A DNA stretch of 64,000 nucleotides from Nitrospinota bacterium (GTDB lineage: Bacteria; Nitrospinota; Nitrospinia; Nitrospinales; VA-1), in contig JAQCGX010000006.1 of the NCBI GenBank assembly GCA_027619975.1, forward strand, positions 1-64,000. The letters are read 5' to 3'. Position numbers and translations under genes: made by a program. A model generated the notes under the pieces. The model was not told where the DNA came from. It ran no database searches and saw only the letters and a list, made by a program, of their open reading frames with translations. Below, piece after piece: positions 1 through 64,000 of this stretch (the stretch's first letter is position 1; the number at the start of each line of letters is the position of its first letter).

Positions 1-28
1 TAAATAGTTAAGTCATTGATAAATAAGT

Positions 29-101
<73 letters not shown>

Positions 102-364
102 AATATGTTGTGTTTGATCCTTGGTTCCCTTAGAAGGAGGGAGATTATAGCATAGGTGACGGTCTGTAGAAATTAAGGAGTGATGATTTTTTTCATGACC
201 CCTTTATTTCTTAATATTTCCCATTTCTTCTCTCTCGAAGGCTGAATTTTTCGATAAAAAGGAGCGGAATAAAGAGGGGGGGCTTCTGCTTATTTTGGAG
301 AAAAATGTCAGCTTTTTCCAAATTTCACCTGAAATTGGGGGTTGCAACGCTTCTCACCTCTTAA

Positions 365-712
365 TCATTCCTTCTTATTGCCTTCATAGAGAACGACTTT
401 TACCGTCTCTTCGGTGATCAGGCCTTGTTCTATCACTGCATCCAATCGGGGTTTGATCCGGTCGATAGCCTCTTTTTTGTCGACCACTTCGATGACGATG
501 GGCAAATCGGTGGAAAGTCTCAGGATGGAGGTGGTATGCAGATGGCTGGATTTGCCAAATCCGGAAATTCCCCTCAATACCGTTGCCCCGGCCAACCCTT
601 CTTTTCTAAATAGGTCGATCAGATATTTGTAAAGGGGTTTGCCGTCGTATTTATCCGATTCGCCAATAAATATTCGCAGTAGAATGGCTTCGGACTCTTT
701 TTTCATGATCAA
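365..712 (-). CDS. DUF190 family protein (PII-like)
   Basis: This 115-residue cytosolic protein has the features of the DUF190 family, small PII-like proteins often encoded beside fluoride channels. Visible features are an N-terminal LRIFIGESDKYDGKPLYKYL segment, a glycine-rich LRGISGFG turn near residues 46-53, and a beta-strand/helix alternation typical of ferredoxin-like folds. It overlaps the upstream fluC gene by 4 bp (ATGA), so the two are probably translated together. Its molecular role is not established. From context it may modulate or sense something for the fluoride exporter. Confidence 0.85.
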   Translation of the reverse strand: MIMKKESEAILLRIFIGESDKYDGKPLYKYLIDLFRKEGLAGATVLRGISGFGKSSHLHTTSILRLSTDLPIVIEVVDKKEAIDRIKPRLDAVIEQGLITEETVKVVLYEGNKKE

Positions 713-1089
713 CTCCCTCCAAGGTTGGCGACCAGTATTTTACCCAGATAAACTGCAAGAAAAGTCAGAATCAAGGTTCCCATGACATTCAGACTCAGGG
801 CTCCCAGTTCCCCTTGTTCCAGCAGTTTAAACGACTCAAAGCTGAATGTGGACATGGTGGTGAACGAACCCAGAATTCCGATGGTTAAAAAGATTCTGAT
901 TTCTTCACTGAAGAAGCCCCGGTATTCTGAAAGGTAAAGTATCAGGCTGAGAAAAAAACTGCCGATGAAATTCACTCCTAATGTGCCCAAAGGAAAATTT
1001 GTCACTCCGCTTTGAATCCAACCGCTCAGAACGAAGCGCATTATGGCACCTATGAACCCGCCGATGCCGATCAACAGCCATAAAGACAT
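709..1089 (-). CDS. crcB: fluoride ion channel FluC/CrcB
   Basis: FluC proteins are four-helix dual-topology membrane channels that expel fluoride from the cytoplasm. The 126 residues show the family hallmarks: GGFIGAIMRF near the start, GTLGVNFIGS around residues 36-45, and GILGSFTTMSTFSFE around 72-86, which contains the conserved Thr/Ser/Phe pore region. The ATG at 1089 is preferred because AGGAG lies 6 nt upstream of it. The in-frame ATG at 1095 directly abuts that Shine-Dalgarno. The gene is followed by a DUF190 gene with ATGA overlap. I saw no fluoride riboswitch in the upstream 250 bp. Confidence 0.93.
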   Translation of the reverse strand: MSLWLLIGIGGFIGAIMRFVLSGWIQSGVTNFPLGTLGVNFIGSFFLSLILYLSEYRGFFSEEIRIFLTIGILGSFTTMSTFSFESFKLLEQGELGALSLNVMGTLILTFLAVYLGKILVANLGGS

Positions 1090-1343
1090 CCTCATCTCCT
1101 GTTAAGTTGCAAAGCCCGGAAGACCCTGATGGTAGAAAAAGAAATCCCAATTTGTCTGAGGATTTTCTTATATTTTCGGAGGCCTCTTCTTAAAAACATC
1201 ATATTCGTTTTGTCGTCGTTAGAAAAGAGAATTTGGGCTATGAAAATTTAAATTAATTCAGAAACCCGGAGAATGCTACAATCCGCAAAGATGTTGCAAG
1301 CGCTTTAAGCCTTCAAAAAAAACTTCTATCTGATTTCGGATCA

Positions 1344-2867
1344 ATGGTCCAAATTTCTCCTTCCCAACCCAATTTAAAATCTCATTATTGGATCCTTTGG
1401 GCGCTATTGGCCTTTTCCTGCTTCCTCAATTTTTACAATTTAGATTTTCCCGGCCCGTTTCACGGAGATGAACCGAAAAAAGTGGGTTTTATCCTCGAGG
1501 GCAATCAGGATTTTCGCCACCCGGTCTTGATGCTGCAAACGGCAAGGGTGTTGAACAGCGTCTTTGGGTTTGAAAATGGTGATCGGCTGATTTTTCTTTG
1601 CCGATCGGTTTCAGCATTTTTTGGTGTTCTGATCGTTTGGTTTACCTACCTCCTGGCCCGGGAAATCCTGGAGATCAAATACGCTTTGTTTGCGGCCCTC
1701 GCCGTTTCCGTATCCCCCATTATGGTGATTCATGCGCACTATTTTAAGGAGGATATGATATTTACGGCGTTTAGCCTGCTGTCTTTGATTGGCTTTTTAA
1801 AATTCATGGATCGGCCAACTTTGGCTCGAAATTTTCTTTGGGGTTTGGCCACGGGCCTTGCCTTTTCGGCGCAATACAAAGCGGTTCTTTTGGGAGCGCT
1901 TTATTTTCTCATTCCATTTTTCTGGCCGAAGGTGGACAAGCGCTGGCTTTTTAAAAGTATCGGCATCGGTTTTGGGGTGGCGTTTGTTGTATTTGTCGTT
2001 GTCAACTATCCGATATTTCTGCATCCTGAAAAATTTTTTGAGGGTGTGAATCATGAAGCGGGTCATTTGATAAGAGGCCATCGGCTTAAGATTCATGCCA
2101 TCCCGCAGGGCTTCAGCTTCCACTTATTGCATAGCATTGTTCCGGGAATTTCCTGGGGTCTTACGTTGCTGGCTCTGGGAGGCTTGTTCCGTGTGGCGGT
2201 AAAATGGAAGGGAACTTCCAACGTTGAAAAATTATTTTTTCTCTATGTGACGATATTTTATTTTTCAAACGAAGTAATCCCTCTCAAGCCGTTTCCGGAT
2301 TTCATGCGTTATATGATCCCGGTCATTCCGTTGCTGATCATTTTTTCATGCCGTTCCCTTCCTTTTGTAGAGTCCTGGATACAATCCGCGTTTCGCATGC
2401 GAACGACTCAAAGCTTGAGTTTGCCGCTCATGATTTTATTCATTCTGTGGCCGCTGTACGATTCCATTCTGCTGAATTATCATTTAACCCGGGATACCCG
2501 TTCTAAGTCTCAGGAGTGGGTCGAGTCTTCAGGGAAAAAGGTGCTGTATGGCAGGTACACCAATACCTTCAATTTGAATGGTGACTTTAGAACAATTCTG
2601 GATGTGGATATTACAGGGGCAAAAAAAAGCGGGGTTGAATACTTGTTGGTCAGCAGTTTTGTTTATGACCGCTATCTGATTGGAGGCAAATTAGAGGGGC
2701 AAGGCCCGCAGGTTTATGAGTTGTATGAAAAATACAGTCGCCTGTTTTCCCAGCCTTACATTGAAATCAAACCGGAGCATAAGAGCTTTGCTTTTTCAAA
2801 CCCGGTCATTCGCATTGTCGATATTAGCGGTTGGACAGAGGCCCTCAAGCAAGAGGGCTCGGAATAA
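1344..2867 (+). CDS. GT39/PMT_2-family membrane glycosyltransferase
   Basis: This 507-residue polytopic membrane protein of the ArnT/PMT clan transfers sugars from polyprenyl-phosphate donors in the periplasm. The first periplasmic loop carries the Asp-Glu pair expected to be catalytic (FHGDEPKK, D42-E43). A second family motif, AHYFKED, lies at about residues 131-137. About ten hydrophobic helices follow, and then a soluble C-terminal part of roughly 110 residues. The acceptor cannot be read from the sequence; lipid A, glycans and proteins are all possible. It stands alone between fluC and tRNA-Pro. Another GT39 protein is at 6203-7888. Confidence 0.8.
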   Translation: MVQISPSQPNLKSHYWILWALLAFSCFLNFYNLDFPGPFHGDEPKKVGFILEGNQDFRHPVLMLQTARVLNSVFGFENGDRLIFLCRSVSAFFGVLIVWFTYLLAREILEIKYALFAALAVSVSPIMVIHAHYFKEDMIFTAFSLLSLIGFLKFMDRPTLARNFLWGLATGLAFSAQYKAVLLGALYFLIPFFWPKVDKRWLFKSIGIGFGVAFVVFVVVNYPIFLHPEKFFEGVNHEAGHLIRGHRLKIHAIPQGFSFHLLHSIVPGISWGLTLLALGGLFRVAVKWKGTSNVEKLFFLYVTIFYFSNEVIPLKPFPDFMRYMIPVIPLLIIFSCRSLPFVESWIQSAFRMRTTQSLSLPLMILFILWPLYDSILLNYHLTRDTRSKSQEWVESSGKKVLYGRYTNTFNLNGDFRTILDVDITGAKKSGVEYLLVSSFVYDRYLIGGKLEGQGPQVYELYEKYSRLFSQPYIEIKPEHKSFAFSNPVIRIVDISGWTEALKQEGSE

Positions 2868-3129
2868 GTCCTTACATCATAGTTTCAGGTTATGGAATTT
2901 GTGAAAAACTTTGTTGGTTCATTGGGTTGTTATGACAGCATATTTCTTATGCAGTGTTTTCCGGTAGATGATCCCATGACCAGAAAACTGTCTATGTTTT
3001 GGGTGTTGAAATCAGGACTTTAAGGAAGGAAAGCAAAAAAGATGCCAAACGAATTGCATTGATTTTCTGGCTGTTTCTGTGAAGGCCAACTTGGCTATCT
3101 TACCATAGTGGATAAAAATTTACTCACGT

Positions 3130-3154
3130 ATCTGAAAAATAAGACTTTTCAGAT
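3130..3154. other. hairpin in the 2868-3161 intergenic region
   Basis: ATCTGAAAA and TTTTCAGAT form a 9-bp inverted repeat with a 7-nt loop. The rest of the roughly 290-bp stretch after the GT39 gene shows no convincing coding sequence. Confidence 0.4.
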
Positions 3155-3161
3155 TCAACAT

Positions 3162-3196
3162 AAAAAAGGGTTGCCGGGATTCCGGCAACCCTTTTT
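3162..3196. terminator. bidirectional intrinsic terminator
   Basis: There is a perfect 10-bp stem, GGGTTGCCGG/CCGGCAACCC, with loop GATT. It is flanked by A6 on the left and T5 on the right, so it works in both directions. It lies directly after tRNA-Pro on the minus strand and downstream of the GT39 gene on the plus strand. Confidence 0.85.
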
Positions 3197-3199
3197 AAA

Positions 3200-3277
<78 letters not shown>

Positions 3278-3297
3278 ATTCGTTCAAGCATCCCTGT

Positions 3298-3978
3298 TTA
3301 ACGCCTGGAATGCATTTCCTTAACCTTACTCCTTTGTTCTGGTGTCAGAATTTTCAGGAGCAAGATTTTTGCCTCGATCATGGCGCGAATGGTTGCAGAT
3401 TTGATTTCGATGAGTTGGTCCCCCACGCTCCTGATTTTGGCCTCGTCAAGGGTTTCTGCATGAACCAGTCGGTCGAGTTCCATGTGCGCAATGGCGTGGC
3501 TGGCATGGGACTGGACCTTAAATTTTTCATATTCAAATTCCCCGGATTTGATTTGCTCAACCTGCGCTGCTGTCAAACCCAGTTTCTCTTCAAAACATAG
3601 AATGTGCTTGAAAGGGTTTTTCCCATGAGACCCTTTGTGCCCTGACGATCCATGGCTTCCAGCGTGGGGAGCGCCATGCGAATATTTGTCACCGCCACTG
3701 CCTTCTTTTTTCCCCTGCATCATTCCATGACCCTTGGGGGGGGCGTCGGCTTTGCTTTCACTCGCCTCGGTAGCACTGGTGCTTTTGCTACCTTCCTGTT
3801 TGTCGGCCTCATGGATGTAGCTACCGGCGCTGTCAGTATTCTTGGCCCCTATCAGGGAGTTCAAACCCGAAACATGGGCGGCAGGGTTGGCTCCGGCCAT
3901 GGATGTGAAAAATAAAAATCCGGCTAGTAGGAACGAGGAGGTCGTTGCAATGAGTAGCGGTGTTTTTTTAGTTTGCAT
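3298..3978 (-). CDS. secreted Spy/CpxP-like LTXXQ protein with His/Gly-rich linker
   Basis: The 226-residue protein starts with a signal peptide (cleavage near AGANPA). A low-complexity region rich in Lys, Ser, Gly, His and Asp follows (about residues 60-125). The C-terminal helical part holds two LTxxQ-type motifs, LTAAQVEQ and LTPEQRSKV. This resembles the periplasmic Spy/CpxP family of chaperone or stress-sensing proteins. Many of its members act in metal or envelope stress, and the His-rich stretch could bind metal. No two-component partner lies beside it. GGAG precedes the ATG at 3978. Confidence 0.65.
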   Translation of the reverse strand: MQTKKTPLLIATTSSFLLAGFLFFTSMAGANPAAHVSGLNSLIGAKNTDSAGSYIHEADKQEGSKSTSATEASESKADAPPKGHGMMQGKKEGSGGDKYSHGAPHAGSHGSSGHKGSHGKNPFKHILCFEEKLGLTAAQVEQIKSGEFEYEKFKVQSHASHAIAHMELDRLVHAETLDEAKIRSVGDQLIEIKSATIRAMIEAKILLLKILTPEQRSKVKEMHSRR

Positions 3979-4127
3979 AAGGACTCTCCAATGATCTCAA
4001 AATTTCAGTTGAACATACCGTAAGGGACTTTTCGACTCAATCCCCTCCGATCTCACAGTGGACGCTTATCCGTTCCCAGCCGCCGACCCGGCGGAAATTA
4101 AGGGGACGATGCATCCGATAAAATGGT

Positions 4128-4200
<73 letters not shown>

Positions 4201-4218
4201 ACGATAATATGAAAATGG

Positions 4219-4292
4219 GGTGAGCGACGGGGCTCGAACCCGCGACATCTGGAGCCACATTCCAGGACTCTACCAACTGAGCTACGCCCACC
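4219..4292 (-). tRNA. tRNA-His (anticodon GTG)
   Basis: The minus strand reads GTGGGCG...CGCTCAC as the acceptor stem. The extra G(-1):C73 pair diagnostic of tRNA-His is included in these coordinates. The anticodon stem is CTGGA/TCCAG with loop ATGTGGC (anticodon GTG). Confidence 0.95.
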
Positions 4293-4506
4293 GTAATTGA
4301 TTTCGCCTTGAATAACCTCAAAACGCAGGGAGAAAGTGTAATCCATCCCAGGGTCTTTGTAAAAGGAAAATTTCATTCTCCTTGCAGGATTTCATTCCCT
4401 GTCCTTGCCCCGACCCTAAGAAATTCTCTTGAACAGTGAAAAAATCGGCTCAATCCTGCATCTGTACCCAGAATTCCCGGTGGGCTGTGCCCCGGTCATG
4501 GTTATA

Positions 4507-4965
4507 TCATTTTACGACGCGCAAATGGCTTCTGTCCTTCTTAGGTGACTGACTCTCCCCAGGAACGTCTTTTTTGCCTCCCTGCTTGACGGCGGGCATT
4601 TGTCTCTGCGGTTTCAACTTTTTCTTGCCGACCAGTTGTTCCTCCAGATTGATATCTTTTGGCAGACTTTCCTCCCAAACCTGACCTTTTTTAAGGGTGG
4701 GGTCGTAGATGGCCCAAATGGCATCGAACGGAACCACGCATTTGTGCGGTCTTCCCTGGAAAGCAAGGGTGACAAAGACGCCTTCTGTCAGGATTTCCAG
4801 GGGGCGCCGAAAATTAAGGTTTAAAATCAGGTTCAGCGAAGGATCACTTTTATGCCCTTCGGGAACATCGACTTCGGGATGGCGGGCATCGAGACACACC
4901 ATCGCATCTCCCTCACTGAGCAAACTCAGGAGGAAGTCGTATTTATTCTTATTGTAATCTTCCAT
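4507..4965 (-). CDS. sspB: ClpXP adaptor SspB-like protein
   Basis: SspB binds ssrA-tagged and other substrates and delivers them to the ClpXP protease through a C-terminal ClpX-binding tail. This 152-residue protein has the SspB core: DARHPEVDVPEG, then LNLNFRRPLEI, LAFQGRPHKCVVPFDAIWAI. A long charged linker ends in a short hydrophobic-basic tail, HLRVVK, which matches the ClpX-docking tail of the family. The ATG at 4965 is chosen. A longer reading would need a TTG at 4989. AAGGAT lies close before the ATG. The neighbours are tRNA genes, and it is probably monocistronic. Confidence 0.83.
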   Translation of the reverse strand: MEDYNKNKYDFLLSLLSEGDAMVCLDARHPEVDVPEGHKSDPSLNLILNLNFRRPLEILTEGVFVTLAFQGRPHKCVVPFDAIWAIYDPTLKKGQVWEESLPKDINLEEQLVGKKKLKPQRQMPAVKQGGKKDVPGESQSPKKDRSHLRVVK

Positions 4966-5239
4966 ATCCTTAAAATAACATAAAATCAAACTTGAAAAAA
5001 GCCGTGTTCCTTCGTAATCTGCTCAACGAGCGATTTTTTTTTCATGTGCCGGAGTGGGGTGAGTGGGGCGAAAGTCTCTTGTCCGTCCCGAAGGATGGTG
5101 TTAGGATGCGCGCATCCCTTAAAACCAAGCACAGAGAGGGGCAATTGGGGTCGTGGTATGGATTCTGTCCAGATTTACAGATTCTGCACAAGACGCCATT
5201 ATTTCCTAAGATTAACGTTTTTTCTGAGAGATTAAGAAA

Positions 5240-6160
5240 ATGGTTGTGAAAAATTGGAAAATAGTTCTTTTCGTGTGGATTGTTGCGGGGTTTCTAAATG
5301 TTTTGCCTCTTTCTAAGGCCGCCGCTAAAACCGTGGAAGTGTTGCCGAACATTTTTACCATTGTCCATGGAGAAGGGAGCGATTCCAATACCACCTTCAT
5401 CATAACCAAAGAAGGGGTGATCGTGATCGATACCGGGGTGAGCCCGGCGGAAGCTGAAAAAGTCATGGCGGAGATCACGAAACGTACGGATCTGCCCATT
5501 GTCTATACCATCAACACGCACTACCACGGCGACCATACCTTTGGCAATCAAGTGTTTCGCAGTAGTAAGACCATCATTGCCCACAAAAATGTGAGACGTT
5601 CCCTTATAGGGGCTTCCGGTAAAGAACATTTGAAGAAGTTCAAAGCCCTCGATATTCCCGGATTGGATGCCGTCCAGGTGACGCCGCCGACTATGATTTA
5701 TGAGAAAAATATGGAATTGTATCTGGGCGGGTATCATCTGCAATTGGTTCACCTGGGGCGGGGCCATACAGATGGGGATACGTTAATAATTTTGCAGGAA
5801 CTCAGGACCGTGATTGCCGGCGGCCTGATTTATAACCGCCAGTTTCCAGATCTCGGGGATGGCTATGTCGAGGAATGGATTGCGGGGTTACAGTATTTGG
5901 AAGACCAGGACAATGAGCTGGTGATTCCCGGCCATGGGGATGTTGGCGGCAAGCCGATCATCATTGCCATGAAACATTACCTTATTACTTTAAAAAGCCT
6001 TGTCCTTGAGCAGGTAAAAAAGGGAAAAAATCTCAAAGAGACAAAAGAAATCCTGCACCCTGTTTTACAGGGAAAATATGAATCCTGGGGACAAGCCAAG
6101 AGAATCGACAGCAATATTGAGCGGGCTTACTTGGAATACAGTTTTAAGGAAGGGCTTTAA
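5240..6160 (+). CDS. exported metallo-beta-lactamase-fold hydrolase
   Basis: This 306-residue protein has an N-terminal signal segment (about residues 1-28) and an MBL-fold domain. The zinc motif HxHxDH is present as H94-Y-H96-G-D98-H99, followed by HLGRGHTDGDT and VIPGHGD, which supply further His/Asp ligands. It resembles the SoxH/quinoprotein-relay-associated class of periplasmic MBL proteins. These are not proven lactamases and their substrates are mostly unknown. It is transcribed alone, with about 250 bp of featureless sequence upstream. Confidence 0.82.
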   Translation: MVVKNWKIVLFVWIVAGFLNVLPLSKAAAKTVEVLPNIFTIVHGEGSDSNTTFIITKEGVIVIDTGVSPAEAEKVMAEITKRTDLPIVYTINTHYHGDHTFGNQVFRSSKTIIAHKNVRRSLIGASGKEHLKKFKALDIPGLDAVQVTPPTMIYEKNMELYLGGYHLQLVHLGRGHTDGDTLIILQELRTVIAGGLIYNRQFPDLGDGYVEEWIAGLQYLEDQDNELVIPGHGDVGGKPIIIAMKHYLITLKSLVLEQVKKGKNLKETKEILHPVLQGKYESWGQAKRIDSNIERAYLEYSFKEGL

Positions 6161-6202
6161 AAAACATAGGGAAGCCTTTCTTAGGCTCATTTGATTCCTG
6201 GT

Positions 6203-7888
6203 TTACTTTTTGGATTGCATTGGAATATCTTTAATCAATTGATACTTTCGTTTGATCCCTCCACTTGATTCCAGGATGACTTGAAATCCGGGGTTTGCCT
6301 GCAGAATTCCTTTGCTGTCTATTTCGGGGATGAGTAAATAAGTGTCCGAATTTTCGATCAGAATCTGAGCGGCCTCGTCAGGACTTTTATTGTCAAAATG
6401 TAGGTTCAGATAGAAACGCAGGTCTTCAAAAATTTCCCCGGAACCCGCCAAAGAGTTTTCACCTACGATATGACTGGTCTGCTCGCCAAAAGTCCTAAAG
6501 GAAGAATAAAAATTCTCCACACGGGTGAGAGGGCCGCGCACCCATAGAAGCGTCAGCAGGGTCAGAACCACGATCGATCCCCAGGATGTCAGCGCAGAGT
6601 TTTTTTTCAATCCCTTATAGATCATCCCGGCAGAAAACAACAGGCAGGTGGTGGCGACGGCAAAAAATACTTTCGCAGGGAAATGATTCTGGACCAGACG
6701 TTCGGCCATCCAACGGTCATTGGGGTGGACAAAATCCAAATTAGATAAGACAGAGAGTATCTCCGGTTTGAACGCCACCGTGGCAACAAATATCCCCAAA
6801 CCCGCCACCGCCACCATGATAAATTGCCATGTCCACGTCCATCCCTTGAAGGGGCGGTTGACTTTGTCGGCGGAATGGGAAATGCCGTGAGCGATCAATA
6901 AGGCAACCATCGGATAGACCGGGACCAGATAAGCATCGCGTTTTCCAGGAACCAGCGATAGCAAGATAAACAAGGTGACAAAAGCCACGGCAGGATACAG
7001 CCAGCGGGAGTTCTGCAAGTGGTTTTGGATTCCCTGGTAGAGAACGACAGGGAGGAGCAAACTCCACGGTAAGAATCCATAAGCAATCATGAAAAAATAA
7101 CTATAGAACGGTTCGTTGTGGAAGGCAATGGAGGGGTCTCCTGTGATACGGCCGATGGATTCCCTGTAGATCATCGACTTAAATTCCTCTCCGCCTTCAA
7201 TGCTCCCCTGGATCAGCCAGAAGGATGTCATTAACAGAGGCCCTAAAAGAAGCTTGCCCCAGGGGAGCTGTGTTTTCTGGATTCTTGTGTAAATAAACAC
7301 AGCCAATAAAGGAAAGATCAAGCCCAGGGGACCTTTGGTCAAAAAGGCGAACCCCAAGCCCAAAGTGGCAATCCATGAAAAAAGGCTCCGGGTTCGGGCA
7401 TCACTGGCATGGATCATTTTCCAGGAAGCCGTCAGGACCAGAGTGATAAAAAAAACAAAAAGCATATCGATGCGGGCAAGGATGCTCAGATAGGTGAATT
7501 GCAGGGAAGTGGCGACGATCAAACCGGCCATGAACCCTGTGACGGACGAAAAAAGCCAGCAACCCAATAACGTGGTCAGAAAGACAGCGCCTGCCCCCGC
7601 CAGGACCGAATGCAACCGTAAGGAGATTTCATTGACTTTTCCCAGGGCCTTGGAGGACAGGAGTCCCGCCCAGTAAAACAAGGGAGGTTTGGTGCGGTAT
7701 TGGTTGTCGTGTATTTTTGGAAGCCAGATGCTTTCCCCTTGAAACATGTTGGCAACCGGGATCGCCTCGCGGGCCTCGCGTCTGGAGAAGTCAGATTGCA
7801 GGGCGCTCCAAAAATAAAAGATGAGAGCGATCATCGCGGGACCCCATAGAAGAACCCGTGAATATTTTTCTTGCGAAGGTTTGTGCAT
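6203..7888 (-). CDS. GT39/ArnT-like membrane glycosyltransferase
   Basis: This 561-residue polytopic membrane protein of the ArnT family has about twelve hydrophobic segments. The first periplasmic loop has the typical layout SRREAREAIPVANMFQGE, WLPKIHDNQYRTKPPLFYW, with the KPPL.YW signature at about residues 67-73. LARIDMLFVFF follows in the fourth segment. ArnT-type enzymes move a lipid-linked sugar onto lipid A or another envelope acceptor. The usual acidic DE pair is altered to R-R-E in this loop, so activity should not be assumed. It converges with the MBL gene. Confidence 0.78.
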   Translation of the reverse strand: MHKPSQEKYSRVLLWGPAMIALIFYFWSALQSDFSRREAREAIPVANMFQGESIWLPKIHDNQYRTKPPLFYWAGLLSSKALGKVNEISLRLHSVLAGAGAVFLTTLLGCWLFSSVTGFMAGLIVATSLQFTYLSILARIDMLFVFFITLVLTASWKMIHASDARTRSLFSWIATLGLGFAFLTKGPLGLIFPLLAVFIYTRIQKTQLPWGKLLLGPLLMTSFWLIQGSIEGGEEFKSMIYRESIGRITGDPSIAFHNEPFYSYFFMIAYGFLPWSLLLPVVLYQGIQNHLQNSRWLYPAVAFVTLFILLSLVPGKRDAYLVPVYPMVALLIAHGISHSADKVNRPFKGWTWTWQFIMVAVAGLGIFVATVAFKPEILSVLSNLDFVHPNDRWMAERLVQNHFPAKVFFAVATTCLLFSAGMIYKGLKKNSALTSWGSIVVLTLLTLLWVRGPLTRVENFYSSFRTFGEQTSHIVGENSLAGSGEIFEDLRFYLNLHFDNKSPDEAAQILIENSDTYLLIPEIDSKGILQANPGFQVILESSGGIKRKYQLIKDIPMQSKK

Positions 7889-8024
7889 CGTCAGGGTGTG
7901 ATGGCGGCCAGCGTGACGCTGGACTCAATAGTTACGTGCGATGGGTTTATGGCAACCCTCTTCCGAGCCGGATTTTTCCGCTTATGGGGTTTAAGGTGAA
8001 AAAACAATCGCCCCTCGCGGTTCT

Positions 8025-8969
8025 TTAAACGGCCATCTTTTTAAGGGGTTGGAAATCCCTGTAAAATTTCCATACATCATAACTATAAGTGAGGAAAAAC
8101 AGGGAAATTAATTCTTCATTGAGTTCGTTCGGGAGCACAGTGGCGATGGCTATAATTATTGCCATGAAGTAAAACTTTTCCAAATGCAAAAGGCCTTGCA
8201 CGGAGGGTTGAGAAATACGGTTTTTCAGGCTCGCGAAAAATAGGATTGCCAATGAGAAAAAAGTATTAAAAATGATTTGTACAAATTGCAGGCAATGTTT
8301 CGTGTGCAAAACTTCGTTGCATATATTGTGCATATTGGTTTCGTCCTGGGAATTGAATTTTTGCGCCCACTCCGGGGAACTGATGGCAAATATTCTCTGC
8401 CCCCAGCTGATTTCTTCCATACAGAAAAACAGACAAAAGAAACCCAGAAAGAACAGGACGGATACAATTTTCCTATCCAGTTTTTTCTTAATGGAAATTC
8501 TTGCAGAATAGAAAAATCCTAATGCCGCCAAAAAAAGGAAGACGGCTGTCAGGGACTCGAATATTCCATCTTCGTGATAAAAGAGGCTTTCGTATTGAGT
8601 CAGAGGTTTATAGTCTATGACGTAGGAGGGGGGGGAAATGAGAACAAATAGAAGAAACCAAGTCAAGGCAATGGCGGAAATTTTTCCGAACTTGATGGAT
8701 TTGTATCCTGCGGTGCCCAGAAAATATTTCAGATTGATAAATGCAAAAAGTAAAAACCAGATATCTAAAATAAATGCCTGGTAGTAATAGGATGGCAGAT
8801 CCTCTTTGGGTAAATCAGGGTCCAGGGTGATGAATATATCGAACAGGAAGTCATTTTTAAAGAACCCGGTTATGTTGCCCAGTATTGATATCATCATCAA
8901 GAGGGACAGGACGGCTATGGCCTTGAATATTTTCTCGTCATGTTTTAGCCAAAAGCTTGAAAGAGACAT
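8025..8969 (-). CDS. uncharacterised polytopic membrane protein with EEISWGQRIF motif
   Basis: The protein has 314 residues and about eight predicted helices. Two charged clusters stand out. One is YHEDGIFESLTA near residues 131-142. The other is FCMEEISWGQRIFAISSP near 181-198, in a loop whose Glu-Glu and Trp-Gly-Gln look functional. A Cys/His-containing stretch, TNMHNICNEVLHTKHC, follows. I recognise the EEISWGQR-type motif from uncharacterised bacterial membrane proteins but can give no function. A good Shine-Dalgarno (GGAGTGAG) precedes the ATG at 8969. It lies behind the ArnT-like gene on the same strand, in opposite order. Confidence 0.7.
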   Translation of the reverse strand: MSLSSFWLKHDEKIFKAIAVLSLLMMISILGNITGFFKNDFLFDIFITLDPDLPKEDLPSYYYQAFILDIWFLLFAFINLKYFLGTAGYKSIKFGKISAIALTWFLLFVLISPPSYVIDYKPLTQYESLFYHEDGIFESLTAVFLFLAALGFFYSARISIKKKLDRKIVSVLFFLGFFCLFFCMEEISWGQRIFAISSPEWAQKFNSQDETNMHNICNEVLHTKHCLQFVQIIFNTFFSLAILFFASLKNRISQPSVQGLLHLEKFYFMAIIIAIATVLPNELNEELISLFFLTYSYDVWKFYRDFQPLKKMAV

Positions 8970-9200
8970 CTCACTCCATTCCTTTTAGGAATCTGCTAAA
9001 AGTGATCATTTTATTTTTCCGGGGTTGAACGAAGAGATTGCTGTGGACCTAAGAGGGAAACACCCGATTGGGAAAAATTATCTGGCGTCATAACACTCAG
9101 AAACTAATTGAGCGGGTCCACGTTGTCATCGATGTGTATTCCATAAATGAACTTGGGATACTGAATTTTTTTGAAACGGTTCCCTCTCAGTCTGGGAAAA

Positions 9201-11006
9201 TCAGTCCTTGAGAACGCCCTTTTTTTGCCAGTATTGCTTGAGGGTGTGTTTCTCATCCAGGAAGGTATCCAGATAAGTATGGTTGGAGGGAATCATGGGC
9301 ATGACGTGTCCCATGCTCTTGTCATTATAGGGATATTTTACGTCCAGCACATAAGGCCCCTTGTGTTTCAGCATGCGCTTTAACGCCGGAACGACTTCTT
9401 CAGGTTTGCTGATGCTTTCCGATTTGATGCCGAAGGCGCTGGCCACATCTGCAAAATGAGCGTCTCCCAAAAAAGTGTGACCGCGCAGGGATTTATAAAA
9501 ACGGTCTTCCCATTGCGCCACCATTCCGAGGTGCGCGTTATTGAGAACCACATTTTTTACAGGGATGTTTTCAATTTTTAGCGTTTGCAGTTCCTGAATG
9601 TTCATGAGAAAACTGCCATCGCCTTCGATATTGATAACCTGCCGGTCCGGATGAGCGACCTGGGCGCCCATCGCCGCAGGCAGACCAAACCCCATGGCTC
9701 CGAGACCCGAAGAGCAGAGCCAGTTCAAGGGTTCCTCAAAGTTCCAGTATTGTGCCGTCCACATCTGGTGCTGTCCCACGCCTACAGACACGATGGCGTC
9801 TTTCTCGGCCAATTTATTCAATTCAACGATCACGTGTTGAGGAACGATATGTTTTTTGTGCATTTCATACTGTAAAGGGAACTCTTTTTTCCAGGCCTGG
9901 ACTTGCTCGACCCAGGGCTGGATATCCATCTTTGAGTCCACCAGATCGTTCATTTTTTTCAGGGCGAGCTTCACATCTCCCTGAATGGGAATATCGACGA
10001 TGCGGTTTTTATTGATTTCCGAGGGGTCGATATCCACCTGAATGAACTTGGCCCCTTTACAAAACTCGGCTAGTTTTCCGGTGACACGGTCGTCAAAACG
10101 CACGCCAAGCGCGATCACCAGGTCCGCATGATTGATGGAGATATTGGCATAGACGGCGCCGTGCATGCCCAGCATTCTCAGCGAAAGCGGATCCTCGGAG
10201 GGATAAGCCCCAAGGCCCATGAGGGTGGTGGTGATCGGTATCCCGGTTTTTTTGACAAAGGCACGCAACTCTTTGGAAGCCTCGGACGTGATGATGCCGC
10301 CTCCGGCGTAAATGAGCGGCCGCTTGGCTTCCTTGATCGCATGCATGGCTTTCTTAATCTGCATGGACGAGGGTTGCAAATTGGGTTTGTAGCTCGGGCA
10401 ATCAAACTCAATGTCAAAGTCGGGAACGGTTTCCTGTTGCTGGATATCTTTTGGAATATCTATCAATACCGGCCCCGGTCGTCCGGATTTAGCGATGACG
10501 AACGCTTCTTGAATCACCTTGGGGATATCGTTGATATCCTGAATCATGTAGCTGTGTTTCACCAATGGGAATGTGGCCCCGACGATGTCCGTTTCCTGGA
10601 AAGCGTCGCTGCCTAAAACGGTAGAGGGAACCTGCCCGGTGATGGCCACGAGAGGGATGGAGTCCATTTTAGCATCAATGATCCCGGTCAACAGGTTCAC
10701 GGCTCCAGGGCCGGATGTTGCCATGCACACGCCTACTTTGCCGGTGCTTCTGGCATAGCCTCCGGCGGCAAAAGAGCCACCCTGCTCGTGACGGGGCAAT
10801 ACCATGCGGATTTGTTTGCTCAAAGTCAAACCCTGGTGGATCTCCATGGAAGTCCCGCCGGGGTAACCAAAAATAACTTCAACTCCCGCAAGTTCCAAAG
10901 CCCGTACAATGATATCCCGGCCTTTCATGATCTGGTTGCCATTAGAAGATGGCTTGGATTTCACGGAAGGAGTATTTTTTTTTGTTTTGGTTGGTTTTGT
11001 TTTCAT
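9201..11006 (-). CDS. ilvB: acetolactate synthase large subunit
   Basis: This is the catalytic subunit of acetohydroxyacid synthase, which condenses pyruvate (or pyruvate and 2-ketobutyrate) in valine, leucine and isoleucine synthesis using ThDP, FAD and Mg2+. The chosen form has 601 residues. FGYPGGTSMEIHQ and the catalytic Glu (RHEQGG, E74) lie in the N-terminal Pyr domain. IEGDGSFLMN...NNAHLGMV is the ThDP/Mg motif of the PP domain. The ATG at 11006 is chosen because the longer reading runs into ppx. It adds a Lys-rich tail of about 27 residues before the conserved start. No ilvN regulatory subunit gene lies next to it. Confidence 0.93.
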   Translation of the reverse strand: MKTKPTKTKKNTPSVKSKPSSNGNQIMKGRDIIVRALELAGVEVIFGYPGGTSMEIHQGLTLSKQIRMVLPRHEQGGSFAAGGYARSTGKVGVCMATSGPGAVNLLTGIIDAKMDSIPLVAITGQVPSTVLGSDAFQETDIVGATFPLVKHSYMIQDINDIPKVIQEAFVIAKSGRPGPVLIDIPKDIQQQETVPDFDIEFDCPSYKPNLQPSSMQIKKAMHAIKEAKRPLIYAGGGIITSEASKELRAFVKKTGIPITTTLMGLGAYPSEDPLSLRMLGMHGAVYANISINHADLVIALGVRFDDRVTGKLAEFCKGAKFIQVDIDPSEINKNRIVDIPIQGDVKLALKKMNDLVDSKMDIQPWVEQVQAWKKEFPLQYEMHKKHIVPQHVIVELNKLAEKDAIVSVGVGQHQMWTAQYWNFEEPLNWLCSSGLGAMGFGLPAAMGAQVAHPDRQVINIEGDGSFLMNIQELQTLKIENIPVKNVVLNNAHLGMVAQWEDRFYKSLRGHTFLGDAHFADVASAFGIKSESISKPEEVVPALKRMLKHKGPYVLDVKYPYNDKSMGHVMPMIPSNHTYLDTFLDEKHTLKQYWQKKGVLKD

Positions 11007-11047
11007 AATATTATCAAAATTAACTGAATCGGGAAGGGAAGTCAAAT

Positions 11048-12007
11048 TCAATCCCTTCCAGAGTCCCCCGGCGTTGTTTTGGAGGTATTGGCAAGGGCAC
11101 TCAGGATGATTCCTTCGCGTAAACTGGTTTCGCTGACCAGGAGATCCGGGCACCCGAAGGTACGCAGTGTTTCCAGGACGATGGCGACTCCGGCAATGAT
11201 CAGATCTTCCCGGCCCCGTTCAAGAGGCTTTAACAGTAGCCTTTGCTCGAGAGACCTGGTTTTCAAGTCATCCTGAATGCTTTGAATCCGGTTGAGAGGC
11301 AGAGACACGCCATGTATTTTCTCTGGATCGTAAGGATAAATATTTTGGTCCAGCGCCGCAAGAGTGGTTACGGTCCCTGCGGTTCCAATGGCAATTTCAG
11401 GGTGAATTTCCGGTAATTGACTTTTAACCGCAGATAAAACCGATTGGATGTGGGCCGTCAGGTTTGCGTAATCCGTGTCCAAAATGGGATGCCGGGAGAT
11501 AAATTTTTCAGTCAGCCGAACCACCCCCAGAGGGGTGCTGAGAGACCCGGCAATTTGTCTGCCATTGGAAAGGATGAACTCCGTACTGCCACCGCCAATA
11601 TCGAAAGTCAGAATTTTGCGTTTTTGGTGAGGAATTTTCCAAAATACCCCTTCCAGAGTCAGCCGGGCTTCTTCGTCCCATGAGATCGCCTCGATCACGA
11701 TGCCCGTTCGCTTAAGGGCTTGCTGAAGAAACTCCTCTTTATTTTCAGCTTCCCGGACAGCGCTTGTCGCCACCGCGCGAATGGGGATGTCACCGTATTT
11801 CCGGCAAATCTCCCGAAACTCTTCCAGGGCCTGTAGCGTGGCTTCCATCGGTTCGGGAGCCAGGCGTTTATTAGCATCCATTCCTTCCCCCAGCCGCGTG
11901 ATTCGGCGTGCGGAGTCGAGTTCACGGAAACTTTCATGCGCCCCGGCTTGCAGGATCAAGAGCCTCACCGTATTGGACCCGATGTCGATAGAAGCGGTTG
12001 GTTTCAT
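11048..12007 (-). CDS. ppx: Ppx/GppA-family exopolyphosphatase/pppGpp phosphatase
   Basis: The 319-residue protein has the actin-like ATPase fold of the Ppx/GppA family, which removes terminal phosphate from polyphosphate or pppGpp. It carries the P-loop ASIDIGSNTVRLLI at the start, DIGGGSTEFIL near residues 140-150, and IGTAGTVTTLAALD later. It has only the two-domain core (about 320 residues), not the longer E. coli form. It overlaps lptG by 4 bp (ATGA), and ilvB follows 41 bp on, so all belong to one probable operon. Confidence 0.9.
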   Translation of the reverse strand: MKPTASIDIGSNTVRLLILQAGAHESFRELDSARRITRLGEGMDANKRLAPEPMEATLQALEEFREICRKYGDIPIRAVATSAVREAENKEEFLQQALKRTGIVIEAISWDEEARLTLEGVFWKIPHQKRKILTFDIGGGSTEFILSNGRQIAGSLSTPLGVVRLTEKFISRHPILDTDYANLTAHIQSVLSAVKSQLPEIHPEIAIGTAGTVTTLAALDQNIYPYDPEKIHGVSLPLNRIQSIQDDLKTRSLEQRLLLKPLERGREDLIIAGVAIVLETLRTFGCPDLLVSETSLREGIILSALANTSKTTPGDSGRD

Positions 12008-13110
12008 TTGAGGAAAGGCAGGGCTTTTTCGCTATCAATGGTGAGCAGGAGATAAAAGCCCATGCAGATGAAAAGGACGATTGGACCCCAGGTGGCCAGA
12101 ACGGGATCAAAGGTCCCCCCCCGCCCCAGAGAAAGGCACATGGCATAGAGAAACGAAAACGACACGCCACTGGCCAGGTTGATGGCCACGGAAAATAACA
12201 ACCCTCCATGCCGGCTGGATCTTAAGGAGAGAGGAATCCCTATGATGGACAGTACAACCGCGATGAAGGGGTAGGACAATCGGTAATTAAAATCCACCCA
12301 TTTACCCACCACATCTCTGCCCATCGATTGATCTTCCTTAATTTCTTCATACATATTTCTAACGCTCATTTCTTCCTGACGCTTTTTATGGATGACGAAA
12401 TCGGCAGGTATTTCGGGGACGATAAAAGACCTCTTCTCAAAAAATTCTGTTGTTTCCAATCCCTTGGGTCCAAATGAGCGAATGGAACCCTCCATAAACT
12501 GCCATTGGTTGTCGATCCAAATGGCTTGATCGGCGTCGATGCGTTGGGTGATGAATTGATTTTCGCTGGTTAAAAATATACTCACGTTCGACAACGTCAA
12601 TTTGTCGGAATCGAATTGCCCAATATTCCAGATGGACCCGGTTTTTGATTTGTACCAGATTTTTTCCTTTTCTATGTGGATGATGCTGGTTTGTCCTCCC
12701 CGGACTTTGACATAAAAAATATGGTTCATTTGCTGACTGGTTTTCGGAGTGATAAATTCACTGCTGGCAAGCACCAAAAGGGCGATGACCAGAGAGGTCG
12801 CGATAACGGGAAGTGTGATACGCGTGATGCTGACCCCGCACGCTTTCATGGCGATGATTTCATTGGTCTTTGCCAGGGAAGAAATGGTCATGACCGTGGC
12901 CAGCAATACGGCCTGAGGCGCCATGTAAAATGTGACGAAAGGGATTTTATAAAAATAGTATAAAATCATGTCCGTCATGGGCGCTCCCCGGCTGATAAAC
13001 TCATCCACCCGCTCAAAAAAATCGCCGATCAGAAAAACCCCTACAAAGCCTGTGGCCGACACCAGATAAAAGGAAAGAAATGTTTTTAATACGTAGCGTT
13101 TTAAAATCAT
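12004..13110 (-). CDS. lptG: LPS export permease LptG/LptF family
   Basis: LptF and LptG form the inner-membrane part of the LptB2FG ATPase that extracts lipopolysaccharide for transport to the outer membrane. The 368-residue protein has one helix at the N-terminus, two more ending in LAKTNEIIAMKACGVS (the coupling-helix region), a periplasmic beta domain (about 120-250) and three C-terminal helices. The ATG at 13110, MILKRYVLK, is preferred because the longer form overlaps amgK. The neighbours amgK and ppx overlap or abut it. No lptF partner lies in the window. Confidence 0.86.
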   Translation of the reverse strand: MILKRYVLKTFLSFYLVSATGFVGVFLIGDFFERVDEFISRGAPMTDMILYYFYKIPFVTFYMAPQAVLLATVMTISSLAKTNEIIAMKACGVSITRITLPVIATSLVIALLVLASSEFITPKTSQQMNHIFYVKVRGGQTSIIHIEKEKIWYKSKTGSIWNIGQFDSDKLTLSNVSIFLTSENQFITQRIDADQAIWIDNQWQFMEGSIRSFGPKGLETTEFFEKRSFIVPEIPADFVIHKKRQEEMSVRNMYEEIKEDQSMGRDVVGKWVDFNYRLSYPFIAVVLSIIGIPLSLRSSRHGGLLFSVAINLASGVSFSFLYAMCLSLGRGGTFDPVLATWGPIVLFICMGFYLLLTIDSEKALPFLK

Positions 13111-13117
13111 GGCCGAA

Positions 13118-14209
13118 TTATTTTCCTTGCGTATTTTTTGCAACCAGTCCCGGAATATACTGGGTCAGGATTTGCTTGAGTCCCGAAAGATCCGACTGTG
13201 CGCTCAAAGTCTGTCGCACGTAGTCCAGCGTTTGCGGGATATATTCAAGGTAGCGGTGTTTTTTCTTGACGACGCTTTGATAAGCAAAGGTTCCCACCGC
13301 TTTTAAATTACGCTGAATGGACATCCATTCGAATATCCGGATGAACTCCTGGCGATCGACGGCACGAGTCTCTTCTTTTTCTTTCTGTTGGATAAAGTGT
13401 TCTATCATTTCGTTGCGGAACGCATCATCCAGGCGGACGTAGGAATCCTTCAGCAAAGATACCAGGTCATACTGGCAGGGACCCATCCGGGCGTCCTGGA
13501 AATCCAGAAGGATGAGCCTGCCGTCCGTCACCATCAGGTTTCTGGAATGGTAGTCGCGATGCGTGAAGGTAGGCTCCTGGGCGGCCAGGGTTTCTGAGAG
13601 AGACAGAAAATGTCCCCGGATTTTCTCCAATTCCTGTGCCGTCAAGGAAATTTTTTTCAGACCCTTCACGTAATGCTCCAGCATAAAGTCCAGTTCCCAC
13701 ATCAGTTTTTCAACATCAAATTTAAGATGATAGGCTGGGCAATCGGCGTCGATATTTTTTGTGGCGCGGTGGTGCAGTCTGGCCAGCAATTCCACAGCCT
13801 GGCGGTAACACGCGGCCTTATCCTCGGGATGTTCCCGGACCCAGTCTTCGAGTGTGGCGTGACCGCAATCTTCAAGAAAAAGGAGGCCTTTCTCGGAATT
13901 ATAATAGAATAATTCGGGAACCGGTAATTTCAGCGCATTTAAAAATTTTAATATTCGCGTGAAATCCGTTTCCTGGTGAGGAACAGGGGCCTGCAACTGC
14001 ATGAGTATCATGGATGTTGAATGGGTGTCTGCCAAGTCTGTTTGATAAGTCACTCGAAAATAGCTTCTATCCGACGCATCGCCCAAAAGTGGGGTGCAGG
14101 CCACAGCGTTCACCCCAGAGCCTGCAATCGACTTTACAGATGCTTCTAGAGTGGCGGTATCAAACCGAGCCAGAGGGGTGGGTGGTCCCGAAGCGGGTGG
14201 GTTGGTCAT
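13118..14209 (-). CDS. amgK: AmgK-like sugar kinase (aminoglycoside phosphotransferase fold)
   Basis: The 363-residue protein matches the COG3178 branch of the APH fold, whose characterised members phosphorylate N-acetylmuramate and N-acetylglucosamine at the anomeric position for peptidoglycan recycling. Visible motifs are LLGDASDRSYFRV near residues 40-52, FLEDCGHATLEDWV, the Brenner motif THRDYHSRNLM with catalytic Asp, and the metal-binding LLDFQDARMGPCQYDL. The usual partner MurU nucleotidyltransferase is absent here. It starts the minus-strand run with lptG, ppx and ilvB. Confidence 0.8.
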   Translation of the reverse strand: MTNPPASGPPTPLARFDTATLEASVKSIAGSGVNAVACTPLLGDASDRSYFRVTYQTDLADTHSTSMILMQLQAPVPHQETDFTRILKFLNALKLPVPELFYYNSEKGLLFLEDCGHATLEDWVREHPEDKAACYRQAVELLARLHHRATKNIDADCPAYHLKFDVEKLMWELDFMLEHYVKGLKKISLTAQELEKIRGHFLSLSETLAAQEPTFTHRDYHSRNLMVTDGRLILLDFQDARMGPCQYDLVSLLKDSYVRLDDAFRNEMIEHFIQQKEKEETRAVDRQEFIRIFEWMSIQRNLKAVGTFAYQSVVKKKHRYLEYIPQTLDYVRQTLSAQSDLSGLKQILTQYIPGLVAKNTQGK

Positions 14210-14306
14210 AATTATAAATTCACCCGATTAAAAAAATCCATTTCACATTACCGCCATCTTAAAGTAGAATTTCCGCTCGCAAATCAATCTATTTTGGAGA
14301 AGAACG

Positions 14307-14633
14307 ATGCCAAAACCAAGTTATCATATCCTTGTTTGTACCAACAAGAGGCCGCCGGGTCATCCCCGTGGGTCCTGTGGTGAAAACGGGGCTGAAAGCC
14401 TGCTCGAAAAATTTTCGATGGGCATTGAGGAAAAAATGTTGTTCGGAAAAGCGATCATTTCCAGTTCCTCATGTCTCGGCCCCTGTTCCATCGGCCCTGT
14501 GGTAGTGGTCTACCCGGATGGCGTCTGGTATAGCAAGGTCAAACCTGAAGACGTTGGTGAAATCCTGGACAAACACATTGGCCAAGGGCAAAAGGTCGAA
14601 CGGTTAGAAATTCCTGATGAACTTTGGGGATAA
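14307..14633 (+). CDS. thioredoxin-like [2Fe-2S] ferredoxin
   Basis: The 108-residue protein carries Cys at 11, 24, 56 and 60 in the spacing of thioredoxin-like [2Fe-2S] ferredoxins (HILVCTNKRPPGHPRGSC, then SSCLGPCSIGPVVVVYPDG). Proteins of this kind are soluble electron carriers, and the same fold makes up NuoE-type subunits. GGAGAAG precedes the ATG. It is monocistronic and converges with engB. Its redox partner is not indicated by context. Confidence 0.85.
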   Translation: MPKPSYHILVCTNKRPPGHPRGSCGENGAESLLEKFSMGIEEKMLFGKAIISSSSCLGPCSIGPVVVVYPDGVWYSKVKPEDVGEILDKHIGQGQKVERLEIPDELWG

Positions 14634-14654
14634 CTTCCCCCATGCCACCTCAAT

Positions 14655-14674
14655 CCTCTCCCTCTGGGGAGAGG
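14655..14674. other. hairpin between convergent genes
   Basis: CCTCTCCC and GGGAGAGG pair around a short loop between the ends of the ferredoxin gene and engB. It may help termination, but no clear T-run follows on either strand. Confidence 0.35.
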
Positions 14675-14700
14675 GGGGCTTTCTTGAAGGGTGACGTTTT

Positions 14701-15351
14701 TTAGCCCTCGCGCTCTTCCTGAAGCTCAACTTCCAACTCTTCCTTTTTTTCAGGTTCCATTCTTTGTTGGTTCGCCAATTTTGTAATGTGGCTCCACAAT
14801 TCCTTTCGCCCCAGACCGCTTTTACTTGAATACACGATCAACTCCCTGGGCCCTTCCCCGATAAAAGCCGCTTTTATTTTTTTTATCTGTTTGCTCTTTT
14901 CTCCGGCGGAAAGCTTGTCGCATTTTGTTGCCACCAGGATGTAGCCGATCGCATTCGCATCGAGCCATTCTTTCAGCTCCAGATCCAGCGATGTTGGATT
15001 GCGACGCAGGTCGATGATAAATATCAAGGCGGTCAGAGATGTCCTGGTGAGCAGATATTGTTCGATCATTTGTTTCCACTTGCGCTGAATGACCGCCGGG
15101 ACTTTTGCGAATCCATAACCGGGAAGGTCGGTGAAGATCAGGTCTTCGTTGACCTTGAAAAAATTGATGTGCTGGGTTTTCCCTGGTGTGGAGCTGGTGC
15201 GCACCAGTTTTTTGCGGTTGAGCAAAGATCGTAGCAGGGAAGACTTCCCGACATTGGAGCGTCCTGCGAAGGCAAACTCCGGGCAGGAACTGTGAGGATA
15301 TTGTTTTTGGGAAACTGCTCCCGTTAGAAATTCTGCGGAAATAACTTTCAC
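14701..15351 (-). CDS. engB: ribosome biogenesis GTPase EngB/YsxC
   Basis: EngB is a TrmE-Era-class GTPase needed for assembly of the large ribosomal subunit. G-motifs are clear: GRSNVGKSSLLRSL (G1), TPGKTQHINFF (G2), DLPGYGFA (G3) and TKCDKLS (G4). The GTG at 15351 gives a 216-residue protein, close to the family norm of about 200, and has AAAGG 7 nt upstream. A longer reading from 15408 adds 19 non-conserved residues. The C-terminus ends in a short acidic tail. Confidence 0.93.
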   Translation of the reverse strand: MKVISAEFLTGAVSQKQYPHSSCPEFAFAGRSNVGKSSLLRSLLNRKKLVRTSSTPGKTQHINFFKVNEDLIFTDLPGYGFAKVPAVIQRKWKQMIEQYLLTRTSLTALIFIIDLRRNPTSLDLELKEWLDANAIGYILVATKCDKLSAGEKSKQIKKIKAAFIGEGPRELIVYSSKSGLGRKELWSHITKLANQQRMEPEKKEELEVELQEEREG

Positions 15352-15414
15352 AAAGAGACCTTTAAAGAGTAATATTTTTTGGCTTTTGCAACCGCCAAGG
15401 ATTCTCATTGAAAA

Positions 15415-15448
15415 ACCGTAGCACGCTACGGGGAATAGAACCCACTTG
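15415..15448 (-). repeat. short dispersed repeat, copy A
   Basis: Read on the minus strand this is CACAAGTGGGTT followed by CTATTCCCCGTAGCGTGCTA. It matches 43738-43771 almost base for base. It contains the palindromic piece CCGTAGC-AC-GCTACGG. It lies in the gap between the cytochrome lipoprotein gene and engB. Confidence 0.6.
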
Positions 15449-15485
15449 TGAATTTAAGAGGGCGACTCATAATAACAAACTATTA

Positions 15486-15941
15486 TCAGATCGCCTCACA
15501 TTCGCACAATTCCCGGATGTAGCGGACGAGGGAATGGATGGTGTCCTCATCCAGAGTGTTTCCCCAACTGGGCATGCAGGGTGCCCGTCCGACCGCCAGG
15601 CCGCCCTGTTGGATGGCATCGAACAATTGGGAGTCGGTGCGGGTCTCAAGATAATCCGCCTTCGTGTGATCTCGGGGCGGTACGGTCAACAGTTTAGCGT
15701 TGATGCCATTGCCCTTGCCCGTCACCCCATGACACTGGGTGCAATACCACTGGTACACGTCTCTGGTTTTTTCGGTGACCGGGTATGTTTCGAGGGCCGG
15801 GGTTGGCGGCGTCGATGGGGCCTCTGCTGTCTGTGGCGTTGTCGGTGGGACAACCCTGGGAGTTTCCCTGGCATTCTCCCCACAGCCGGTCAATAGCAAC
15901 ACGATCGAGCCAACAAGCAATAGACAGTTTTTTGAGATCAT
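15486..15941 (-). CDS. monoheme cytochrome c lipoprotein
   Basis: The 151-residue protein has a lipobox (LLLTGC, Cys20), then a Pro/Thr-rich spacer, then a class I cytochrome c domain with heme motif C67-T-Q-C70-H71. PCMPSWGNTL probably supplies the axial Met, and the helix SLVRYIRELC ends the fold. It should be a membrane-anchored electron carrier on the outside of the inner membrane or on the outer membrane. It is the last gene of a four-gene cytochrome cluster, 6 bp after the diheme gene. Confidence 0.9.
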   Translation of the reverse strand: MISKNCLLLVGSIVLLLTGCGENARETPRVVPPTTPQTAEAPSTPPTPALETYPVTEKTRDVYQWYCTQCHGVTGKGNGINAKLLTVPPRDHTKADYLETRTDSQLFDAIQQGGLAVGRAPCMPSWGNTLDEDTIHSLVRYIRELCECEAI

Positions 15942-15947
15942 GTCGTT

Positions 15948-16616
15948 CTATTTCCAATCGCCGATTTTGAGAGTCATCATGTATTTAGTGAGTTTGATTG
16001 CGGTGGCATCATCAAATTTATATAAGGGCATGCGGCTTTTGGGTAGAATTTTTTCCGGAGTCTTCAGTTTATTGAAAACCCAGTTTGCTTTCAGGCGGTT
16101 GCCCGCGTTTGCGAGAGAAGGTCCTGAAATGCCGCCACGGGCTTGTCCGGCTAGATTGATCCCCTCGTGACAGGCGATGCAGCCGTAATTTCTTTCAAAC
16201 AGGATCTTGGTTCTCACTCGTTCGCTTTTTGTGAGCGGTGTGTCATCCATCTGTTCTGTGGCCAAATCGGGCAATGACAGGGATATCAAAAACTCAGTCA
16301 TCTTTGCAGCCTCTTTGCGAGAGAGCGCGGGATGTGGTTGGGCCAGAGTGGGAGCCCCTTTCAGAAACCCCGGATCGTTGATGGTCCCAGCCTTGCGGAT
16401 GACCATAGGGTTTTGCAGAAACTTCTCCAGCCAGTTTTTTTGAAATTTGTTGCCAGCGTAAAACAGGTCGGGAGCCTTGTGGGACTCGGTGGGTTCATCG
16501 CTTGAAAATCGGTGGCACGAGGTGCAACCCAGTTTTTCAGGAAGGGTAGAATCTGCCTGAACCGAAGACGTTATGATAAGACATCCAAATAATAGAGCGG
16601 GTATGAAAAACTTCAT
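15948..16616 (-). CDS. diheme cytochrome c
   Basis: From the ATG at 16616 the protein has 222 residues: a signal peptide cleaved near VQA-DS, and two cytochrome domains with CTSCH (31-35) and CIACH (146-150). Possible axial Met residues occur in each half, for example in SRMPLYKF. A longer reading to 16835 would overlap the decaheme gene and lacks conserved features, so it is rejected. The start is 7 bp downstream of the decaheme stop, which implies one transcript. It probably relays electrons between the large multiheme proteins and the lipoprotein cytochrome. Confidence 0.88.
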   Translation of the reverse strand: MKFFIPALLFGCLIITSSVQADSTLPEKLGCTSCHRFSSDEPTESHKAPDLFYAGNKFQKNWLEKFLQNPMVIRKAGTINDPGFLKGAPTLAQPHPALSRKEAAKMTEFLISLSLPDLATEQMDDTPLTKSERVRTKILFERNYGCIACHEGINLAGQARGGISGPSLANAGNRLKANWVFNKLKTPEKILPKSRMPLYKFDDATAIKLTKYMMTLKIGDWK

Positions 16617-16623
16617 GCGGCTT

Positions 16624-19572
16624 TTATTCTGTTGGAGGTGATGGATCCGGGTTTGCGAGAGGAGGCTGAGGCGAACCTTCCTTAAAGATGCCTTGGAAAA
16701 AATCGACGATGGCATTGCCTTCTTCCTTAAGAGTTTGCTCTTTGGGTGGTTGAGGAAGGTCATTGGATTCAGGTAACTCCACCACAGGGGCCTGTTCCGC
16801 CAGGGGTGCGGGAGTTTGCAGATAAGGGGCATCATTAATTTCTACCTGAAAACTGGGGCTTTGACCCGTCTCTGATGTTGCTGGGCTTTCAGGTTCCTGG
16901 GCTCGTTTTTCGAGGATATCCTTTAAAGAAGTGCCGGAAGCAAAGAACTGGTTTTTTTCGAAATCATAATACAAATCCTCGACCGGAGTGGGGTGGCCAT
17001 AACTTTTTTCGTTGGCTAGATGTTTCAGGTCATAAGGAAATTCATTGCGAATGAGAAGCCGGGGATACTGAAGGTTTCGCAAATTCAGGTAACGAAAGGC
17101 TCGATAGGTATCGCTTTTTTGCACCAAGGCGGCAATTTCTTTGGATTTTAGAAATCGGGTTTCCTTGGGAGGAACCGCAGTTTGCAGAACGGTTCCCTCA
17201 TCCGTGACCATTTGTTTGAGCTGAAATTCCGGGAGCAGGCGGTTGTTCTTATTGAATTCGGTGAAGAACATTTTCCCATCCTGGATAGACCGTTTGAGAG
17301 GATTGCCCAATCCCATCGCCACATTGCTTTCATGACAGCTTTCGCAACTGCGTACCGATTTGCGGATGGTATGTGGCGTATGGGGAACCAGAATCAGGCT
17401 GGGCTTGTCATCTACTGTTTTCAGAACTTCCCCTCTTTTCCCTGAGGGTAGATTTTTCCCGCTCCGTTCGGAAAGAAAATACTGATACCTCGGTTTCATG
17501 ACGGTATATTTTTCCTGGGCGTTTTTCCCAAGAATCATATCCTTCCAGCCGGTTTCTGTAAAAATATCCCACCACAGTCCATCGACCCAGGTTCCATCAA
17601 TTCCGTCAGGATTTGACTTTGCCGTCAACCAGTCGAGCATTTTTCCTGGCGCGGCCTGTTCATTTTTTTGAGACAGCAATTGTTGTAAAGTCGGATCAGA
17701 AAAACTCCAGTTTTTCCATTTGTCCAGATCGAGCGAGGGTTCCTTAATGAGGTGCATTCCCCAGTCACTGGCCGACCAGCGGGCGTGGCAGGTGTGGCAC
17801 TCCATAGAGGTCATGTGTTTGTTCACCTGATGAGCGGGCGGTTGCTTAATATTTTTTAGAATGGGGATGACATGTTTTTTGCCGGTGACTTTGGAATAAA
17901 GGACCCATTGTTTTTTGTCGCGCTTGATATGCGGCATTCGGACTCCATCGGAGCTGACCAGGATGATGTTGCCTGCCTGAATTTTTTTTCTCAGGTTGGA
18001 ATTCCTGTTCACGCTTTTTAATATTTCCGTGGTGTTAGGGTCGGATTGCACCAACAGGAACTCCGCCGGTTCCTTGGAATGGGTTCCATGACAGTCCTTG
18101 CAGCGGATTTTTATCTGGGAGTGCATGCCGGGTGAACCTGGCGTTTCTTTGATGCCGTTGGTTCCGTGGCAGTCGATGCAGTGCATCCCGCGTTCACGGT
18201 GGATGTCCGGGAGCAAAAGTTCGTGCTCGCTTCCATAGAGGACGGGTTTTTCAAAGTCGGTTTTTGTTCCCGTGAGATGCGGCCGGGCGGGTTTCCTCAA
18301 CAAACCTTCAAACTCGTTGCCGACCCCATTGGCGTTATGGCAATGCTCGCATTGGACGCTTGGAATCGCCAGTGTGAATTTATGCATCACGGGGTACCCG
18401 CGTTTATTTTTCAAGGACTGGGAAGCATGCCCCTGTTGAAAACGAGTTTTATTTTCCTGGGCATATGTTTGCTGTTGGGATTGAACCGCCCGGTCCTGGG
18501 TCAAGGTGAGTCCGTCGTTTCCATAGACCATGTGGCAGGATGCACAGCCAGTGGCCCGGTAATCTCCCGAGCGGTGTGGGGATTCGCCCTGAACATGACA
18601 GCGGAGGCATTTCGTCCGCAAAAATGAATCGACCGGATGTTCCTTGCCCGCAAGTGGCAAGAGGGTTTCCAGAGCTTCTGCATTGGGGCGCAGGGAATAC
18701 TTTGCTTTATCATAAGGTTGAGCGCCCCAGGCGTATCGGGTGGTATTGATAATTCCCTTGGCAGTGGTCATGGCGGACTGCTCGACCATTTTAATCTGCT
18801 GGGCGTGGCATTTTCCGCAAAATTTCGCGGCGTGGTCCAGGTCCGAGGGGTTGGCCACCAAATCCTTGTGTGCCTGGGGGAGAGTTTTGGCTCTGCGGTT
18901 GCCGCCATGGCATTGGGTGCATCTGAACTTATGGTTTGAACTGATTTCTTCAATGCCCCTATGGCAATGCAGACATCCCTGGCTGGATTCCAATTGCACG
19001 ACGTCCTCAAAAACTTCGTCCAGGGAGAAGTTGGTGTTGCGGTAAAAATTTTCCATGAACTTGTTGGAGTCGGCATAGGAAAAGAACTGAAGACCATCGA
19101 CCGTGACTCCAGGTTGCAAAACCTGTGGAGAATTTTCCTGAAACCCGCGAACAAAGAAAAAAGGATCGCGGAAATCACCGGCATCGACAAATGGTTTTTT
19201 CTGAAAAACGGGAACCTGAACCGTTCTTTTTTTCTGAGGAGAAACAGGCGGTAAATCTTTGATGCCGGGACCATCCAGTCTACCTTCTTTAGGCGTTGCC
19301 GGTGGCGCTTCTTCTACAAAAGTGGATTCGGAAATGGCTTTTTTTGCCTCGGAAGTTTCTGAACTCTCCAGGGGAAGCGGCCATTGAAACAAATCCGGGG
19401 TCTGGATGTCAGGCGTTTCATTTTCTCCAGGCTCGGTAGCTGGGAGCGGTTGGTTGAGGTCTTCCCGTTGCTCAAGTGGATGTTCAACTTGGCCATAAAT
19501 AGAGGATGCCGTCATGCTTACGAGCAATAAAACCAGAAGAGTGGCAAACCAGAATTTTTTTATCAGGAGCAT
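16624..19572 (-). CDS. decaheme c-type cytochrome with Pro-rich N- and C-terminal extensions
   Basis: The 982-residue exported protein has a signal peptide, then a low-complexity Pro/Glu/Thr region to about residue 120. Ten CXXCH motifs follow: CLHCH (200), CTQCH (218), CGKCH, CLRCH, CASCH, CEHCH, CIDCH, CKDCH, CHTCH and CESCH. After the last heme comes a long tail rich in Pro, Glu and Gln. The heme block follows the same order as the dodecaheme protein upstream: CHRGIEEISSNH against CHDGIEEVSASH, and GCASCHMVYGNDG against GCAACHFTYSEDG. The two are therefore paralogues. No porin or quinol oxidase gene is adjacent, and the electron donor and acceptor are unknown. Confidence 0.9.
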   Translation of the reverse strand: MLLIKKFWFATLLVLLLVSMTASSIYGQVEHPLEQREDLNQPLPATEPGENETPDIQTPDLFQWPLPLESSETSEAKKAISESTFVEEAPPATPKEGRLDGPGIKDLPPVSPQKKRTVQVPVFQKKPFVDAGDFRDPFFFVRGFQENSPQVLQPGVTVDGLQFFSYADSNKFMENFYRNTNFSLDEVFEDVVQLESSQGCLHCHRGIEEISSNHKFRCTQCHGGNRRAKTLPQAHKDLVANPSDLDHAAKFCGKCHAQQIKMVEQSAMTTAKGIINTTRYAWGAQPYDKAKYSLRPNAEALETLLPLAGKEHPVDSFLRTKCLRCHVQGESPHRSGDYRATGCASCHMVYGNDGLTLTQDRAVQSQQQTYAQENKTRFQQGHASQSLKNKRGYPVMHKFTLAIPSVQCEHCHNANGVGNEFEGLLRKPARPHLTGTKTDFEKPVLYGSEHELLLPDIHRERGMHCIDCHGTNGIKETPGSPGMHSQIKIRCKDCHGTHSKEPAEFLLVQSDPNTTEILKSVNRNSNLRKKIQAGNIILVSSDGVRMPHIKRDKKQWVLYSKVTGKKHVIPILKNIKQPPAHQVNKHMTSMECHTCHARWSASDWGMHLIKEPSLDLDKWKNWSFSDPTLQQLLSQKNEQAAPGKMLDWLTAKSNPDGIDGTWVDGLWWDIFTETGWKDMILGKNAQEKYTVMKPRYQYFLSERSGKNLPSGKRGEVLKTVDDKPSLILVPHTPHTIRKSVRSCESCHESNVAMGLGNPLKRSIQDGKMFFTEFNKNNRLLPEFQLKQMVTDEGTVLQTAVPPKETRFLKSKEIAALVQKSDTYRAFRYLNLRNLQYPRLLIRNEFPYDLKHLANEKSYGHPTPVEDLYYDFEKNQFFASGTSLKDILEKRAQEPESPATSETGQSPSFQVEINDAPYLQTPAPLAEQAPVVELPESNDLPQPPKEQTLKEEGNAIVDFFQGIFKEGSPQPPLANPDPSPPTE

Positions 19573-19580
19573 GCGTGAAA

Positions 19581-21749
19581 TTATTTCTTGTTTAAAATTT
19601 TGTTTCTGAGTTTACGATGAGCTGCCTTTTGTTCAAACGCGTAACTTTTTTTCATGTCCCGATAGATCCGATCGCTGTAGCGATCGTGGCAGGGGATGCA
19701 ATTGCCCACTCGGAGAATCCGCGTGATTTCTTCCTGATTGAAAGGGCGGGCCCCTGTCTGGCTGGTTCCTGAAAGAGGCTCCCCGCGAACACTGACTTTA
19801 GCATCTGGTGCCAAACTGGAATTGTGTTTGACGATATCCGATTGAACAAGAGCTGTCATTTGATCCGCTGCTCCCGACGATTTTCGCCCCAGCGACAAAT
19901 CTCCCTCTCCCAACCCCACGGTTTCCGGCGACAAATGACAGCTGGCGCAGGATCTCACTTTTTTGCCAACGGAATGAGGGGCAACGGCATACGCGAGGTT
20001 GGACCCGGAATAACCATGCGGATTGGTAAAAGTCCAATTCTTGTAGGGGCCACGCGAATCGCCATTTTTTGCCAAAGCGGCGATTGGATTTCCCTTCTCG
20101 TCCGTAAAAGTTAAAGTCCTTTGCGGTTGCGGAAGCATGGGGACGACTTTTCCCTTAGGACCGACCATGAGACTGGGAAGAGTCACCTTGGGTGCAGAAG
20201 GCGATAACTGCCATAAATTTTTGTTATCCGTGGACTCATTGTCACTGCGGTTGACAGTAAGAGAATGGCAACCCTGGCATTCGGGAACCCATTGGGAATG
20301 GCAGGCCGAACATTCCAGCTTTTCATTGTGCGCCGGGATGACATGAGCTTTCTTTCCTCCCCGGATCGTCGGGGTGCGGTACTTGTGCCCACTGATTTTC
20401 CCAAGAGTGATGATTTTATTTTCCAGCATTTTGACATTGGTCAATTTGCGTTTGCGGGCAGATAGGATCATGTGGTCATCGATGGAATTGGTCCAGCCGT
20501 TGTAATGCTGACTCAGGCGGATCACCCGATCTTTCGGGTCGGTCACCTTTTCGGCGACGGGTAGAGAATTGCTGTCCCCGTGACAGGTCTCACACCGGAC
20601 TTCAACGGCCTGATGCTGTTTGGAATAGAGGTTGCCGTCGCCCATGATATCAAACTGGGTATGGCAGTCAATACAATCAAAACCTATTTCAAAGTGAACG
20701 TCCTGGTGTATCTGTCCTTCCCCTGGAAACAACGGCAAGGGGCTTGCTGCATTTTCCTCAGGGTCGGGCTGAGGGACAGAACCCGTGGCCTTATGGCACT
20801 GAGTGCAAAGGATATTTGGGGTCAGGGCAGTCATTTTGTGAAACGTGGGATGCCCCGGTTCCGTCCGTGACAGGGTTGGGTCTTGGCCTTTGTACAAACC
20901 ATCTTCGGAATAGGTGAAGTGGCAGGCGGCGCATCCCTGGGACCGGAATTCCCCCGGTGCTGGCGGGGAGTCCAGATGACATTGAAAACATTTTTGTCGC
21001 AACACCCGGTCCCCCACGTGGCGGGAAACCCGCGCCGCTTTAATATTTCCCAAAAGATGGGGTTTTTCTCGCCCCTTACTGGGAGAGTACAGGGGCAACG
21101 CCTCCAAATGAGATAACGCTCCCTCTTCTTCCGGGATTTGACCATCCGCGTCCGTTACCGGGTAGGCTCCGTATTTGGCGGTGGGCGTGCTTTGCGCGGA
21201 CCATTGATAACGCAAGCCGGAAATCACCCCTGCCAGGGTGCCCATCATCGATTTTTTGACCCGTTGAATATGGTTGCGATCCTGTTGGGCGTGTCCCGCG
21301 TGACAATTCAATTGGCCGCAGGATTTGTCAGCCACCAGCAGACTGGACGGGTTGCGTTTCCCCGTTCCGGCATTGGGGTCAAAAATCAGTGTGGCATGGG
21401 CGGCATTTTTTTGTACCGAATCTCCATTGCCCCCGTGACACACGGTGCAGCCAAACTCGCGCGGATGCGAGGCGCTGACCTCTTCAATGCCGTCATGGCA
21501 GGTGATGCATTTTTCATGGGTTTGATTCCGGTAGCTGAATACGTGGACTTCAGGAGTGTCCTTTAGGGTGGCGGTGACTTCGACGTCTTTGATACGGAGA
21601 GTGGGGTTTTCAGGAGCGACGCCTTTTTCGGTCTGCATTCGGTTGAATTGCTCCTGCCAGGAACTCCAATCGTTTTCTTCGGCCTGAACAGAGAAGGCAA
21701 CCAATAGCGCGGATAAAAGAAAAAGAAAAGCCGAGCGCAAATTATACAC
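19581..21749 (-). CDS. dodecaheme c-type cytochrome with one CX4CH motif
   Basis: The 722-residue exported protein has a signal peptide cleaved near VQA-EE. Twelve heme motifs are present: CITCH (81), CTVCH (101), CGQLNCH (144-150, a CX4CH form), CFQCH, CAACH, CTQCH, CIDCH, CETCH, CSACH, CQGCH, CASCH and CIPCH. Besides the paralogous block shared with the decaheme gene downstream, it has extra hemes near the C-terminus (CQGCH and CIPCH). The start at 21749 is a GTG without a clear Shine-Dalgarno and is the least certain point. It heads the four-gene cytochrome cluster, with an 8-bp gap to the next gene. Confidence 0.9.
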   Translation of the reverse strand: MYNLRSAFLFLLSALLVAFSVQAEENDWSSWQEQFNRMQTEKGVAPENPTLRIKDVEVTATLKDTPEVHVFSYRNQTHEKCITCHDGIEEVSASHPREFGCTVCHGGNGDSVQKNAAHATLIFDPNAGTGKRNPSSLLVADKSCGQLNCHAGHAQQDRNHIQRVKKSMMGTLAGVISGLRYQWSAQSTPTAKYGAYPVTDADGQIPEEEGALSHLEALPLYSPSKGREKPHLLGNIKAARVSRHVGDRVLRQKCFQCHLDSPPAPGEFRSQGCAACHFTYSEDGLYKGQDPTLSRTEPGHPTFHKMTALTPNILCTQCHKATGSVPQPDPEENAASPLPLFPGEGQIHQDVHFEIGFDCIDCHTQFDIMGDGNLYSKQHQAVEVRCETCHGDSNSLPVAEKVTDPKDRVIRLSQHYNGWTNSIDDHMILSARKRKLTNVKMLENKIITLGKISGHKYRTPTIRGGKKAHVIPAHNEKLECSACHSQWVPECQGCHSLTVNRSDNESTDNKNLWQLSPSAPKVTLPSLMVGPKGKVVPMLPQPQRTLTFTDEKGNPIAALAKNGDSRGPYKNWTFTNPHGYSGSNLAYAVAPHSVGKKVRSCASCHLSPETVGLGEGDLSLGRKSSGAADQMTALVQSDIVKHNSSLAPDAKVSVRGEPLSGTSQTGARPFNQEEITRILRVGNCIPCHDRYSDRIYRDMKKSYAFEQKAAHRKLRNKILNKK

Positions 21750-21832
21750 GGGTGTAAAGAGGAAAAATTAAGGGAAGGAGCGCTTGGAGTTTTGGAAACA
21801 TATCCACATTATTATAATTTTCAGGGTTGAAT

Positions 21833-22159
21833 CTATTTGTATACCACGTCCACCCGTTCAAGAAAATCGCAAAGATCTTGCAACGCGTCTTGAATTTTCT
21901 CGACGCTGGTTTCATTTGCGCCCTCTTCCAGACTCAAACCAACGGCGCTGATAAAATCAAAACCATATCCCCCGCCAGAACCTTTCATGGTGTGGCCCAT
22001 ACGTTGGATCAACTCAAAATCTTTATTGTTCAAGGCTTCCCGGATCTCTTCGATATCTTTCTGTCGGTTTTTAAGATATCCAGGAATCAGTTCTTCCAGG
22101 TCCGGATCGACTTCTACGACAATCCTTCCACCTTCGTTTCCTTCAATATTTAGAGTCAT
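21833..22159 (-). CDS. HPt-domain phosphotransfer protein
   Basis: The 108-residue protein is a stand-alone histidine phosphotransfer domain. The phospho-accepting His lies in RMGHTMKGSGGGYGF (about residue 56), and a helical bundle surrounds it. Such proteins shuttle phosphate between hybrid kinases and response regulators, but no kinase or regulator lies beside it. The ATG at 22159 is preferred over a GTG four codons upstream. It lies upstream of the cytochrome cluster on the same strand, so a regulatory link is possible but unproven. Confidence 0.85.
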   Translation of the reverse strand: MTLNIEGNEGGRIVVEVDPDLEELIPGYLKNRQKDIEEIREALNNKDFELIQRMGHTMKGSGGGYGFDFISAVGLSLEEGANETSVEKIQDALQDLCDFLERVDVVYK

Positions 22160-22392
22160 GTCATGATCCACAAGAAGTTATTTGATCCGTGAATATTTTT
22201 CCACAACAAACTTAATTGATACAAAAATTATCACGTTAGGACCCATTGGTAAACCTTTCCTTTTTAAATCGCAAAATCCGGGTCGCGTCTTTGTCCACTG
22301 GATTTCTAGAAACCCATTCAATTTTGACTATTACCGGGAAGATCTTTCACCAGGAGTGTCAATGGCCAGAAGGAGAAAACGTCTTCCAGAAC

Positions 22393-22628
22393 TAGCAGGT
22401 TGCTGAAAAAGAGAAAAATCCGTCAGCAAGTTAAGTTTTACAGGTTTTTGCTTTTAAGTGGCACAGCCTTTCCAGGCTGTGCGCACAGGCTAGAAAGGCG
22501 GAATTAAATTCCGCATTTCCGCATAAACTTTAAGGATAGGTCGCCTGTGCTACTGGTTTTCTTAAATTAACAGTAAACTTGAAATTAACATTTTAAGGTC
22601 CCAAAAATAGTTTTTCAGCAACCTGCTA
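22393..22628. mobile_element. MITE-like element, type B ends with shared 99-bp core
   Basis: A 236-bp non-coding element has perfect 18-bp terminal inverted repeats, TAGCAGGTTGCTGAAAAA. The outermost TA could be the duplicated target, as in IS630/Tc1-like elements. Bases 22457-22555 form a structured core (GTGGCACAGCC..., GCGGAATT-A-AATTCCGC). Its reverse complement matches the core at 51892-51990. The arms between TIR and core differ from those of the 52- and 53-kb copies. The remainder of the 22172-22715 gap shows no gene. Confidence 0.85.
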
Positions 22629-22715
22629 AATCTATGGACCAGGCTTCAGGAGCCCACAGGCGGAAGTGAGCGCTTTGGTTCTCAAACCAGACGCCAAAGC
22701 GGGGTTTCCAGCCGG

Positions 22716-24848
22716 TCATTTTTCGCGCTTCGGTTTCAGGCACAGGACCGCGAGGGAGTTGCCCGCCAGCGGATAAGCGGTTCCTGCCCGACCGATTCCA
22801 ATAGGGTCAAGGGATGAGGTGTCAACGATGAGTTCCCAGCGGGTGCCTTTTTTATGGGCGGGAAGAATGAAAGGGACTTTTTCATAATGTGCGTTGATCA
22901 ACATAAGGATGGTTTCTCCCTGGATCAGTCTGCCCCTGTCGTCTATATCGTCAATCGCGTCACCGCTCAGCCGAAGTCCGATGCTGCGGACAAAGGGCGT
23001 GGTCCAGCCCCATTCCGCCTGAGTCATGTCCCGGCCATTGGGGGAAATCCATGAAATATCCTTGGCGACGGATTTGCCAATTTTTTTTCCTGTGAAAAAT
23101 TTTGTCCGGGTGAAAACCGGATGGATCTTTCTAAGGTGAATGATTTTTTGCGCAAATTCGAGAAACTTTTTTTGTTCCTTGTTCAAAGTCCAGTTGTACC
23201 AACTGGTTTCATTATCCTGACAATAGGCATTATTGTTCCCGGACTGTGTCCGCCCCAGCTCGTCGCCGCCGCAAATCAAAGGAACTCCCTGGGAAAGAAG
23301 CAGGGTGCCCATCAGGTTTTGTTTTTGCTGAACGCGCAAGGCTTTTATTTTTGCGTTTCTGGTGGGTCCTTCCGCGCCGCAGTTCCAGCTGTCGTTGGCG
23401 TCGGTCCCGTCCCGGTTTTCCTCCTGATTGGCTTCATTGTGTTTGGAGTTGTAGCTCACCAGATCCTCAAGCGTGAAACCGTCATGAGACGTGATGAAAT
23501 TGACGCTGCCCTGAGGGCTTCGGCCATTGTGCTGATACACATCGCTACTGCCGGAGATGCGACTGGCTAGTTTCGGCAATTTTCCTTCATCGCCTTTCCA
23601 GAAACGCTTTACTGTATCTCTGAATTTTCCATTCAACTCGGACCACGGGGGAGGGAAGTTGCCCACCTGATACCCGCCTTCGCCCAAATCCCAGGGTTCT
23701 GCGATCAATTTGACCTGAGAGAGGACCGGATCTTGCTGGATGATTTTGATAAAGGCCCCCTGAAAGTTCACGTCATGATTTTCCCGGGTCAGGGTGGTCG
23801 CTAAATCGAACCGGAACCCGTCCACATGCATCTCGGTTACCCAGTAGCGCAGGCTGTCCATGATGAGTTGCAAAACCTCGGGATGGTCTGTGTTGAGGGT
23901 GTTGCCGCAACCGGTGAAGTCGTCGTACAATCCCGGGTTCTTGGCGTTCAACCGGTAGTAGGCCCGGTTATCAATGCCGCGAAAGGAGAGGGTGGGTCCT
24001 AAGTGATTGCCTTCCGCCGTGTGGTTGTAAACCACGTCCAGAATGACTTCCATTCCCTCTTTGTGGAAACAGCAAACCATGGATTTGAATTCCTGTGCAG
24101 GGTCCCCCATCTGCCCCGAATGAAAACGGTTGTCGGGAGCAAAATAGCCAATGGTGTTATAACCCCAATAATTTTTTAATCCCTTTTCCTGGAGGTGAAA
24201 TTCGCCGAAATGTTGCTGGATGGGCATCAACTGCACGGCAGTGACCCCAAGAGATTTGAGGTGACTGAGGACCGGTTCGGATGCCAGTCCGGCAAAAGTT
24301 CCGCGCAGTTGGGCAGGAACCTGGGGATGCAGGGCGGTCATTCCCTTGACATGCGTTTCATACAAGATGGTTTCGTTCCAGGGAGTATTCGGAGGCCGGT
24401 CATCCCCCCAGGTGAAGGAGGTATCGACCACAACAGAAAGAGGCGCACAGGCGGCGTTATCCCGCCGGTCCATTTTGGAGTTTTCCTGAGAAGAACCAAA
24501 TTGATAGCCAAACAGCCGTTCATCAAATTTGTCGGTACGGGCAACGGCTTTGGCGTAAGGGTCGATCAGTACCTTGTTGGGATTGAATCGGTGCCCTTTT
24601 TCAGGGTCATAAGGTCCATGCACCCGGTATCCATAAAGACAGCCGGGGTTCACCTCTTCCAGGTAAACATGCCAGACATGATTGGTACGCTCGGTCAGGG
24701 AAACCCGATAAAATTCTTTTCTGAAATTGATAGCGTCGAACAGGCACAGCTCTACATTGGAGGCGTTTTCGCTGAACAAAGCGAAATTCACGCCACGGCC
24801 ATCCCAGGTGGCGCCCAGCGGGTAAGGTTTTCCTTTTTTCTTCCTCAT
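22716..24848 (-). CDS. glgX: glycogen debranching enzyme GlgX (isoamylase type)
   Basis: GlgX hydrolyses alpha-1,6 branches of glycogen after phosphorylase trimming. The 710 residues show an N-terminal CBM48 (PYPLGATWDGRGVNFALFSENA) and a GH13 barrel. Family motifs are VVYNHTAEG, DGFRFDLATTL (nucleophile Asp), LIAEPWDLGEGGYQVG (acid Glu) and FITSHDGFTLEDLV (transition-state Asp). A C-terminal beta domain ends the protein. Length matches the family. No other glycogen gene is adjacent. The ATG at 24848 follows an in-frame GTG and is preferred. Confidence 0.95.
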   Translation of the reverse strand: MRKKKGKPYPLGATWDGRGVNFALFSENASNVELCLFDAINFRKEFYRVSLTERTNHVWHVYLEEVNPGCLYGYRVHGPYDPEKGHRFNPNKVLIDPYAKAVARTDKFDERLFGYQFGSSQENSKMDRRDNAACAPLSVVVDTSFTWGDDRPPNTPWNETILYETHVKGMTALHPQVPAQLRGTFAGLASEPVLSHLKSLGVTAVQLMPIQQHFGEFHLQEKGLKNYWGYNTIGYFAPDNRFHSGQMGDPAQEFKSMVCCFHKEGMEVILDVVYNHTAEGNHLGPTLSFRGIDNRAYYRLNAKNPGLYDDFTGCGNTLNTDHPEVLQLIMDSLRYWVTEMHVDGFRFDLATTLTRENHDVNFQGAFIKIIQQDPVLSQVKLIAEPWDLGEGGYQVGNFPPPWSELNGKFRDTVKRFWKGDEGKLPKLASRISGSSDVYQHNGRSPQGSVNFITSHDGFTLEDLVSYNSKHNEANQEENRDGTDANDSWNCGAEGPTRNAKIKALRVQQKQNLMGTLLLSQGVPLICGGDELGRTQSGNNNAYCQDNETSWYNWTLNKEQKKFLEFAQKIIHLRKIHPVFTRTKFFTGKKIGKSVAKDISWISPNGRDMTQAEWGWTTPFVRSIGLRLSGDAIDDIDDRGRLIQGETILMLINAHYEKVPFILPAHKKGTRWELIVDTSSLDPIGIGRAGTAYPLAGNSLAVLCLKPKREK

Positions 24849-24905
24849 CACTTCTATTTTAGGGGGAACGGAAGAAATTTCATAAAGAAATTATTTTACA
24901 GGGAA

Positions 24906-25928
24906 TCAGTCATAAAAGGATTGGAATATTTCTCCTTCCAATTGATCGAGGCTCTTCTTGACCTGCCGGGTATTCAGGAAGGAGGCAACGTGGTACACAG
25001 CGTCGCCTTCATTGACCAATGGAAGTTTTAACTGGCCGATGATGATTCCATCGAATTCTGCTCTTATTTCGACCTGTACTTTTCCAAAGCGGTCTTTGAT
25101 GATCCCCAAACGTTCACCCTTTTCAATTTGCGCGCCAATTCCTTTTAATGTTCGAAGGAGACCACTGGCAGGGGCTCGAACCCACTGACTGTTCCAGGAA
25201 ATAAATGCTTCCCGGCGCTGCTCGATCTGTTTTTTTTTCGGCAACATGCCAATAGATCTTAGAACAGATAGGCATCCCCGCAACCCGATCTGAATGATGT
25301 TTTCATCAAAGCGCAGGGCCTCTCCGCCTTCAAAAAGGAGGATGGGGATTTTCCGTCTGCGGGCCGCCTCTCTCAGGGAACCGTCACGAAAGCTCGAGTT
25401 TATTATCACCGGGGCGCCGAAATCGAATGCCAGCCGCTTGGTTTCGACGTCGTCAATATAGGCGCGAATTTGAGGCAGGTTGGTCCGGTTGACGGCGCCG
25501 GTGTGAAGGTCGATCCCGTGGGTGCATTTTTTTACGATTTCCTTCATGAAGACATTCGCCAGACGGGCGGCCAGAGAGCCGGTAGCGGAGCCGGGAAACG
25601 ATCGATTGAGATCCCGGCGGTCCGGCAGGTAACGGGACAAGCTGTTAAAGCCGTATACGTTGACCACGGGGATGGCGATCAAGGTTCCCTTGATTTTTGC
25701 AAGAACTTTCTTCTTCAACAGTCTGCCGATGATCTCGGTCCCGTTGATTTCGTCGCCGTGAATGGCAGCGGAAATAAACAGGGTCGGGCCGGGAACCTTT
25801 CCCCGCACGACCTCTACGGGAAAGGAAAGGTCCGTACCGTCATAAAGATTGGCGATGCTGACGTTAATATTTTTGCGCTCCCCCGGTTTGATCCAGACCT
25901 TGCCGATCTGAATGGCGGATTTTCTCAT
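24906..25928 (-). CDS. succinylglutamate desuccinylase/aspartoacylase-family zinc carboxypeptidase
   Basis: The 340-residue protein belongs to the AstE/AspA branch of M14 zinc hydrolases. The metal motif is [17 protein letters not shown], with a later [19 protein letters not shown] supplying the third ligand, and the catalytic Glu is probably in LLFEGGEAL. The C-terminal half (about 240-340) resembles a biotinyl-like beta-barrel: [26 protein letters not shown]. The ATG at 25928 overlaps the rimK stop (ATGA). Together with rimK and the retropepsin gene it forms a conserved-looking trio. It may hydrolyse an N-acyl or glutamyl amide made by the ligase. Confidence 0.88.
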
Positions 25929-26830
25929 CCTATTCCGGTGGTCTTGGTGTTCCATGGACGTGCGTCCTTTTCGATGAAATCGATGATTTTATCCGCGATA
26001 TCGATCCCGGTGCAGGTTTCGATGCCTTCCAGTCCCGGCGACGAGTTTACTTCCATGACCAGGGGGCCGTGTTTCGACCGGAGCAGGTCCACACCGGCCA
26101 CATTGAGGCCCATGGCTTTGGCGGAGCGGACGACGGTACTGCGTTCTTCGGGAGTGATCTTGATTTTTTGCGCGGTTCCGCCGCGATGCAAATTGGATTT
26201 AAATTCTCCTTCCCTGCCCTGTCTTTTCATGCTGGCAATGACTTTTTCGCCGATGACGAAGCAACGGATGTCAGCGCCTCCGGCTTCTTTGATAAATTCC
26301 TGCACCAGAAAATGGGCGTCGAGTTCCCGGAACGCGCCGATGACGCTTTCTGCGGCTTTGTCGGTTTCAGCCAGAATGACTCCCTTGCCCTGTGTTCCTT
26401 CGGTGAGCTTGACCACCAGGGGGGCTCCTCCCACCAACTGGATCAAGTCATTGGTCATTTTGGTGGAGTGAGCGAAGCCGGTCACCGGCAGGCCGATGCC
26501 TTTCTTCGACAGAATCTGCAAAGAGCGCAGTTTGTCGCGTGAACGCACAATAGCCACCGATTCATTCAAGGAATATGTTCCGGTCATCTCAAATTGACGA
26601 AGAATGGCGGTCCCGAAAAATGTAACGGAAGCTCCGATACGGGGAATCACCACATCAAATTCGTTGAGTATCCGTTCTTTGTAATGGACCGAGGGTTTAT
26701 GCGACGTGATATTCACATAACAACTCAACGGATCGATCACTTCCACAGAGTGCCCGCGTTTTTTTGCGGCTTCCACCAGCCTCTTGGTGGAATAAAGCTT
26801 TGGCCCTCTGGATAATATGCAAATATTCAT
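25925..26830 (-). CDS. rimK: RimK-family ATP-grasp ligase
   Basis: RimK adds glutamate residues to the C-terminus of ribosomal protein S6; related ligases make other glutamyl peptides. The 301 residues equal the E. coli length. They show a RimK-type N-terminal domain ([18 protein letters not shown]) and the ATP-grasp core: [38 protein letters not shown], and the metal site [18 protein letters not shown] precedes the ATG. The gene lies between the retropepsin gene (15-bp gap) and the AstE/AspA-like gene (4-bp overlap). Confidence 0.92.
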
Positions 26831-26845
26831 TAATTTCTCCTAATT

Positions 26846-27292
26846 TTATCTTTTTGAAGCCAGATATGATTTTCCTGAGTGGACCAGAAAGCGGTTTCGG
26901 ATCGCTTCCCTACCCAACAGCATTCGAAATCCCATCAGATCTCTATTTACGAGAGTCAATTCGACGGTAAAAACTTTCCCGCCCAATTCCAGGGCGGTTT
27001 CAATCACCGGGCGCACACTCGACTCCCCGTTCGAACTTTTAATCGAACGTTCCGCGATCACCACCGCAGATGCATGAATTTCGGGCTTCGAATGGTCCTG
27101 ATCGGGATGAATAATAAACTCTACCGTTTTGGTTCCTTTGATTTTTTTTATATAGGACACATGAAGGCTTGAGGTTCTGGCTCCGGTATCGACTTTAACC
27201 TTGATCGAGTTTACTTTGAACTCAGGAAGGGACACCCACTCCCGCCAGCCAATTAAATCATGGCCTTTTTTCTTCTTTTTTTTAATTTTCAT
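26846..27292 (-). CDS. RimB-like retropepsin-fold protease (COG4067)
   Basis: The 148-residue protein matches the family once called ATP-dependent zinc proteases, now known to be retropepsin-like. The aspartic motif is KVDTGARTSSLHVS (Asp near residue 35), and the late RMLLGREAIRNRFLV forms the matching flap/dimer segment. The Lys-rich start (eight Lys in the first nine) is unusual. In Pseudomonas the RimB member trims glutamates added by RimK. Here it is the first gene of the trio with rimK, which fits that role. Confidence 0.85.
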   Translation of the reverse strand: MKIKKKKKKGHDLIGWREWVSLPEFKVNSIKVKVDTGARTSSLHVSYIKKIKGTKTVEFIIHPDQDHSKPEIHASAVVIAERSIKSSNGESSVRPVIETALELGGKVFTVELTLVNRDLMGFRMLLGREAIRNRFLVHSGKSYLASKR

Positions 27293-27835
27293 GGCTGGGA
27301 ATATGCCCTGGAGCCTGGTGGATTTGCAGAGATTTGGGTGCGTTTCAGTTTTGCAATGCGAGTTCGGAAAATATTATCCGATATTTTTCACTTTAACCAT
27401 ATAAATTCCAGAAAAATTTTAACCGGGTGAATAACATTGTTGTTCAAGGCAGGGCTTTTTTTGAATTTGCCTTTAATTACGATCATTATCACCTTGGAAT
27501 TTAGTTTGACCGACTCTTTTCAATCGAGCCAATCTATTTCCCCCAGGCTCAGGCAAAAACTGCAAATGGGCAAATCTTCGGCTGAAAGGATGGGTGGCCC
27601 ACACACCGGACGGGCCAGCACATATTCTGTTCTTTTAAGGCCGAAGGAAGAGGGTGTTTTTTCAGGCGGATGGAATAATGACACCCTTGCGATTCCTGAA
27701 ATTCATAAATATCAGGAATCGCAAACGCGGCATGGAGGACGTTCAGTGGATTTTCTTTATACCCGTTGAAAATAGGTCTCAAAGCACCATTATAGTTTGA
27801 GTAGTTTCTTTTTCAATGGGTATAGCGAGTTTGTT
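27293..27835. other. gene-poor stretch with nested inverted repeats
   Basis: I see no convincing gene in these 540 bp. Structure is visible instead. CTTCGGC near 27577 pairs with GCCGAAG near 27642. TGGCCC at 27595 pairs with GGGCCA at 27612. A perfect 13-bp stem, TTGCGATTCCTGA/TCAGGAATCGCAA, lies at 27687-27724 with a 12-nt loop and no T-run. These may be remnants of a dispersed repeat or an RNA structure. Confidence 0.4.
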
Positions 27836-28348
27836 TTAATAGACGGGATTATGAAAGTAGTACAGGGCGTCATCTCCAGGACGGATGCTGTAGTCGGGCA
27901 GACTGGTGCAATGCTCCAGGACGATTTTCCAGGCAGACCCCTCTTTGTTGAATACATAGTTGCAAACATTGTGTTGTCGTTCATCCGTGTCGGAGCTTTT
28001 CGAGGTGATGCTGCTGATTTCGTCGACCAGCAGATATCCCAGGTCCTGGCCTTTATTCCCAGCCAGAACCTGGCGTTGGGTCTGGCATTTGATTTCCCGG
28101 AACTCAGCCGTCATCTGCTGAAACGCCTTGACCCGGTTTTCCAGAAGTCCGCGCTTGTCATCAGAAAGGATCACCAGCTTGGGATGGTAAAATTCGGTTA
28201 TCTTTTTTGGTTGTGAACAAATCAGACCATCCACTTTTTTTAGAATATCGGAAAAGACATCTGTTTCCGCGGCGAGAGCCTTGTTACCCCCGGTCAATAA
28301 CAGGACCACGAAGGTTAATAGAGCGATTTTCGATAAATAATTCAGCAT
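27836..28348 (-). CDS. secreted protein of unknown function
   Basis: The 170-residue protein has a signal peptide cleaved near ALA-AE. Four Cys in the mature part could form two disulfides. The alternation of helices and strands, with NVCNYVFNKEGSAWKIVLEHCTSLPDYS near the end, looks like an NTF2/SnoaL-type fold, but I cannot name a family. GGAGAG lies upstream of the ATG at 28348. It follows the NHL-repeat gene on the same strand at a distance of over 80 bp in the reverse order, so no operon is evident. Confidence 0.6.
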   Translation of the reverse strand: MLNYLSKIALLTFVVLLLTGGNKALAAETDVFSDILKKVDGLICSQPKKITEFYHPKLVILSDDKRGLLENRVKAFQQMTAEFREIKCQTQRQVLAGNKGQDLGYLLVDEISSITSKSSDTDERQHNVCNYVFNKEGSAWKIVLEHCTSLPDYSIRPGDDALYYFHNPVY

Positions 28349-28453
28349 TGACTGTCTCTCCAGAAGGATCGTTGTCGAAAAAAATGATTGAAACCCGGTT
28401 TTTTCCTGATTGACTGTTACCTATTCCATAGTCCTTAGAAGTCTTTAAGTGAT

Positions 28454-30628
28454 CTACGGGAAATTATGCAGATAGATTTCCACCGTTTCTCCATCTTGTG
28501 CCCAGCCATAGGTGCCGGTTCCGGCAAAAGTGGAAATGATCCCCTGGGTGTCAACTTTGCGAATATGGTTGTTGCCCATGTCCGAAATGTACATGTTGCC
28601 CTTGGCATCAAACGCGATGGCGGCAGGTTGCTTGAGCATGGCCTGGGTTGCAGGGCCTCCATCGCCGAAATATCCCTGATAACCGTTTCCTGCCACGGTA
28701 ACGATCGTTCCGTCCTTGGTGATTTTACGGATGCGATGCGTATTGAATCCGACGATGTACAATTCCCCGTCCGGGCTGAAAGCCAGAGCGTCCATAGAGC
28801 GAATTGCCGCGTTTATCGCCGGCCCGCCATCGCCCGTGTCATTGTGCTCGCCTGTTCCCGCAATCGTCGAAACAATTCCCTTCGTATCGATTTTGCGGAT
28901 GCGGTTGTTGGCCGAGTCGCCGATATAGAGATTTCCAGCCGGGTCCATTACCAGGGCTCTGGGGTCTCGAAAAGTTGCCTGGGTGGCGGGGCCACCGTCG
29001 CCGGTGTAATCCGATCCGCCCGTTCCCGCAATATTTTTGATCGTGCCATCGGGTTTGATTTTACGAATCTGATGGTTGATGCGGTCGGAGGCATAAATGT
29101 TGTTATCTTTGTCAAACACGATATCGGAAAACTGAGTGACCATGGCGATTCTGCTTTTCATGGACAACCCCTGAGATTGATCGCTTGCAAGCGCCGCCAG
29201 GTATTCTTTATCCGCTGTCTGGATGAAGGTGTGCATGATCCCCTTATCGTCGATATGGCGGATCATGCTGACAAACCCGCTGGGGCTGACAAAGTAAATT
29301 TCTTCCTTACTGTTGAGAATCAGAGACTGGACTGAAAAAAGAGAAGCCTCTAAAGCTGGAACGCCATCGCCGACATTGCCGCGGTCGCCATTTCCAGCGA
29401 TGGTCTGGATGATGCCCTCAGGAGAAATTTTACGGATGCGAAAATGTCCTTTATCCGAAAATATAACATTGCCCTTTTTGTCAACAGCGATCCCATGCGG
29501 AAAATTTAAATTCGCTCCTGTCGCAGGGCCGCCGTCGCCGGCAAAATTTTTGCGGCCATTGCCTGCCAGAGTTTCCACTTTGCCTTTGAGCGGGTCAATT
29601 CTGCGGATACGATAATGCGAGCGGTCGATGACCAACAGGCGGTTTTTCGCATCCAGCGCCAATCCGAAAGGCAAATGCAAATTGGTATCCCGAGCCAGCT
29701 CCGCGTCGCCATTGTAATCCTGCTGTCCGGTGCCGGCGACGGTGCGGATCATGCCCTGTTTATCGACGACACGGATGCGGTTATTATTGCGGTCCGCGAT
29801 GTATATATTGCCCTGGTCATCTACCGCTACGCCGGTAGGACCGGCGATACTCGCCCGGTAGGCGGGGCCATTGTCGCCCATGAAAAAGAAACCGCCATCT
29901 CCGGCCACGGTCGTGATGATGCCCGACGGCGTGACTTTGCGGATGCGGTTGTTTCTTCTGTCGGCAATGTAGAGGTTGTCGTTTTTGTCGATGGCGAGCC
30001 CAAAAGGCCGGTCGATCCTGGCTTTTAATGCCGGGCCGGAATCCCCCCCGTATCCGTCTTCACCGTTGCCGGCATAAGTGGCGATGATGCCTTTGCTGTT
30101 GATCACGCGGATGCGGTTGTTGCTGCGATCAGAAATATAGAGGTTGCCTTTACTGTCCAGGACCAATCCTGAAGGAAGATTGAGGCTGGCTTTCGTAGCC
30201 GGGCCGCCATCTCCACTGAACCCCGCTGTGCCGTTTCCTGCAATTGTTGTGATGATGCCTTTGCGGTTCACCATTCGAATCACATGATTATCCCGGTCGG
30301 CAATATAAACGTTGCCTTTGTCATCCGTGAGTAAGCCTGCGGGTACTTTCAAGCTGGCTTTAAGGGCCGGGCCGCCGTCACCGGTATAACCGGATTCCCC
30401 TGTGCCGGCGAAACGAGTCAACAGGCCATTTTTATCGACCCGATCGATGGTGTTGTGGTCCCGCTTCGAAATATAGAAACCACCGTTTTTGTCGGTGGCA
30501 ATGCCGTCTACCAGAGAAATTTCGATCTCTGTGGCGGGCTCCCCTGTTGCGAAACTCAGGCCGGGGGCAATGAGGCACAAAGCCATCAAAACCATTAAGT
30601 ATCTTAATTTAAAAAACTTTGTGCGCAT
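28454..30628 (-). CDS. secreted NHL-repeat protein, about 12 blades
   Basis: The 724-residue exported protein consists almost wholly of NHL beta-propeller repeats of about 56 residues. A typical unit reads GNLYISDRSNNRIRVI, then a spacer, then AGNG..G..GDGGPA..A.L..P.GLA.D. I count about eleven AGxG...GD units plus the N-terminal half blade, that is some twelve blades or two six-bladed propellers. One blade near the middle (about residues 440-490) is degenerate and may be the hinge. The ATG at 30628 follows GAGG at 6 nt. A longer reading to 30679 adds an unlikely leader. The ligand is unknown. Confidence 0.88.
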   Translation of the reverse strand: MRTKFFKLRYLMVLMALCLIAPGLSFATGEPATEIEISLVDGIATDKNGGFYISKRDHNTIDRVDKNGLLTRFAGTGESGYTGDGGPALKASLKVPAGLLTDDKGNVYIADRDNHVIRMVNRKGIITTIAGNGTAGFSGDGGPATKASLNLPSGLVLDSKGNLYISDRSNNRIRVINSKGIIATYAGNGEDGYGGDSGPALKARIDRPFGLAIDKNDNLYIADRRNNRIRKVTPSGIITTVAGDGGFFFMGDNGPAYRASIAGPTGVAVDDQGNIYIADRNNNRIRVVDKQGMIRTVAGTGQQDYNGDAELARDTNLHLPFGLALDAKNRLLVIDRSHYRIRRIDPLKGKVETLAGNGRKNFAGDGGPATGANLNFPHGIAVDKKGNVIFSDKGHFRIRKISPEGIIQTIAGNGDRGNVGDGVPALEASLFSVQSLILNSKEEIYFVSPSGFVSMIRHIDDKGIMHTFIQTADKEYLAALASDQSQGLSMKSRIAMVTQFSDIVFDKDNNIYASDRINHQIRKIKPDGTIKNIAGTGGSDYTGDGGPATQATFRDPRALVMDPAGNLYIGDSANNRIRKIDTKGIVSTIAGTGEHNDTGDGGPAINAAIRSMDALAFSPDGELYIVGFNTHRIRKITKDGTIVTVAGNGYQGYFGDGGPATQAMLKQPAAIAFDAKGNMYISDMGNNHIRKVDTQGIISTFAGTGTYGWAQDGETVEIYLHNFP

Positions 30629-31050
30629 TTTTAACCTCAAAAATAGAACTGGGAAGAGCCTTAAAATTAAGATACCCAATTTCTTTAAACGGGTTCATGT
30701 TTTTAAGAATACAAAAATGTTGGTTCGGCATTCAACAAAAAATGACTGTATACACTATAATTAATAAACAAGCCGGTAAGCGGGTGAAATCCACCGCTTC
30801 GATCCGGGGGTTATGGAAACAGCCGAAAAATCCTTGCTTCCTAACTATTTACAGTGAGTTGGCATTTTTTGTTTGCAAGGACTCGATTATACGGGGCAGG
30901 TTTGTTATGTCAATTGGATTTTGTTCCTTTAAATCAAACGGTTTAATCGAATAATTTGAATAGTTTTGTCGAATTTTTTATTTTCCGAAAACGGGTGGAG
31001 CCGCCTCTTGGTTGGGAAACCCGGACCTTTAATGTTATGATAATTAAACC
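30629..31050. other. intergenic region without visible gene
   Basis: This AT-rich gap of about 420 bp separates divergent genes (NHL protein and radical SAM pair). It should hold both promoters, but I see no strong motif, repeat or RNA gene in it. Confidence 0.4.
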
Positions 31051-32847
31051 ATGAAAACGTTACTGATATTCCCCGCACAGTGGTATCCGTCGCAGCCTTA
31101 TCTGAGCACGCCCTACCTGACTGCCTATTTGCAGTCCAAGGGATGGCAGGTGGCGCAACGCGATTTTAATATTGAGTCTTATGACCATTTTCTCTCTCCC
31201 GACCGTTTGCGCAAAATGGTTGAGAAGATGAGGCAACGGTTACAAACCATGCGCGCTAAAAGTTCATTCACGATTAAGGAAAAATCCTGCATGGATGTTC
31301 TTTCTACCGGCATCCAGTTTTCCGACGCCATCATTTCCCAGGTGGAAGACGCCAAAGCGGTGATGCGGACTCCAGACCGGTTCTTTCATTTTGATTCCTA
31401 CCGGCAGGCGGACATGATTATCAAGTCGGCGCTCAAGCTGGTATCCGATGCGTATTCGCCGTCGATTTTTTCTTTGTCCACGTTTGAAAGCGGCACGCGG
31501 GCGGAGGAATCCACCTTCAAGGCGCGGCAGTTCACTCAGGATAGGGAAACCAACCCGTTTATTGAGTTGTATGACGAGACCTTGCTTCCTACCGAGTCGT
31601 GGGAAAGTTACGACGTTGTCGGGATTTCTATCATCGGCATTTCGCAGATCATTCCCGGTTTGACGCTGGCTCGCATGCTCAAAGAGAGGCATCCGCATTT
31701 GCACATCACGCTCGGCGGACCGATCTTCAGCGTCAACGCCAGTCAGTTGAAGGGCCACACAGAATTTTTTGATGACTTCTGCCACAGCATCGTGTTGTTT
31801 GAGGGCGAAGACCCGTTGCATCAACTGCTGACCACTCTGAAAAAGGGATCGAGTTTGTATGAGGTTCCCAATCTCATGTTTCAGGATAAGGGCGAAGTTT
31901 GCATCAATAAGGAACGGGTCGAATTACGCTTTGAAGAAATTCCCTCGCCGACGTTTGAGGGGTTGCCGATGGAACGTTATCTGTCGCCTTATCCCATCCT
32001 GCCGGTTTTGCAGAGCCGGGGTTGCTACTGGGGCAAATGCACGTTCTGCACGCACAGTTTTGTGTACGGTCACCGCTACGGCAAACAGCGGACCGAGCAA
32101 ATGGTGGACGCACTGATAGCGATGTCTGAAAAATATCAGACCAAGTATTTCACGTTTTCAGATGAAGCGATGTCGCCGCATGCGTTGAATGATATTTCCG
32201 AGTTGATGATCGAACGCGGGGTGGACATTCGCGCACTTGCCTTACTGAAATTTGAAAAAGTCATGGACGAAACCCTGTTCGGGAAAATGAAACAAGCCGG
32301 TTTCATTTTCCTGATGTTTGGCCTGGAAAGCGCCAATGACCGGATTCTCGCCCTGATCGACAAGGGGACCTGCAAACAGGTGGAGCGCGACGTTCTGAAA
32401 AAAAGCAGCGCCGCCGGAATCTGGAATCATTCGTTCCTGTTTTATGGCTTCCCCACCGAGACCCGTGCAGAAGCCCAGGAGACCACCGATTTTCTGATGG
32501 ACAATCTGGACTCCATTCAGTCTTTCGGGCCGGGGGTGTTTTTATTGAATCGGGATTCCAGTTGTTATCAATATCCGGAAAAGTTTTCCATCACCAAGAT
32601 CATTCAGGACCCGGAAGCCAATATTGCGATGAATCTGGATTTTGTCGCGGACAAGGGCATGTCGCGCGAGGAAGCGGTGGAGATGAATAACCAGTGCATC
32701 AAGCTGGCGGAAGAAAAATTTCCATCGCTGAAAGTCTGGGGCACGTTGCCCCGAGAACATTTTTTGCTCTATCTTGATAAATTTGGCAAGGATGCGTTGA
32801 GCGGAAAAACATCCGTGGATGAAGACAAAGCGCTTTGTAAGGCGTGA
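31051..32847 (+). CDS. B12-binding-type radical SAM protein, CX4CX2C variant (paralogue 1)
   Basis: The 598-residue protein starts with a Rossmann-like cobalamin-type domain (VVGISIIGISQIIPG, ITLGGPIFS near 189-226), preceded by a helical insert (about 45-170). The radical SAM barrel follows. Its cluster motif is C325-YWGK-C330-TF-C333, so CX4CX2C rather than CX3CX2C. Later MFGLESANDRIL is the usual Gly/Glu SAM-contact segment. The DxHxxG cobalamin ligand is not present. The next gene, 28 bp downstream, is a paralogue of nearly equal length. Such proteins methylate or rearrange unreactive carbons; the substrate is unknown. Confidence 0.85.
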   Translation: MKTLLIFPAQWYPSQPYLSTPYLTAYLQSKGWQVAQRDFNIESYDHFLSPDRLRKMVEKMRQRLQTMRAKSSFTIKEKSCMDVLSTGIQFSDAIISQVEDAKAVMRTPDRFFHFDSYRQADMIIKSALKLVSDAYSPSIFSLSTFESGTRAEESTFKARQFTQDRETNPFIELYDETLLPTESWESYDVVGISIIGISQIIPGLTLARMLKERHPHLHITLGGPIFSVNASQLKGHTEFFDDFCHSIVLFEGEDPLHQLLTTLKKGSSLYEVPNLMFQDKGEVCINKERVELRFEEIPSPTFEGLPMERYLSPYPILPVLQSRGCYWGKCTFCTHSFVYGHRYGKQRTEQMVDALIAMSEKYQTKYFTFSDEAMSPHALNDISELMIERGVDIRALALLKFEKVMDETLFGKMKQAGFIFLMFGLESANDRILALIDKGTCKQVERDVLKKSSAAGIWNHSFLFYGFPTETRAEAQETTDFLMDNLDSIQSFGPGVFLLNRDSSCYQYPEKFSITKIIQDPEANIAMNLDFVADKGMSREEAVEMNNQCIKLAEEKFPSLKVWGTLPREHFLLYLDKFGKDALSGKTSVDEDKALCKA

Positions 32848-32875
32848 TTGATACTTTAATTTTTGGAATGATGAA

Positions 32876-34687
32876 ATGAAAGTCCTGCTCCTTTTTCCAC
32901 CTGACTGGTTGCCTTCGGAACCGTATTTGAGTTTGCCTTCCCTGACGTCGGTTTTGCGTCCTGCCGGTCATGAGGTGGTGCAAAAAGACATCAATGTGGA
33001 AATGTACGACCTGTTTTTCAGCGCTCCTTTTTTGGATCTCGCCGCTGAAAGGATCGGGCGCGAACTCAGTCATCTCCAGCATATCAAAGGCCAGCGGGTT
33101 CTGGATGAAGAAGAGCAGACGCTCATGGATCAGCTGCTTACCTGCACGCCGGAACTGGTGGCACAATTTAAAGCCGACATTGAAAAAGCCAAGACCATTT
33201 TGAGGAGTGAAGCGTTTTACGAAATCGATCAACTCGAATGGGCCACGGATCGTCTGCACCAGACGATGGGGTTGATTTCCCTGGCGTACTATCCGGCGCA
33301 AATCTGTTTTCCGCCGATTGAAACGGACCTGATATACAAACCCTTCATGTCCAGCGAAATTCTGGAAGCTTTGGACGACGACCAGATAAACGTCTACCGC
33401 GACGTTTACCGGCGCTTGATCAAACCGGTCATGGAAAAGGATCGTCCCGGCGTGGTGGGAATCTCCGTCGTTCAGCAGAAGCAATTGATCTCAACGTTTA
33501 CCTTTTGCAAAATGATCAAGGAAGATTTTCCCGACACGCACATCACCCTGGGTGGCAATATCATCACCCGCCTGCGCGATGTGTTTAAGGAAGCCGACAG
33601 TTTATTTGAATATTTTGACAGCGCCGTGGTCTATGAAGGCGAGAACGCGTTTCTGCAGTTGATTGAAGCGGTGGAAACTAAAAGCAGTTTTTCCGGCTTG
33701 CCCAATCTTATTTATAAAGACGATCAGGGCATTCACGTGAATAAGGAAGTGCGTTCGGAAGATTTATCCAAACTGCCGCCGCCCGATTTTGATGGATTGC
33801 CTCTGGATAAATACTTTATTCCGGAACTCATTCTGCCCTATCTGGCGACGCGTGGCTGTTACTGGGGGCGGTGCACGTTTTGCGACCATTTTCAGGGCTA
33901 CGTGGAAGGCTTCCGCACCAAGCAGGTGGATCAAATCGTCGAAGAGATCGAGTTTCTCAAGAAAAAACACGCCACTCGTTTCTTTCATTTTACCGATGAG
34001 TCCTATCCGCCGGCGTTGTTCCGCAAGCTTTCCAGGCAGTTGATCGAGAAAAAAACGGATATCGTGTGGACCACCCACATGCGCTTTGAAGAATCGCTTC
34101 TCGATGAGCCGGTCTGGCAGGATGCCTGGGATTCCGGTTGCCGGTATTTGCACTTTGGCTATGAATCGGGCAACCAGCGGGTCTTGAAGCTGATGGACAA
34201 GGCGACGGATCTTACAGCCATTCAGACCAACCTCAGGATGTCCTCCGATGCGGGGATCTGGAATCACATCATGGGATTTTTCGGGTTCCCCGGTGAAACT
34301 CTGGAAGAAGTGGAAGATAGCAAAAATTTTGTGCATAACAACCGGGAAAATATTCAGTCCCTGGGCTTCATGACTTTTGTTCTTGGCAAATACAGTCCCA
34401 TCGCTTTTGAGCCGGAGAAGTATGGACTGTCCTATTACAAGAACCCCGAATGGGACCTGGCGCTGGATTACTATTTTACCGTGGAAAAGGGATTGAGCAT
34501 TCAGGAAGCGCTGGATGTGTTCGGCGAGTTCGAGAAAAAACACGATCCCAAATGGGACCTCAGGACCTGTGTGCGGGAATATATCTTCCTGTATGTCGAG
34601 CGGTTTAAAACCAACAAGCTGTCGCAGTTGCAAATGCGCCCCGAGCAACGCCTCAACGCCTCCCACAGCCCCGTGGGGATGGTTTAG
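32876..34687 (+). CDS. B12-binding-type radical SAM protein, CX4CX2C variant (paralogue 2)
   Basis: The 603-residue protein is collinear with the preceding gene: LFPPDWLPSEPYLSLPSL at the start, VVGISVVQQKQLIST and ITLGGNIIT in the cobalamin-type domain, then the iron-sulfur motif C328-YWGR-C333-TF-C336. HFGYESGNQRVLKLMDKATD and GIWNHIMGFFGFPGET follow, matching GIWNHSFLFYGFPTET of paralogue 1. The two proteins may act as a pair or on successive sites. The sequence between the genes contains only the ribosome-binding region, so they are one operon. Confidence 0.85.
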   Translation: MKVLLLFPPDWLPSEPYLSLPSLTSVLRPAGHEVVQKDINVEMYDLFFSAPFLDLAAERIGRELSHLQHIKGQRVLDEEEQTLMDQLLTCTPELVAQFKADIEKAKTILRSEAFYEIDQLEWATDRLHQTMGLISLAYYPAQICFPPIETDLIYKPFMSSEILEALDDDQINVYRDVYRRLIKPVMEKDRPGVVGISVVQQKQLISTFTFCKMIKEDFPDTHITLGGNIITRLRDVFKEADSLFEYFDSAVVYEGENAFLQLIEAVETKSSFSGLPNLIYKDDQGIHVNKEVRSEDLSKLPPPDFDGLPLDKYFIPELILPYLATRGCYWGRCTFCDHFQGYVEGFRTKQVDQIVEEIEFLKKKHATRFFHFTDESYPPALFRKLSRQLIEKKTDIVWTTHMRFEESLLDEPVWQDAWDSGCRYLHFGYESGNQRVLKLMDKATDLTAIQTNLRMSSDAGIWNHIMGFFGFPGETLEEVEDSKNFVHNNRENIQSLGFMTFVLGKYSPIAFEPEKYGLSYYKNPEWDLALDYYFTVEKGLSIQEALDVFGEFEKKHDPKWDLRTCVREYIFLYVERFKTNKLSQLQMRPEQRLNASHSPVGMV

Positions 34688-34710
34688 AAAGTAAAAGACT
34701 TCTCACTTCT

Positions 34711-34910
34711 CGTCATCGCGAGCCGCTACAAGCGGCGTGGCGATCCAGCTCTTAAGGCGGAGGATCAATACGCTAACAGGTTGTCTCGTTACGATAGTTA
34801 AGTGCAAAAAAATATTGAAAAACTCCCCAATACCCAATGGACTGGATTGCTTCGCTCTACCCCTCCGGGGCATGAAGGCAAAGGTGAAATATCACATGCT
34901 CGCAATGACA
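34711..34910. repeat. dispersed repeat with CGTCATYGCGAGC inverted ends
   Basis: This 200-bp non-coding unit begins CGTCATCGCGAGC and ends GCTCGCAATGACA, an inverted repeat with about two mismatches. A second inverted pair lies inside: GGCGATCCAG near the left end and CTGGATTGC on the right. The pattern matches the CGTCATTGCGAG-type repeat found between genes in many bacteria. It lies between the radical SAM pair and the convergent cupin gene. Confidence 0.7.
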
Positions 34911-34933
34911 ATCCTATAGTTTTTCCACGGTTT

Positions 34934-35338
34934 TTATTCCTCCTCCACCTCATACATCACCACGTTTTCCATCTCGTTGGGATCGTTTCTGGAAACGATG
35001 GCCACGGCAGGTTCCGTCGCGCTCAAGTTGACGGGTTGATGCGGGACTCCCGGTGGGATGAACAAAAAATCGCCTTTTTCGGTCACGATCGATTCTTTTA
35101 AATTTTCCCCATATCTGTTTTCGACGCGGCCTTCCAGGATGTAGATCGCTGTTTCAAAATCCTTATGGTAATGCGGTTCAGCTTTGGCTCCGGCGGGGAT
35201 GATTACCAGATTCATGGAAATCCCCTGGGCGCCCGCTGATTCCCTGGAAATTCCGGTGAAATATGGAATTTTCTGCCGGGTCATGATTTCTTTTCCCGCG
35301 CGGATGCGGGTCACGCTTTTTTTAAGATCCAATGTCAT
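34934..35338 (-). CDS. small cupin-domain protein
   Basis: The 134-residue protein is a single cupin barrel. Motif 1 is AEPHYHKDFETAIYILEGRVENRYG and motif 2 is GDFLFIPPGVPHQPVN; together they provide three His and a Glu for a metal. Small cupins range from dioxygenases and isomerases to sugar-binding regulators. There is no DNA-binding domain. A perfect AGGAGGTG Shine-Dalgarno precedes the ATG, so translation should be strong. Nothing in the context fixes the substrate. Confidence 0.8.
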   Translation of the reverse strand: MTLDLKKSVTRIRAGKEIMTRQKIPYFTGISRESAGAQGISMNLVIIPAGAKAEPHYHKDFETAIYILEGRVENRYGENLKESIVTEKGDFLFIPPGVPHQPVNLSATEPAVAIVSRNDPNEMENVVMYEVEEE

Positions 35339-35394
35339 GGTTCACCTCCTTTTTCTTGTATGATTATACCATTCCTCCCGTGATTCGGTGTTGT

Positions 35395-35424
35395 TTGACG
35401 ACGAAAGCAACCCTGTGATAAGAT
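35395..35424 (+). promoter_or_regulatory. probable sigma70 promoter of dapF-dapA-dapB
   Basis: TTGACG and TAAGAT are separated by 18 bp. A leader of about 140 nt follows before dapF and includes a hairpin near 35439-35456 (GGCAGG/CCTGCC). I do not recognise a lysine riboswitch in the leader. Confidence 0.45.
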
Positions 35425-35569
35425 CCGCGCATCTGTTCGGCAGGTTTGCGCCTGCCCGGAATTTGGGGGTTCCTTCCGTATGAATCGTTATCTATTGAAA
35501 ATGCTTTTAAATGGAATCATTACAACAGAATCCGCATCTAACAGACACCGATATCTTTAGGAGAAGTTT

Positions 35570-36382
35570 GTGGCAATACAATTTACAAAAATGAGCGGCA
35601 GCGGCAACGATTTTGTTATCATTGACAATCGTGTCCCCGTGATGCCCAACGAAAACAAGCGCGAATTTGCCCGTAAGGTCTGCGAACCCAAATCATCCGT
35701 GGGTGCGGACGGGGTGATCTTTATAGAAAATTCCGAGGTGGCCGATTTCAAATGGGATTTTTACAATAATGACGGTAGCTCCGCTGAAATGTGTGGCAAC
35801 GGCGGGCGCTGTGCGGCGCGGTACGCCTATGAAAATAAAATCGCCCCCAGTAATTTGTCTTTTGAGACCGCAGCCGGGATCATCACTGCTGAAGTGAGTG
35901 GTTCCACCGTCAAGGTCAAGCTGACGAAGCCTGTGGATTTTTTGCAAAATATTGATATCGAAGTGAACGGTGTCTCTTATAATGTGGACAGCCTCAACAC
36001 CGGGGTTCCGCATGCGATTATTTATGCCGAGGATTTGGAGGCGGTGGACATTCAGGCCGTTGGCCGTGCGGTCCGCTTTCATCCCAAATTTGCCCCGGCG
36101 GGAACCAATGTGGACTGGGTGCAGAAAAAAAACGGGAACTCCTTGCGCATCCGCACCTACGAGCGCGGAATTGAAGCGGAAACTCTGGCCTGCGGGACGG
36201 GGGCAGTTGCGTCCGCGTTGCTGGCTTCCTACCGCAATCAGGTGAAACCGCCGGTTGAGGTCGAAACCCGGGGCGGAGACATTCTTAAAATCGATTTTAA
36301 ACCCTCAGATAAAATGATTGAAGATGTTTATCTGGAAGGCCCGGCAAAGATCACCTTCGAGGGAACCCTCGTTGAACTATAG
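35570..36382 (+). CDS. dapF: diaminopimelate epimerase
   Basis: DapF converts LL- to meso-diaminopimelate for lysine and peptidoglycan. The 270 residues carry both catalytic Cys in symmetric contexts, MCGNGGRC (Cys75) and LACGTGAVAS (Cys208), plus the start motif TKMSGSGNDFVIID. The start codon is GTG, with AGGAG 7 nt before it. dapA begins 29 bp after the stop and dapB follows, so three steps of the same pathway sit in one transcript. Confidence 0.97.
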   Translation: MAIQFTKMSGSGNDFVIIDNRVPVMPNENKREFARKVCEPKSSVGADGVIFIENSEVADFKWDFYNNDGSSAEMCGNGGRCAARYAYENKIAPSNLSFETAAGIITAEVSGSTVKVKLTKPVDFLQNIDIEVNGVSYNVDSLNTGVPHAIIYAEDLEAVDIQAVGRAVRFHPKFAPAGTNVDWVQKKNGNSLRIRTYERGIEAETLACGTGAVASALLASYRNQVKPPVEVETRGGDILKIDFKPSDKMIEDVYLEGPAKITFEGTLVEL

Positions 36383-36411
36383 AACTAATTTTTTCCCGGA
36401 GAATTCGCGGT

Positions 36412-37287
36412 ATGTTTGAAGGATCCCTGGTCGCCATTGTCACTCCTTTTAAAAATGGCAAGGTCGATGAAAAAGCGTTGCGGGCGTTGATCGAGTTTCA
36501 GATTGCCGGAGGCACAGAGGGGATCGTTCCCTGTGGGACGACCGGTGAATCGGCCACTTTGAGCCATGCAGAGCATGATGAGGTCATTGGCATCACCGTG
36601 GATGCGTGTAAAGGGCGGGCGAAAGTGCTGGCCGGGACGGGGTCCAACTCCACCTGGGAAGCGGCTGAGTTGACCGAGCATGCCCAGAAGGCGGGCGTGG
36701 ATGGCTCCTTGCAGATCACGCCCTACTACAACAAGCCGAATCAGGAGGGGTTGTTTCTCCATTTTTCCTCGCTTGCCAAAGGGACCGATCTGCCGATCAT
36801 TTTATATAACGTTCCGGGCCGGACCGCTGTCAACATGTTGCCTGAAACGGTTGAGCGGTTGTCGAAGATAGATAATATCGTGGGAATCAAGGAAGCTTCC
36901 GGGTCACTGATGCAGATCAGTGAGATCATCAGCTTGTGTGGAAAGGATTTCACTGTTCTTTCCGGTGACGATCCTTTACTTTGGCCCATTCTGGCTATTG
37001 GTGGCAAAGGCGTCATCTCGGTGACGGCGAATGTGCTCCCGGACAAGGTGGCCCAGTTGTGTCAGGCGGCTGCAAGCGGAGATGGGGACAAAGCCCGTGC
37101 CTTGCATTATGAATTGATGGCGATCAATGAGGTGTTGTTCATCGATACCAACCCGGTTCCCGTAAAGGCCGCTTTGGCCCTCATGGGAAAAATCGGCGAT
37201 GAACTGCGGTCGCCTCTGGCGCCGCTTTCCCAGGTACTGCTCGACCGACTGAAATCGGTCTTGCGCAAGTATTCCCTGATTTCTTAA
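36412..37287 (+). CDS. dapA: 4-hydroxy-tetrahydrodipicolinate synthase
   Basis: DapA condenses pyruvate with aspartate semialdehyde. The 291-residue TIM barrel shows PCGTTGESATLS near residue 40, the catalytic Tyr132 in IILYNVPGRT and the Schiff-base Lys160 in IVGIKEASG, at almost the same numbers as in E. coli (133 and 161). It lies between dapF and dapB, spaced for cotranscription. Confidence 0.97.
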   Translation: MFEGSLVAIVTPFKNGKVDEKALRALIEFQIAGGTEGIVPCGTTGESATLSHAEHDEVIGITVDACKGRAKVLAGTGSNSTWEAAELTEHAQKAGVDGSLQITPYYNKPNQEGLFLHFSSLAKGTDLPIILYNVPGRTAVNMLPETVERLSKIDNIVGIKEASGSLMQISEIISLCGKDFTVLSGDDPLLWPILAIGGKGVISVTANVLPDKVAQLCQAAASGDGDKARALHYELMAINEVLFIDTNPVPVKAALALMGKIGDELRSPLAPLSQVLLDRLKSVLRKYSLIS

Positions 37288-37355
37288 CGTTATATACGAT
37301 GGTGTTCAATGGTATCGAGTGATTACATTTGCGGAAAAAAAGCAAAGGGGGCGTT

Positions 37356-38162
37356 TTGACTAAAATTCTAGTGATCGGGGCCGCAGGCCGGATGGGACGG
37401 ACCCTTGTCTCCTGCATTGAAGATACGCCAGGAGCCGAGCTGTCAGGCGGAACGGAAAACCCAGGCAACCCTTCCATCGGCAGTGATGTGGGCGAGTTGG
37501 CGGGGGTTGGAAAGAAAAATATCCTGGTTGGAGATTGTCTGGATGAGGCGGTGAAATCCTGTGATGTGATCATCGATTTCACGTCTCCAGAATCCAGCAT
37601 GCAAACGCTTGAAGCGGCGGTGAAAGCAATCAGACCTATAGTCATCGGAACCACGGGGTTCTCAGCTTCGCAAAAACAGGCGATAGAAAAAGCCAGTAAG
37701 AGAAATCGCTGTGTCATGGCGCCGAACATGAGTATTGGCGTTAACGTGTTATTTAAAGTGGTGCGGGATGTGGCCAAGGCTCTGGGAGATGACTATGATG
37801 TGGAGATCGTAGAAGCCCATCATAAATTTAAGAAAGACGCGCCGAGCGGCACGGCGGTACGTATCTCTGAAATTGTAGCGGAAGCTCTGCACCGCAACAT
37901 TGATGAGGTGGGCGTTTATGGCCGTAAAGGCATCACCGAGCGCACGCCTAAGGAAATCGGTATTCACACGCTCCGGGCGGGGGATATCGTCGGCGAACAC
38001 CGCGTGCTTTTTGGCGGCATGGGCGAGAACCTGGAAATTTTTCATCGTGCCCAAAGTAGAGAAACCTTTGCCCGTGGCGCGATACGCGCGGCCCAATGGC
38101 TGGTCAACCAGCCGGTCGGGCTGTATGATATGCAGGATGTGTTGGGTTTCAGGAAAAAGTGA
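37356..38162 (+). CDS. dapB: 4-hydroxy-tetrahydrodipicolinate reductase
   Basis: DapB reduces the DapA product with NAD(P)H. It has the dinucleotide motif GAAGRMGRT at the start, IDFTSPES and IGTTGFS in the middle, and the active-site segment EAHHKFKKDAPSGTA with its catalytic His and Lys. The TTG at 37356 is chosen: AAAGGGGG lies about 6 nt before it, and it gives 268 residues, the usual length. An upstream in-frame TTG at 37329 would add nine residues without a Shine-Dalgarno. dapA ends 68 bp before it. Confidence 0.95.
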   Translation: MTKILVIGAAGRMGRTLVSCIEDTPGAELSGGTENPGNPSIGSDVGELAGVGKKNILVGDCLDEAVKSCDVIIDFTSPESSMQTLEAAVKAIRPIVIGTTGFSASQKQAIEKASKRNRCVMAPNMSIGVNVLFKVVRDVAKALGDDYDVEIVEAHHKFKKDAPSGTAVRISEIVAEALHRNIDEVGVYGRKGITERTPKEIGIHTLRAGDIVGEHRVLFGGMGENLEIFHRAQSRETFARGAIRAAQWLVNQPVGLYDMQDVLGFRKK

Positions 38163-38213
38163 TTTTTTCTTGCCGCATTGATTAAAAATTTCCCTCGTCT
38201 GAAGGAGGGATGG

Positions 38214-38969
38214 ATGGATTTCCCGTTTGTAAAATTCAAGTTCAGCCGCAGGGCATTTTTAAAAGTTTTTTCCCTGACGGCGCTCACCGCGCTGATTCCC
38301 CGCCAGGCCTCTGGTATCGGGGACTATCGCAACGATAAAAATATTCCCGAGCAGTACATTCAGAACCGTGATCTACCGGGGTTTCATATCCGCAGTGCCA
38401 ATCCCTTTATGGGGGTGGATGTGGAAAACTGGGCCCTCGTCGTTACAGGCTTAGTCAAAAAAACCGTGGGCCTGACTTATGAGGACCTGTTCGGACTCAA
38501 AATGCAATCCCAGGTTTCACGGTTGAAATGCGTCGAGTGCTGGTCCGCCAAGGCAACCTGGGAAGGGTTTCGCATCGAAGAACTGATCGACCGGGTGCAG
38601 CCGGACCCCACCGCAAAATACGTTTATTTTCAATCCGCCGATTCCTATTACGAAAGTTATTCCCTGGAAGAACTGAAACGCGACCGGGTGCTTTTTGTCA
38701 TTCGAATGAATGGCAAGGCGTTGAGCAAGGAACATGGCTTTCCATTGCGGTTGATCGCTCCTTTCAAATACGGTTATAAAAATATCAAATACATCACCCG
38801 CATGGAGTTCACCGATTCCAGAAAACGCAATTACTGGTCCCAAAACGGTCCGTACTCGGTGGATGGAACCATCCAGCCGGGGATCGATCACCCTCTGGAC
38901 TTCAACAAAAAACCCCTGCCGATCAATGGCGGCGAAGTGTTTCATCCTTTCGACAAACGACCCTCATGA
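38214..38969 (+). CDS. Tat-exported sulfite-oxidase-fold molybdoenzyme
   Basis: The 251-residue protein begins with a twin-arginine signal (FSRRAFLKVFSLTALTAL) and then the Mo-cofactor domain of the sulfite oxidase/MsrP family. The molybdenum ligand is probably Cys106 in RLKCVECWSAKATWEGF; a second Cys three residues on is unusual. HGFPLRLIAPFKYGYKNIKYI is the conserved late motif. No heme domain is fused. GGAGG stands 7 nt before the ATG at 38214. The stop overlaps the start of the SUMF1 lipoprotein (ATGA). Molybdate supply would come from modABC at 52.6-55.4 kb. Confidence 0.87.
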   Translation: MDFPFVKFKFSRRAFLKVFSLTALTALIPRQASGIGDYRNDKNIPEQYIQNRDLPGFHIRSANPFMGVDVENWALVVTGLVKKTVGLTYEDLFGLKMQSQVSRLKCVECWSAKATWEGFRIEELIDRVQPDPTAKYVYFQSADSYYESYSLEELKRDRVLFVIRMNGKALSKEHGFPLRLIAPFKYGYKNIKYITRMEFTDSRKRNYWSQNGPYSVDGTIQPGIDHPLDFNKKPLPINGGEVFHPFDKRPS

Positions 38970-39685
38970 AATGGCTCGCAAGCGTTGTCCTTTTATTGGG
39001 CAGCTTCCTTCTCGCCTGCGACAGCCATGAAGTCAAACAACTACCCGTGGAAATCCCGGTTGGTGTGACCGTGCCCGAGGGCATGGTCTATATCCCCGAG
39101 GGTGGGTTCATCATGGGGCATGTGGAAGATCCAAAAACAGTGGGTGGGCAAACGGTGATGACGGATGCCTATTTCATCGACACTTACGAAGTGACCCGTG
39201 GCCAATATCAGGCGTTTGCACCGAGAGACAGTTTCGATCCTAAAAGAGCGCGACTTCCGGTGGCCTGGGTCACTTATCAGCAGGCGGAGAACTATTGCCA
39301 ATCGCAGGGAAAGCGTCTGCCTACGGAGATGGAATGGGAAAAAGCGGCGCGTGGTGTCGATGGGCGCAAGTGGTCCTGGGAACGGTATTTCGAGCATCCC
39401 AATAACGGGTTTTCAGGGTTGCAGGTGGAACCGGTTGATAAGCGCACCGAATGGATCAGCCCTTACGGGGTTTTCGGCATGGGATATAACGTCTGGGAAT
39501 GGACCGAGGATTGGTATGCGTATGAGGGCCAGCCCCCGGAGGAAAAGGAAAAATTTAAAGTCATCCGCGGCGGCTTGACGCAGTCGCATCTGACCATCAA
39601 ATTTTCGCCGACCTATTTCCGCAACTGGATAGAACCCACGGCGTCCTTCAACTTTTTGGGATTTAGATGCGCCAGGGATGCTTGA
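38966..39685 (+). CDS. SUMF1/FGE-domain lipoprotein
   Basis: The 239-residue protein has a lipobox (SFLLAC) and a formylglycine-generating-enzyme-like domain. Visible motifs are VYIPEGGFIMG, FIDTYEVTRGQYQAF, LPTEMEWEKAARG, NVWEWTEDW and the terminal LGFRCARD. The paired active-site Cys of true FGEs is missing in the RGGLTQSHLTIKFSPTYFRN segment, so it is probably not a formylglycine former. It overlaps the molybdoenzyme gene by 4 bp. An accessory or binding role for that enzyme or its heme partner is a reasonable guess. Confidence 0.82.
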   Translation: MKWLASVVLLLGSFLLACDSHEVKQLPVEIPVGVTVPEGMVYIPEGGFIMGHVEDPKTVGGQTVMTDAYFIDTYEVTRGQYQAFAPRDSFDPKRARLPVAWVTYQQAENYCQSQGKRLPTEMEWEKAARGVDGRKWSWERYFEHPNNGFSGLQVEPVDKRTEWISPYGVFGMGYNVWEWTEDWYAYEGQPPEEKEKFKVIRGGLTQSHLTIKFSPTYFRNWIEPTASFNFLGFRCARDA

Positions 39686-39706
39686 TGGGGAAAATTTTCG
39701 AAGTGG

Positions 39707-40174
39707 TTACAAATCCCCCTTCAAATGTACGGCGATTTCTTCCGCCGCCTTGGCAAACAATTTTTTATCCGACAGCCCGCCCTTCAACCAGGAATTTACT
39801 TCCCAGCCACCGACCATTTCATCTTCATTGTAGAGGGCGACTTTGACCCGCAATTTGGCCTGCGCCGAGTAGGAAACGCCTAAGGTCGCGATGCGTCCCA
39901 GCGGACTCCCTGAGTCGTATTCTACGATCTTATATTTCAGGTGAAATTTCGCTTCTTCCCCGACCAGCTGAAAACCGGTTTTGCCGATGGAATCCTCCAG
40001 AGTTTTGTGCAGGCGGGTTCCGGCATCCATGAGGTTATAATTTTTTACGGTCAAGTCTTCAATGTTGAGGGTGCTGACATCGTTTTGCCAGTTCTTTTTG
40101 ACTTCAGACTGAACGCCCGAACAGGCGGTTAGAAACAATATTAGCAGGATGGATGATTTGGCTAACAGTTTCAT
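39707..40174 (-). CDS. outer-membrane-type lipoprotein, unknown function
   Basis: The 155-residue protein has a clear lipobox (ILFLTACSG). A mixed alpha/beta domain follows (LMDAGTRLHKTLEDSIGKTGF, then YKIVEYDSGSPLGRIATLG), resembling DUF4410/CsgG-neighbour-type lipoproteins that oligomerise in the outer membrane. I cannot assign a family firmly. GGAGAAG precedes the ATG. It lies downstream of the SUMF1-CcdA gene on the same strand, with a gap of about 120 bp. Confidence 0.6.
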   Translation of the reverse strand: MKLLAKSSILLILFLTACSGVQSEVKKNWQNDVSTLNIEDLTVKNYNLMDAGTRLHKTLEDSIGKTGFQLVGEEAKFHLKYKIVEYDSGSPLGRIATLGVSYSAQAKLRVKVALYNEDEMVGGWEVNSWLKGGLSDKKLFAKAAEEIAVHLKGDL

Positions 40175-40292
40175 GGCTTCTCCAAAATCTGATTTTATAA
40201 AAAACTATTAAACAAAGTCTATATAAGATTGCTTTAAATTTCAATGGGTTATTGAAATCTTGTTGAAAAGAACGGTGGATAAAACGAGGGCG

Positions 40293-42077
40293 TTACATGA
40301 ACAAATGCAAAACTTTTTCTTCCATCTTGCTGAACCAGAGTTGCAACTCGATGGGGATCAGGCTGTTGATGTAGGTCAGATAACCCATTGCCAGGGCAAC
40401 ACCCAGAGTGATGAGCAACAGCCCGCTGAACAGGTTGGTGGTGTGGAGGAAAATGGTTTTGCCCGCAATGGTGACATCCCACCCCTTGCCCCTCAACAGT
40501 CTCCAGAACAAGCTATCCTTGGATAACTTTCCGAAGAATGTGGCGATCAGGATCAACGGCAAGCCCAGTCCGACGGCATAACAAAATAGCAGAGTCATTC
40601 CCTGGATGACCGTCTTGTCGGACGCGGCAAGGATCAGAATGCCTGACAGGATGGGGCCGACACAGGGGGTCCAGCCCAATGCGAAAGTGGCGCCGAACAG
40701 GAAGAATCCGAAAAATGTGGAGCCGGGTCTGCCTTGGAAATTGGCTCCAGAGAATCCCAACCCGAAAAGAGTCATCACTCCAAAAATGGCGACCAGCACG
40801 CCTCCTATGGTTGCCAGGGAAAACATGTAGTCGCGCAGAACCTGGCCGAGCAGGCTGGCCGATGCGCCCATGATGACAAATAAAGTGGCGAGCCCGATAA
40901 AAAATGCCAGGGACATCAGGCTCAACCGGGCCCGGTCCGCCTGTGCGGTCACCGCAAAATAAGCCGGCAATATCGGCAAGGTGCAGGGCGACAGAAAACT
41001 GAAAACGCCTGCCACGAAGGCCAGAAAAGTCAGGGCCAGCATTCCCGATTGCGGAAGTTGGGGTTTGGCTTCAAAGGGACTGAAAAGCGGTTTCTGGTTT
41101 TTTGGTGTTTGCTGAGTTAAAGCGCTTGATGAAACTTGTGCGTTGGGCGCACTTGCAGTCACAGGCAAATTGGAATTGCCCGCCAATGTGTTTTTCAGGG
41201 ATGCGGTTTGCAACATAGCTGCCGGTTTTTCTACACTGACGCAGCGGAACCCGACATCGGGAGCGGGTTCATCCGGGGACGCGTATTGGCGGTAGCCGCC
41301 GCGGGCAAATTTTTCTAGTGCGGCCAGATACATGGGGCCAGGGAAATGACCGATATCGCTGGCGGAATGTCCGCGAATCACTTTTAAACCGGCGTTGTAG
41401 TATTCGTTATTATAGGTATTGCCCTTGTAGGGGGCATAATCGTCGTTGACCCATTCCCATACGTTGCCGATCAAATCGTGCACGCCTTCGGGATTGGCTC
41501 CCTTCGGGAAAGAGCCTACAGGGGCGAGTTTCGTCTTTTTGCCGGTGGCCTGGGCAAGGTTGGCGGAATTGATGTCAAAGGTGTTGCTCCAGGGATAGGT
41601 GCTTCCTTCGGTTCCGCGTGCCACCCGTTCCCATTGTTTTTCGGAAGGCAACCGTTTCCCGGCCCATTCGCAAAAGTTTGCGGCGTCATACCAGGTGACC
41701 CAGATCACAGGATGTTTGTCCTGTCCCTTGGGATAATTATTATCTGCCCAGTTGCCAGGCGGGATGGCGCCGGTGTCGTCCACATAAATTTTGTACCGAT
41801 CGTTGGTCACCTCAAATTGGTCGATGTAGAAGCCTTGGAGAAAGATTTTTGTTTGTGGAGATTCATCGGCGTACCAGGGTTTTGGAATGCCCATGGAAAG
41901 CGCTTCTGAGGCTTCATCCATTTGGTCGGTGCCAAATTTAAAATGGCCTGCGGGAATCAAAACCATCTGACTTTCAAGAGGGTTGACTCTTGCATTTTCT
42001 GCGGCGGCAGGGGTTCCTGTTAAGAAAAAAAACAGAGCCGCCACTAACAGGAGTCGAGGGAATAAATTTATTATCAT
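40293..42077 (-). CDS. fusion of SUMF1/FGE-like domain and CcdA/DsbD-type transporter
   Basis: The 594-residue protein joins two modules. Residues about 30-300 are exported and SUMF1-like: LIPAGHFKFGTD, FYIDQFEVTNDRY, RLPSEKQWERVARG, GNVWEWVNDDY, VGFRC. The FGE active-site Cys pair is absent. A Ser/Thr/Pro-rich linker leads to a CcdA/DsbD-beta domain (about 355-594) with six or more helices and the redox Cys in LSPCTLPILPAY and GWTPCVGPILS. CcdA carries electrons across the inner membrane to periplasmic thioredoxins. The TlpA-like gene directly upstream supplies such a partner. The ATG at 42077 is preferred over a TTG overlapping tlpA. Confidence 0.88.
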   Translation of the reverse strand: MIINLFPRLLLVAALFFFLTGTPAAAENARVNPLESQMVLIPAGHFKFGTDQMDEASEALSMGIPKPWYADESPQTKIFLQGFYIDQFEVTNDRYKIYVDDTGAIPPGNWADNNYPKGQDKHPVIWVTWYDAANFCEWAGKRLPSEKQWERVARGTEGSTYPWSNTFDINSANLAQATGKKTKLAPVGSFPKGANPEGVHDLIGNVWEWVNDDYAPYKGNTYNNEYYNAGLKVIRGHSASDIGHFPGPMYLAALEKFARGGYRQYASPDEPAPDVGFRCVSVEKPAAMLQTASLKNTLAGNSNLPVTASAPNAQVSSSALTQQTPKNQKPLFSPFEAKPQLPQSGMLALTFLAFVAGVFSFLSPCTLPILPAYFAVTAQADRARLSLMSLAFFIGLATLFVIMGASASLLGQVLRDYMFSLATIGGVLVAIFGVMTLFGLGFSGANFQGRPGSTFFGFFLFGATFALGWTPCVGPILSGILILAASDKTVIQGMTLLFCYAVGLGLPLILIATFFGKLSKDSLFWRLLRGKGWDVTIAGKTIFLHTTNLFSGLLLITLGVALAMGYLTYINSLIPIELQLWFSKMEEKVLHLFM

Positions 42078-42130
42078 GGTTTCTTGGGAACGAATCGTTC
42101 GTGGTGTCGATGCAACTGCCTGACCCTGGG

Positions 42131-42655
42131 TCAACTTTTTTTATTCAGCAGTTGTTCGAAATATAAAAGTGTCTCGGGTTCGACCCAGTTCTCAGCGCCT
42201 TGCTTGGCGCCTATGATGTTGCCTTGAGGGTCGATCAGGAAGGTGGTGGGCAGGCTGATCACGCCAAACTGGTAGCTCACCTTCAATTGATTGTCCAGCA
42301 ATACGGTGAACGAGAGATTGTTGGCCTTGATGTACGGCCCGACCACCGTTTCGCCAAACATGTCGTTGGAAATGGCAAGGATGTCGAATTCGTCTGTTTT
42401 GAAACGCTGGTACAAAGCTTCCAGCGACGGCATTTCCATTTTACAGGGTCCGCACCAGGTCGCCCAAAAATTTACAAGAAGGTATTTGCCTTTATATTGG
42501 TCCAGGCTTATCTGCTCACCCTGCAAAGATTTTAGGGTGAAATTTCCAGCGCGGGTTGTTTCTTCTGCCTGGACCCTGTTATCCAGAAGAACTAACAGCA
42601 GGCAGACCACCAGGGCTGGGTAGAGGAGCAATATTTTTGTTGGTTTAGATATCAA
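42131..42655 (-). CDS. TlpA/ResA-like periplasmic thioredoxin
   Basis: The 174-residue protein has an N-terminal membrane anchor or signal (about residues 7-30) and a thioredoxin fold with active site WATWCGPCKMEMPSL. SLPTTFLIDPQGNIIGA supplies the cis-Pro loop. ResA/TlpA proteins keep apocytochrome Cys or copper sites reduced, which fits an organism rich in c-type cytochromes. The start is a TTG with GAGAAGG a few bases before it. The CcdA fusion gene follows. Confidence 0.88.
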   Translation of the reverse strand: MISKPTKILLLYPALVVCLLLVLLDNRVQAEETTRAGNFTLKSLQGEQISLDQYKGKYLLVNFWATWCGPCKMEMPSLEALYQRFKTDEFDILAISNDMFGETVVGPYIKANNLSFTVLLDNQLKVSYQFGVISLPTTFLIDPQGNIIGAKQGAENWVEPETLLYFEQLLNKKS

Positions 42656-42702
42656 GAACCTTCTCGCTTGGATGCTGGGGAATGTTCCCCAATTTCGATA
42701 AA

Positions 42703-42936
42703 TTACTCTACGGCTTCTATACAGCGTACCATGGGAATGGCTTTTTTCAAGGCCCGTTCGATTCCCATTTTAAGGGTCATGGTGGAACTGGAGCAGGAAC
42801 TGCACGAACCGACCAGGCGGAGTTTGACCACTCCGTCGTCAATGTCCACCAGCTCCACATTGCCGCCATCGGCCATCAGCGATGGCCTAAGGGTATCGAG
42901 AACCGATTCTACTTCGTCCTGCATGCCAGCATCCAT
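42703..42936 (-). CDS. NifU C-terminal-domain (Nfu) Fe-S carrier
   Basis: The 77-residue protein is a stand-alone Nfu domain that binds a labile [4Fe-4S] cluster between two subunits and passes it to target proteins. It shows LRPSLMADGGNVELVDIDDGVVKL and the ligand motif SCSSCSSS (CXXC), followed by LKMGIERALKKAIP. It lies 25 bp downstream of an Alvin-type ferredoxin on the same strand. Confidence 0.92.
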   Translation of the reverse strand: MDAGMQDEVESVLDTLRPSLMADGGNVELVDIDDGVVKLRLVGSCSSCSSSTMTLKMGIERALKKAIPMVRCIEAVE

Positions 42937-42961
42937 AGGTTCACTTTTCTTTCTTTAAAGG

Positions 42962-43231
<270 letters not shown>

Positions 43232-43262
43232 CTAAAAATGGTTTCGTATTGAATGAATACTA

Positions 43263-43730
43263 TTATATGTTCAAGTCCTTTTGCCGTTCAAAGACTTTTT
43301 TTTCAGAATGCCAGGCAAACAGCGCCTGGTCTTTAACCTGTCTATTATACACCGAAATTACCAGATGGTTGGCGTCAGGGTACCAGGGTTCATCGCCAAA
43401 CAACGCCTGTTTTTCATCCTCTTCAGAGAAATAAGCCTCGTGTTCCGGGTGGGAATGGTAAAATGTTCTGATAACCATCCCCCGGTTTCTTGCCTCATTC
43501 TCAATTTTTAACAGCTCTGCGGAATCGATATTAAAAGCTGTTTTTGCATCCCTTGGATAGTTCTCAGGATCTTGTTCATGCAGCTGGTTTTGAATATTGG
43601 TGCAAGGATAAATAATATCTTCCTCTCTGTTTTGCGGGTGACCTATGATCACCCCACAGCATTCGTGAGGATATGATTCCACCGCATGGCGGCGTACCTC
43701 TTCTAAAATATTTTTTCTTATAGAGATCAT
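43263..43730 (-). CDS. JAMM/MPN-domain metalloprotease (M67-like)
   Basis: The 155-residue protein has a complete JAMM zinc site: Glu23 in PHECCGVIIG and H92-S-H94-P...S102-E-E-D105. Bacterial JAMM proteins remove C-terminal residues from ubiquitin-like or sulfur-carrier proteins and act in cysteine, thiamine or molybdopterin synthesis. A carrier protein gene is not adjacent. The ATG at 43730 is taken; an upstream TTG lies in a repeat. Fe-S protein genes flank it. Confidence 0.88.
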   Translation of the reverse strand: MISIRKNILEEVRRHAVESYPHECCGVIIGHPQNREEDIIYPCTNIQNQLHEQDPENYPRDAKTAFNIDSAELLKIENEARNRGMVIRTFYHSHPEHEAYFSEEDEKQALFGDEPWYPDANHLVISVYNRQVKDQALFAWHSEKKVFERQKDLNI

Positions 43731-43737
43731 TGAATCC

Positions 43738-43771
43738 CACAAGTGGGTTTTATTCCCCGTAGCTTGCTATG
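43738..43771 (+). repeat. short dispersed repeat, copy B
   Basis: This copy reads CACAAGTGGGTTTTATTCCC and then CGTAGCTTGCTATGG. It matches the reverse complement of 15415-15448 at about 31 of 34 positions. It lies just upstream of the JAMM gene start. The rest of the gap to 44001 shows no gene. Confidence 0.6.
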
Positions 43772-44001
43772 GCTTTTAAATGAAAATACTTGCCGGAGCC
43801 CCCTGTCCGCTTGCGGCGGGGTCGCTGATTTATTGTGAAATGTCGGTCATGGATTGTCAAATGGTTTTACAGCCATGAGAGATTTAAAAACGATGCCGAT
43901 TTTATTGAAAAATTTCGTTTTTTGAGCGAATGGAGGATTGTAGCGAGAAGGACTGAGAAGAGGAGCTTTTGTTAACGGGGAATGACCTGCCGGGGACTGA
44001 A

Positions 44002-44292
44002 TTAAACGTGGGTTCGCACCACCAGATCATCGTTCACCGTTATTTGGCAGGCCAGGCGAATGTTGGCGCTTTTCTTGGCGAGTTTTTCGTTTTCAACGTC
44101 GTTTCTGGGGTCCACCTTCCCGGACACGATTTCCACCGTGCAGGAAGTACACAATCCCCGACCCCGACAGTTAAGAATTTTGCGAATATGGGGGTAGACG
44201 CTTATTTTGTTTTGGATGGCGGCTTCCCGCAAATTAGCCCCGGCTTCTACCTTGATGGTTCTTCTCTGGTTTTCAAATTGAATTTCTAACAT
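44002..44292 (-). CDS. plant-type [2Fe-2S] ferredoxin
   Basis: The 96-residue protein has the beta-grasp fold and ligand motif CRGRGLCTSC (CX5CX2C). The fourth Cys is in ANIRLACQITVNDDLVV. Such ferredoxins serve oxygenases, reductases or Fe-S assembly. The start overlaps the stop of the 110-residue Cys-rich gene upstream by 7 bp, so the two are translationally coupled. Confidence 0.92.
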   Translation of the reverse strand: MLEIQFENQRRTIKVEAGANLREAAIQNKISVYPHIRKILNCRGRGLCTSCTVEIVSGKVDPRNDVENEKLAKKSANIRLACQITVNDDLVVRTHV

Positions 44293-44618
44293 GCTTCTAT
44301 TTCGATGAAATGATGAAGGTTGCCCTTACCCAGGTAACCGTAAAAAGCACTGCCTACCGTGGAACAGGATGTATTCATGTGCACAAACTGTTTTTGCCCT
44401 TTATCACCCTTGAGAACGCCGACCTGAGTGTACGGGGGAATCAACCCTCCGCAGTTCTGGCACACCTCGGAATGCTTCTGGCATAAATCCAAAAGACATT
44501 TTTTGCAGAACACAGGATCGAATAAAAAAATTTCCTGTTCCTCAAATTCCACCAGGGTGGGCAGGTGATCCACTGTGACACCACATTCCTGGCAAGTTTT
44601 GTCGCTTTGATTTCCCAT
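44286..44618 (-). CDS. Cys-rich zinc-ribbon-like protein
   Basis: The 110-residue protein contains CQECG, CKKC and CQNCG pairs plus further Cys/His. This suggests two or more treble-clef or zinc-ribbon sites. I do not recognise a family. It is coupled to a [2Fe-2S] ferredoxin gene by a 7-bp overlap. A role in metal binding or in handling the ferredoxin partner is only a guess. Confidence 0.65.
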   Translation of the reverse strand: MGNQSDKTCQECGVTVDHLPTLVEFEEQEIFLFDPVFCKKCLLDLCQKHSEVCQNCGGLIPPYTQVGVLKGDKGQKQFVHMNTSCSTVGSAFYGYLGKGNLHHFIEIEAC

Positions 44619-44647
44619 TGGATGCCGCTATTTTACTCTAATTGGCA

Positions 44648-45667
44648 TCAATTGATGCAAACTTTTTTCATTTCGTAAAAATTATCCAGGATGGCGCCGG
44701 CGCCTTTGCAGATGCTTAGCAGAGGGTCTTCCGGAGTATAAACCTTGAGGGTGGTTTTTTCTTCGACCAGTTTGTCCAGTCCCCGGATGAGAGCGCCGCC
44801 GCCCGTCAGGTAGATGCCGTTTGAATGGATATCCGCGGACAATTCAGGCGGAACCTTTTCCAGAGCCCGGAGCACGACGGCAATGATGGTGGCCAGAGGC
44901 TCTTTCATCGCTTCACGGATTTCTTCGTCATCAATAACAATGGACATGGGAACCCCGGTTTTTACATTGAGTCCTTTGACTTCCGTGGTCAGTTTTTCCA
45001 GGAGGGGATACGCGCTTCCGACCTGTATTTTTACACGCTCGCCTTCAAAAACGCCGATATTCAGGTGATGGTTGAGCCGCATATAGCGCACGATCGCCTC
45101 GTCGATTTCGTCACCGGCCAGGCGGACCGATTCTCCATAAGCGATAGCTGAAAGGGAGACGACAGCCACGTCGGTTGTGCCACCGCCGATATCGATCACC
45201 ATATTGCCTTCGGGTTTTTGGGCCGGAATGCCAACGCCGATAGCGGCGGCCATGGGTTCTTCCACCAGATGGACCTCGCGCACCCCGGCCATGATGGACG
45301 CGTCGATCACGGCCTTTTTTTCCACCTGGGTGATGCACGAGGGAATTCCCACAACCATTCTGGGCTTGATGAACCGGTGATTTTTCAACACCTTTTTGAT
45401 GAAATAACTGATCATGGTATTGGTGATGTCGAAGTCGGCGATCACTCCATCTTTCATGGGCCGGATGGTTTCCAGGCGGGCGTGGGTTCTGCCGTGCATT
45501 TGTTTGGCCTTTAGACCCACGGCTTCCACTCCCCCGTTTCGGGTGTCAACAGCTACGATAGAAGGTTCATCAAGGACAATGCCACGGCCTTTGGCGTAAA
45601 TCAGGGTATTGGCGGTTCCAAGGTCCATGGCCAGATCGGACGAAAACCAGCCAAAAACTCTATTCAT
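44648..45667 (-). CDS. mreB: rod-shape-determining actin homologue MreB
   Basis: MreB forms membrane-bound filaments that guide lateral wall synthesis. The 339 residues show DLAMDLGTANTLIY, the phosphate-binding VIDIGGGTTDVAVVSL, LVEEPMAAAIGVG and LTGGGALIRGLD. The N-terminal MNRVFGWFSS gives a membrane-binding helix. The ATG at 45667 matches the family start, and an ATG four codons upstream is also possible. mreC and mreD are not adjacent. Instead the gene starts within 13 bp of the stop of a GAF/degenerate-GGDEF gene. Confidence 0.95.
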   Translation of the reverse strand: MNRVFGWFSSDLAMDLGTANTLIYAKGRGIVLDEPSIVAVDTRNGGVEAVGLKAKQMHGRTHARLETIRPMKDGVIADFDITNTMISYFIKKVLKNHRFIKPRMVVGIPSCITQVEKKAVIDASIMAGVREVHLVEEPMAAAIGVGIPAQKPEGNMVIDIGGGTTDVAVVSLSAIAYGESVRLAGDEIDEAIVRYMRLNHHLNIGVFEGERVKIQVGSAYPLLEKLTTEVKGLNVKTGVPMSIVIDDEEIREAMKEPLATIIAVVLRALEKVPPELSADIHSNGIYLTGGGALIRGLDKLVEEKTTLKVYTPEDPLLSICKGAGAILDNFYEMKKVCIN

Positions 45668-45679
45668 AAAATTAACCAT

Positions 45680-46630
45680 TTATATTGTCACTTTCAGTTG
45701 TTGAGAGGTTCGGACCCACGCAAGACTGATGATGTCGAGGAGGTTTTTTCCCTCATCCGGGTAGGAAGCAAGACCCCATTCGGTGTGTACCTGTAAGGAG
45801 GTGCCGTTGATCGATAAAGGTTTGTTGTCGAATATATCTCTTAGATGAGACTCGATAGAATCCACTTCTTCACGGTTTCTCTTCAATATCATGATCAGAA
45901 ATGAGTTGTCGGAATATTTAAATATATTTTTTGGTGATGGAATCCTTTTGGTAAATAAAGAAACCATGCCCCGTAACAGGGAATCGCCAAGTTGGATCCC
46001 ATGGGTTTCATAAATTGAGGGCAAATTGGTCAATTGCACGGACAGGAAATGCACTGGCAACGTTCCATCAAAAATTTTCTCGGAGATTGCCTGCTGGCGG
46101 TGGATCAAAAACCGATGATTGTAAACACCGGTGATCGGGTCGCGGTTTTTATCATTGTCCGGTGCGCTCTTCTTTTCGGTGAAAACCTGAGAAGTCGCAG
46201 CTGCCGAGGCGATCATGGACAGGGTATCCAGTTCCGGTTGCGACAATCCGTCAGGGGTCAAAGAGGCGCAAACCAGCACGCCCAGTAAACGGTTATTTTG
46301 CTGGAGGGGTACTGCGGCGACGGACTTGAAAGGCTCTGTTTTTTCCTGGTCAGAAAACAAAGTCATCAGGTTGTTGTCGAAGGCAGTTGATATAATAGGA
46401 GTGGAGCTTTGGGCGCAGGCGCCGATAATTCCAGCTCCTTGAACCACGGTGTAATGTGAAGGGTCTTCCTGAAACCCTCGATGCTCTTGAACTTTCCCAA
46501 AACTATTGCCGTTGAACCAGATGACGGCGAGGGCGTCGCAAATCAGGATGGACGGAGGGATTTCGATCAGACGTCTGGCAATCGCGGCCTGGTCCTGTGA
46601 GTCGGCAAGGAATCGTAAATAGGTGTTCAT
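45680..46630 (-). CDS. GAF plus degenerate GGDEF-domain protein
   Basis: The 316 residues hold a GAF domain (about 20-160) and a C-terminal domain that opens with the GGDEF-typical DPITGVYNHRFL. The catalytic GGDEF signature is replaced by YSDNSF, so cyclase activity is unlikely; a sensor or binding role is more probable. The ATG at 46630 overlaps the preceding GAF gene (ATGA). mreB follows with essentially no gap. The position suggests a signal input near cell-shape control. Confidence 0.78.
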   Translation of the reverse strand: MNTYLRFLADSQDQAAIARRLIEIPPSILICDALAVIWFNGNSFGKVQEHRGFQEDPSHYTVVQGAGIIGACAQSSTPIISTAFDNNLMTLFSDQEKTEPFKSVAAVPLQQNNRLLGVLVCASLTPDGLSQPELDTLSMIASAAATSQVFTEKKSAPDNDKNRDPITGVYNHRFLIHRQQAISEKIFDGTLPVHFLSVQLTNLPSIYETHGIQLGDSLLRGMVSLFTKRIPSPKNIFKYSDNSFLIMILKRNREEVDSIESHLRDIFDNKPLSINGTSLQVHTEWGLASYPDEGKNLLDIISLAWVRTSQQLKVTI

Positions 46631-47097
46631 TGTCCGTATGGAAAGCACGCTTTGTTCCCCTCGGCGGGCGACGGTCTTTCCTGAAACAGGTGCCATGCGA
46701 TTTGTTCCGCAAATCCACTGACGATTTTTTGCAGCTTGGGGGAAAAGCTGTAAGCATCTTTTGTGGCTATCACCAGCACCCCCTCAATATCATCATGAAT
46801 GACGGGGACGATAAGAAAGCTTTTCAAATTCTCAGTGCTATTAAAAATATCCAGTTCGTCGGCTTCGGTATCGAAGTGATCGATGACCATCGGCATTTTA
46901 CTTTTAATGGCCTTGTGGATGGGGCCGTGAGTGAACGGGATTTTTGCTTTAAGGGTGAGATTCGGGTTTAAGGAAAAATGTTCCCGCAGAGAAAAAGTTT
47001 CCTCTTTACGATTCGCGGAATACAAAGCCGTTGTGTAAGCGTTTGTAACGTTGCTGGTCAGCTCGACCAAGTGCGAAAAGATATTGGAAATGGCCAT
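46627..47097 (-). CDS. GAF-domain sensor protein
   Basis: The 156-residue protein is a single GAF domain: REHFSLNPNLTLKAKIPFTHGPIHKAI, then PVIHDDIEGVLVIATKDAYSFS, then a C-terminal dimerisation helix. No output domain is present. It is coupled by a 4-bp overlap to the GAF/GGDEF-like gene and may form a heteromer with it. Confidence 0.75.
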   Translation of the reverse strand: MAISNIFSHLVELTSNVTNAYTTALYSANRKEETFSLREHFSLNPNLTLKAKIPFTHGPIHKAIKSKMPMVIDHFDTEADELDIFNSTENLKSFLIVPVIHDDIEGVLVIATKDAYSFSPKLQKIVSGFAEQIAWHLFQERPSPAEGNKACFPYGQ

Positions 47098-47180
47098 AAT
47101 ATTTTAGGGTTGAGTTCCTGGTCCCCGATCAAGAGAGAACTGTGATTGAGGGAGAGTTTATTGAAAAAGAAATTTAAAAT

Positions 47181-47636
47181 CTACCACGGTTTTTTAAGCA
47201 TTTCTCTATAGGCACGCACAACTTGTCTGTCCACAGATTTGGCTCCGACCTCGTATTCCCAATGAGAATGCTGATGGTTCTCTTTTACGCGAACCGCCTG
47301 ACAATTGATGCTTCGTTGTTCTCCGTTGGAGGGGGAGCGAAATGTGACAGCCAGAATATCGTTATTGATGATCGGGGCTTCCGTTGTGAAGAGCAGCCCG
47401 CTGGTAGATAAATCGCGGATTGTGATTCGATGTTCCTTGTGAAAAAACTCCGACTCTCTTTCTATGTTAGCTGTCGCGGAGATTCTCACCTTGGCTCGCT
47501 GGCCGCTTCTTCTCCTCAATTCGGTATTGAGTTTGTTCTGGATAATTTGGTCCAGGACCCGTCTGAACTGTTTGAGTTCCTTGACCGGAAGGGTTTCCAG
47601 AAAGGATAAAATTTTTTTTCTCATGTCTGTTATCAT
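47181..47636 (-). CDS. PilZ-domain protein
   Basis: The 151-residue protein has an N-terminal helix (about 1-45) and a PilZ barrel: RRRSGQRAKVRISATANIE, HRITIRDLSTSGLLFTTEA. The c-di-GMP motif RxxxR is approximate (RRSGQR), and DLSTSG fits the D/NxSxxG part. It may bind c-di-GMP. The start at 47636 is one of two ATGs; a longer form reaching 47762 has no support. It lies upstream of the GAF genes on the same strand. Confidence 0.72.
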   Translation of the reverse strand: MITDMRKKILSFLETLPVKELKQFRRVLDQIIQNKLNTELRRRSGQRAKVRISATANIERESEFFHKEHRITIRDLSTSGLLFTTEAPIINNDILAVTFRSPSNGEQRSINCQAVRVKENHQHSHWEYEVGAKSVDRQVVRAYREMLKKPW

Positions 47637-47827
47637 CACTCTTGGAAAAGAGGGGGGGGGTACCCCGGGAAAAAATAAAACGTGAAATGTGATTGGCGCA
47701 GAATCGAGAAAAGAACTTCCTTGGCGATCATCATATATTGATGGAAAATAGGTGTCAATCATTTATAGTGTTATCTGACAATTTTGGTTTAAAACATATA
47801 GAGAATTGGGCAGGTCGATGAATTTTC

Positions 47828-47856
47828 TTGACAGAAAAATAACACGTTACTATACT
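47828..47856 (+). promoter_or_regulatory. sigma70-type promoter for the tRNA-Val/tRNA-Asp unit
   Basis: Consensus-like TTGACA and TATACT are separated by 17 bp, about 55 bp before tRNA-Val. Confidence 0.8.
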
Positions 47857-47909
47857 TCCCCCTTCCTGTTTCTGTTTTGGCAACTTGATGTTGCGGGAAA
47901 TTTCATAAT

Positions 47910-47985
47910 GGGCGAATAGCTCAGCTGGGAGAGCATCGGCCTTACAAGCCGAGGGTCACAGGTTCGAGCCCTGTTTCGCCCACCA
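47910..47985 (+). tRNA. tRNA-Val (anticodon TAC)
   Basis: The cloverleaf has acceptor GGGCGAA/TTCGCCC, anticodon stem CGGCC... with loop CTTACAA (anticodon TAC) and T-loop GTTCGAGCC. The 3' CCA is encoded (983-985 of the 47-kb block), unlike in the minus-strand tRNAs of this window. Confidence 0.96.
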
Positions 47986-48140
47986 TTTTGACCTTTTGGT
48001 CCAGGCGCACTTATTTTGCATAGCAGGCAAAGGGGTCGCCAAAACCAAAGGAAGATCAAAGATTGTTCGAGTTCTTTAGATAGTATTAGAAAGAATTCTG
48101 GTATTATTTATCACGATCAGATAATAAAGAATAAAATTGC

Positions 48141-48217
<77 letters not shown>

Positions 48218-48231
48218 TTTTATTAGAAACA

Positions 48232-48264
48232 GGGTTTACGGTTTTGACCGTAAGCCCTTTTTTT
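48232..48264 (+). terminator. intrinsic terminator after tRNA-Asp
   Basis: GGGTTTACGGT and ACCGTAAGCCC pair with one wobble, and T7 follows. Confidence 0.88.
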
Positions 48265-48303
48265 GTTTTCAATGATGTCCAGGGAACCATTGAGTGAATT
48301 TCT

Positions 48304-49083
48304 TCAGGAAACGATATCGAGAAGATTGCCTTTTCCCGTGGTGTCAGAGAAATTTTCAAAGATATTCTGAATTCGGGAGTTAGGCTTGGCAGGTCGTGAC
48401 GTTTCGGAAGTTTGCTGAGCCTCTTTTATGGGCGTGGTTGCCCCGGCGCCTGATGCAGGAGTTGTCGATTCAGTTTCTTCGGTCCGTTGTTCGCGAATTT
48501 CCTTGCGGGCTTCGGCTTCCATACGGGATGCCTGGGCGGCCACTTGCCTATCCTGCGCGGAAGGATTCGCGGGAGCCGTGGCGGCGCGTTTGATGGTCTG
48601 CGCCTTGGTGAGCGTGGCCTGGGGGTTTCCAGAGACTTCAGACGTGTCGATCCGAACTTCTCCACCCACAGCATAAGGTTTGCCGTCGGGGCCGGTTTGA
48701 AATTCGAAGGATGGCGGGCCTTTGGCGTACGGTCCGGCGGCGGCCAGATGCGCCTGTTCGTGAGCCCGCACTTCCCGATCGCGGGTTTTGAGTTCGGTCA
48801 GAGCCTGCCTTTCTTCTTGAGAAAGGTCCGCTTCGGTGCGCGGGGTAACCTGATTTTTCGTTCCGCTATTTTCACCTTCGCCGTTATTTTCCAGCCCACC
48901 TTCAGAGGTATGGGAAGCGAGCCTTGCCGCAAGCGGTGAGACACCGGAAAGAGAGACTCGGTCTTCTTCTGTTAGCCTCTGCTCCAGAAGCTTTTTTTGC
49001 GCTTCTTCCTCGTCGCAATCTTTGCAGGATTTGCCGCTAACGGTTTGAAGAACCGTCTGGGTTTGAATGATTTCTGTTTTCAT
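48304..49083 (-). CDS. SprA-related putative metalloprotease (CJM1_0395 family)
   Basis: The 259-residue protein carries the family core: ELKTRDREVRAHEQAHLAAAG, with an HExxH-type zinc motif (H108-E-Q-A-H112). FQTGPDGKPYAVGGEVRIDTSE and PANPSAQDRQVAAQASRMEAEAR follow. The flanks are low-complexity and rich in Glu, Ala and Thr, and there is a CKDCDEE pair near the start. There is no signal peptide. Function is unknown for the family, and the substrate cannot be read from context. Confidence 0.82.
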   Translation of the reverse strand: MKTEIIQTQTVLQTVSGKSCKDCDEEEAQKKLLEQRLTEEDRVSLSGVSPLAARLASHTSEGGLENNGEGENSGTKNQVTPRTEADLSQEERQALTELKTRDREVRAHEQAHLAAAGPYAKGPPSFEFQTGPDGKPYAVGGEVRIDTSEVSGNPQATLTKAQTIKRAATAPANPSAQDRQVAAQASRMEAEARKEIREQRTEETESTTPASGAGATTPIKEAQQTSETSRPAKPNSRIQNIFENFSDTTGKGNLLDIVS

Positions 49084-49368
49084 GAGGAGCCGGTACCAAT
49101 GACGCCGATGTTTGGAGAGTTATGTGACTTCTGGCTACAAGGTATTTTTTGCAAACAATAACCCAATCATTAGATCGGCTGAAATTATTGAAACTTTAGA
49201 CTTTAAATGATTATAAAGAGATTTTTCATTATAATGAAAGTGTTGATATGAGAGATCTGATATTAATCTCATTTAGTGCTAACATGTTTCTCATTGAAGC
49301 ACTGTCTTATGAAGTCATTGCAAAAGCCTGAACGCTTTCATAAAACCAACGAGCAAATAGAGCCGGTT

Positions 49369-50055
49369 ATGTCTAGAGAAAACATTTTGGTTGTCGAGGA
49401 CGAAAAGGACATTCAAGAGCTGATCCGTTACAATCTTGCCAGCGAATTGTATAACGTCACCTGTGTGGGTTCCGGGGAGGATGCCTTGAAAACCGCAAGG
49501 TCACAGCTTCCCGATCTGATGGTGCTGGATTTGATGTTACCCGGAGTCGATGGATTGGAAGTCTGCCGAAGGATGAAGCAGGATGCGACGACGGCGCATA
49601 TCCCCATCATCATGCTCACCGCCAAGGGAGATGAATCGGACATTGTTGCCGGCCTGGAGCTTGGCGCCGATGATTATGTGACCAAGCCTTTCAACCTGAA
49701 AGTATTTGTGACCCGGGTGCGTGCCGTTCTCAGGAGAGGCAAAAACGGTCCTCCCAAAGAGGAAGAAGTCTTGCGATTTCCTGAACTGGAAATCCATCCC
49801 GGTCGCCATGAGGTGCTGGTGAATGGACAACCCATTTCTTTGACCTTCACCGAATTCAGTATTCTCCAGTTTCTTGCGGGCCGGCCTGGGTGGGTGTTCA
49901 CCCGCTATCAGATCGTGGAAGCCGTAAGGGGAGATGATTATGCAGTCACCGAGCGTTCGGTGGATTTTCAGGTGGTGGGGTTGCGTAAAAAACTGGCATC
50001 CGCGGCGGGACGCATCGAAACCGTTCGCGGAGTGGGTTACCGGTTCAAGGAATAG
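49369..50055 (+). CDS. phoB: OmpR-family response regulator, PhoB-like
   Basis: The 228 residues comprise a receiver domain with acidic pocket D10/D11, phosphorylation site Asp54 in MVLDLMLPGVDG and Lys105 in VTKPFN. A winged-helix DNA-binding domain ends in SVDFQVVGLRKKL and RGVGYRF. The ATG at 49369 begins the conserved MSRENILVVEDEKD. An upstream extension from 49276 is rejected. The kinase gene follows after 2 bp. The pst operon with its 11-bp-spaced boxes lies 7 kb downstream. Confidence 0.92.
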   Translation: MSRENILVVEDEKDIQELIRYNLASELYNVTCVGSGEDALKTARSQLPDLMVLDLMLPGVDGLEVCRRMKQDATTAHIPIIMLTAKGDESDIVAGLELGADDYVTKPFNLKVFVTRVRAVLRRGKNGPPKEEEVLRFPELEIHPGRHEVLVNGQPISLTFTEFSILQFLAGRPGWVFTRYQIVEAVRGDDYAVTERSVDFQVVGLRKKLASAAGRIETVRGVGYRFKE

Positions 50056-50057
50056 TT

Positions 50058-51830
50058 ATGGTCAAAAAAAGGCTCTTGTGGCAGCTTTATCCAACCTATC
50101 TGCTGATCACCCTGTTGGCTTTGATTTCCATCGGGTGGTATGCGCTGAGTTCTCTGCAAGAATTTTATTACGATCGGACCTCGATGGATCTCGAAGTTCG
50201 GGCCCGGCTGGTGGAACGCCTGGTTGCAGACCAATTTTCCGAAAAAGATAAATCGCGGCTCGATTCCCTGAGCAAGGAAGTGGGCAAGAGTGCTTCCATG
50301 CGCGTGACCCTGATTCAACCCACAGGCGAGGTGCTTGGCGATTCCCACGAAGACCCGGCGCGTATGGATAACCACGGAGACCGTCCGGAAATTAAGGAAT
50401 CTCTTTCTGGTAACAGAGGCGTGTCGGTTCGTTTCAGTCATACCCTCCAGAAAAAGATGATGTACCTGGCCATCCCGGTCAAGAGTGAGGGGAAGATTAT
50501 TGGCGTGGTGCGAACCTCTCTTTCGATCACCTTTATAGATAACGCACTCCGGTCGATCGAGATCAAAATTGCCTGGGGAGCATTGGCCGTGGCTCTGTTT
50601 GCCGCGATCGTCAGCCTCGGCGTTTCACGGCGAATCAGCCGGCCCTTGGAATTGATGAAAAAGGCGGCGGAAGAATTCGCCCGAGGAGGCGTTCCCGGAA
50701 AAATTCCGGTTTCCGGCTCTTTGGAGATTGCCGGGTTGGGAGAAGCTCTCAACCAAATGGCCCGACAGCTGGACTACCGCATCCGCGGTATTACCGAGGA
50801 GCGCAACGAACGCGAAGCGGTACTCTTCAGTATGGTCGAGGGGGTGTTCTCCGTGGATGTGGCAGAGCGCTTTATCAGTATGAACCAGGCGGCGGCGCAA
50901 TTGATTGGTGTCGATATTAAGAATTTTAGGAGGAAAAGCGTTCAAGAGTTGGTCCGCAATAACGAGCTTCAGAAGTTTGTGAAAAAAGCCCTGAACAGCC
51001 GGGAAGTGGTGGAGACGGATTTTGTTTTACAAGGCCCCCAGGAGCGGAATCTGCAAGCGCGTGGAACGGTCTTGAAGGACGCCAGTGACAATAGAATCGG
51101 CGCGTTGATTGTATTGAATGACGTGACGAGGCTCCGGCGGCTGGAGAATATGCGCCGCGATTTTGTCGCCAATGTCTCGCATGAAATCAAGACCCCGATC
51201 ACGGCCATCAAGGGGTTTGTGGATACTCTCATGAAAGGGGCGATCAACAATCAAAAAGACGCCCTGCGGTTTCTGGATATTATTGGAAGGCAGGTGGATC
51301 GGTTGAATGCCATTATTGACGACCTGCTCAGCCTGTCCAAGCTGGAGCAGGACCCCGATCATTTTGTCCTGCAAATGGAAGAAGTGGAATTAAATAATGT
51401 GTTGCAGTCCGCGATTCAGGCTTGTTCCAACCGCGCCGCCCAGCAGAGTGCAACCATCGATTTGCTCTGCGCTGATAATATTAAGATAAAAATCAATCGG
51501 CAACTGATCGAGCAGGCGGTTGTCAACCTGGTGGACAACGCCGTGAAATACAGCGGACAAGAAAAACGGGTGGAGGTTGTGGGCGAACAACAAGATAATA
51601 CGATCGTCATCCGGGTTCGCGATTTTGGGAATGGCATCGGTAAAGACCATTTGCCGCGTCTGTTCGAGAGATTTTACCGGGTCGATCAGGCCCGCAGCCG
51701 GGATCTGGGAGGCACGGGCCTCGGCCTCGCCATCGTCAAACATATCGCCCAGGTCCACAAAGGTTCCGTCAAAGCCGACAGCACCCTGGGCAAGGGCAGT
51801 ACCTTCTCAATCACTCTTCCGAAAATTTAA
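50058..51830 (+). CDS. phoR: sensor histidine kinase, PhoR-like
   Basis: The 590 residues run: helix 1 (about 9-31), periplasmic/extracytoplasmic domain, helix 2 (about 170-190), HAMP, PAS (about 255-360), HisKA with His375 in FVANVSHEIKTPITAIKGF, and HATPase (NLVDNAVKYSG, GNGIGKDHLPRLFERFYR, GGTGLGLAIVKHI). This is the PhoR layout of many bacteria with a full extracytoplasmic domain, unlike short E. coli PhoR. phoB precedes it by 2 bp. Its TAA stop is part of the left end of a MITE-like element. Confidence 0.9.
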   Translation: MVKKRLLWQLYPTYLLITLLALISIGWYALSSLQEFYYDRTSMDLEVRARLVERLVADQFSEKDKSRLDSLSKEVGKSASMRVTLIQPTGEVLGDSHEDPARMDNHGDRPEIKESLSGNRGVSVRFSHTLQKKMMYLAIPVKSEGKIIGVVRTSLSITFIDNALRSIEIKIAWGALAVALFAAIVSLGVSRRISRPLELMKKAAEEFARGGVPGKIPVSGSLEIAGLGEALNQMARQLDYRIRGITEERNEREAVLFSMVEGVFSVDVAERFISMNQAAAQLIGVDIKNFRRKSVQELVRNNELQKFVKKALNSREVVETDFVLQGPQERNLQARGTVLKDASDNRIGALIVLNDVTRLRRLENMRRDFVANVSHEIKTPITAIKGFVDTLMKGAINNQKDALRFLDIIGRQVDRLNAIIDDLLSLSKLEQDPDHFVLQMEEVELNNVLQSAIQACSNRAAQQSATIDLLCADNIKIKINRQLIEQAVVNLVDNAVKYSGQEKRVEVVGEQQDNTIVIRVRDFGNGIGKDHLPRLFERFYRVDQARSRDLGGTGLGLAIVKHIAQVHKGSVKADSTLGKGSTFSITLPKI

Positions 51831-52056
51831 GGGCACCTCTAAAAATTAGTTTTTAAAAGGGAATTGAACATTGTAAAGAGTTTCTTAAATCAGTGGCACG
51901 GGCGACCTATCCTTAAATTTTATGCGGAAGTGCGGAATTTAATTCCGCCTTTCCAGCCCGTGCGGACAGGCTGGAAAGCCTGTCCCACTATAACAAAGAC
52001 ACTTCTTTGAATTGACGATATAAGAACATTTAGTCAATTTTTAGAGGTGCCCTTAA
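51827..52056. mobile_element. MITE-like element, type A ends (copy 1), on the phoR stop codon
   Basis: A 230-bp non-coding element has perfect 21-bp inverted ends beginning TTAAGGGCACCTCTAAAAAT. The outer TTAA (or inner TA) is present on both sides and probably marks the target duplication. Bases 51892-51990 are a 99-bp palindromic core with GCGGAATT-T-AATTCCGC in the middle. The left TTAA contains the TAA stop of phoR. Confidence 0.9.
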
Positions 52057-52132
52057 GAACCCTCGGTCGGTCTTATTTGAGCAATCGTTTTTTGGTTGAA
52101 TCGTAGTATCCTGTCCGAATGGGTATTTTTAC

Positions 52133-52247
52133 AAATCCCCCCCCGCCCCCTTCATGGAAGGGGGAGCCTCTTTATTCCCCCTTTGTAAAGTACCCGTGCC
52201 GGGCATGAGAGCTAATGTTAAATATCACAGGGGTTAGGGGGATTTTA
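52133..52247. repeat. C-rich/G-rich inverted intergenic repeat
   Basis: The left side reads AAATCCCCCCCCGCCCCC and the right GGGGTTAGGGGGATTTT, an imperfect inverted repeat. GCCCCCTTC-ATG-GAAGGGGG forms an internal hairpin. It resembles intergenic AATCCCCC repeats of many genomes. It lies between the first MITE and the mod promoter. Confidence 0.55.
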
Positions 52248-52366
52248 AGAGGGGTGCGTTTAAAATTAAAAATCGTGGGATCATAGGTAGGATTTTTTCT
52301 GAGAAAGGACACTTGAATTCCCCGTTCCAATCCGAGACCTCTTGAAACTAGCTTTTTCTACCATTC

Positions 52367-52513
52367 CTAGCTTTCCGGTTCTTCATCCTTTTTCACCATT
52401 TCGCAGGTAAAAGTATCTTCGTCGGCCCATGTGACTTTTAAGTAATCCGGGAATTTTGTTTCCTCGCTAATTTCGGCATATTCTATTTGTTCGCAAGTGA
52501 GGTTTTTGACACC
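52367..52513 (-). pseudogene. coding-like remnant without start codon
   Basis: Read on the minus strand, 48 codons are open and end in TAG at 52367-52369. The amino-acid use is plausible (CEQIEYAEISEETKF, then PDYLKVTWADEDTFTCEMV, then an acidic end). No ATG, GTG or TTG starts the frame, and a TAA lies directly upstream. It may be the 3' end of a lost gene, stranded among repeats. Family unknown; chance is not excluded. Confidence 0.3.
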
Positions 52514-52574
52514 TTAGTATTTATTTATAAGGCTTTACTCGCTTCCTGATTTATCCTCAGCCAAGCCATTTTTA

Positions 52575-52603
52575 TTGACATTTCGTTATATTTTGTTGAA
52601 TAT
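52575..52603 (+). promoter_or_regulatory. probable modABC promoter
   Basis: TTGACA and GAATAT are separated by 17 bp, about 70 bp before modA. Two ModE-type sites overlap or follow it. Confidence 0.55.
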
Positions 52604-52639
52604 GGCCCTGGATTTCGTTATGCTTTTATATACATAACG
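52584..52639 (+). promoter_or_regulatory. ModE-type operator (one full, one partial site)
   Basis: Bases 52616-52639 read CGTTATGC-N8-ACATAACG, a 24-bp inverted repeat with the same length and arms as the known E. coli ModE site upstream of modA (CGTTATAT-N8-ACATAACG). A partial site, CGTTATAT-N8-ATATGGCC, lies at 52584-52607 over the promoter, 32 bp upstream. Binding of molybdate-loaded ModE would repress modABC. No modE gene lies in the window. Confidence 0.75.
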
Positions 52640-52671
52640 TTTAAAACTGACTTATTAGTTTGCGAGGGTGT

Positions 52672-53430
52672 ATGCGTTTTGTTTTATTCATAATAATGAT
52701 ATTCCCACTCAGTGGTGTTTATACTTCCGCCCAGGCGGGAGAAGTCCATGTGGCGGTGGCGTCCAATTTTATCAATCCGCTGAAAGCGATTGCACGTCAC
52801 TTTGAGCAGGAGACCGGTCACCGTGTGGTGGTGATTCCGGGTTCTACGGGCAAGCTTTATGTCCAGATCAAAAACGGCGCTCCGTTTGACCTGTTGCTGG
52901 CCGCGGACGATTTGCGTCCGCGCTTGTTGGAGGAAGAAGGGTTTGCGGTTCCCGGTTCCCGCTTCACTTATGCGATCGGTCAACTCACGTTATGGAGCCG
53001 GGATCCTCGCCAAATTAATGGGGAAGGAGCAAAAATTTTTCAAAATAAAAATTTTAATTTCCTGGCGATGGCCAATCCAAAAGGCGCTCCTTATGGCCGG
53101 GCGGCTTTTGAGACGCTTAAAAAACTCGGAGTCTGGGATCAACTTCAGGGCAAAGTGGTGCAGGGAGAAAATATCGGCCAGACGTTTCAGTTTGTCGCCA
53201 CCGGCAATGCGGAGTTGGGGTTTGTGGCGTTGTCTCAGGTTCTGGACCCGAAAAATAAATTTAAGGGCAGTCGCTGGGACGTTCCGACCGATCTTCACGA
53301 CCCGATTGCGCAGGATCTGGTGCTATTGAAACGCGGCGCAGGCAATCCCGCCGCCATCGCCTTGCTGGATTTCATCCGCGGCGCAACCGCCCGGAAAATA
53401 ATTATAGATTATGGCTATCAATTAAATTAA
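52672..53430 (+). CDS. modA: molybdate ABC transporter substrate-binding protein
   Basis: The 252-residue periplasmic protein captures molybdate or tungstate for the ModBC permease. It has a signal peptide (cleaved near AQAGE). The binding-fold motifs are VAVASNFINPLKAIARHFE, PGSTGKLYVQIKNGAPFDLLLAADDLRP and GNAELGFVALSQV. The ATG at 52672 follows GAGGG. The TAA stop is also the left end of a MITE-like element that separates it from modB. A ModE-type operator lies upstream. Confidence 0.94.
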   Translation: MRFVLFIIMIFPLSGVYTSAQAGEVHVAVASNFINPLKAIARHFEQETGHRVVVIPGSTGKLYVQIKNGAPFDLLLAADDLRPRLLEEEGFAVPGSRFTYAIGQLTLWSRDPRQINGEGAKIFQNKNFNFLAMANPKGAPYGRAAFETLKKLGVWDQLQGKVVQGENIGQTFQFVATGNAELGFVALSQVLDPKNKFKGSRWDVPTDLHDPIAQDLVLLKRGAGNPAAIALLDFIRGATARKIIIDYGYQLN

Positions 53431-53610
53431 AGGCATCTCTAAAAATTAGTTTATTACAGGAAATCGAACATTGTACAAGGATTTCTTGTATCAGTGGCAC
53501 GGGCGACCTATCCTTAAATTTAAGGGCAGGTCGCCTGTCCCACTAAAATAAAACCATCTCCTTAAATTGACGATTAGGAGCATTTAGTCAATTTTTAGAG
53601 GTGCCCTTAA
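53427..53610. mobile_element. MITE-like element, type A ends (copy 2), between modA and modB
   Basis: A 184-bp element has the same ends as the 51.8-kb copy. The left end has two mismatches (TTAAAGGCATCTCTAAAAAT) and the right end is identical. The core (53493-53545) is shortened to a near-perfect palindrome, AGTGGCACGGGCGACCT...AGGTCGCCTGTCCCACT. The left TTAA contains the modA stop codon. The right TTAA is followed by GGA, which makes the Shine-Dalgarno of modB. Confidence 0.9.
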
Positions 53611-53622
53611 GGAAATCGGTTC

Positions 53623-54306
53623 ATGGAATTTTCAAATATAGATCTCGGTCCCATTTTATTGACCCTGAAACTGGCCAGCGTCACCGTGGTGTTACTGCTT
53701 CTGGTGGGAACGCCGATTGCCTGGTGGCTGGCGCATACCCGCTCCCGGCTCAGAACCTATGTGGAGGCTACGGTGGCTTTGCCGCTGGTGTTGCCGCCGA
53801 CGGTATTGGGGTTTTATCTTTTGATAGCCCTCGGCCCCAACGGCTTAATCGGCGGACCCGTAAAGTCATTAACGGGTTCAGCGCTTTCCTTCTCATTCAC
53901 GGGACTGGTGATCGCCTCCACCCTGTACTCGCTTCCCTTTGTGGTGCAACCATTACACTCATCATTTGAAGCGGTGGGGAAACTCCCTCTGGAGGCGGCG
54001 GGGTCGTTACGCGCTTCCAAATGGGATGCTTTTTTGACCGTCATCTGTCCTCTGGGGTTGCGAGGATTCATCACCGCCACTGTATTGGGATTCGCTCATA
54101 CTCTGGGGGAGTTTGGCGTGGTGTTGATGGTTGGCGGCAGCATTCCCGGAAAAACCAAAGTCATTTCCATCGACATTTATGAGCGCGTGGAAGTGATGGA
54201 TTACACCCAGGCTCATATCCTGTCTGGCGGTTTGCTGGTATTTTCTTTTCTGGTGTTGTTGATCGTCTACACCATCAACCGGCGACTTCCCATTCACGTC
54301 ACATGA
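53623..54306 (+). CDS. modB: molybdate ABC transporter permease
   Basis: The 227-residue inner-membrane permease has five to six helices. The coupling motif EAAGSLRASKWDAFLTVICPLGLRG meets the ATPase, and FAHTLGEFGVVLMVGG follows. AAGGA at the edge of the upstream MITE serves as ribosome-binding site. It overlaps modC by 4 bp (ATGA). Confidence 0.95.
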   Translation: MEFSNIDLGPILLTLKLASVTVVLLLLVGTPIAWWLAHTRSRLRTYVEATVALPLVLPPTVLGFYLLIALGPNGLIGGPVKSLTGSALSFSFTGLVIASTLYSLPFVVQPLHSSFEAVGKLPLEAAGSLRASKWDAFLTVICPLGLRGFITATVLGFAHTLGEFGVVLMVGGSIPGKTKVISIDIYERVEVMDYTQAHILSGGLLVFSFLVLLIVYTINRRLPIHVT

Positions 54307-55412
54307 GTAACTTATCCGCAAATTTCGACGTGCGCTTTCCCGGTTTTCATTTGCAGACCCGGCTGGAACTTCCTGACGAGGGCGTGACGGTTTTGTTCGG
54401 TCCCTCTGGGTCCGGGAAAACCACTCTGCTTCGCTGTCTCGCGGGGTTGGAACGCTCGCCCACCGGAACCCTGAAATTTGGAGACACTGTCTGGCAGGAC
54501 GAAGCGCAGGGAATATTCGTCCCCGTTCACAAGCGTTCGATCGGACTTGTATTTCAGGAGCCGCGTCTGTTCCCGCATTTGAGTGTACGATCCAATCTGC
54601 TTTACGGATTCAAACGAATTCCTTCGCCGGAGCGGCGAATTTTTTTGGACGAGGTGGTGGATGTTCTGGACATCGCCCATCTGCTGGACCGCAGACCCAA
54701 CTTTCTTTCCGGAGGCGAGGGCCAGCGTGTGGCGATTGGCCGTGCGCTGCTCACCAGCCCCAAACTGCTCCTCATGGATGAACCGCTGGCGTCTCTTGAC
54801 ACTCAGCGCAAACGCGAGCTGTTGCCTTATATTCGGCGCCTGCAGACAAAATGGCAAATTCCCATCGTTTACGTCAGTCATTCCCTCGGTGAAATTTTGC
54901 AGTTGGTGGATACCATGGTGCTTTTGAAACAGGGAAAGGTGGTTGCTCAGGGGCCTGTCGATGAAGTATTCTCCCAACTGGAGCTTCGCAACCATATCGA
55001 CCCAAAAGCGGTGGGAGCGGTTCTCGATACGACCGTGGCGGATCACGAGCCGGAGTTTGGCCTGACCCGTTTGCAATTCATGGGTCACCAGTTGTATGTT
55101 CCCAGGCAATTAGCCGAGGTGGGGCAAGCGATTAGGCTTCACATTCATTCCAACGATGTCAGCGTCGTGACCTCCCAGCCCAACAACCAGACCAGTGTCC
55201 TCAATATACTGGAAGCCAAAGTGATGGAGGTGGGGGCTCTCGATGCAAGCCGTTATTCCGTCGATATCAAGCTGGATGTGGGTCAGCCGATTCTCGCCAC
55301 CATCACGCGAAAATCACTGGCCCGATTGAATATCGCTGTTGGCCAGAAAGTTTATGCTCATATCAAGGCGATCAAAACGGTGCACGAGTGGGAAGATGAT
55401 TCCACACAATGA
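54303..55412 (+). CDS. modC: molybdate ABC transporter ATP-binding protein
   Basis: ModC drives molybdate uptake. It carries Walker A GPSGSGKTTLL, the signature FLSGGEGQRVAIGRALL, and Walker B LLLMDEPLASLD. A C-terminal regulatory Mop/TOBE domain (about 295-369: SVLNILEAKVMEVG...) may bind oxyanion and give feedback. The 369 residues match the long ModC form. It overlaps modB and precedes the porin pseudogene by 16 bp. Confidence 0.95.
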   Translation: MSNLSANFDVRFPGFHLQTRLELPDEGVTVLFGPSGSGKTTLLRCLAGLERSPTGTLKFGDTVWQDEAQGIFVPVHKRSIGLVFQEPRLFPHLSVRSNLLYGFKRIPSPERRIFLDEVVDVLDIAHLLDRRPNFLSGGEGQRVAIGRALLTSPKLLLMDEPLASLDTQRKRELLPYIRRLQTKWQIPIVYVSHSLGEILQLVDTMVLLKQGKVVAQGPVDEVFSQLELRNHIDPKAVGAVLDTTVADHEPEFGLTRLQFMGHQLYVPRQLAEVGQAIRLHIHSNDVSVVTSQPNNQTSVLNILEAKVMEVGALDASRYSVDIKLDVGQPILATITRKSLARLNIAVGQKVYAHIKAIKTVHEWEDDSTQ

Positions 55413-55428
55413 GGGAAAAAACAGTTCG

Positions 55429-56709
55429 ATGAAAATCGCTAGACCAGTTTATGCTTTGATCTTTTTTTTCCTGGCAGCGGGGTTTTTGCCTGTGAGCGGA
55501 TGGGCAGACCCGGATGACACGGAGCGCCGTCTTCAAGCGGTCGAAAAGCAATTGCGGGAAAGGGATGATGAGATGCGAGTCTATTTTAGAAATGGACTTG
55601 TGTTTATTTCTCCCGATGAGAAATTCAAATACATGATTGGCGGCCGTCTGCACACGGATTATGATTTTTATAGCGCGGATGAAACCTTTCAATCCAACTT
55701 CAGTGAACCTGCCAGCGGTGCGGAATTCCGCCGCGCCCGGTTTTTTATATCGGGGCTTCTTTATAACCGGGTCAAGTTCAAGGCCGAGTATGATTTTGTC
55801 GGTCAAACCGCTTTCAAGCATGTCTACCTGGGGCTCACCAAACTTCCCTTCGTGGGGAATTTCCAGGTGGGACATTTTTTTGAACCCTTTTCGCTTGAAG
55901 TTTTCACCAGTTCCAATTTCGACACCTTCATGGAAGATTCTTTAATGCTTGCGTTTGCTCCGCTTCGAAATATCGGCGCGTCATTTTATGATTCCATTCT
56001 TAAAGACCGTGCCACCTGGGCTATTGGGGTTTTTCGGCCTACAGGAGAAAACCCGCCCCGGATTCAAAGCGACGACGGCTACAGCATAACTTCCCGGCTG
56101 ACGGCAGTTCCCGTAAAACTGGAAAAAGGCAGGAAGCTGGTTCATATCGGGTTTGGATACAGTTTCAGTGAATCCAACGAGTCCACGCTCCAGTTTGACT
56201 CCAAGCCGGAATCAAATCTCACGGCCGTTAACTTTGTGGATACGGGAGCCTTTTCTGCCGAACAGGCACACCTATTCGGCTGGGAGGCCGCGGCAGTTTT
56301 TAATTCGTTCAGCATTCAGGGAGAATACACCCTCGTCAAAGTGAGTCGTCCGTCCGGTAACTCGAGTGTAAATTTTAATGGAGGCTATGTGATGGTCAGT
56401 TATTTCCTCACTGGCGAGCACCGAAAATATAACCGCGGAGCGTTTACTCGGGTCTAGCCACGGAAAAATTTTCTGGAAGGCCGTGGGTTGGGGGCCTTAG
56501 AGATGGCCTTACGGTTTTCCACCATCGACCTCAATGACGGCGGCATCGCCGGAGGGAAGGAGAAGGACGTCACCGCCGGCCTCAACTGGTATCTGAACCC
56601 TCACACCCGCATCATGTTCAATTACGTGCACGCCGACATCACCGGAGCACCGGCTGTGGACCGGGGAGATTTGCACATCTACTAATTCCGCTTTCAAGTT
56701 AATTTTTAG
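55429..56709 (+). pseudogene. OprP/OprO-like phosphate-selective porin with two in-frame stops
   Basis: From the ATG at 55429 the frame encodes a signal peptide, a short coiled coil (DDTERRLQAVEKQLRERDDEM) and a porin barrel of the OprP type (MIGGRLHTDYDFY, FRRARFFISGLLYNRVKFKAEYDF). A TAG at 56455-56457 stops it. The same frame continues at once with PRKNFLEGRGLGALEMALRF and DVTAGLNWYLNPHTRIMFNY, typical late barrel strands. A second in-frame TAA at 56683-56685 is followed by FRFQVNF and a TAG, the C-terminal Phe ending of porins. Both internal stops are one base from a sense codon. It is either recently inactivated, affected by sequencing error, or read through. Confidence 0.85.
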
Positions 56710-57017
56710 ATCTTCCTTCCCGCAAAATTCCTCCGCGATCATGCAGCTGTAATACGCCTTTTACTGATTTTTCTGAAATCACGCACTTCTCATCCTCCGC
56801 TAATCATTTCCTCATACGGGTCTTTTATTATTTCCGAGAGATTAAAAAAACACGGACCCCTGTGAGAAGAGAAACGATCAGGCAAAGGGAACGATAAATT
56901 TTTTTTGATTACCTTCCTCCAAAGGTGATTTCAGGTCGGGGGGGATTCAATCTCGGATGTCCCCCGGCTTCTTTTTCAAGTTAATAAAGGATCTCAGACT
57001 CGTTGTTTCAAGGGTTT
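56710..57017. other. intergenic region upstream of the Pho boxes
   Basis: About 300 bp follow the porin pseudogene. I see no gene or strong repeat, only a C/G-rich patch around 56938-56970 (GGGGGGATTC, then CCCCCGGCTTC) that may form a weak hairpin. Confidence 0.4.
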
Positions 57018-57046
57018 CTAACATGAATCTAACAAAACCCTAACAT
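57018..57046 (+). promoter_or_regulatory. three Pho-box-like repeats upstream of pstS
   Basis: CTAACAT (57018), CTAACAA (57029) and CTAACAT (57040) recur at exactly 11-bp steps, the architecture bound by PhoB dimers. A TAATAA-like -10 lies about 10 bp downstream near 57061, so PhoB would replace the -35 contact. pstS starts at 57085. Confidence 0.75.
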
Positions 57047-57084
57047 AAGTTCGGCACACTAATAATCAAAAAAAGGACAAAAAA

Positions 57085-58083
57085 ATGAAACTAAGACAGG
57101 TGGCTCAAGCGTTAACGCTCTCCCTCGTAATAGCCGGTTTTTCAACTGGTTCGGCGTGGGCGGAGGCCATAAAAGTAGATCCCGCCTTGAAGGCTTATGG
57201 GAAATCGCAGGGAGTCAGCGGCAATCTGGACAGCGTAGGTTCGGATACCCTTAATAATCTCATGACCTTCTGGACGGAAAAATTCAAGGAATTCTATCCC
57301 AACGTGAACATTCAGGTGGAAGGCAAGGGCTCCTCGACGGCTCCACCAGCCTTGATCTCCGCCACCGCCCAGTTGGGGCCCATGTCCAGGGCGATGAAGG
57401 GCAAGGAGATTGACGTATTCGAAAAGAAATTCGGCTACAAACCGACTCCGGTGCGAGTTGCAGTGGATGCTTTGGCAGTTTTTGTCAACAAAGACAACCC
57501 CATTAAAGGCATGAACCTTGCCGAGGTGGACGCGGCATTTTCCAAGTCCGCCCGCCGGGGTTTGGACGGCCTCAAGACCTGGGGACAGCTTGGTTTGACG
57601 GGTGACTGGGCCAATCGATCCATCAGTCTGTATGGGCGCAATTCCGCATCCGGGACCTATGGTTTCTTCAAGGAACTGGTTCTCAAAAAAGGCGATTACC
57701 GGGATGAAGTGAAAGAACAACCCGGCTCCGCGTCTGTCGTGCAAAGCGTGAGTGTTGACCGGTTCGCGATGGGCTATAGCGGCATCGGCTATAAAACCGC
57801 TGGTGTCCGGGCATTACCATTGGCCGAAAAGGGTTCCCGCTATGTTGAACCCACAGCGGCAAATGCCCTCGCTGGAGACTATCCGCTGGCCCGGTTCCTT
57901 TATGTCTATGTGAATAAAGCCCCTGGAAAACCTCTGGACCCTTTGACCCTCGAGTTCCTGAAAATGGTTCTTTCGAAAGAAGGTCAGGAAGTGGTTGTTA
58001 AAGGCGGGTATTTCCCCATTGCCAACGCAGTCGCTGAAGAAGATCTGAAAGTGATCGCAGGCTCAGCAGGAATGACCAACTAA
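57085..58083 (+). CDS. pstS: phosphate ABC transporter substrate-binding protein
   Basis: The 332-residue periplasmic protein binds inorganic phosphate for PstCAB. It has a signal peptide (cleaved near AWAEA) and the phosphate-site segments [38 protein letters not shown] and [20 protein letters not shown] lies 7 nt before the ATG. It is the first gene of pstSCAB-phoU, behind three Pho-box-like repeats. Confidence 0.96.
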
Positions 58084-58087
58084 AATA

Positions 58088-60352
58088 ATGAACAGTAAGG
58101 AAATCACCATCGACCCTGGTCCGTTGTCTGATACTGCGGACCGGGGTTTATTTTTGAGAGGGGGACTCAAGAAACGTCTCTTTGCGGATCGTCTGGCGAG
58201 GTATCTTGTGACCCTGGGAGGATGGACCATTATAGGTTGCATTCTCGCCATCCTTTTTGTCATCGTTGCGGAATTTTATCCCCTGTTCACGCCGCCCACC
58301 ATTGTGCTGGAGGGAACTCTGGCCACGCAGGAGAAATCTGCCCCTCAGGCTGTGGGTGTCGATGAGTACCGGGAAGTGGCCTACATCGTCAACGAATCGG
58401 GGATTCATTTTTATTCTCTGGAAAATAAAAAACCGCTTCCTGCCATTTCACTTTCCGAATTATCCAATGCCCGGGTGACGGCGGTTTCTTCTTCCGTTGA
58501 CGGGTTTTTGGTTTTAGGGCTTTCCGATGGAAGCGTATTGCCGGTGCAGGTGGAATTTGAAACTATTTATTCAGGGGACTCCCGTACTGTTGAACCAGGG
58601 CTAAAGCCTCTTGAGCCCCTGTTGATACGAGAAGACGGACAACCCATCGAACAACTGGTGCATGTCCGATCTGAAAATGGCTATTCCATTGCGGCGGTTG
58701 CAGGTTCCGGGAAAATTGCTGTGGCAAGAATCGAAGAGCGCCGGACCATGATGGGAACAACGAAAAAGGAAACCACACTGGAATCTCTGGCCTTTCCGGT
58801 TAAGGGGGAAATTTCCGCGATGGTTTTCCACTCGATAGAGGATGCTCTTTTTGTTGGAACAACATCAGGGCAGATCCTTCGAGCCAGCATGGAAGAGGAT
58901 GACGCAAGCACAATCGAAACTATGGCGGCGACTCGCGGCTCTGATGTGGCGGTCACCGACATGAATTTTATTTTAGGCGATTACACGTTGATCGTAGGGG
59001 ATTCCGAGGGGGGAGTCAGCTCCTTGCAATGGTTGAAGGTTAAAGGCGAAAAGACCCGCTTACGTAAGATTTATGATTTTGACCCACACTCGGAACCGAC
59101 GACATTATTCGCCTCATCGCTGAGAACCAAAGGTTTTCTAACAGGAACGGGAAATGAAATCCGGGTCCATTACGGGACCACCGGCGAAACCCAATTGACT
59201 CTCCCGAACCCAACAGGGTCGCCTTTTATAGCGTTGGCATTGTCTCGCAAAGCGGATGGCATTTTAGCGGTGGGTTCAGAGGGAACTATTTTTAACTGGA
59301 CCCTGAACAACCCGTATCCGCAAATCACGCTCAAATCTATTTTTGGAAAAATTTGGTATGAAGGCTATGAAGATCCCGAGTATGTGTGGCAATCAACGGG
59401 GGGGTCGGATGCCTTTGAATCAAAATTAAGCCTGGTTCCCCTGATCTTCGGTACGTTAAAGGGAACTCTATACGCCATGTTGTTTGCGGTCCCGCTTGCC
59501 ATTTTAGGGGCTTTTTATACGTCGCAATTCATGCATCGCCGGCTCAAGGGCATCGTGAAGCCGACCATCGAACTCATGGCGGCGCTGCCGAGCGTGGTGC
59601 TGGGTTTTTTCGCCGCCTTATTGATCGCGCCCGAAGTGGAGCGGTTATTGCCTGGGGTCATCCTCATGCCGGTTGTGGTCGCGGGAATCGTTCTGGTGGC
59701 TCTTTTGTTTTATGAAGTGTCAGACAAGCTCAAAAGTAAAATCCCCATCGGGCGGGAAATTACTTTGCTGGTTCCATTAACTTTTTTCGGTGGCCTGCTG
59801 TCCTTTTACATCGGTCAAGTCGTAGAGGCGCAATTTTTGTTTGGAGATTACCACACCTGGCTGAACGAAGTTTTTAGTGTGACCTATGACCAGAGAAACG
59901 CACTGGTGGTGGGGCTGGCGATGGGGTTTGCCGTCATTCCCATCATATTCACCATCACTGAAGACTCACTATCCAATGTTCCCGAACATTTGCGAGCCTC
60001 CTCCCTTGCATTGGGTGCCACGCCCTGGCAAACAGCATTGCAGGTGATTCTTCCGACAGCCAGCCCTGGGATATTTTCAGCGGTGATGATCGGTTTTGGA
60101 CGTGCAGTCGGGGAAACCATGATCGTGCTCATGGCCACAGGGAATACTCCCATCATGGAATGGAGCATGTTTAACGGGTTTCGGGCCTTGTCCGCCAACA
60201 TTGCCGTGGAGCTACCGGAAGCGCCAGAGGGCGGAACTCTTTTCAGACTTCTATTTCTGGCGGCGTTTTTGCTGTTTGTCCTGACATTTTTAATCAATAC
60301 GGTTGCGGAATTGGTGCGATTGCGATTGAGAAAGAGGTATCGCGTCCTATGA
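58088..60352 (+). CDS. pstC: phosphate ABC transporter permease PstC, long form
   Basis: The 754 residues far exceed the E. coli length of about 320. After helix 1 (about 37-60) a beta-rich periplasmic part of some 390 residues follows, WD40-like in pattern (for example EYREVAYIVNESGIHFYSLE). The permease domain (about 460-754) has the coupling motif EHLRASSLALGATPWQTALQVILPTASPG. Long PstC/PstA pairs are known from Pseudomonas, Vibrio and other bacteria. The stop overlaps pstA by 4 bp. Confidence 0.94.
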   Translation: MNSKEITIDPGPLSDTADRGLFLRGGLKKRLFADRLARYLVTLGGWTIIGCILAILFVIVAEFYPLFTPPTIVLEGTLATQEKSAPQAVGVDEYREVAYIVNESGIHFYSLENKKPLPAISLSELSNARVTAVSSSVDGFLVLGLSDGSVLPVQVEFETIYSGDSRTVEPGLKPLEPLLIREDGQPIEQLVHVRSENGYSIAAVAGSGKIAVARIEERRTMMGTTKKETTLESLAFPVKGEISAMVFHSIEDALFVGTTSGQILRASMEEDDASTIETMAATRGSDVAVTDMNFILGDYTLIVGDSEGGVSSLQWLKVKGEKTRLRKIYDFDPHSEPTTLFASSLRTKGFLTGTGNEIRVHYGTTGETQLTLPNPTGSPFIALALSRKADGILAVGSEGTIFNWTLNNPYPQITLKSIFGKIWYEGYEDPEYVWQSTGGSDAFESKLSLVPLIFGTLKGTLYAMLFAVPLAILGAFYTSQFMHRRLKGIVKPTIELMAALPSVVLGFFAALLIAPEVERLLPGVILMPVVVAGIVLVALLFYEVSDKLKSKIPIGREITLLVPLTFFGGLLSFYIGQVVEAQFLFGDYHTWLNEVFSVTYDQRNALVVGLAMGFAVIPIIFTITEDSLSNVPEHLRASSLALGATPWQTALQVILPTASPGIFSAVMIGFGRAVGETMIVLMATGNTPIMEWSMFNGFRALSANIAVELPEAPEGGTLFRLLFLAAFLLFVLTFLINTVAELVRLRLRKRYRVL

Positions 60353-61977
60353 TGACTGCCTTCAAAAAAGTCTGGCGAAAAGGCGATGTGTTTATCTGGT
60401 TGTCGGGCGCGGGCCTGGCTTTCTCCTTGATTTTGGTGGCGGGTTTGTTGTTCGCTATTTTTTTCAACGCCGCACAATTTTTCTGGCCACGCGAAACGGT
60501 CAGCTTTTATTTGCAGGACGGGCGCACCATTTTAGGAGAGGTGACCGGGCGCGAAGCCATCCCCAAGCCGGATAATCCAGAAGCACTTCCAAAACACAGG
60601 ATTCAGGTCAAGCAGGGAAATCGTGATATTGGCGGGGCGGATTTTTTGTGGATCGACGAAGATGCGATTCAATCCACGCAAAAATCTGATGATTCGGTGG
60701 TGGTGGAAAGAAGGGAATGGGGCAATTTTTACGGGTACATTAAGGAAGTACGGGACCAGGGTAAAATTATCGCTGCGGGACCGGAAAAAGGCATGACCGC
60801 GATTCGGGAGCTTCTGCCCGCTGCCACGAATATTTACAAAAAGATCAAGAAGGTAGCCCGGAAGGATATCGGCGCCATCAACCATTCCCTGGAACAAAAC
60901 CGTCTCGACTTGAAAATCCTGGCGTTAAAAGGGGTCACCAGTGGGAAAAAAGTAGATCACCTGAAGGCCAAAGAAAAAGAGTTTCAAGAACAATACCAGG
61001 AACTGGAAGCCACTTTAAATCAATTGAGAAAAAGCCAAACGGCCGAAGTTGTTTTTAAGACCGCGGGCGGCATCGAAAAGGTCATTCCACTTTCACTGGT
61101 CATCCGTGTTTATGCTCCGAATACGTTTGGATGGCTGGATAATATAGAATTTTTTAGCTCGAAGATGTGGGAGTTTGTGCTCGATGAGCCCAGGGAGGCG
61201 AATACCGAGGGAGGCGTGTTTCCGGCAATTTTTGGGACAGTTATGATGGTCCTGGTCATGAGTTTGATAGCCACTCCACTGGGTGTGCTGGCGGCGTTTT
61301 ATTTGCGGGAATATGCAAAGCAGGGTCCCATGGTCAGCGCGGTGCGCATTGCCGTGAATAATCTGGCAGGGGTTCCGTCCATTGTTTTTGGAGTGTTTGG
61401 AGTCGGATTTTTTATCTATTTTTTGGGTGGGTCCATCGACAGTTTTTTCTTTTCCGAATCTCTACCCACACCCACCTTCGGTACGGGGGGCATTTTATGG
61501 GCCTCTTTGACCATGGCCCTGCTGACGGTTCCGGTTGTGATCGTTTCGACGGAAGAGGGTTTGGCCTCGGTTTCAAACGGAATTCGGGAAGCGTCTTTGG
61601 CCCTGGGGGCGACTAAGTTTGAAACGACCTGGCGCGTGGTGTTGCCCGCCGTCATGCCTTCGATCCTCACGGGATTGATCCTGGCGATGGCCCGTGCGGC
61701 GGGGGAAGTGGCGCCGCTCATGGTCACCGGCGTGGTGAAACTGGCTCCCTCCCTTCCCGTGGATGGCCTCTGGCCATTTATCCACCTGGAACGAAAGTTC
61801 ATGCATCTGGGGTTTCATATTTACGATGTCGGGTTTCAGTCGCCAAATGTAGATGCGGCCCGCCCGATGGTATTCACCACCACGTTATTGCTGATTGTGA
61901 TCATTTTACTGCTAAATTTTTCAGCCATTTTACTGCGCAACCGTCTGAGAAAAAATCTGGCGGTATCCGGTGTATAA
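60349..61977 (+). CDS. pstA: phosphate ABC transporter permease PstA, long form
   Basis: The 542 residues also exceed the short form. Helix 1 (about 18-42) is followed by a periplasmic insert with a coiled coil (about 170-235: KEKEFQEQYQELEATLNQL). The permease domain (about 285-542) has REYAKQGPMVSAVRIAVNNLAG and the coupling motif IREASLALGATKFETTWRVVLPAVMPS. It pairs with the long PstC next to it. Confidence 0.94.
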   Translation: MMTAFKKVWRKGDVFIWLSGAGLAFSLILVAGLLFAIFFNAAQFFWPRETVSFYLQDGRTILGEVTGREAIPKPDNPEALPKHRIQVKQGNRDIGGADFLWIDEDAIQSTQKSDDSVVVERREWGNFYGYIKEVRDQGKIIAAGPEKGMTAIRELLPAATNIYKKIKKVARKDIGAINHSLEQNRLDLKILALKGVTSGKKVDHLKAKEKEFQEQYQELEATLNQLRKSQTAEVVFKTAGGIEKVIPLSLVIRVYAPNTFGWLDNIEFFSSKMWEFVLDEPREANTEGGVFPAIFGTVMMVLVMSLIATPLGVLAAFYLREYAKQGPMVSAVRIAVNNLAGVPSIVFGVFGVGFFIYFLGGSIDSFFFSESLPTPTFGTGGILWASLTMALLTVPVVIVSTEEGLASVSNGIREASLALGATKFETTWRVVLPAVMPSILTGLILAMARAAGEVAPLMVTGVVKLAPSLPVDGLWPFIHLERKFMHLGFHIYDVGFQSPNVDAARPMVFTTTLLLIVIILLLNFSAILLRNRLRKNLAVSGV

Positions 61978-61995
61978 TGAGGGAATCGGAAAAAT

Positions 61996-62859
61996 ATGTC
62001 TTTAATAAAACTAAAAGAAATCATGAAAGACTCGAACGCCAATTCTGAAAATATTGATACTGAAGGAAGGACGGTAATCGGGAAGCCCCGATTGCCCGGT
62101 TTGGAACATCCAATGGTGGAGATCGAAAATCTGAATTTCTACTATGGTGAAAAGTGGGCGCTTAATGATGTTTCCATGATCATCCCGAAAAATAAGGTCA
62201 CCGCCTTTATCGGTCCTTCCGGCTGCGGCAAATCGACTCTTTTGCGTTGTCTCAACCGCATGAACGATCTGGTGGAGGGCGCAAGAATGGAGGGAGTCAT
62301 TCGGATCGGAGGTTTGGATCTTCACCGACAGTCCGAAGACGTGAGCCTGTTGCGCAAGCGAGTGGGTATGGTTTTTCAAAAATTCAATCCGTTTCCAAAA
62401 ACCATTTTTGAAAATGTCGCGTATGGTCCAAGAATCCACGGGCTCAAAGACAAATCCAAGTTGCCGGAAATTGTTGAGAAAAGTCTCAAATCGGTGGCCT
62501 TGTGGGATGAGGTTAAAGACCGTCTGAACGAAAGCGCCCTGGCTTTATCCGGCGGGCAACAACAGCGTCTGTGCATTGCCCGCGCCATAGCGGTGGAACC
62601 GGAGGTTCTTTTGATGGATGAACCCTGCTCCGCTCTGGACCCTTTGTCGACAGCAAAGATCGAAGAGTTAGCCTTCGAGCTGAAAGAGAAGTATACGATT
62701 GTTATTGTGACCCACAACATGCAGCAGGCGTCTCGAATCGCCGATTTTACAGGGTTCATGCTGTTGGGGAATTTGATGGAGTTTGGGCTCACCGACCGCA
62801 TGTTCACCAAACCGAAGAAAAAAGAAACTGAAGATTATATTACCGGACGATTCGGATAA
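61996..62859 (+). CDS. pstB: phosphate ABC transporter ATP-binding protein
   Basis: The 287-residue ATPase of the phosphate pump has Walker [21 protein letters not shown], the signature [16 protein letters not shown] and Walker [14 protein letters not shown]. About 40 extra residues lie before the usual start ([14 protein letters not shown]); an internal ATG start at this point cannot be excluded. It stands between pstA and phoU. Confidence 0.96.
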
Positions 62860-62871
62860 ATAAAGAGGACG

Positions 62872-63576
62872 ATGATTATGGCAAGACATCCCAAACATCT
62901 GGAAAAGGAAATTGAAAACCTCAAGGAAAAGATTCTGTCTTTGGGGGCGAGTGTAGAGGCCAGCGTTCAGCGAGCGGCGAGATCTCTGACGCAAAGAGAC
63001 TCTGTCCTGGCTTTAAAAGTCATTGATTCCGATTTTGAAATTGATCAGATGGAAGTGGTTGTTGAAGAGGAATGTCTCAAGATCCTGGCACTTCATCAGC
63101 CCGTCGCCAACGACTTGCGGCTGATCATTTCCATCCTTAAAATCAATAACGATCTGGAAAGAATCGGGGATCTGGCGGTGAACATCGCTGAGCGGGCGGT
63201 TTATCTGTCCACGCACAGTAAGTTGGATATTCCTTTCGATTTTCAGGACATGGCCGAAAAAACACAAATCATGCTCAAGGGCAGTCTGGATGCTCTGGTC
63301 AATCAGGACGTGAAACTTGCGCGGCAGGTGTGCCAGGCGGACGATGAAGTCGATGCGATGAACCGGGAGGTTTTTACCCTGATTGAAGCCGAGATAAAAA
63401 AAAACCCCGAGCATTTGAACAGCTTGATCCAGCTACTTTCCGCCTCCCGTTATCTGGAGCGGGTGGCCGATCACGCGACCAACATCGCCGAGGATGTCAT
63501 TTATATGGTGGAAGGCGAAATCATCCGACACTTCAATAAATTAACGGAAAGGACGACCAAATTTTCTAAAGAATAA
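62872..63576 (+). CDS. phoU: phosphate uptake regulator PhoU
   Basis: PhoU links the Pst transporter to PhoR and dampens signalling when phosphate is ample. The 234 residues form two three-helix bundles, each with an acidic metal motif: EIDQMEVVVEEECLKILALHQP with RIGDLAVNIAE, and DDEVDAMNREVFTL with RVADHATNIAEDVIYMVEG. AAAGAGGA precedes the start. An ATG two codons in is equally possible. Confidence 0.95.
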   Translation: MIMARHPKHLEKEIENLKEKILSLGASVEASVQRAARSLTQRDSVLALKVIDSDFEIDQMEVVVEEECLKILALHQPVANDLRLIISILKINNDLERIGDLAVNIAERAVYLSTHSKLDIPFDFQDMAEKTQIMLKGSLDALVNQDVKLARQVCQADDEVDAMNREVFTLIEAEIKKNPEHLNSLIQLLSASRYLERVADHATNIAEDVIYMVEGEIIRHFNKLTERTTKFSKE

Positions 63577-63643
63577 TTCCTTAAAGGCCAAGTGAAGACG
63601 GCTTGGCTGACGGTGGATTTGGTTGATGGGCTTGAAGGTAATT

Positions 63644-64000
63644 TTATTTCGTGTTTCGGACGGCGCGGACGCCTCCCTTTTTGCACATAGTGAGTCGGCG
63701 CGTGTGGGCCATTCCGGTGACGAAATAAAAAGTTCGGGTGCAACATTCCTCCAGGTTGGTTTTGTGGTAATCCGAAGACCAGTACCAGTAAGCGGCGCCA
63801 TCGGCGAACTTTTCATCCAGAGCCAGTGGATTTTCAGGGTCATGATCCATGCTGATGTTATTTTCCTTGGTGTTGTCATAAATTTTGGCCAGCTCAAAAA
63901 TAGCAGGCAGTCGCCAATCTTCGTGTCCACCCGTTTTTAGATTCTTGACATACTCCACCGCCTGATGCCAGTTCAAACATTTCCCCAAATGCGCGTAACT
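63644..64000 (-). CDS. DUF1566-domain protein (partial at window edge)
   Basis: The frame is open from the window end to 63644. It reads [35 protein letters not shown], the typical start of the DUF1566/Lcl C-terminal domain (related to C-type-lectin-like folds), and ends with GVRAVRNTK. The N-terminus, probably with a signal peptide, lies beyond base 64000. It converges with phoU. No function can be named. Confidence 0.75.

Follow-up and report, generated by a model that had tools for sequence, protein, structure and literature searches.

Nitrite oxidation in the sea is chiefly the work of the order Nitrospinales. Their electron route to oxygen is open, with the final step unclear without a canonical oxidase, and a conserved cluster of bd-like (OR-N) oxidase and alternative NxrC genes, present in Nitrospinota, Nitrospira and anammox bacteria, has been proposed by Mueller et al. 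to carry nitrite electrons to the oxidase (PMC8026999). In Geobacter, the ext cluster (extHIJKLMNOPQS) encodes ExtM with 12 hemes and ExtN with 10, and after them come genes for a Rieske protein, for a cytochrome b and for a lipoprotein cytochrome; disruption of extI in this ExtM-containing cluster gives a selenite/tellurite reduction phenotype (PMC5877670). Four Nitrospinaceae MAGs (OFTM96 among them) carry clusters of at least three multiheme genes, with up to 12 hemes, whose role is called unclear in a 2025 paper (PMC11995701).

The operon described here lies in a window of 64,000 nucleotides from a Nitrospinota MAG of the order Nitrospinales (assembly GCA_027619975.1, contig JAQCGX010000006.1, positions 1 to 64,000). 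Four co-directional cytochrome genes, in the order A, B, D, L, stand on its minus strand between two conserved neighbors:

21833..22171, minus strand: Hpt-domain protein, conserved upstream neighbor (Pfam PF01627, E 2.5e-9)
19581..21749, minus strand: gene A, dodecaheme c-type cytochrome, predicted exported, ExtM superfamily, 722 aa, GTG start (12 heme sites; NF040943, 277 bits)
21300..21320, minus strand: heme 3 of A, in the CX4CH form (CGQLNCH), from the motif count
21243..21245, minus strand: Met169 of A, within SxM, candidate axial ligand of heme 3, from conservation
16624..19572, minus strand: gene B, decaheme c-type cytochrome, predicted exported, paralog of A without the positions of hemes 10 and 12, 982 aa (10 heme sites; NF040943, 189.5 bits)
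15948..16616, minus strand: gene D, diheme class I cytochrome c, predicted exported, 222 aa (Pfam Cytochrom_C, E 2e-11)
15486..15941, minus strand: gene L, monoheme class I cytochrome c lipoprotein, 151 aa (Pfam Cytochrome_CBB3, E 9.9e-10)
15882..15884, minus strand: Cys20 codon of L, putative lipid anchor, lipobox LTGC with Gly at +2, invariant among aligned L sequences
14701..15408, minus strand: engB (GTPase), conserved downstream neighbor and boundary marker outside the module (Pfam MMR_HSR1)

The original prediction, of four cytochromes with 1, 2, 10 and 12 hemes (25 in total) encoded in one direction at spacings of 6-8 bp, agrees with the motif count, which finds 12 sites in A (11 CXXCH and one CX4CH), 10 in B, two in D, one in L and no CXXCK in any of them, and with intergenic gaps of 8, 7 and 6 bp. 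The number of heme motifs in A and B is not a product of chance, since 20,000 residue shuffles yield a mean of 0.11 and a maximum of 3 for A, and a mean of 0.04 and a maximum of 2 for B. (Genome-wide, on both strands, the CXXCH pattern has 236 matches, against 88 for the reversed pattern.) N-terminal signal sequences are seen by inspection on all four proteins, which are predicted to be exported c-type cytochromes. For gene D the mechanical reading frame starts at 16835, and the ATG at 16616 was taken as the start because a signal peptide opens there and all relatives align with it. We infer co-transcription of the four genes from their spacing; a weak terminator-like hairpin lies directly 3' of L, such sites being no commoner in the scan than expected by chance. 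A Pfam scan of the neighbors, from about 11 to 28 kb of the window, finds the Hpt protein on the upstream side, engB on the downstream side together with a [2Fe-2S] thioredoxin-like protein, and carbohydrate, RimK, LptF and Ppx genes farther out. No sox gene is among these scanned neighbors, nor any porin, quinol dehydrogenase or terminal reductase, the latter three having been correctly predicted to be missing. A plasmid search returned one weak match only.

The operon has one fixed chromosomal locus in almost all Nitrospinales. In a phylum set of 77 genomes, A scores above 300 bits in 56 of the 64 members of the order and in none of the 13 class members outside it, where the best score is 122 bits; in G044, one of the eight Nitrospinales genomes without A, the locus is represented by its B end, at the edge of a contig. 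D follows A on the same strand in all 43 informative genomes, that is, those with A and D on one contig (G057, a scaffold whose pieces are linked by stretches of N, was left out of this count for that reason). The figures 56, 64 and 43 are tallies by eye from the result tables. Hpt is directly upstream of A at most loci, and together with engB downstream it brackets the locus in most families. Relatives of A among 84,980 species genomes number 16, all from Nitrospinota, in a scan that used a single sequence and so reaches close relatives only. An enrichment lineage is represented among the loci (L019, the MSP isolate record). A search with an NXR beta-subunit model, which misses NXR in fragmented MAGs such as several of the compared genomes, finds an NXR-like NxrB encoded in the window's own genome.

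Every full-length A carries 12 heme sites, and full-length B has 10 with two exceptions, L007, whose B contains unread bases, and L005, where an in-frame TGA (L005:13406-13408) replaces the first Cys of heme motif 6 (VQ*EHCH). Selenocysteine at this codon was considered and rejected because none of the genomes tested yielded a tRNA-Sec that scores over the gathering threshold; a nonsense change or an assembly error is the likelier explanation.

Locus L016 is from the MAG OFTM96 and carries the four-gene operon, so the multiheme clusters noted in that MAG and its three companions are probably the A-B-D-L operon; in its accessible portion, that account neither assigns the clusters a family or a role nor gives their composition or an analysis of their conservation (PMC11995701). 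The genome papers searched for heme terms describe no such module in the text available, and our literature search found no account of the relationship to ExtM, the order-wide conservation, the paralogy of A and B, or the link of D and L to the oxidase cluster.

Against the NCBIfam model for ExtM, NF040943, A scores 277 bits (E 2.7e-82) and B 189.5 bits (E 8e-56). Neither reaches the whole-protein cut-off of 800 bits for an ExtM equivalog, but both matches are significant, run along the protein and keep the order of the hemes, as in members of the ExtM superfamily. A also aligns over 655 columns (E 5e-59) with a 12-heme relative of similar ExtM score at L073. A profile match of A to B covers 546 columns (probability 100, E 8e-70), by which the two are paralogous to each other. 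All 12 heme sites of A are invariant in 15 aligned relatives. B has probably descended from a 12-heme ancestor with loss of hemes 10 and 12, because an SAxxWG-like stretch replaces the heme-10 site in each of the 13 sequences of B that were displayed, and no heme site is present around position 12; its ends are rich in Pro and Glu. The search of solved structures with the sequences of A and B returned nothing significant (best E 0.11), which together with the lack of CXXCK places neither among NrfA or the octaheme nitrite or tetrathionate reductases. Structure prediction of A reached a mean pLDDT of 35.7 with 15 sequences and 47.8 with 24, and a fold search with the latter model gave no match at E 0.001.

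Heme 3 has the CX4CH form in A and the CXXCH form in the aligned B and L073 sequences, and it is followed in both A and B by SxM, whose Met (Met169) is conserved in A, in 85% of B sequences and in two distant relatives. The distal histidine of cytochrome c554-type proteins comes from an SxH in a comparable position. Because SxM stands where those proteins have SxH, heme 3 of A is possibly Met-ligated or open.

The main rival to the reading that we prefer below makes A, alone or together with B, a periplasmic reductase of an oxyanion or metal, comparable to the Geobacter ext system for selenite and tellurite. It would be fed from the cytochrome c pool through D and L, so that flow would run in the opposite direction. 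Membership of A and B in the ExtM superfamily, the extI phenotype of the Geobacter cluster and the Met near heme 3 in place of the usual His partner all speak for it. The two operons also look alike at first sight: in each, a 10-heme gene comes after a 12-heme gene, and each includes a lipoprotein cytochrome. On the other hand, the scores of A and B are about a third of the equivalog cut-off or less, and the available part of the Geobacter report shows no individual activity for ExtM itself (PMC5877670). The ext cluster has no named counterpart of the class I cytochromes D and L, which as high-potential carriers would be poor donors for such reductions. None of the porin ExtI, the rhodanese ExtH, ExtKL, the Rieske protein ExtO, the cytochrome b ExtP and ExtS occurs in the scanned flanks, and the locus likewise lacks ExtN, ExtQ and any selenoprotein gene. 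Because these genes are missing and B scores higher with ExtM than with ExtN, making it a second ExtM-type protein, the Nitrospinales operon is not an ext operon, although the 12/10-heme parallel is suggestive. We regard the reductase explanation as rather unlikely.

Large multiheme cytochromes accompanied by a cytochrome lipoprotein also recall the porin-cytochrome conduits (Pcc, MtrCAB), and the operon might provide the periplasmic section of an extracellular electron route, with the genes for the outer-membrane section at some other place in the genome. The multiheme chain, the membrane tether of L and the occurrence of relatives in metal reducers and cable bacteria fit such a route, as does a separate ExtM-related decaheme that adjoins a barrel-like protein in two Nitrospinales genomes. 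Unlike the conduits, however, the operon locus has neither an outer-membrane barrel nor a multiheme outer-surface lipoprotein: L has one heme only, no barrel is found among the Pfam-scanned neighbors in the window, and no extra gene, barrel or other, recurs beside the operon in relatives. The barrel-linked paralog is itself absent from the window's genome. An extracellular route is, in our estimate, quite improbable.

In the two genomes with the barrel-linked paralog, at L074:3474-9424 (G058) and L094:7274-13088 (G009), an ExtM-related decaheme with C-terminal LVIVD propeller repeats lies beside a barrel-like protein of 600-640 aa and HbpS-like proteins, a set that could be a porin-cytochrome cluster. 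A WD40-repeat protein with 10 heme motifs is encoded near the set at L094.

The two smaller cytochromes have a different affinity. In D, C31/H35/H95 and C146/H150/M196 are invariant among 13 aligned sequences, so that one heme is likely His/His and the other His/Met; the His/His call for heme 1 is uncertain because the residue aligned with His95 in the sister family f9 is, by eye, apparently Cys. L has invariant C67/H71/M123 besides its lipobox, and could sit on either membrane. (Three further Cys residues of L, at 122, 146 and 148 in the contexts CMP and LCxCE, are invariant in addition to the heme and lipid cysteines and might form a disulfide or metal site.)

D is somewhat SoxX-like, at 50.4 bits against TIGR04485, below the cut-off of 61. 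The operon could accordingly be imagined as a branch for the oxidation of reduced sulfur or another auxiliary donor, passing electrons from a periplasmic dehydrogenase through A and B to D and L and on to an oxidase. Sulfite dehydrogenase-like genes do stand directly upstream at L016 and L017, but they are absent beside most loci, and with D under the SoxX cut-off and the scanned neighbors devoid of sox genes we judge this explanation quite improbable. The genes in question (L017:6081-9452 and their L016 matches) encode a pyridine nucleotide-disulphide oxidoreductase, a sulfite dehydrogenase-like molybdopterin protein and a monoheme cytochrome, immediately ahead of Hpt-A-B-D-L.

A more telling context for D and L comes from genomes in which they stand apart from A and B. 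Two genomes have D-L without any A or B, G030 (97% complete) and G006 (71% complete). In G006, Hpt is followed directly by D, and L is read only from a contig-end frame and a match at G006:C31:26447-26713; near D-L of G030, Hpt is absent. (G030, where D-L lies at L075 on contig C8, is a small genome of 1.7 Mb that does without 22 of the 25 hemes and keeps D-L, possibly an economy of iron.) In family f9, D-L orthologs follow an alternative-NxrC-like protein at L080, L081, L082, L083 and L085, in which two class I hemes are combined with a heme b domain of the ethylbenzene-dehydrogenase type (EB_dh). At L082 a bd-like oxidase heads the run, with two further cytochromes, the whole stretch from oxidase to L being found in one genome only (G073). 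D-L thus belong to the alternative-NxrC cluster in f9, whereas in the window's own genome (contig C22), G010, G047 and G006 the oxidase and alternative-NxrC (EB_dh) genes persist without them; in Nitrospinales D-L sit outside that cluster, behind A-B, which have no counterpart there.

By this distribution D-L is a separable pair, older than the four-gene operon. Because the f9 orthologs sit in the cluster proposed as the nitrite-to-oxidase route, D and L look like oxidase-pathway carriers that in Nitrospinales are encoded with A-B, a link drawn from the D-L orthologs of one other family. Judged from sequence, then, the operon is a combination of ExtM-type cytochromes with carriers of the oxidase pathway. 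The original prediction had gene order as a test of its module, and order and heme number are indeed kept across four families; it also recognized no described complex, and none was matched, yet A and B do have relatives in the ExtM superfamily and are each other's paralogs. The idea of a single indivisible module fails, with D-L occurring both without A-B and inside the sister-family cluster. Among its three guesses at a role, a periplasmic wire fits best, a nitrogen/sulfur redox unit is conceivable, and the extracellular route would have to do without an outer-membrane conduit gene at the locus.

The explanation that we favor, with confidence that is evenly balanced, is that the operon serves as a periplasmic electron relay of the nitrite-oxidizing Nitrospinales, put together from two components that are older than itself. 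The hemes of A and B would be mostly bis-His and would form a periplasmic chain that stores and conducts electrons. Bis-His hemes are usually of low potential. D would step between the hemes of A/B and the high-potential His/Met cytochrome c pool, and L, a His/Met monoheme protein tethered by lipid to a membrane, would dock with the cytochrome c-oxidizing respiratory machinery. The likeliest flow would be from a donor to A/B, then D, then L, then the oxidase, the ligands throughout being inferred from conservation. Because A/B are remotely related to a Geobacter cytochrome of selenite reduction and D-L come from a terminal-oxidase gene cluster, the whole looks like a conserved side branch of Nitrospinales respiration. 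A bolder and rather speculative proposal, which we consider improbable, is that A-B is an ExtM-type respiratory unit joined in the Nitrospinales ancestor to the oxidase's own carriers, so that this pathway would open to marine nitrite oxidizers a donor or acceptor beyond nitrite and oxygen, perhaps a mineral or some unrecognized nitrogen or sulfur compound.

An operon of 25 hemes kept at one locus across an order is a costly investment of iron, and a candidate for an unrecognized branch of the respiratory chain. The link of D-L to the bd-like oxidase cluster makes the idea of a branch testable, and G030 and G006, with D-L and without A-B, offer a natural comparison for the contribution of A-B. 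As a separate observation on respiratory genes in the window's own genome, L088:3720-8754 (contig C3) encodes a Rieske protein, cytochrome b in split form, and a protein of 914 aa that bears 8 heme motifs and has domains similar to ExtS (83.6 bits) and to SoxX; together these would make an unusual cytochrome bc-type complex.
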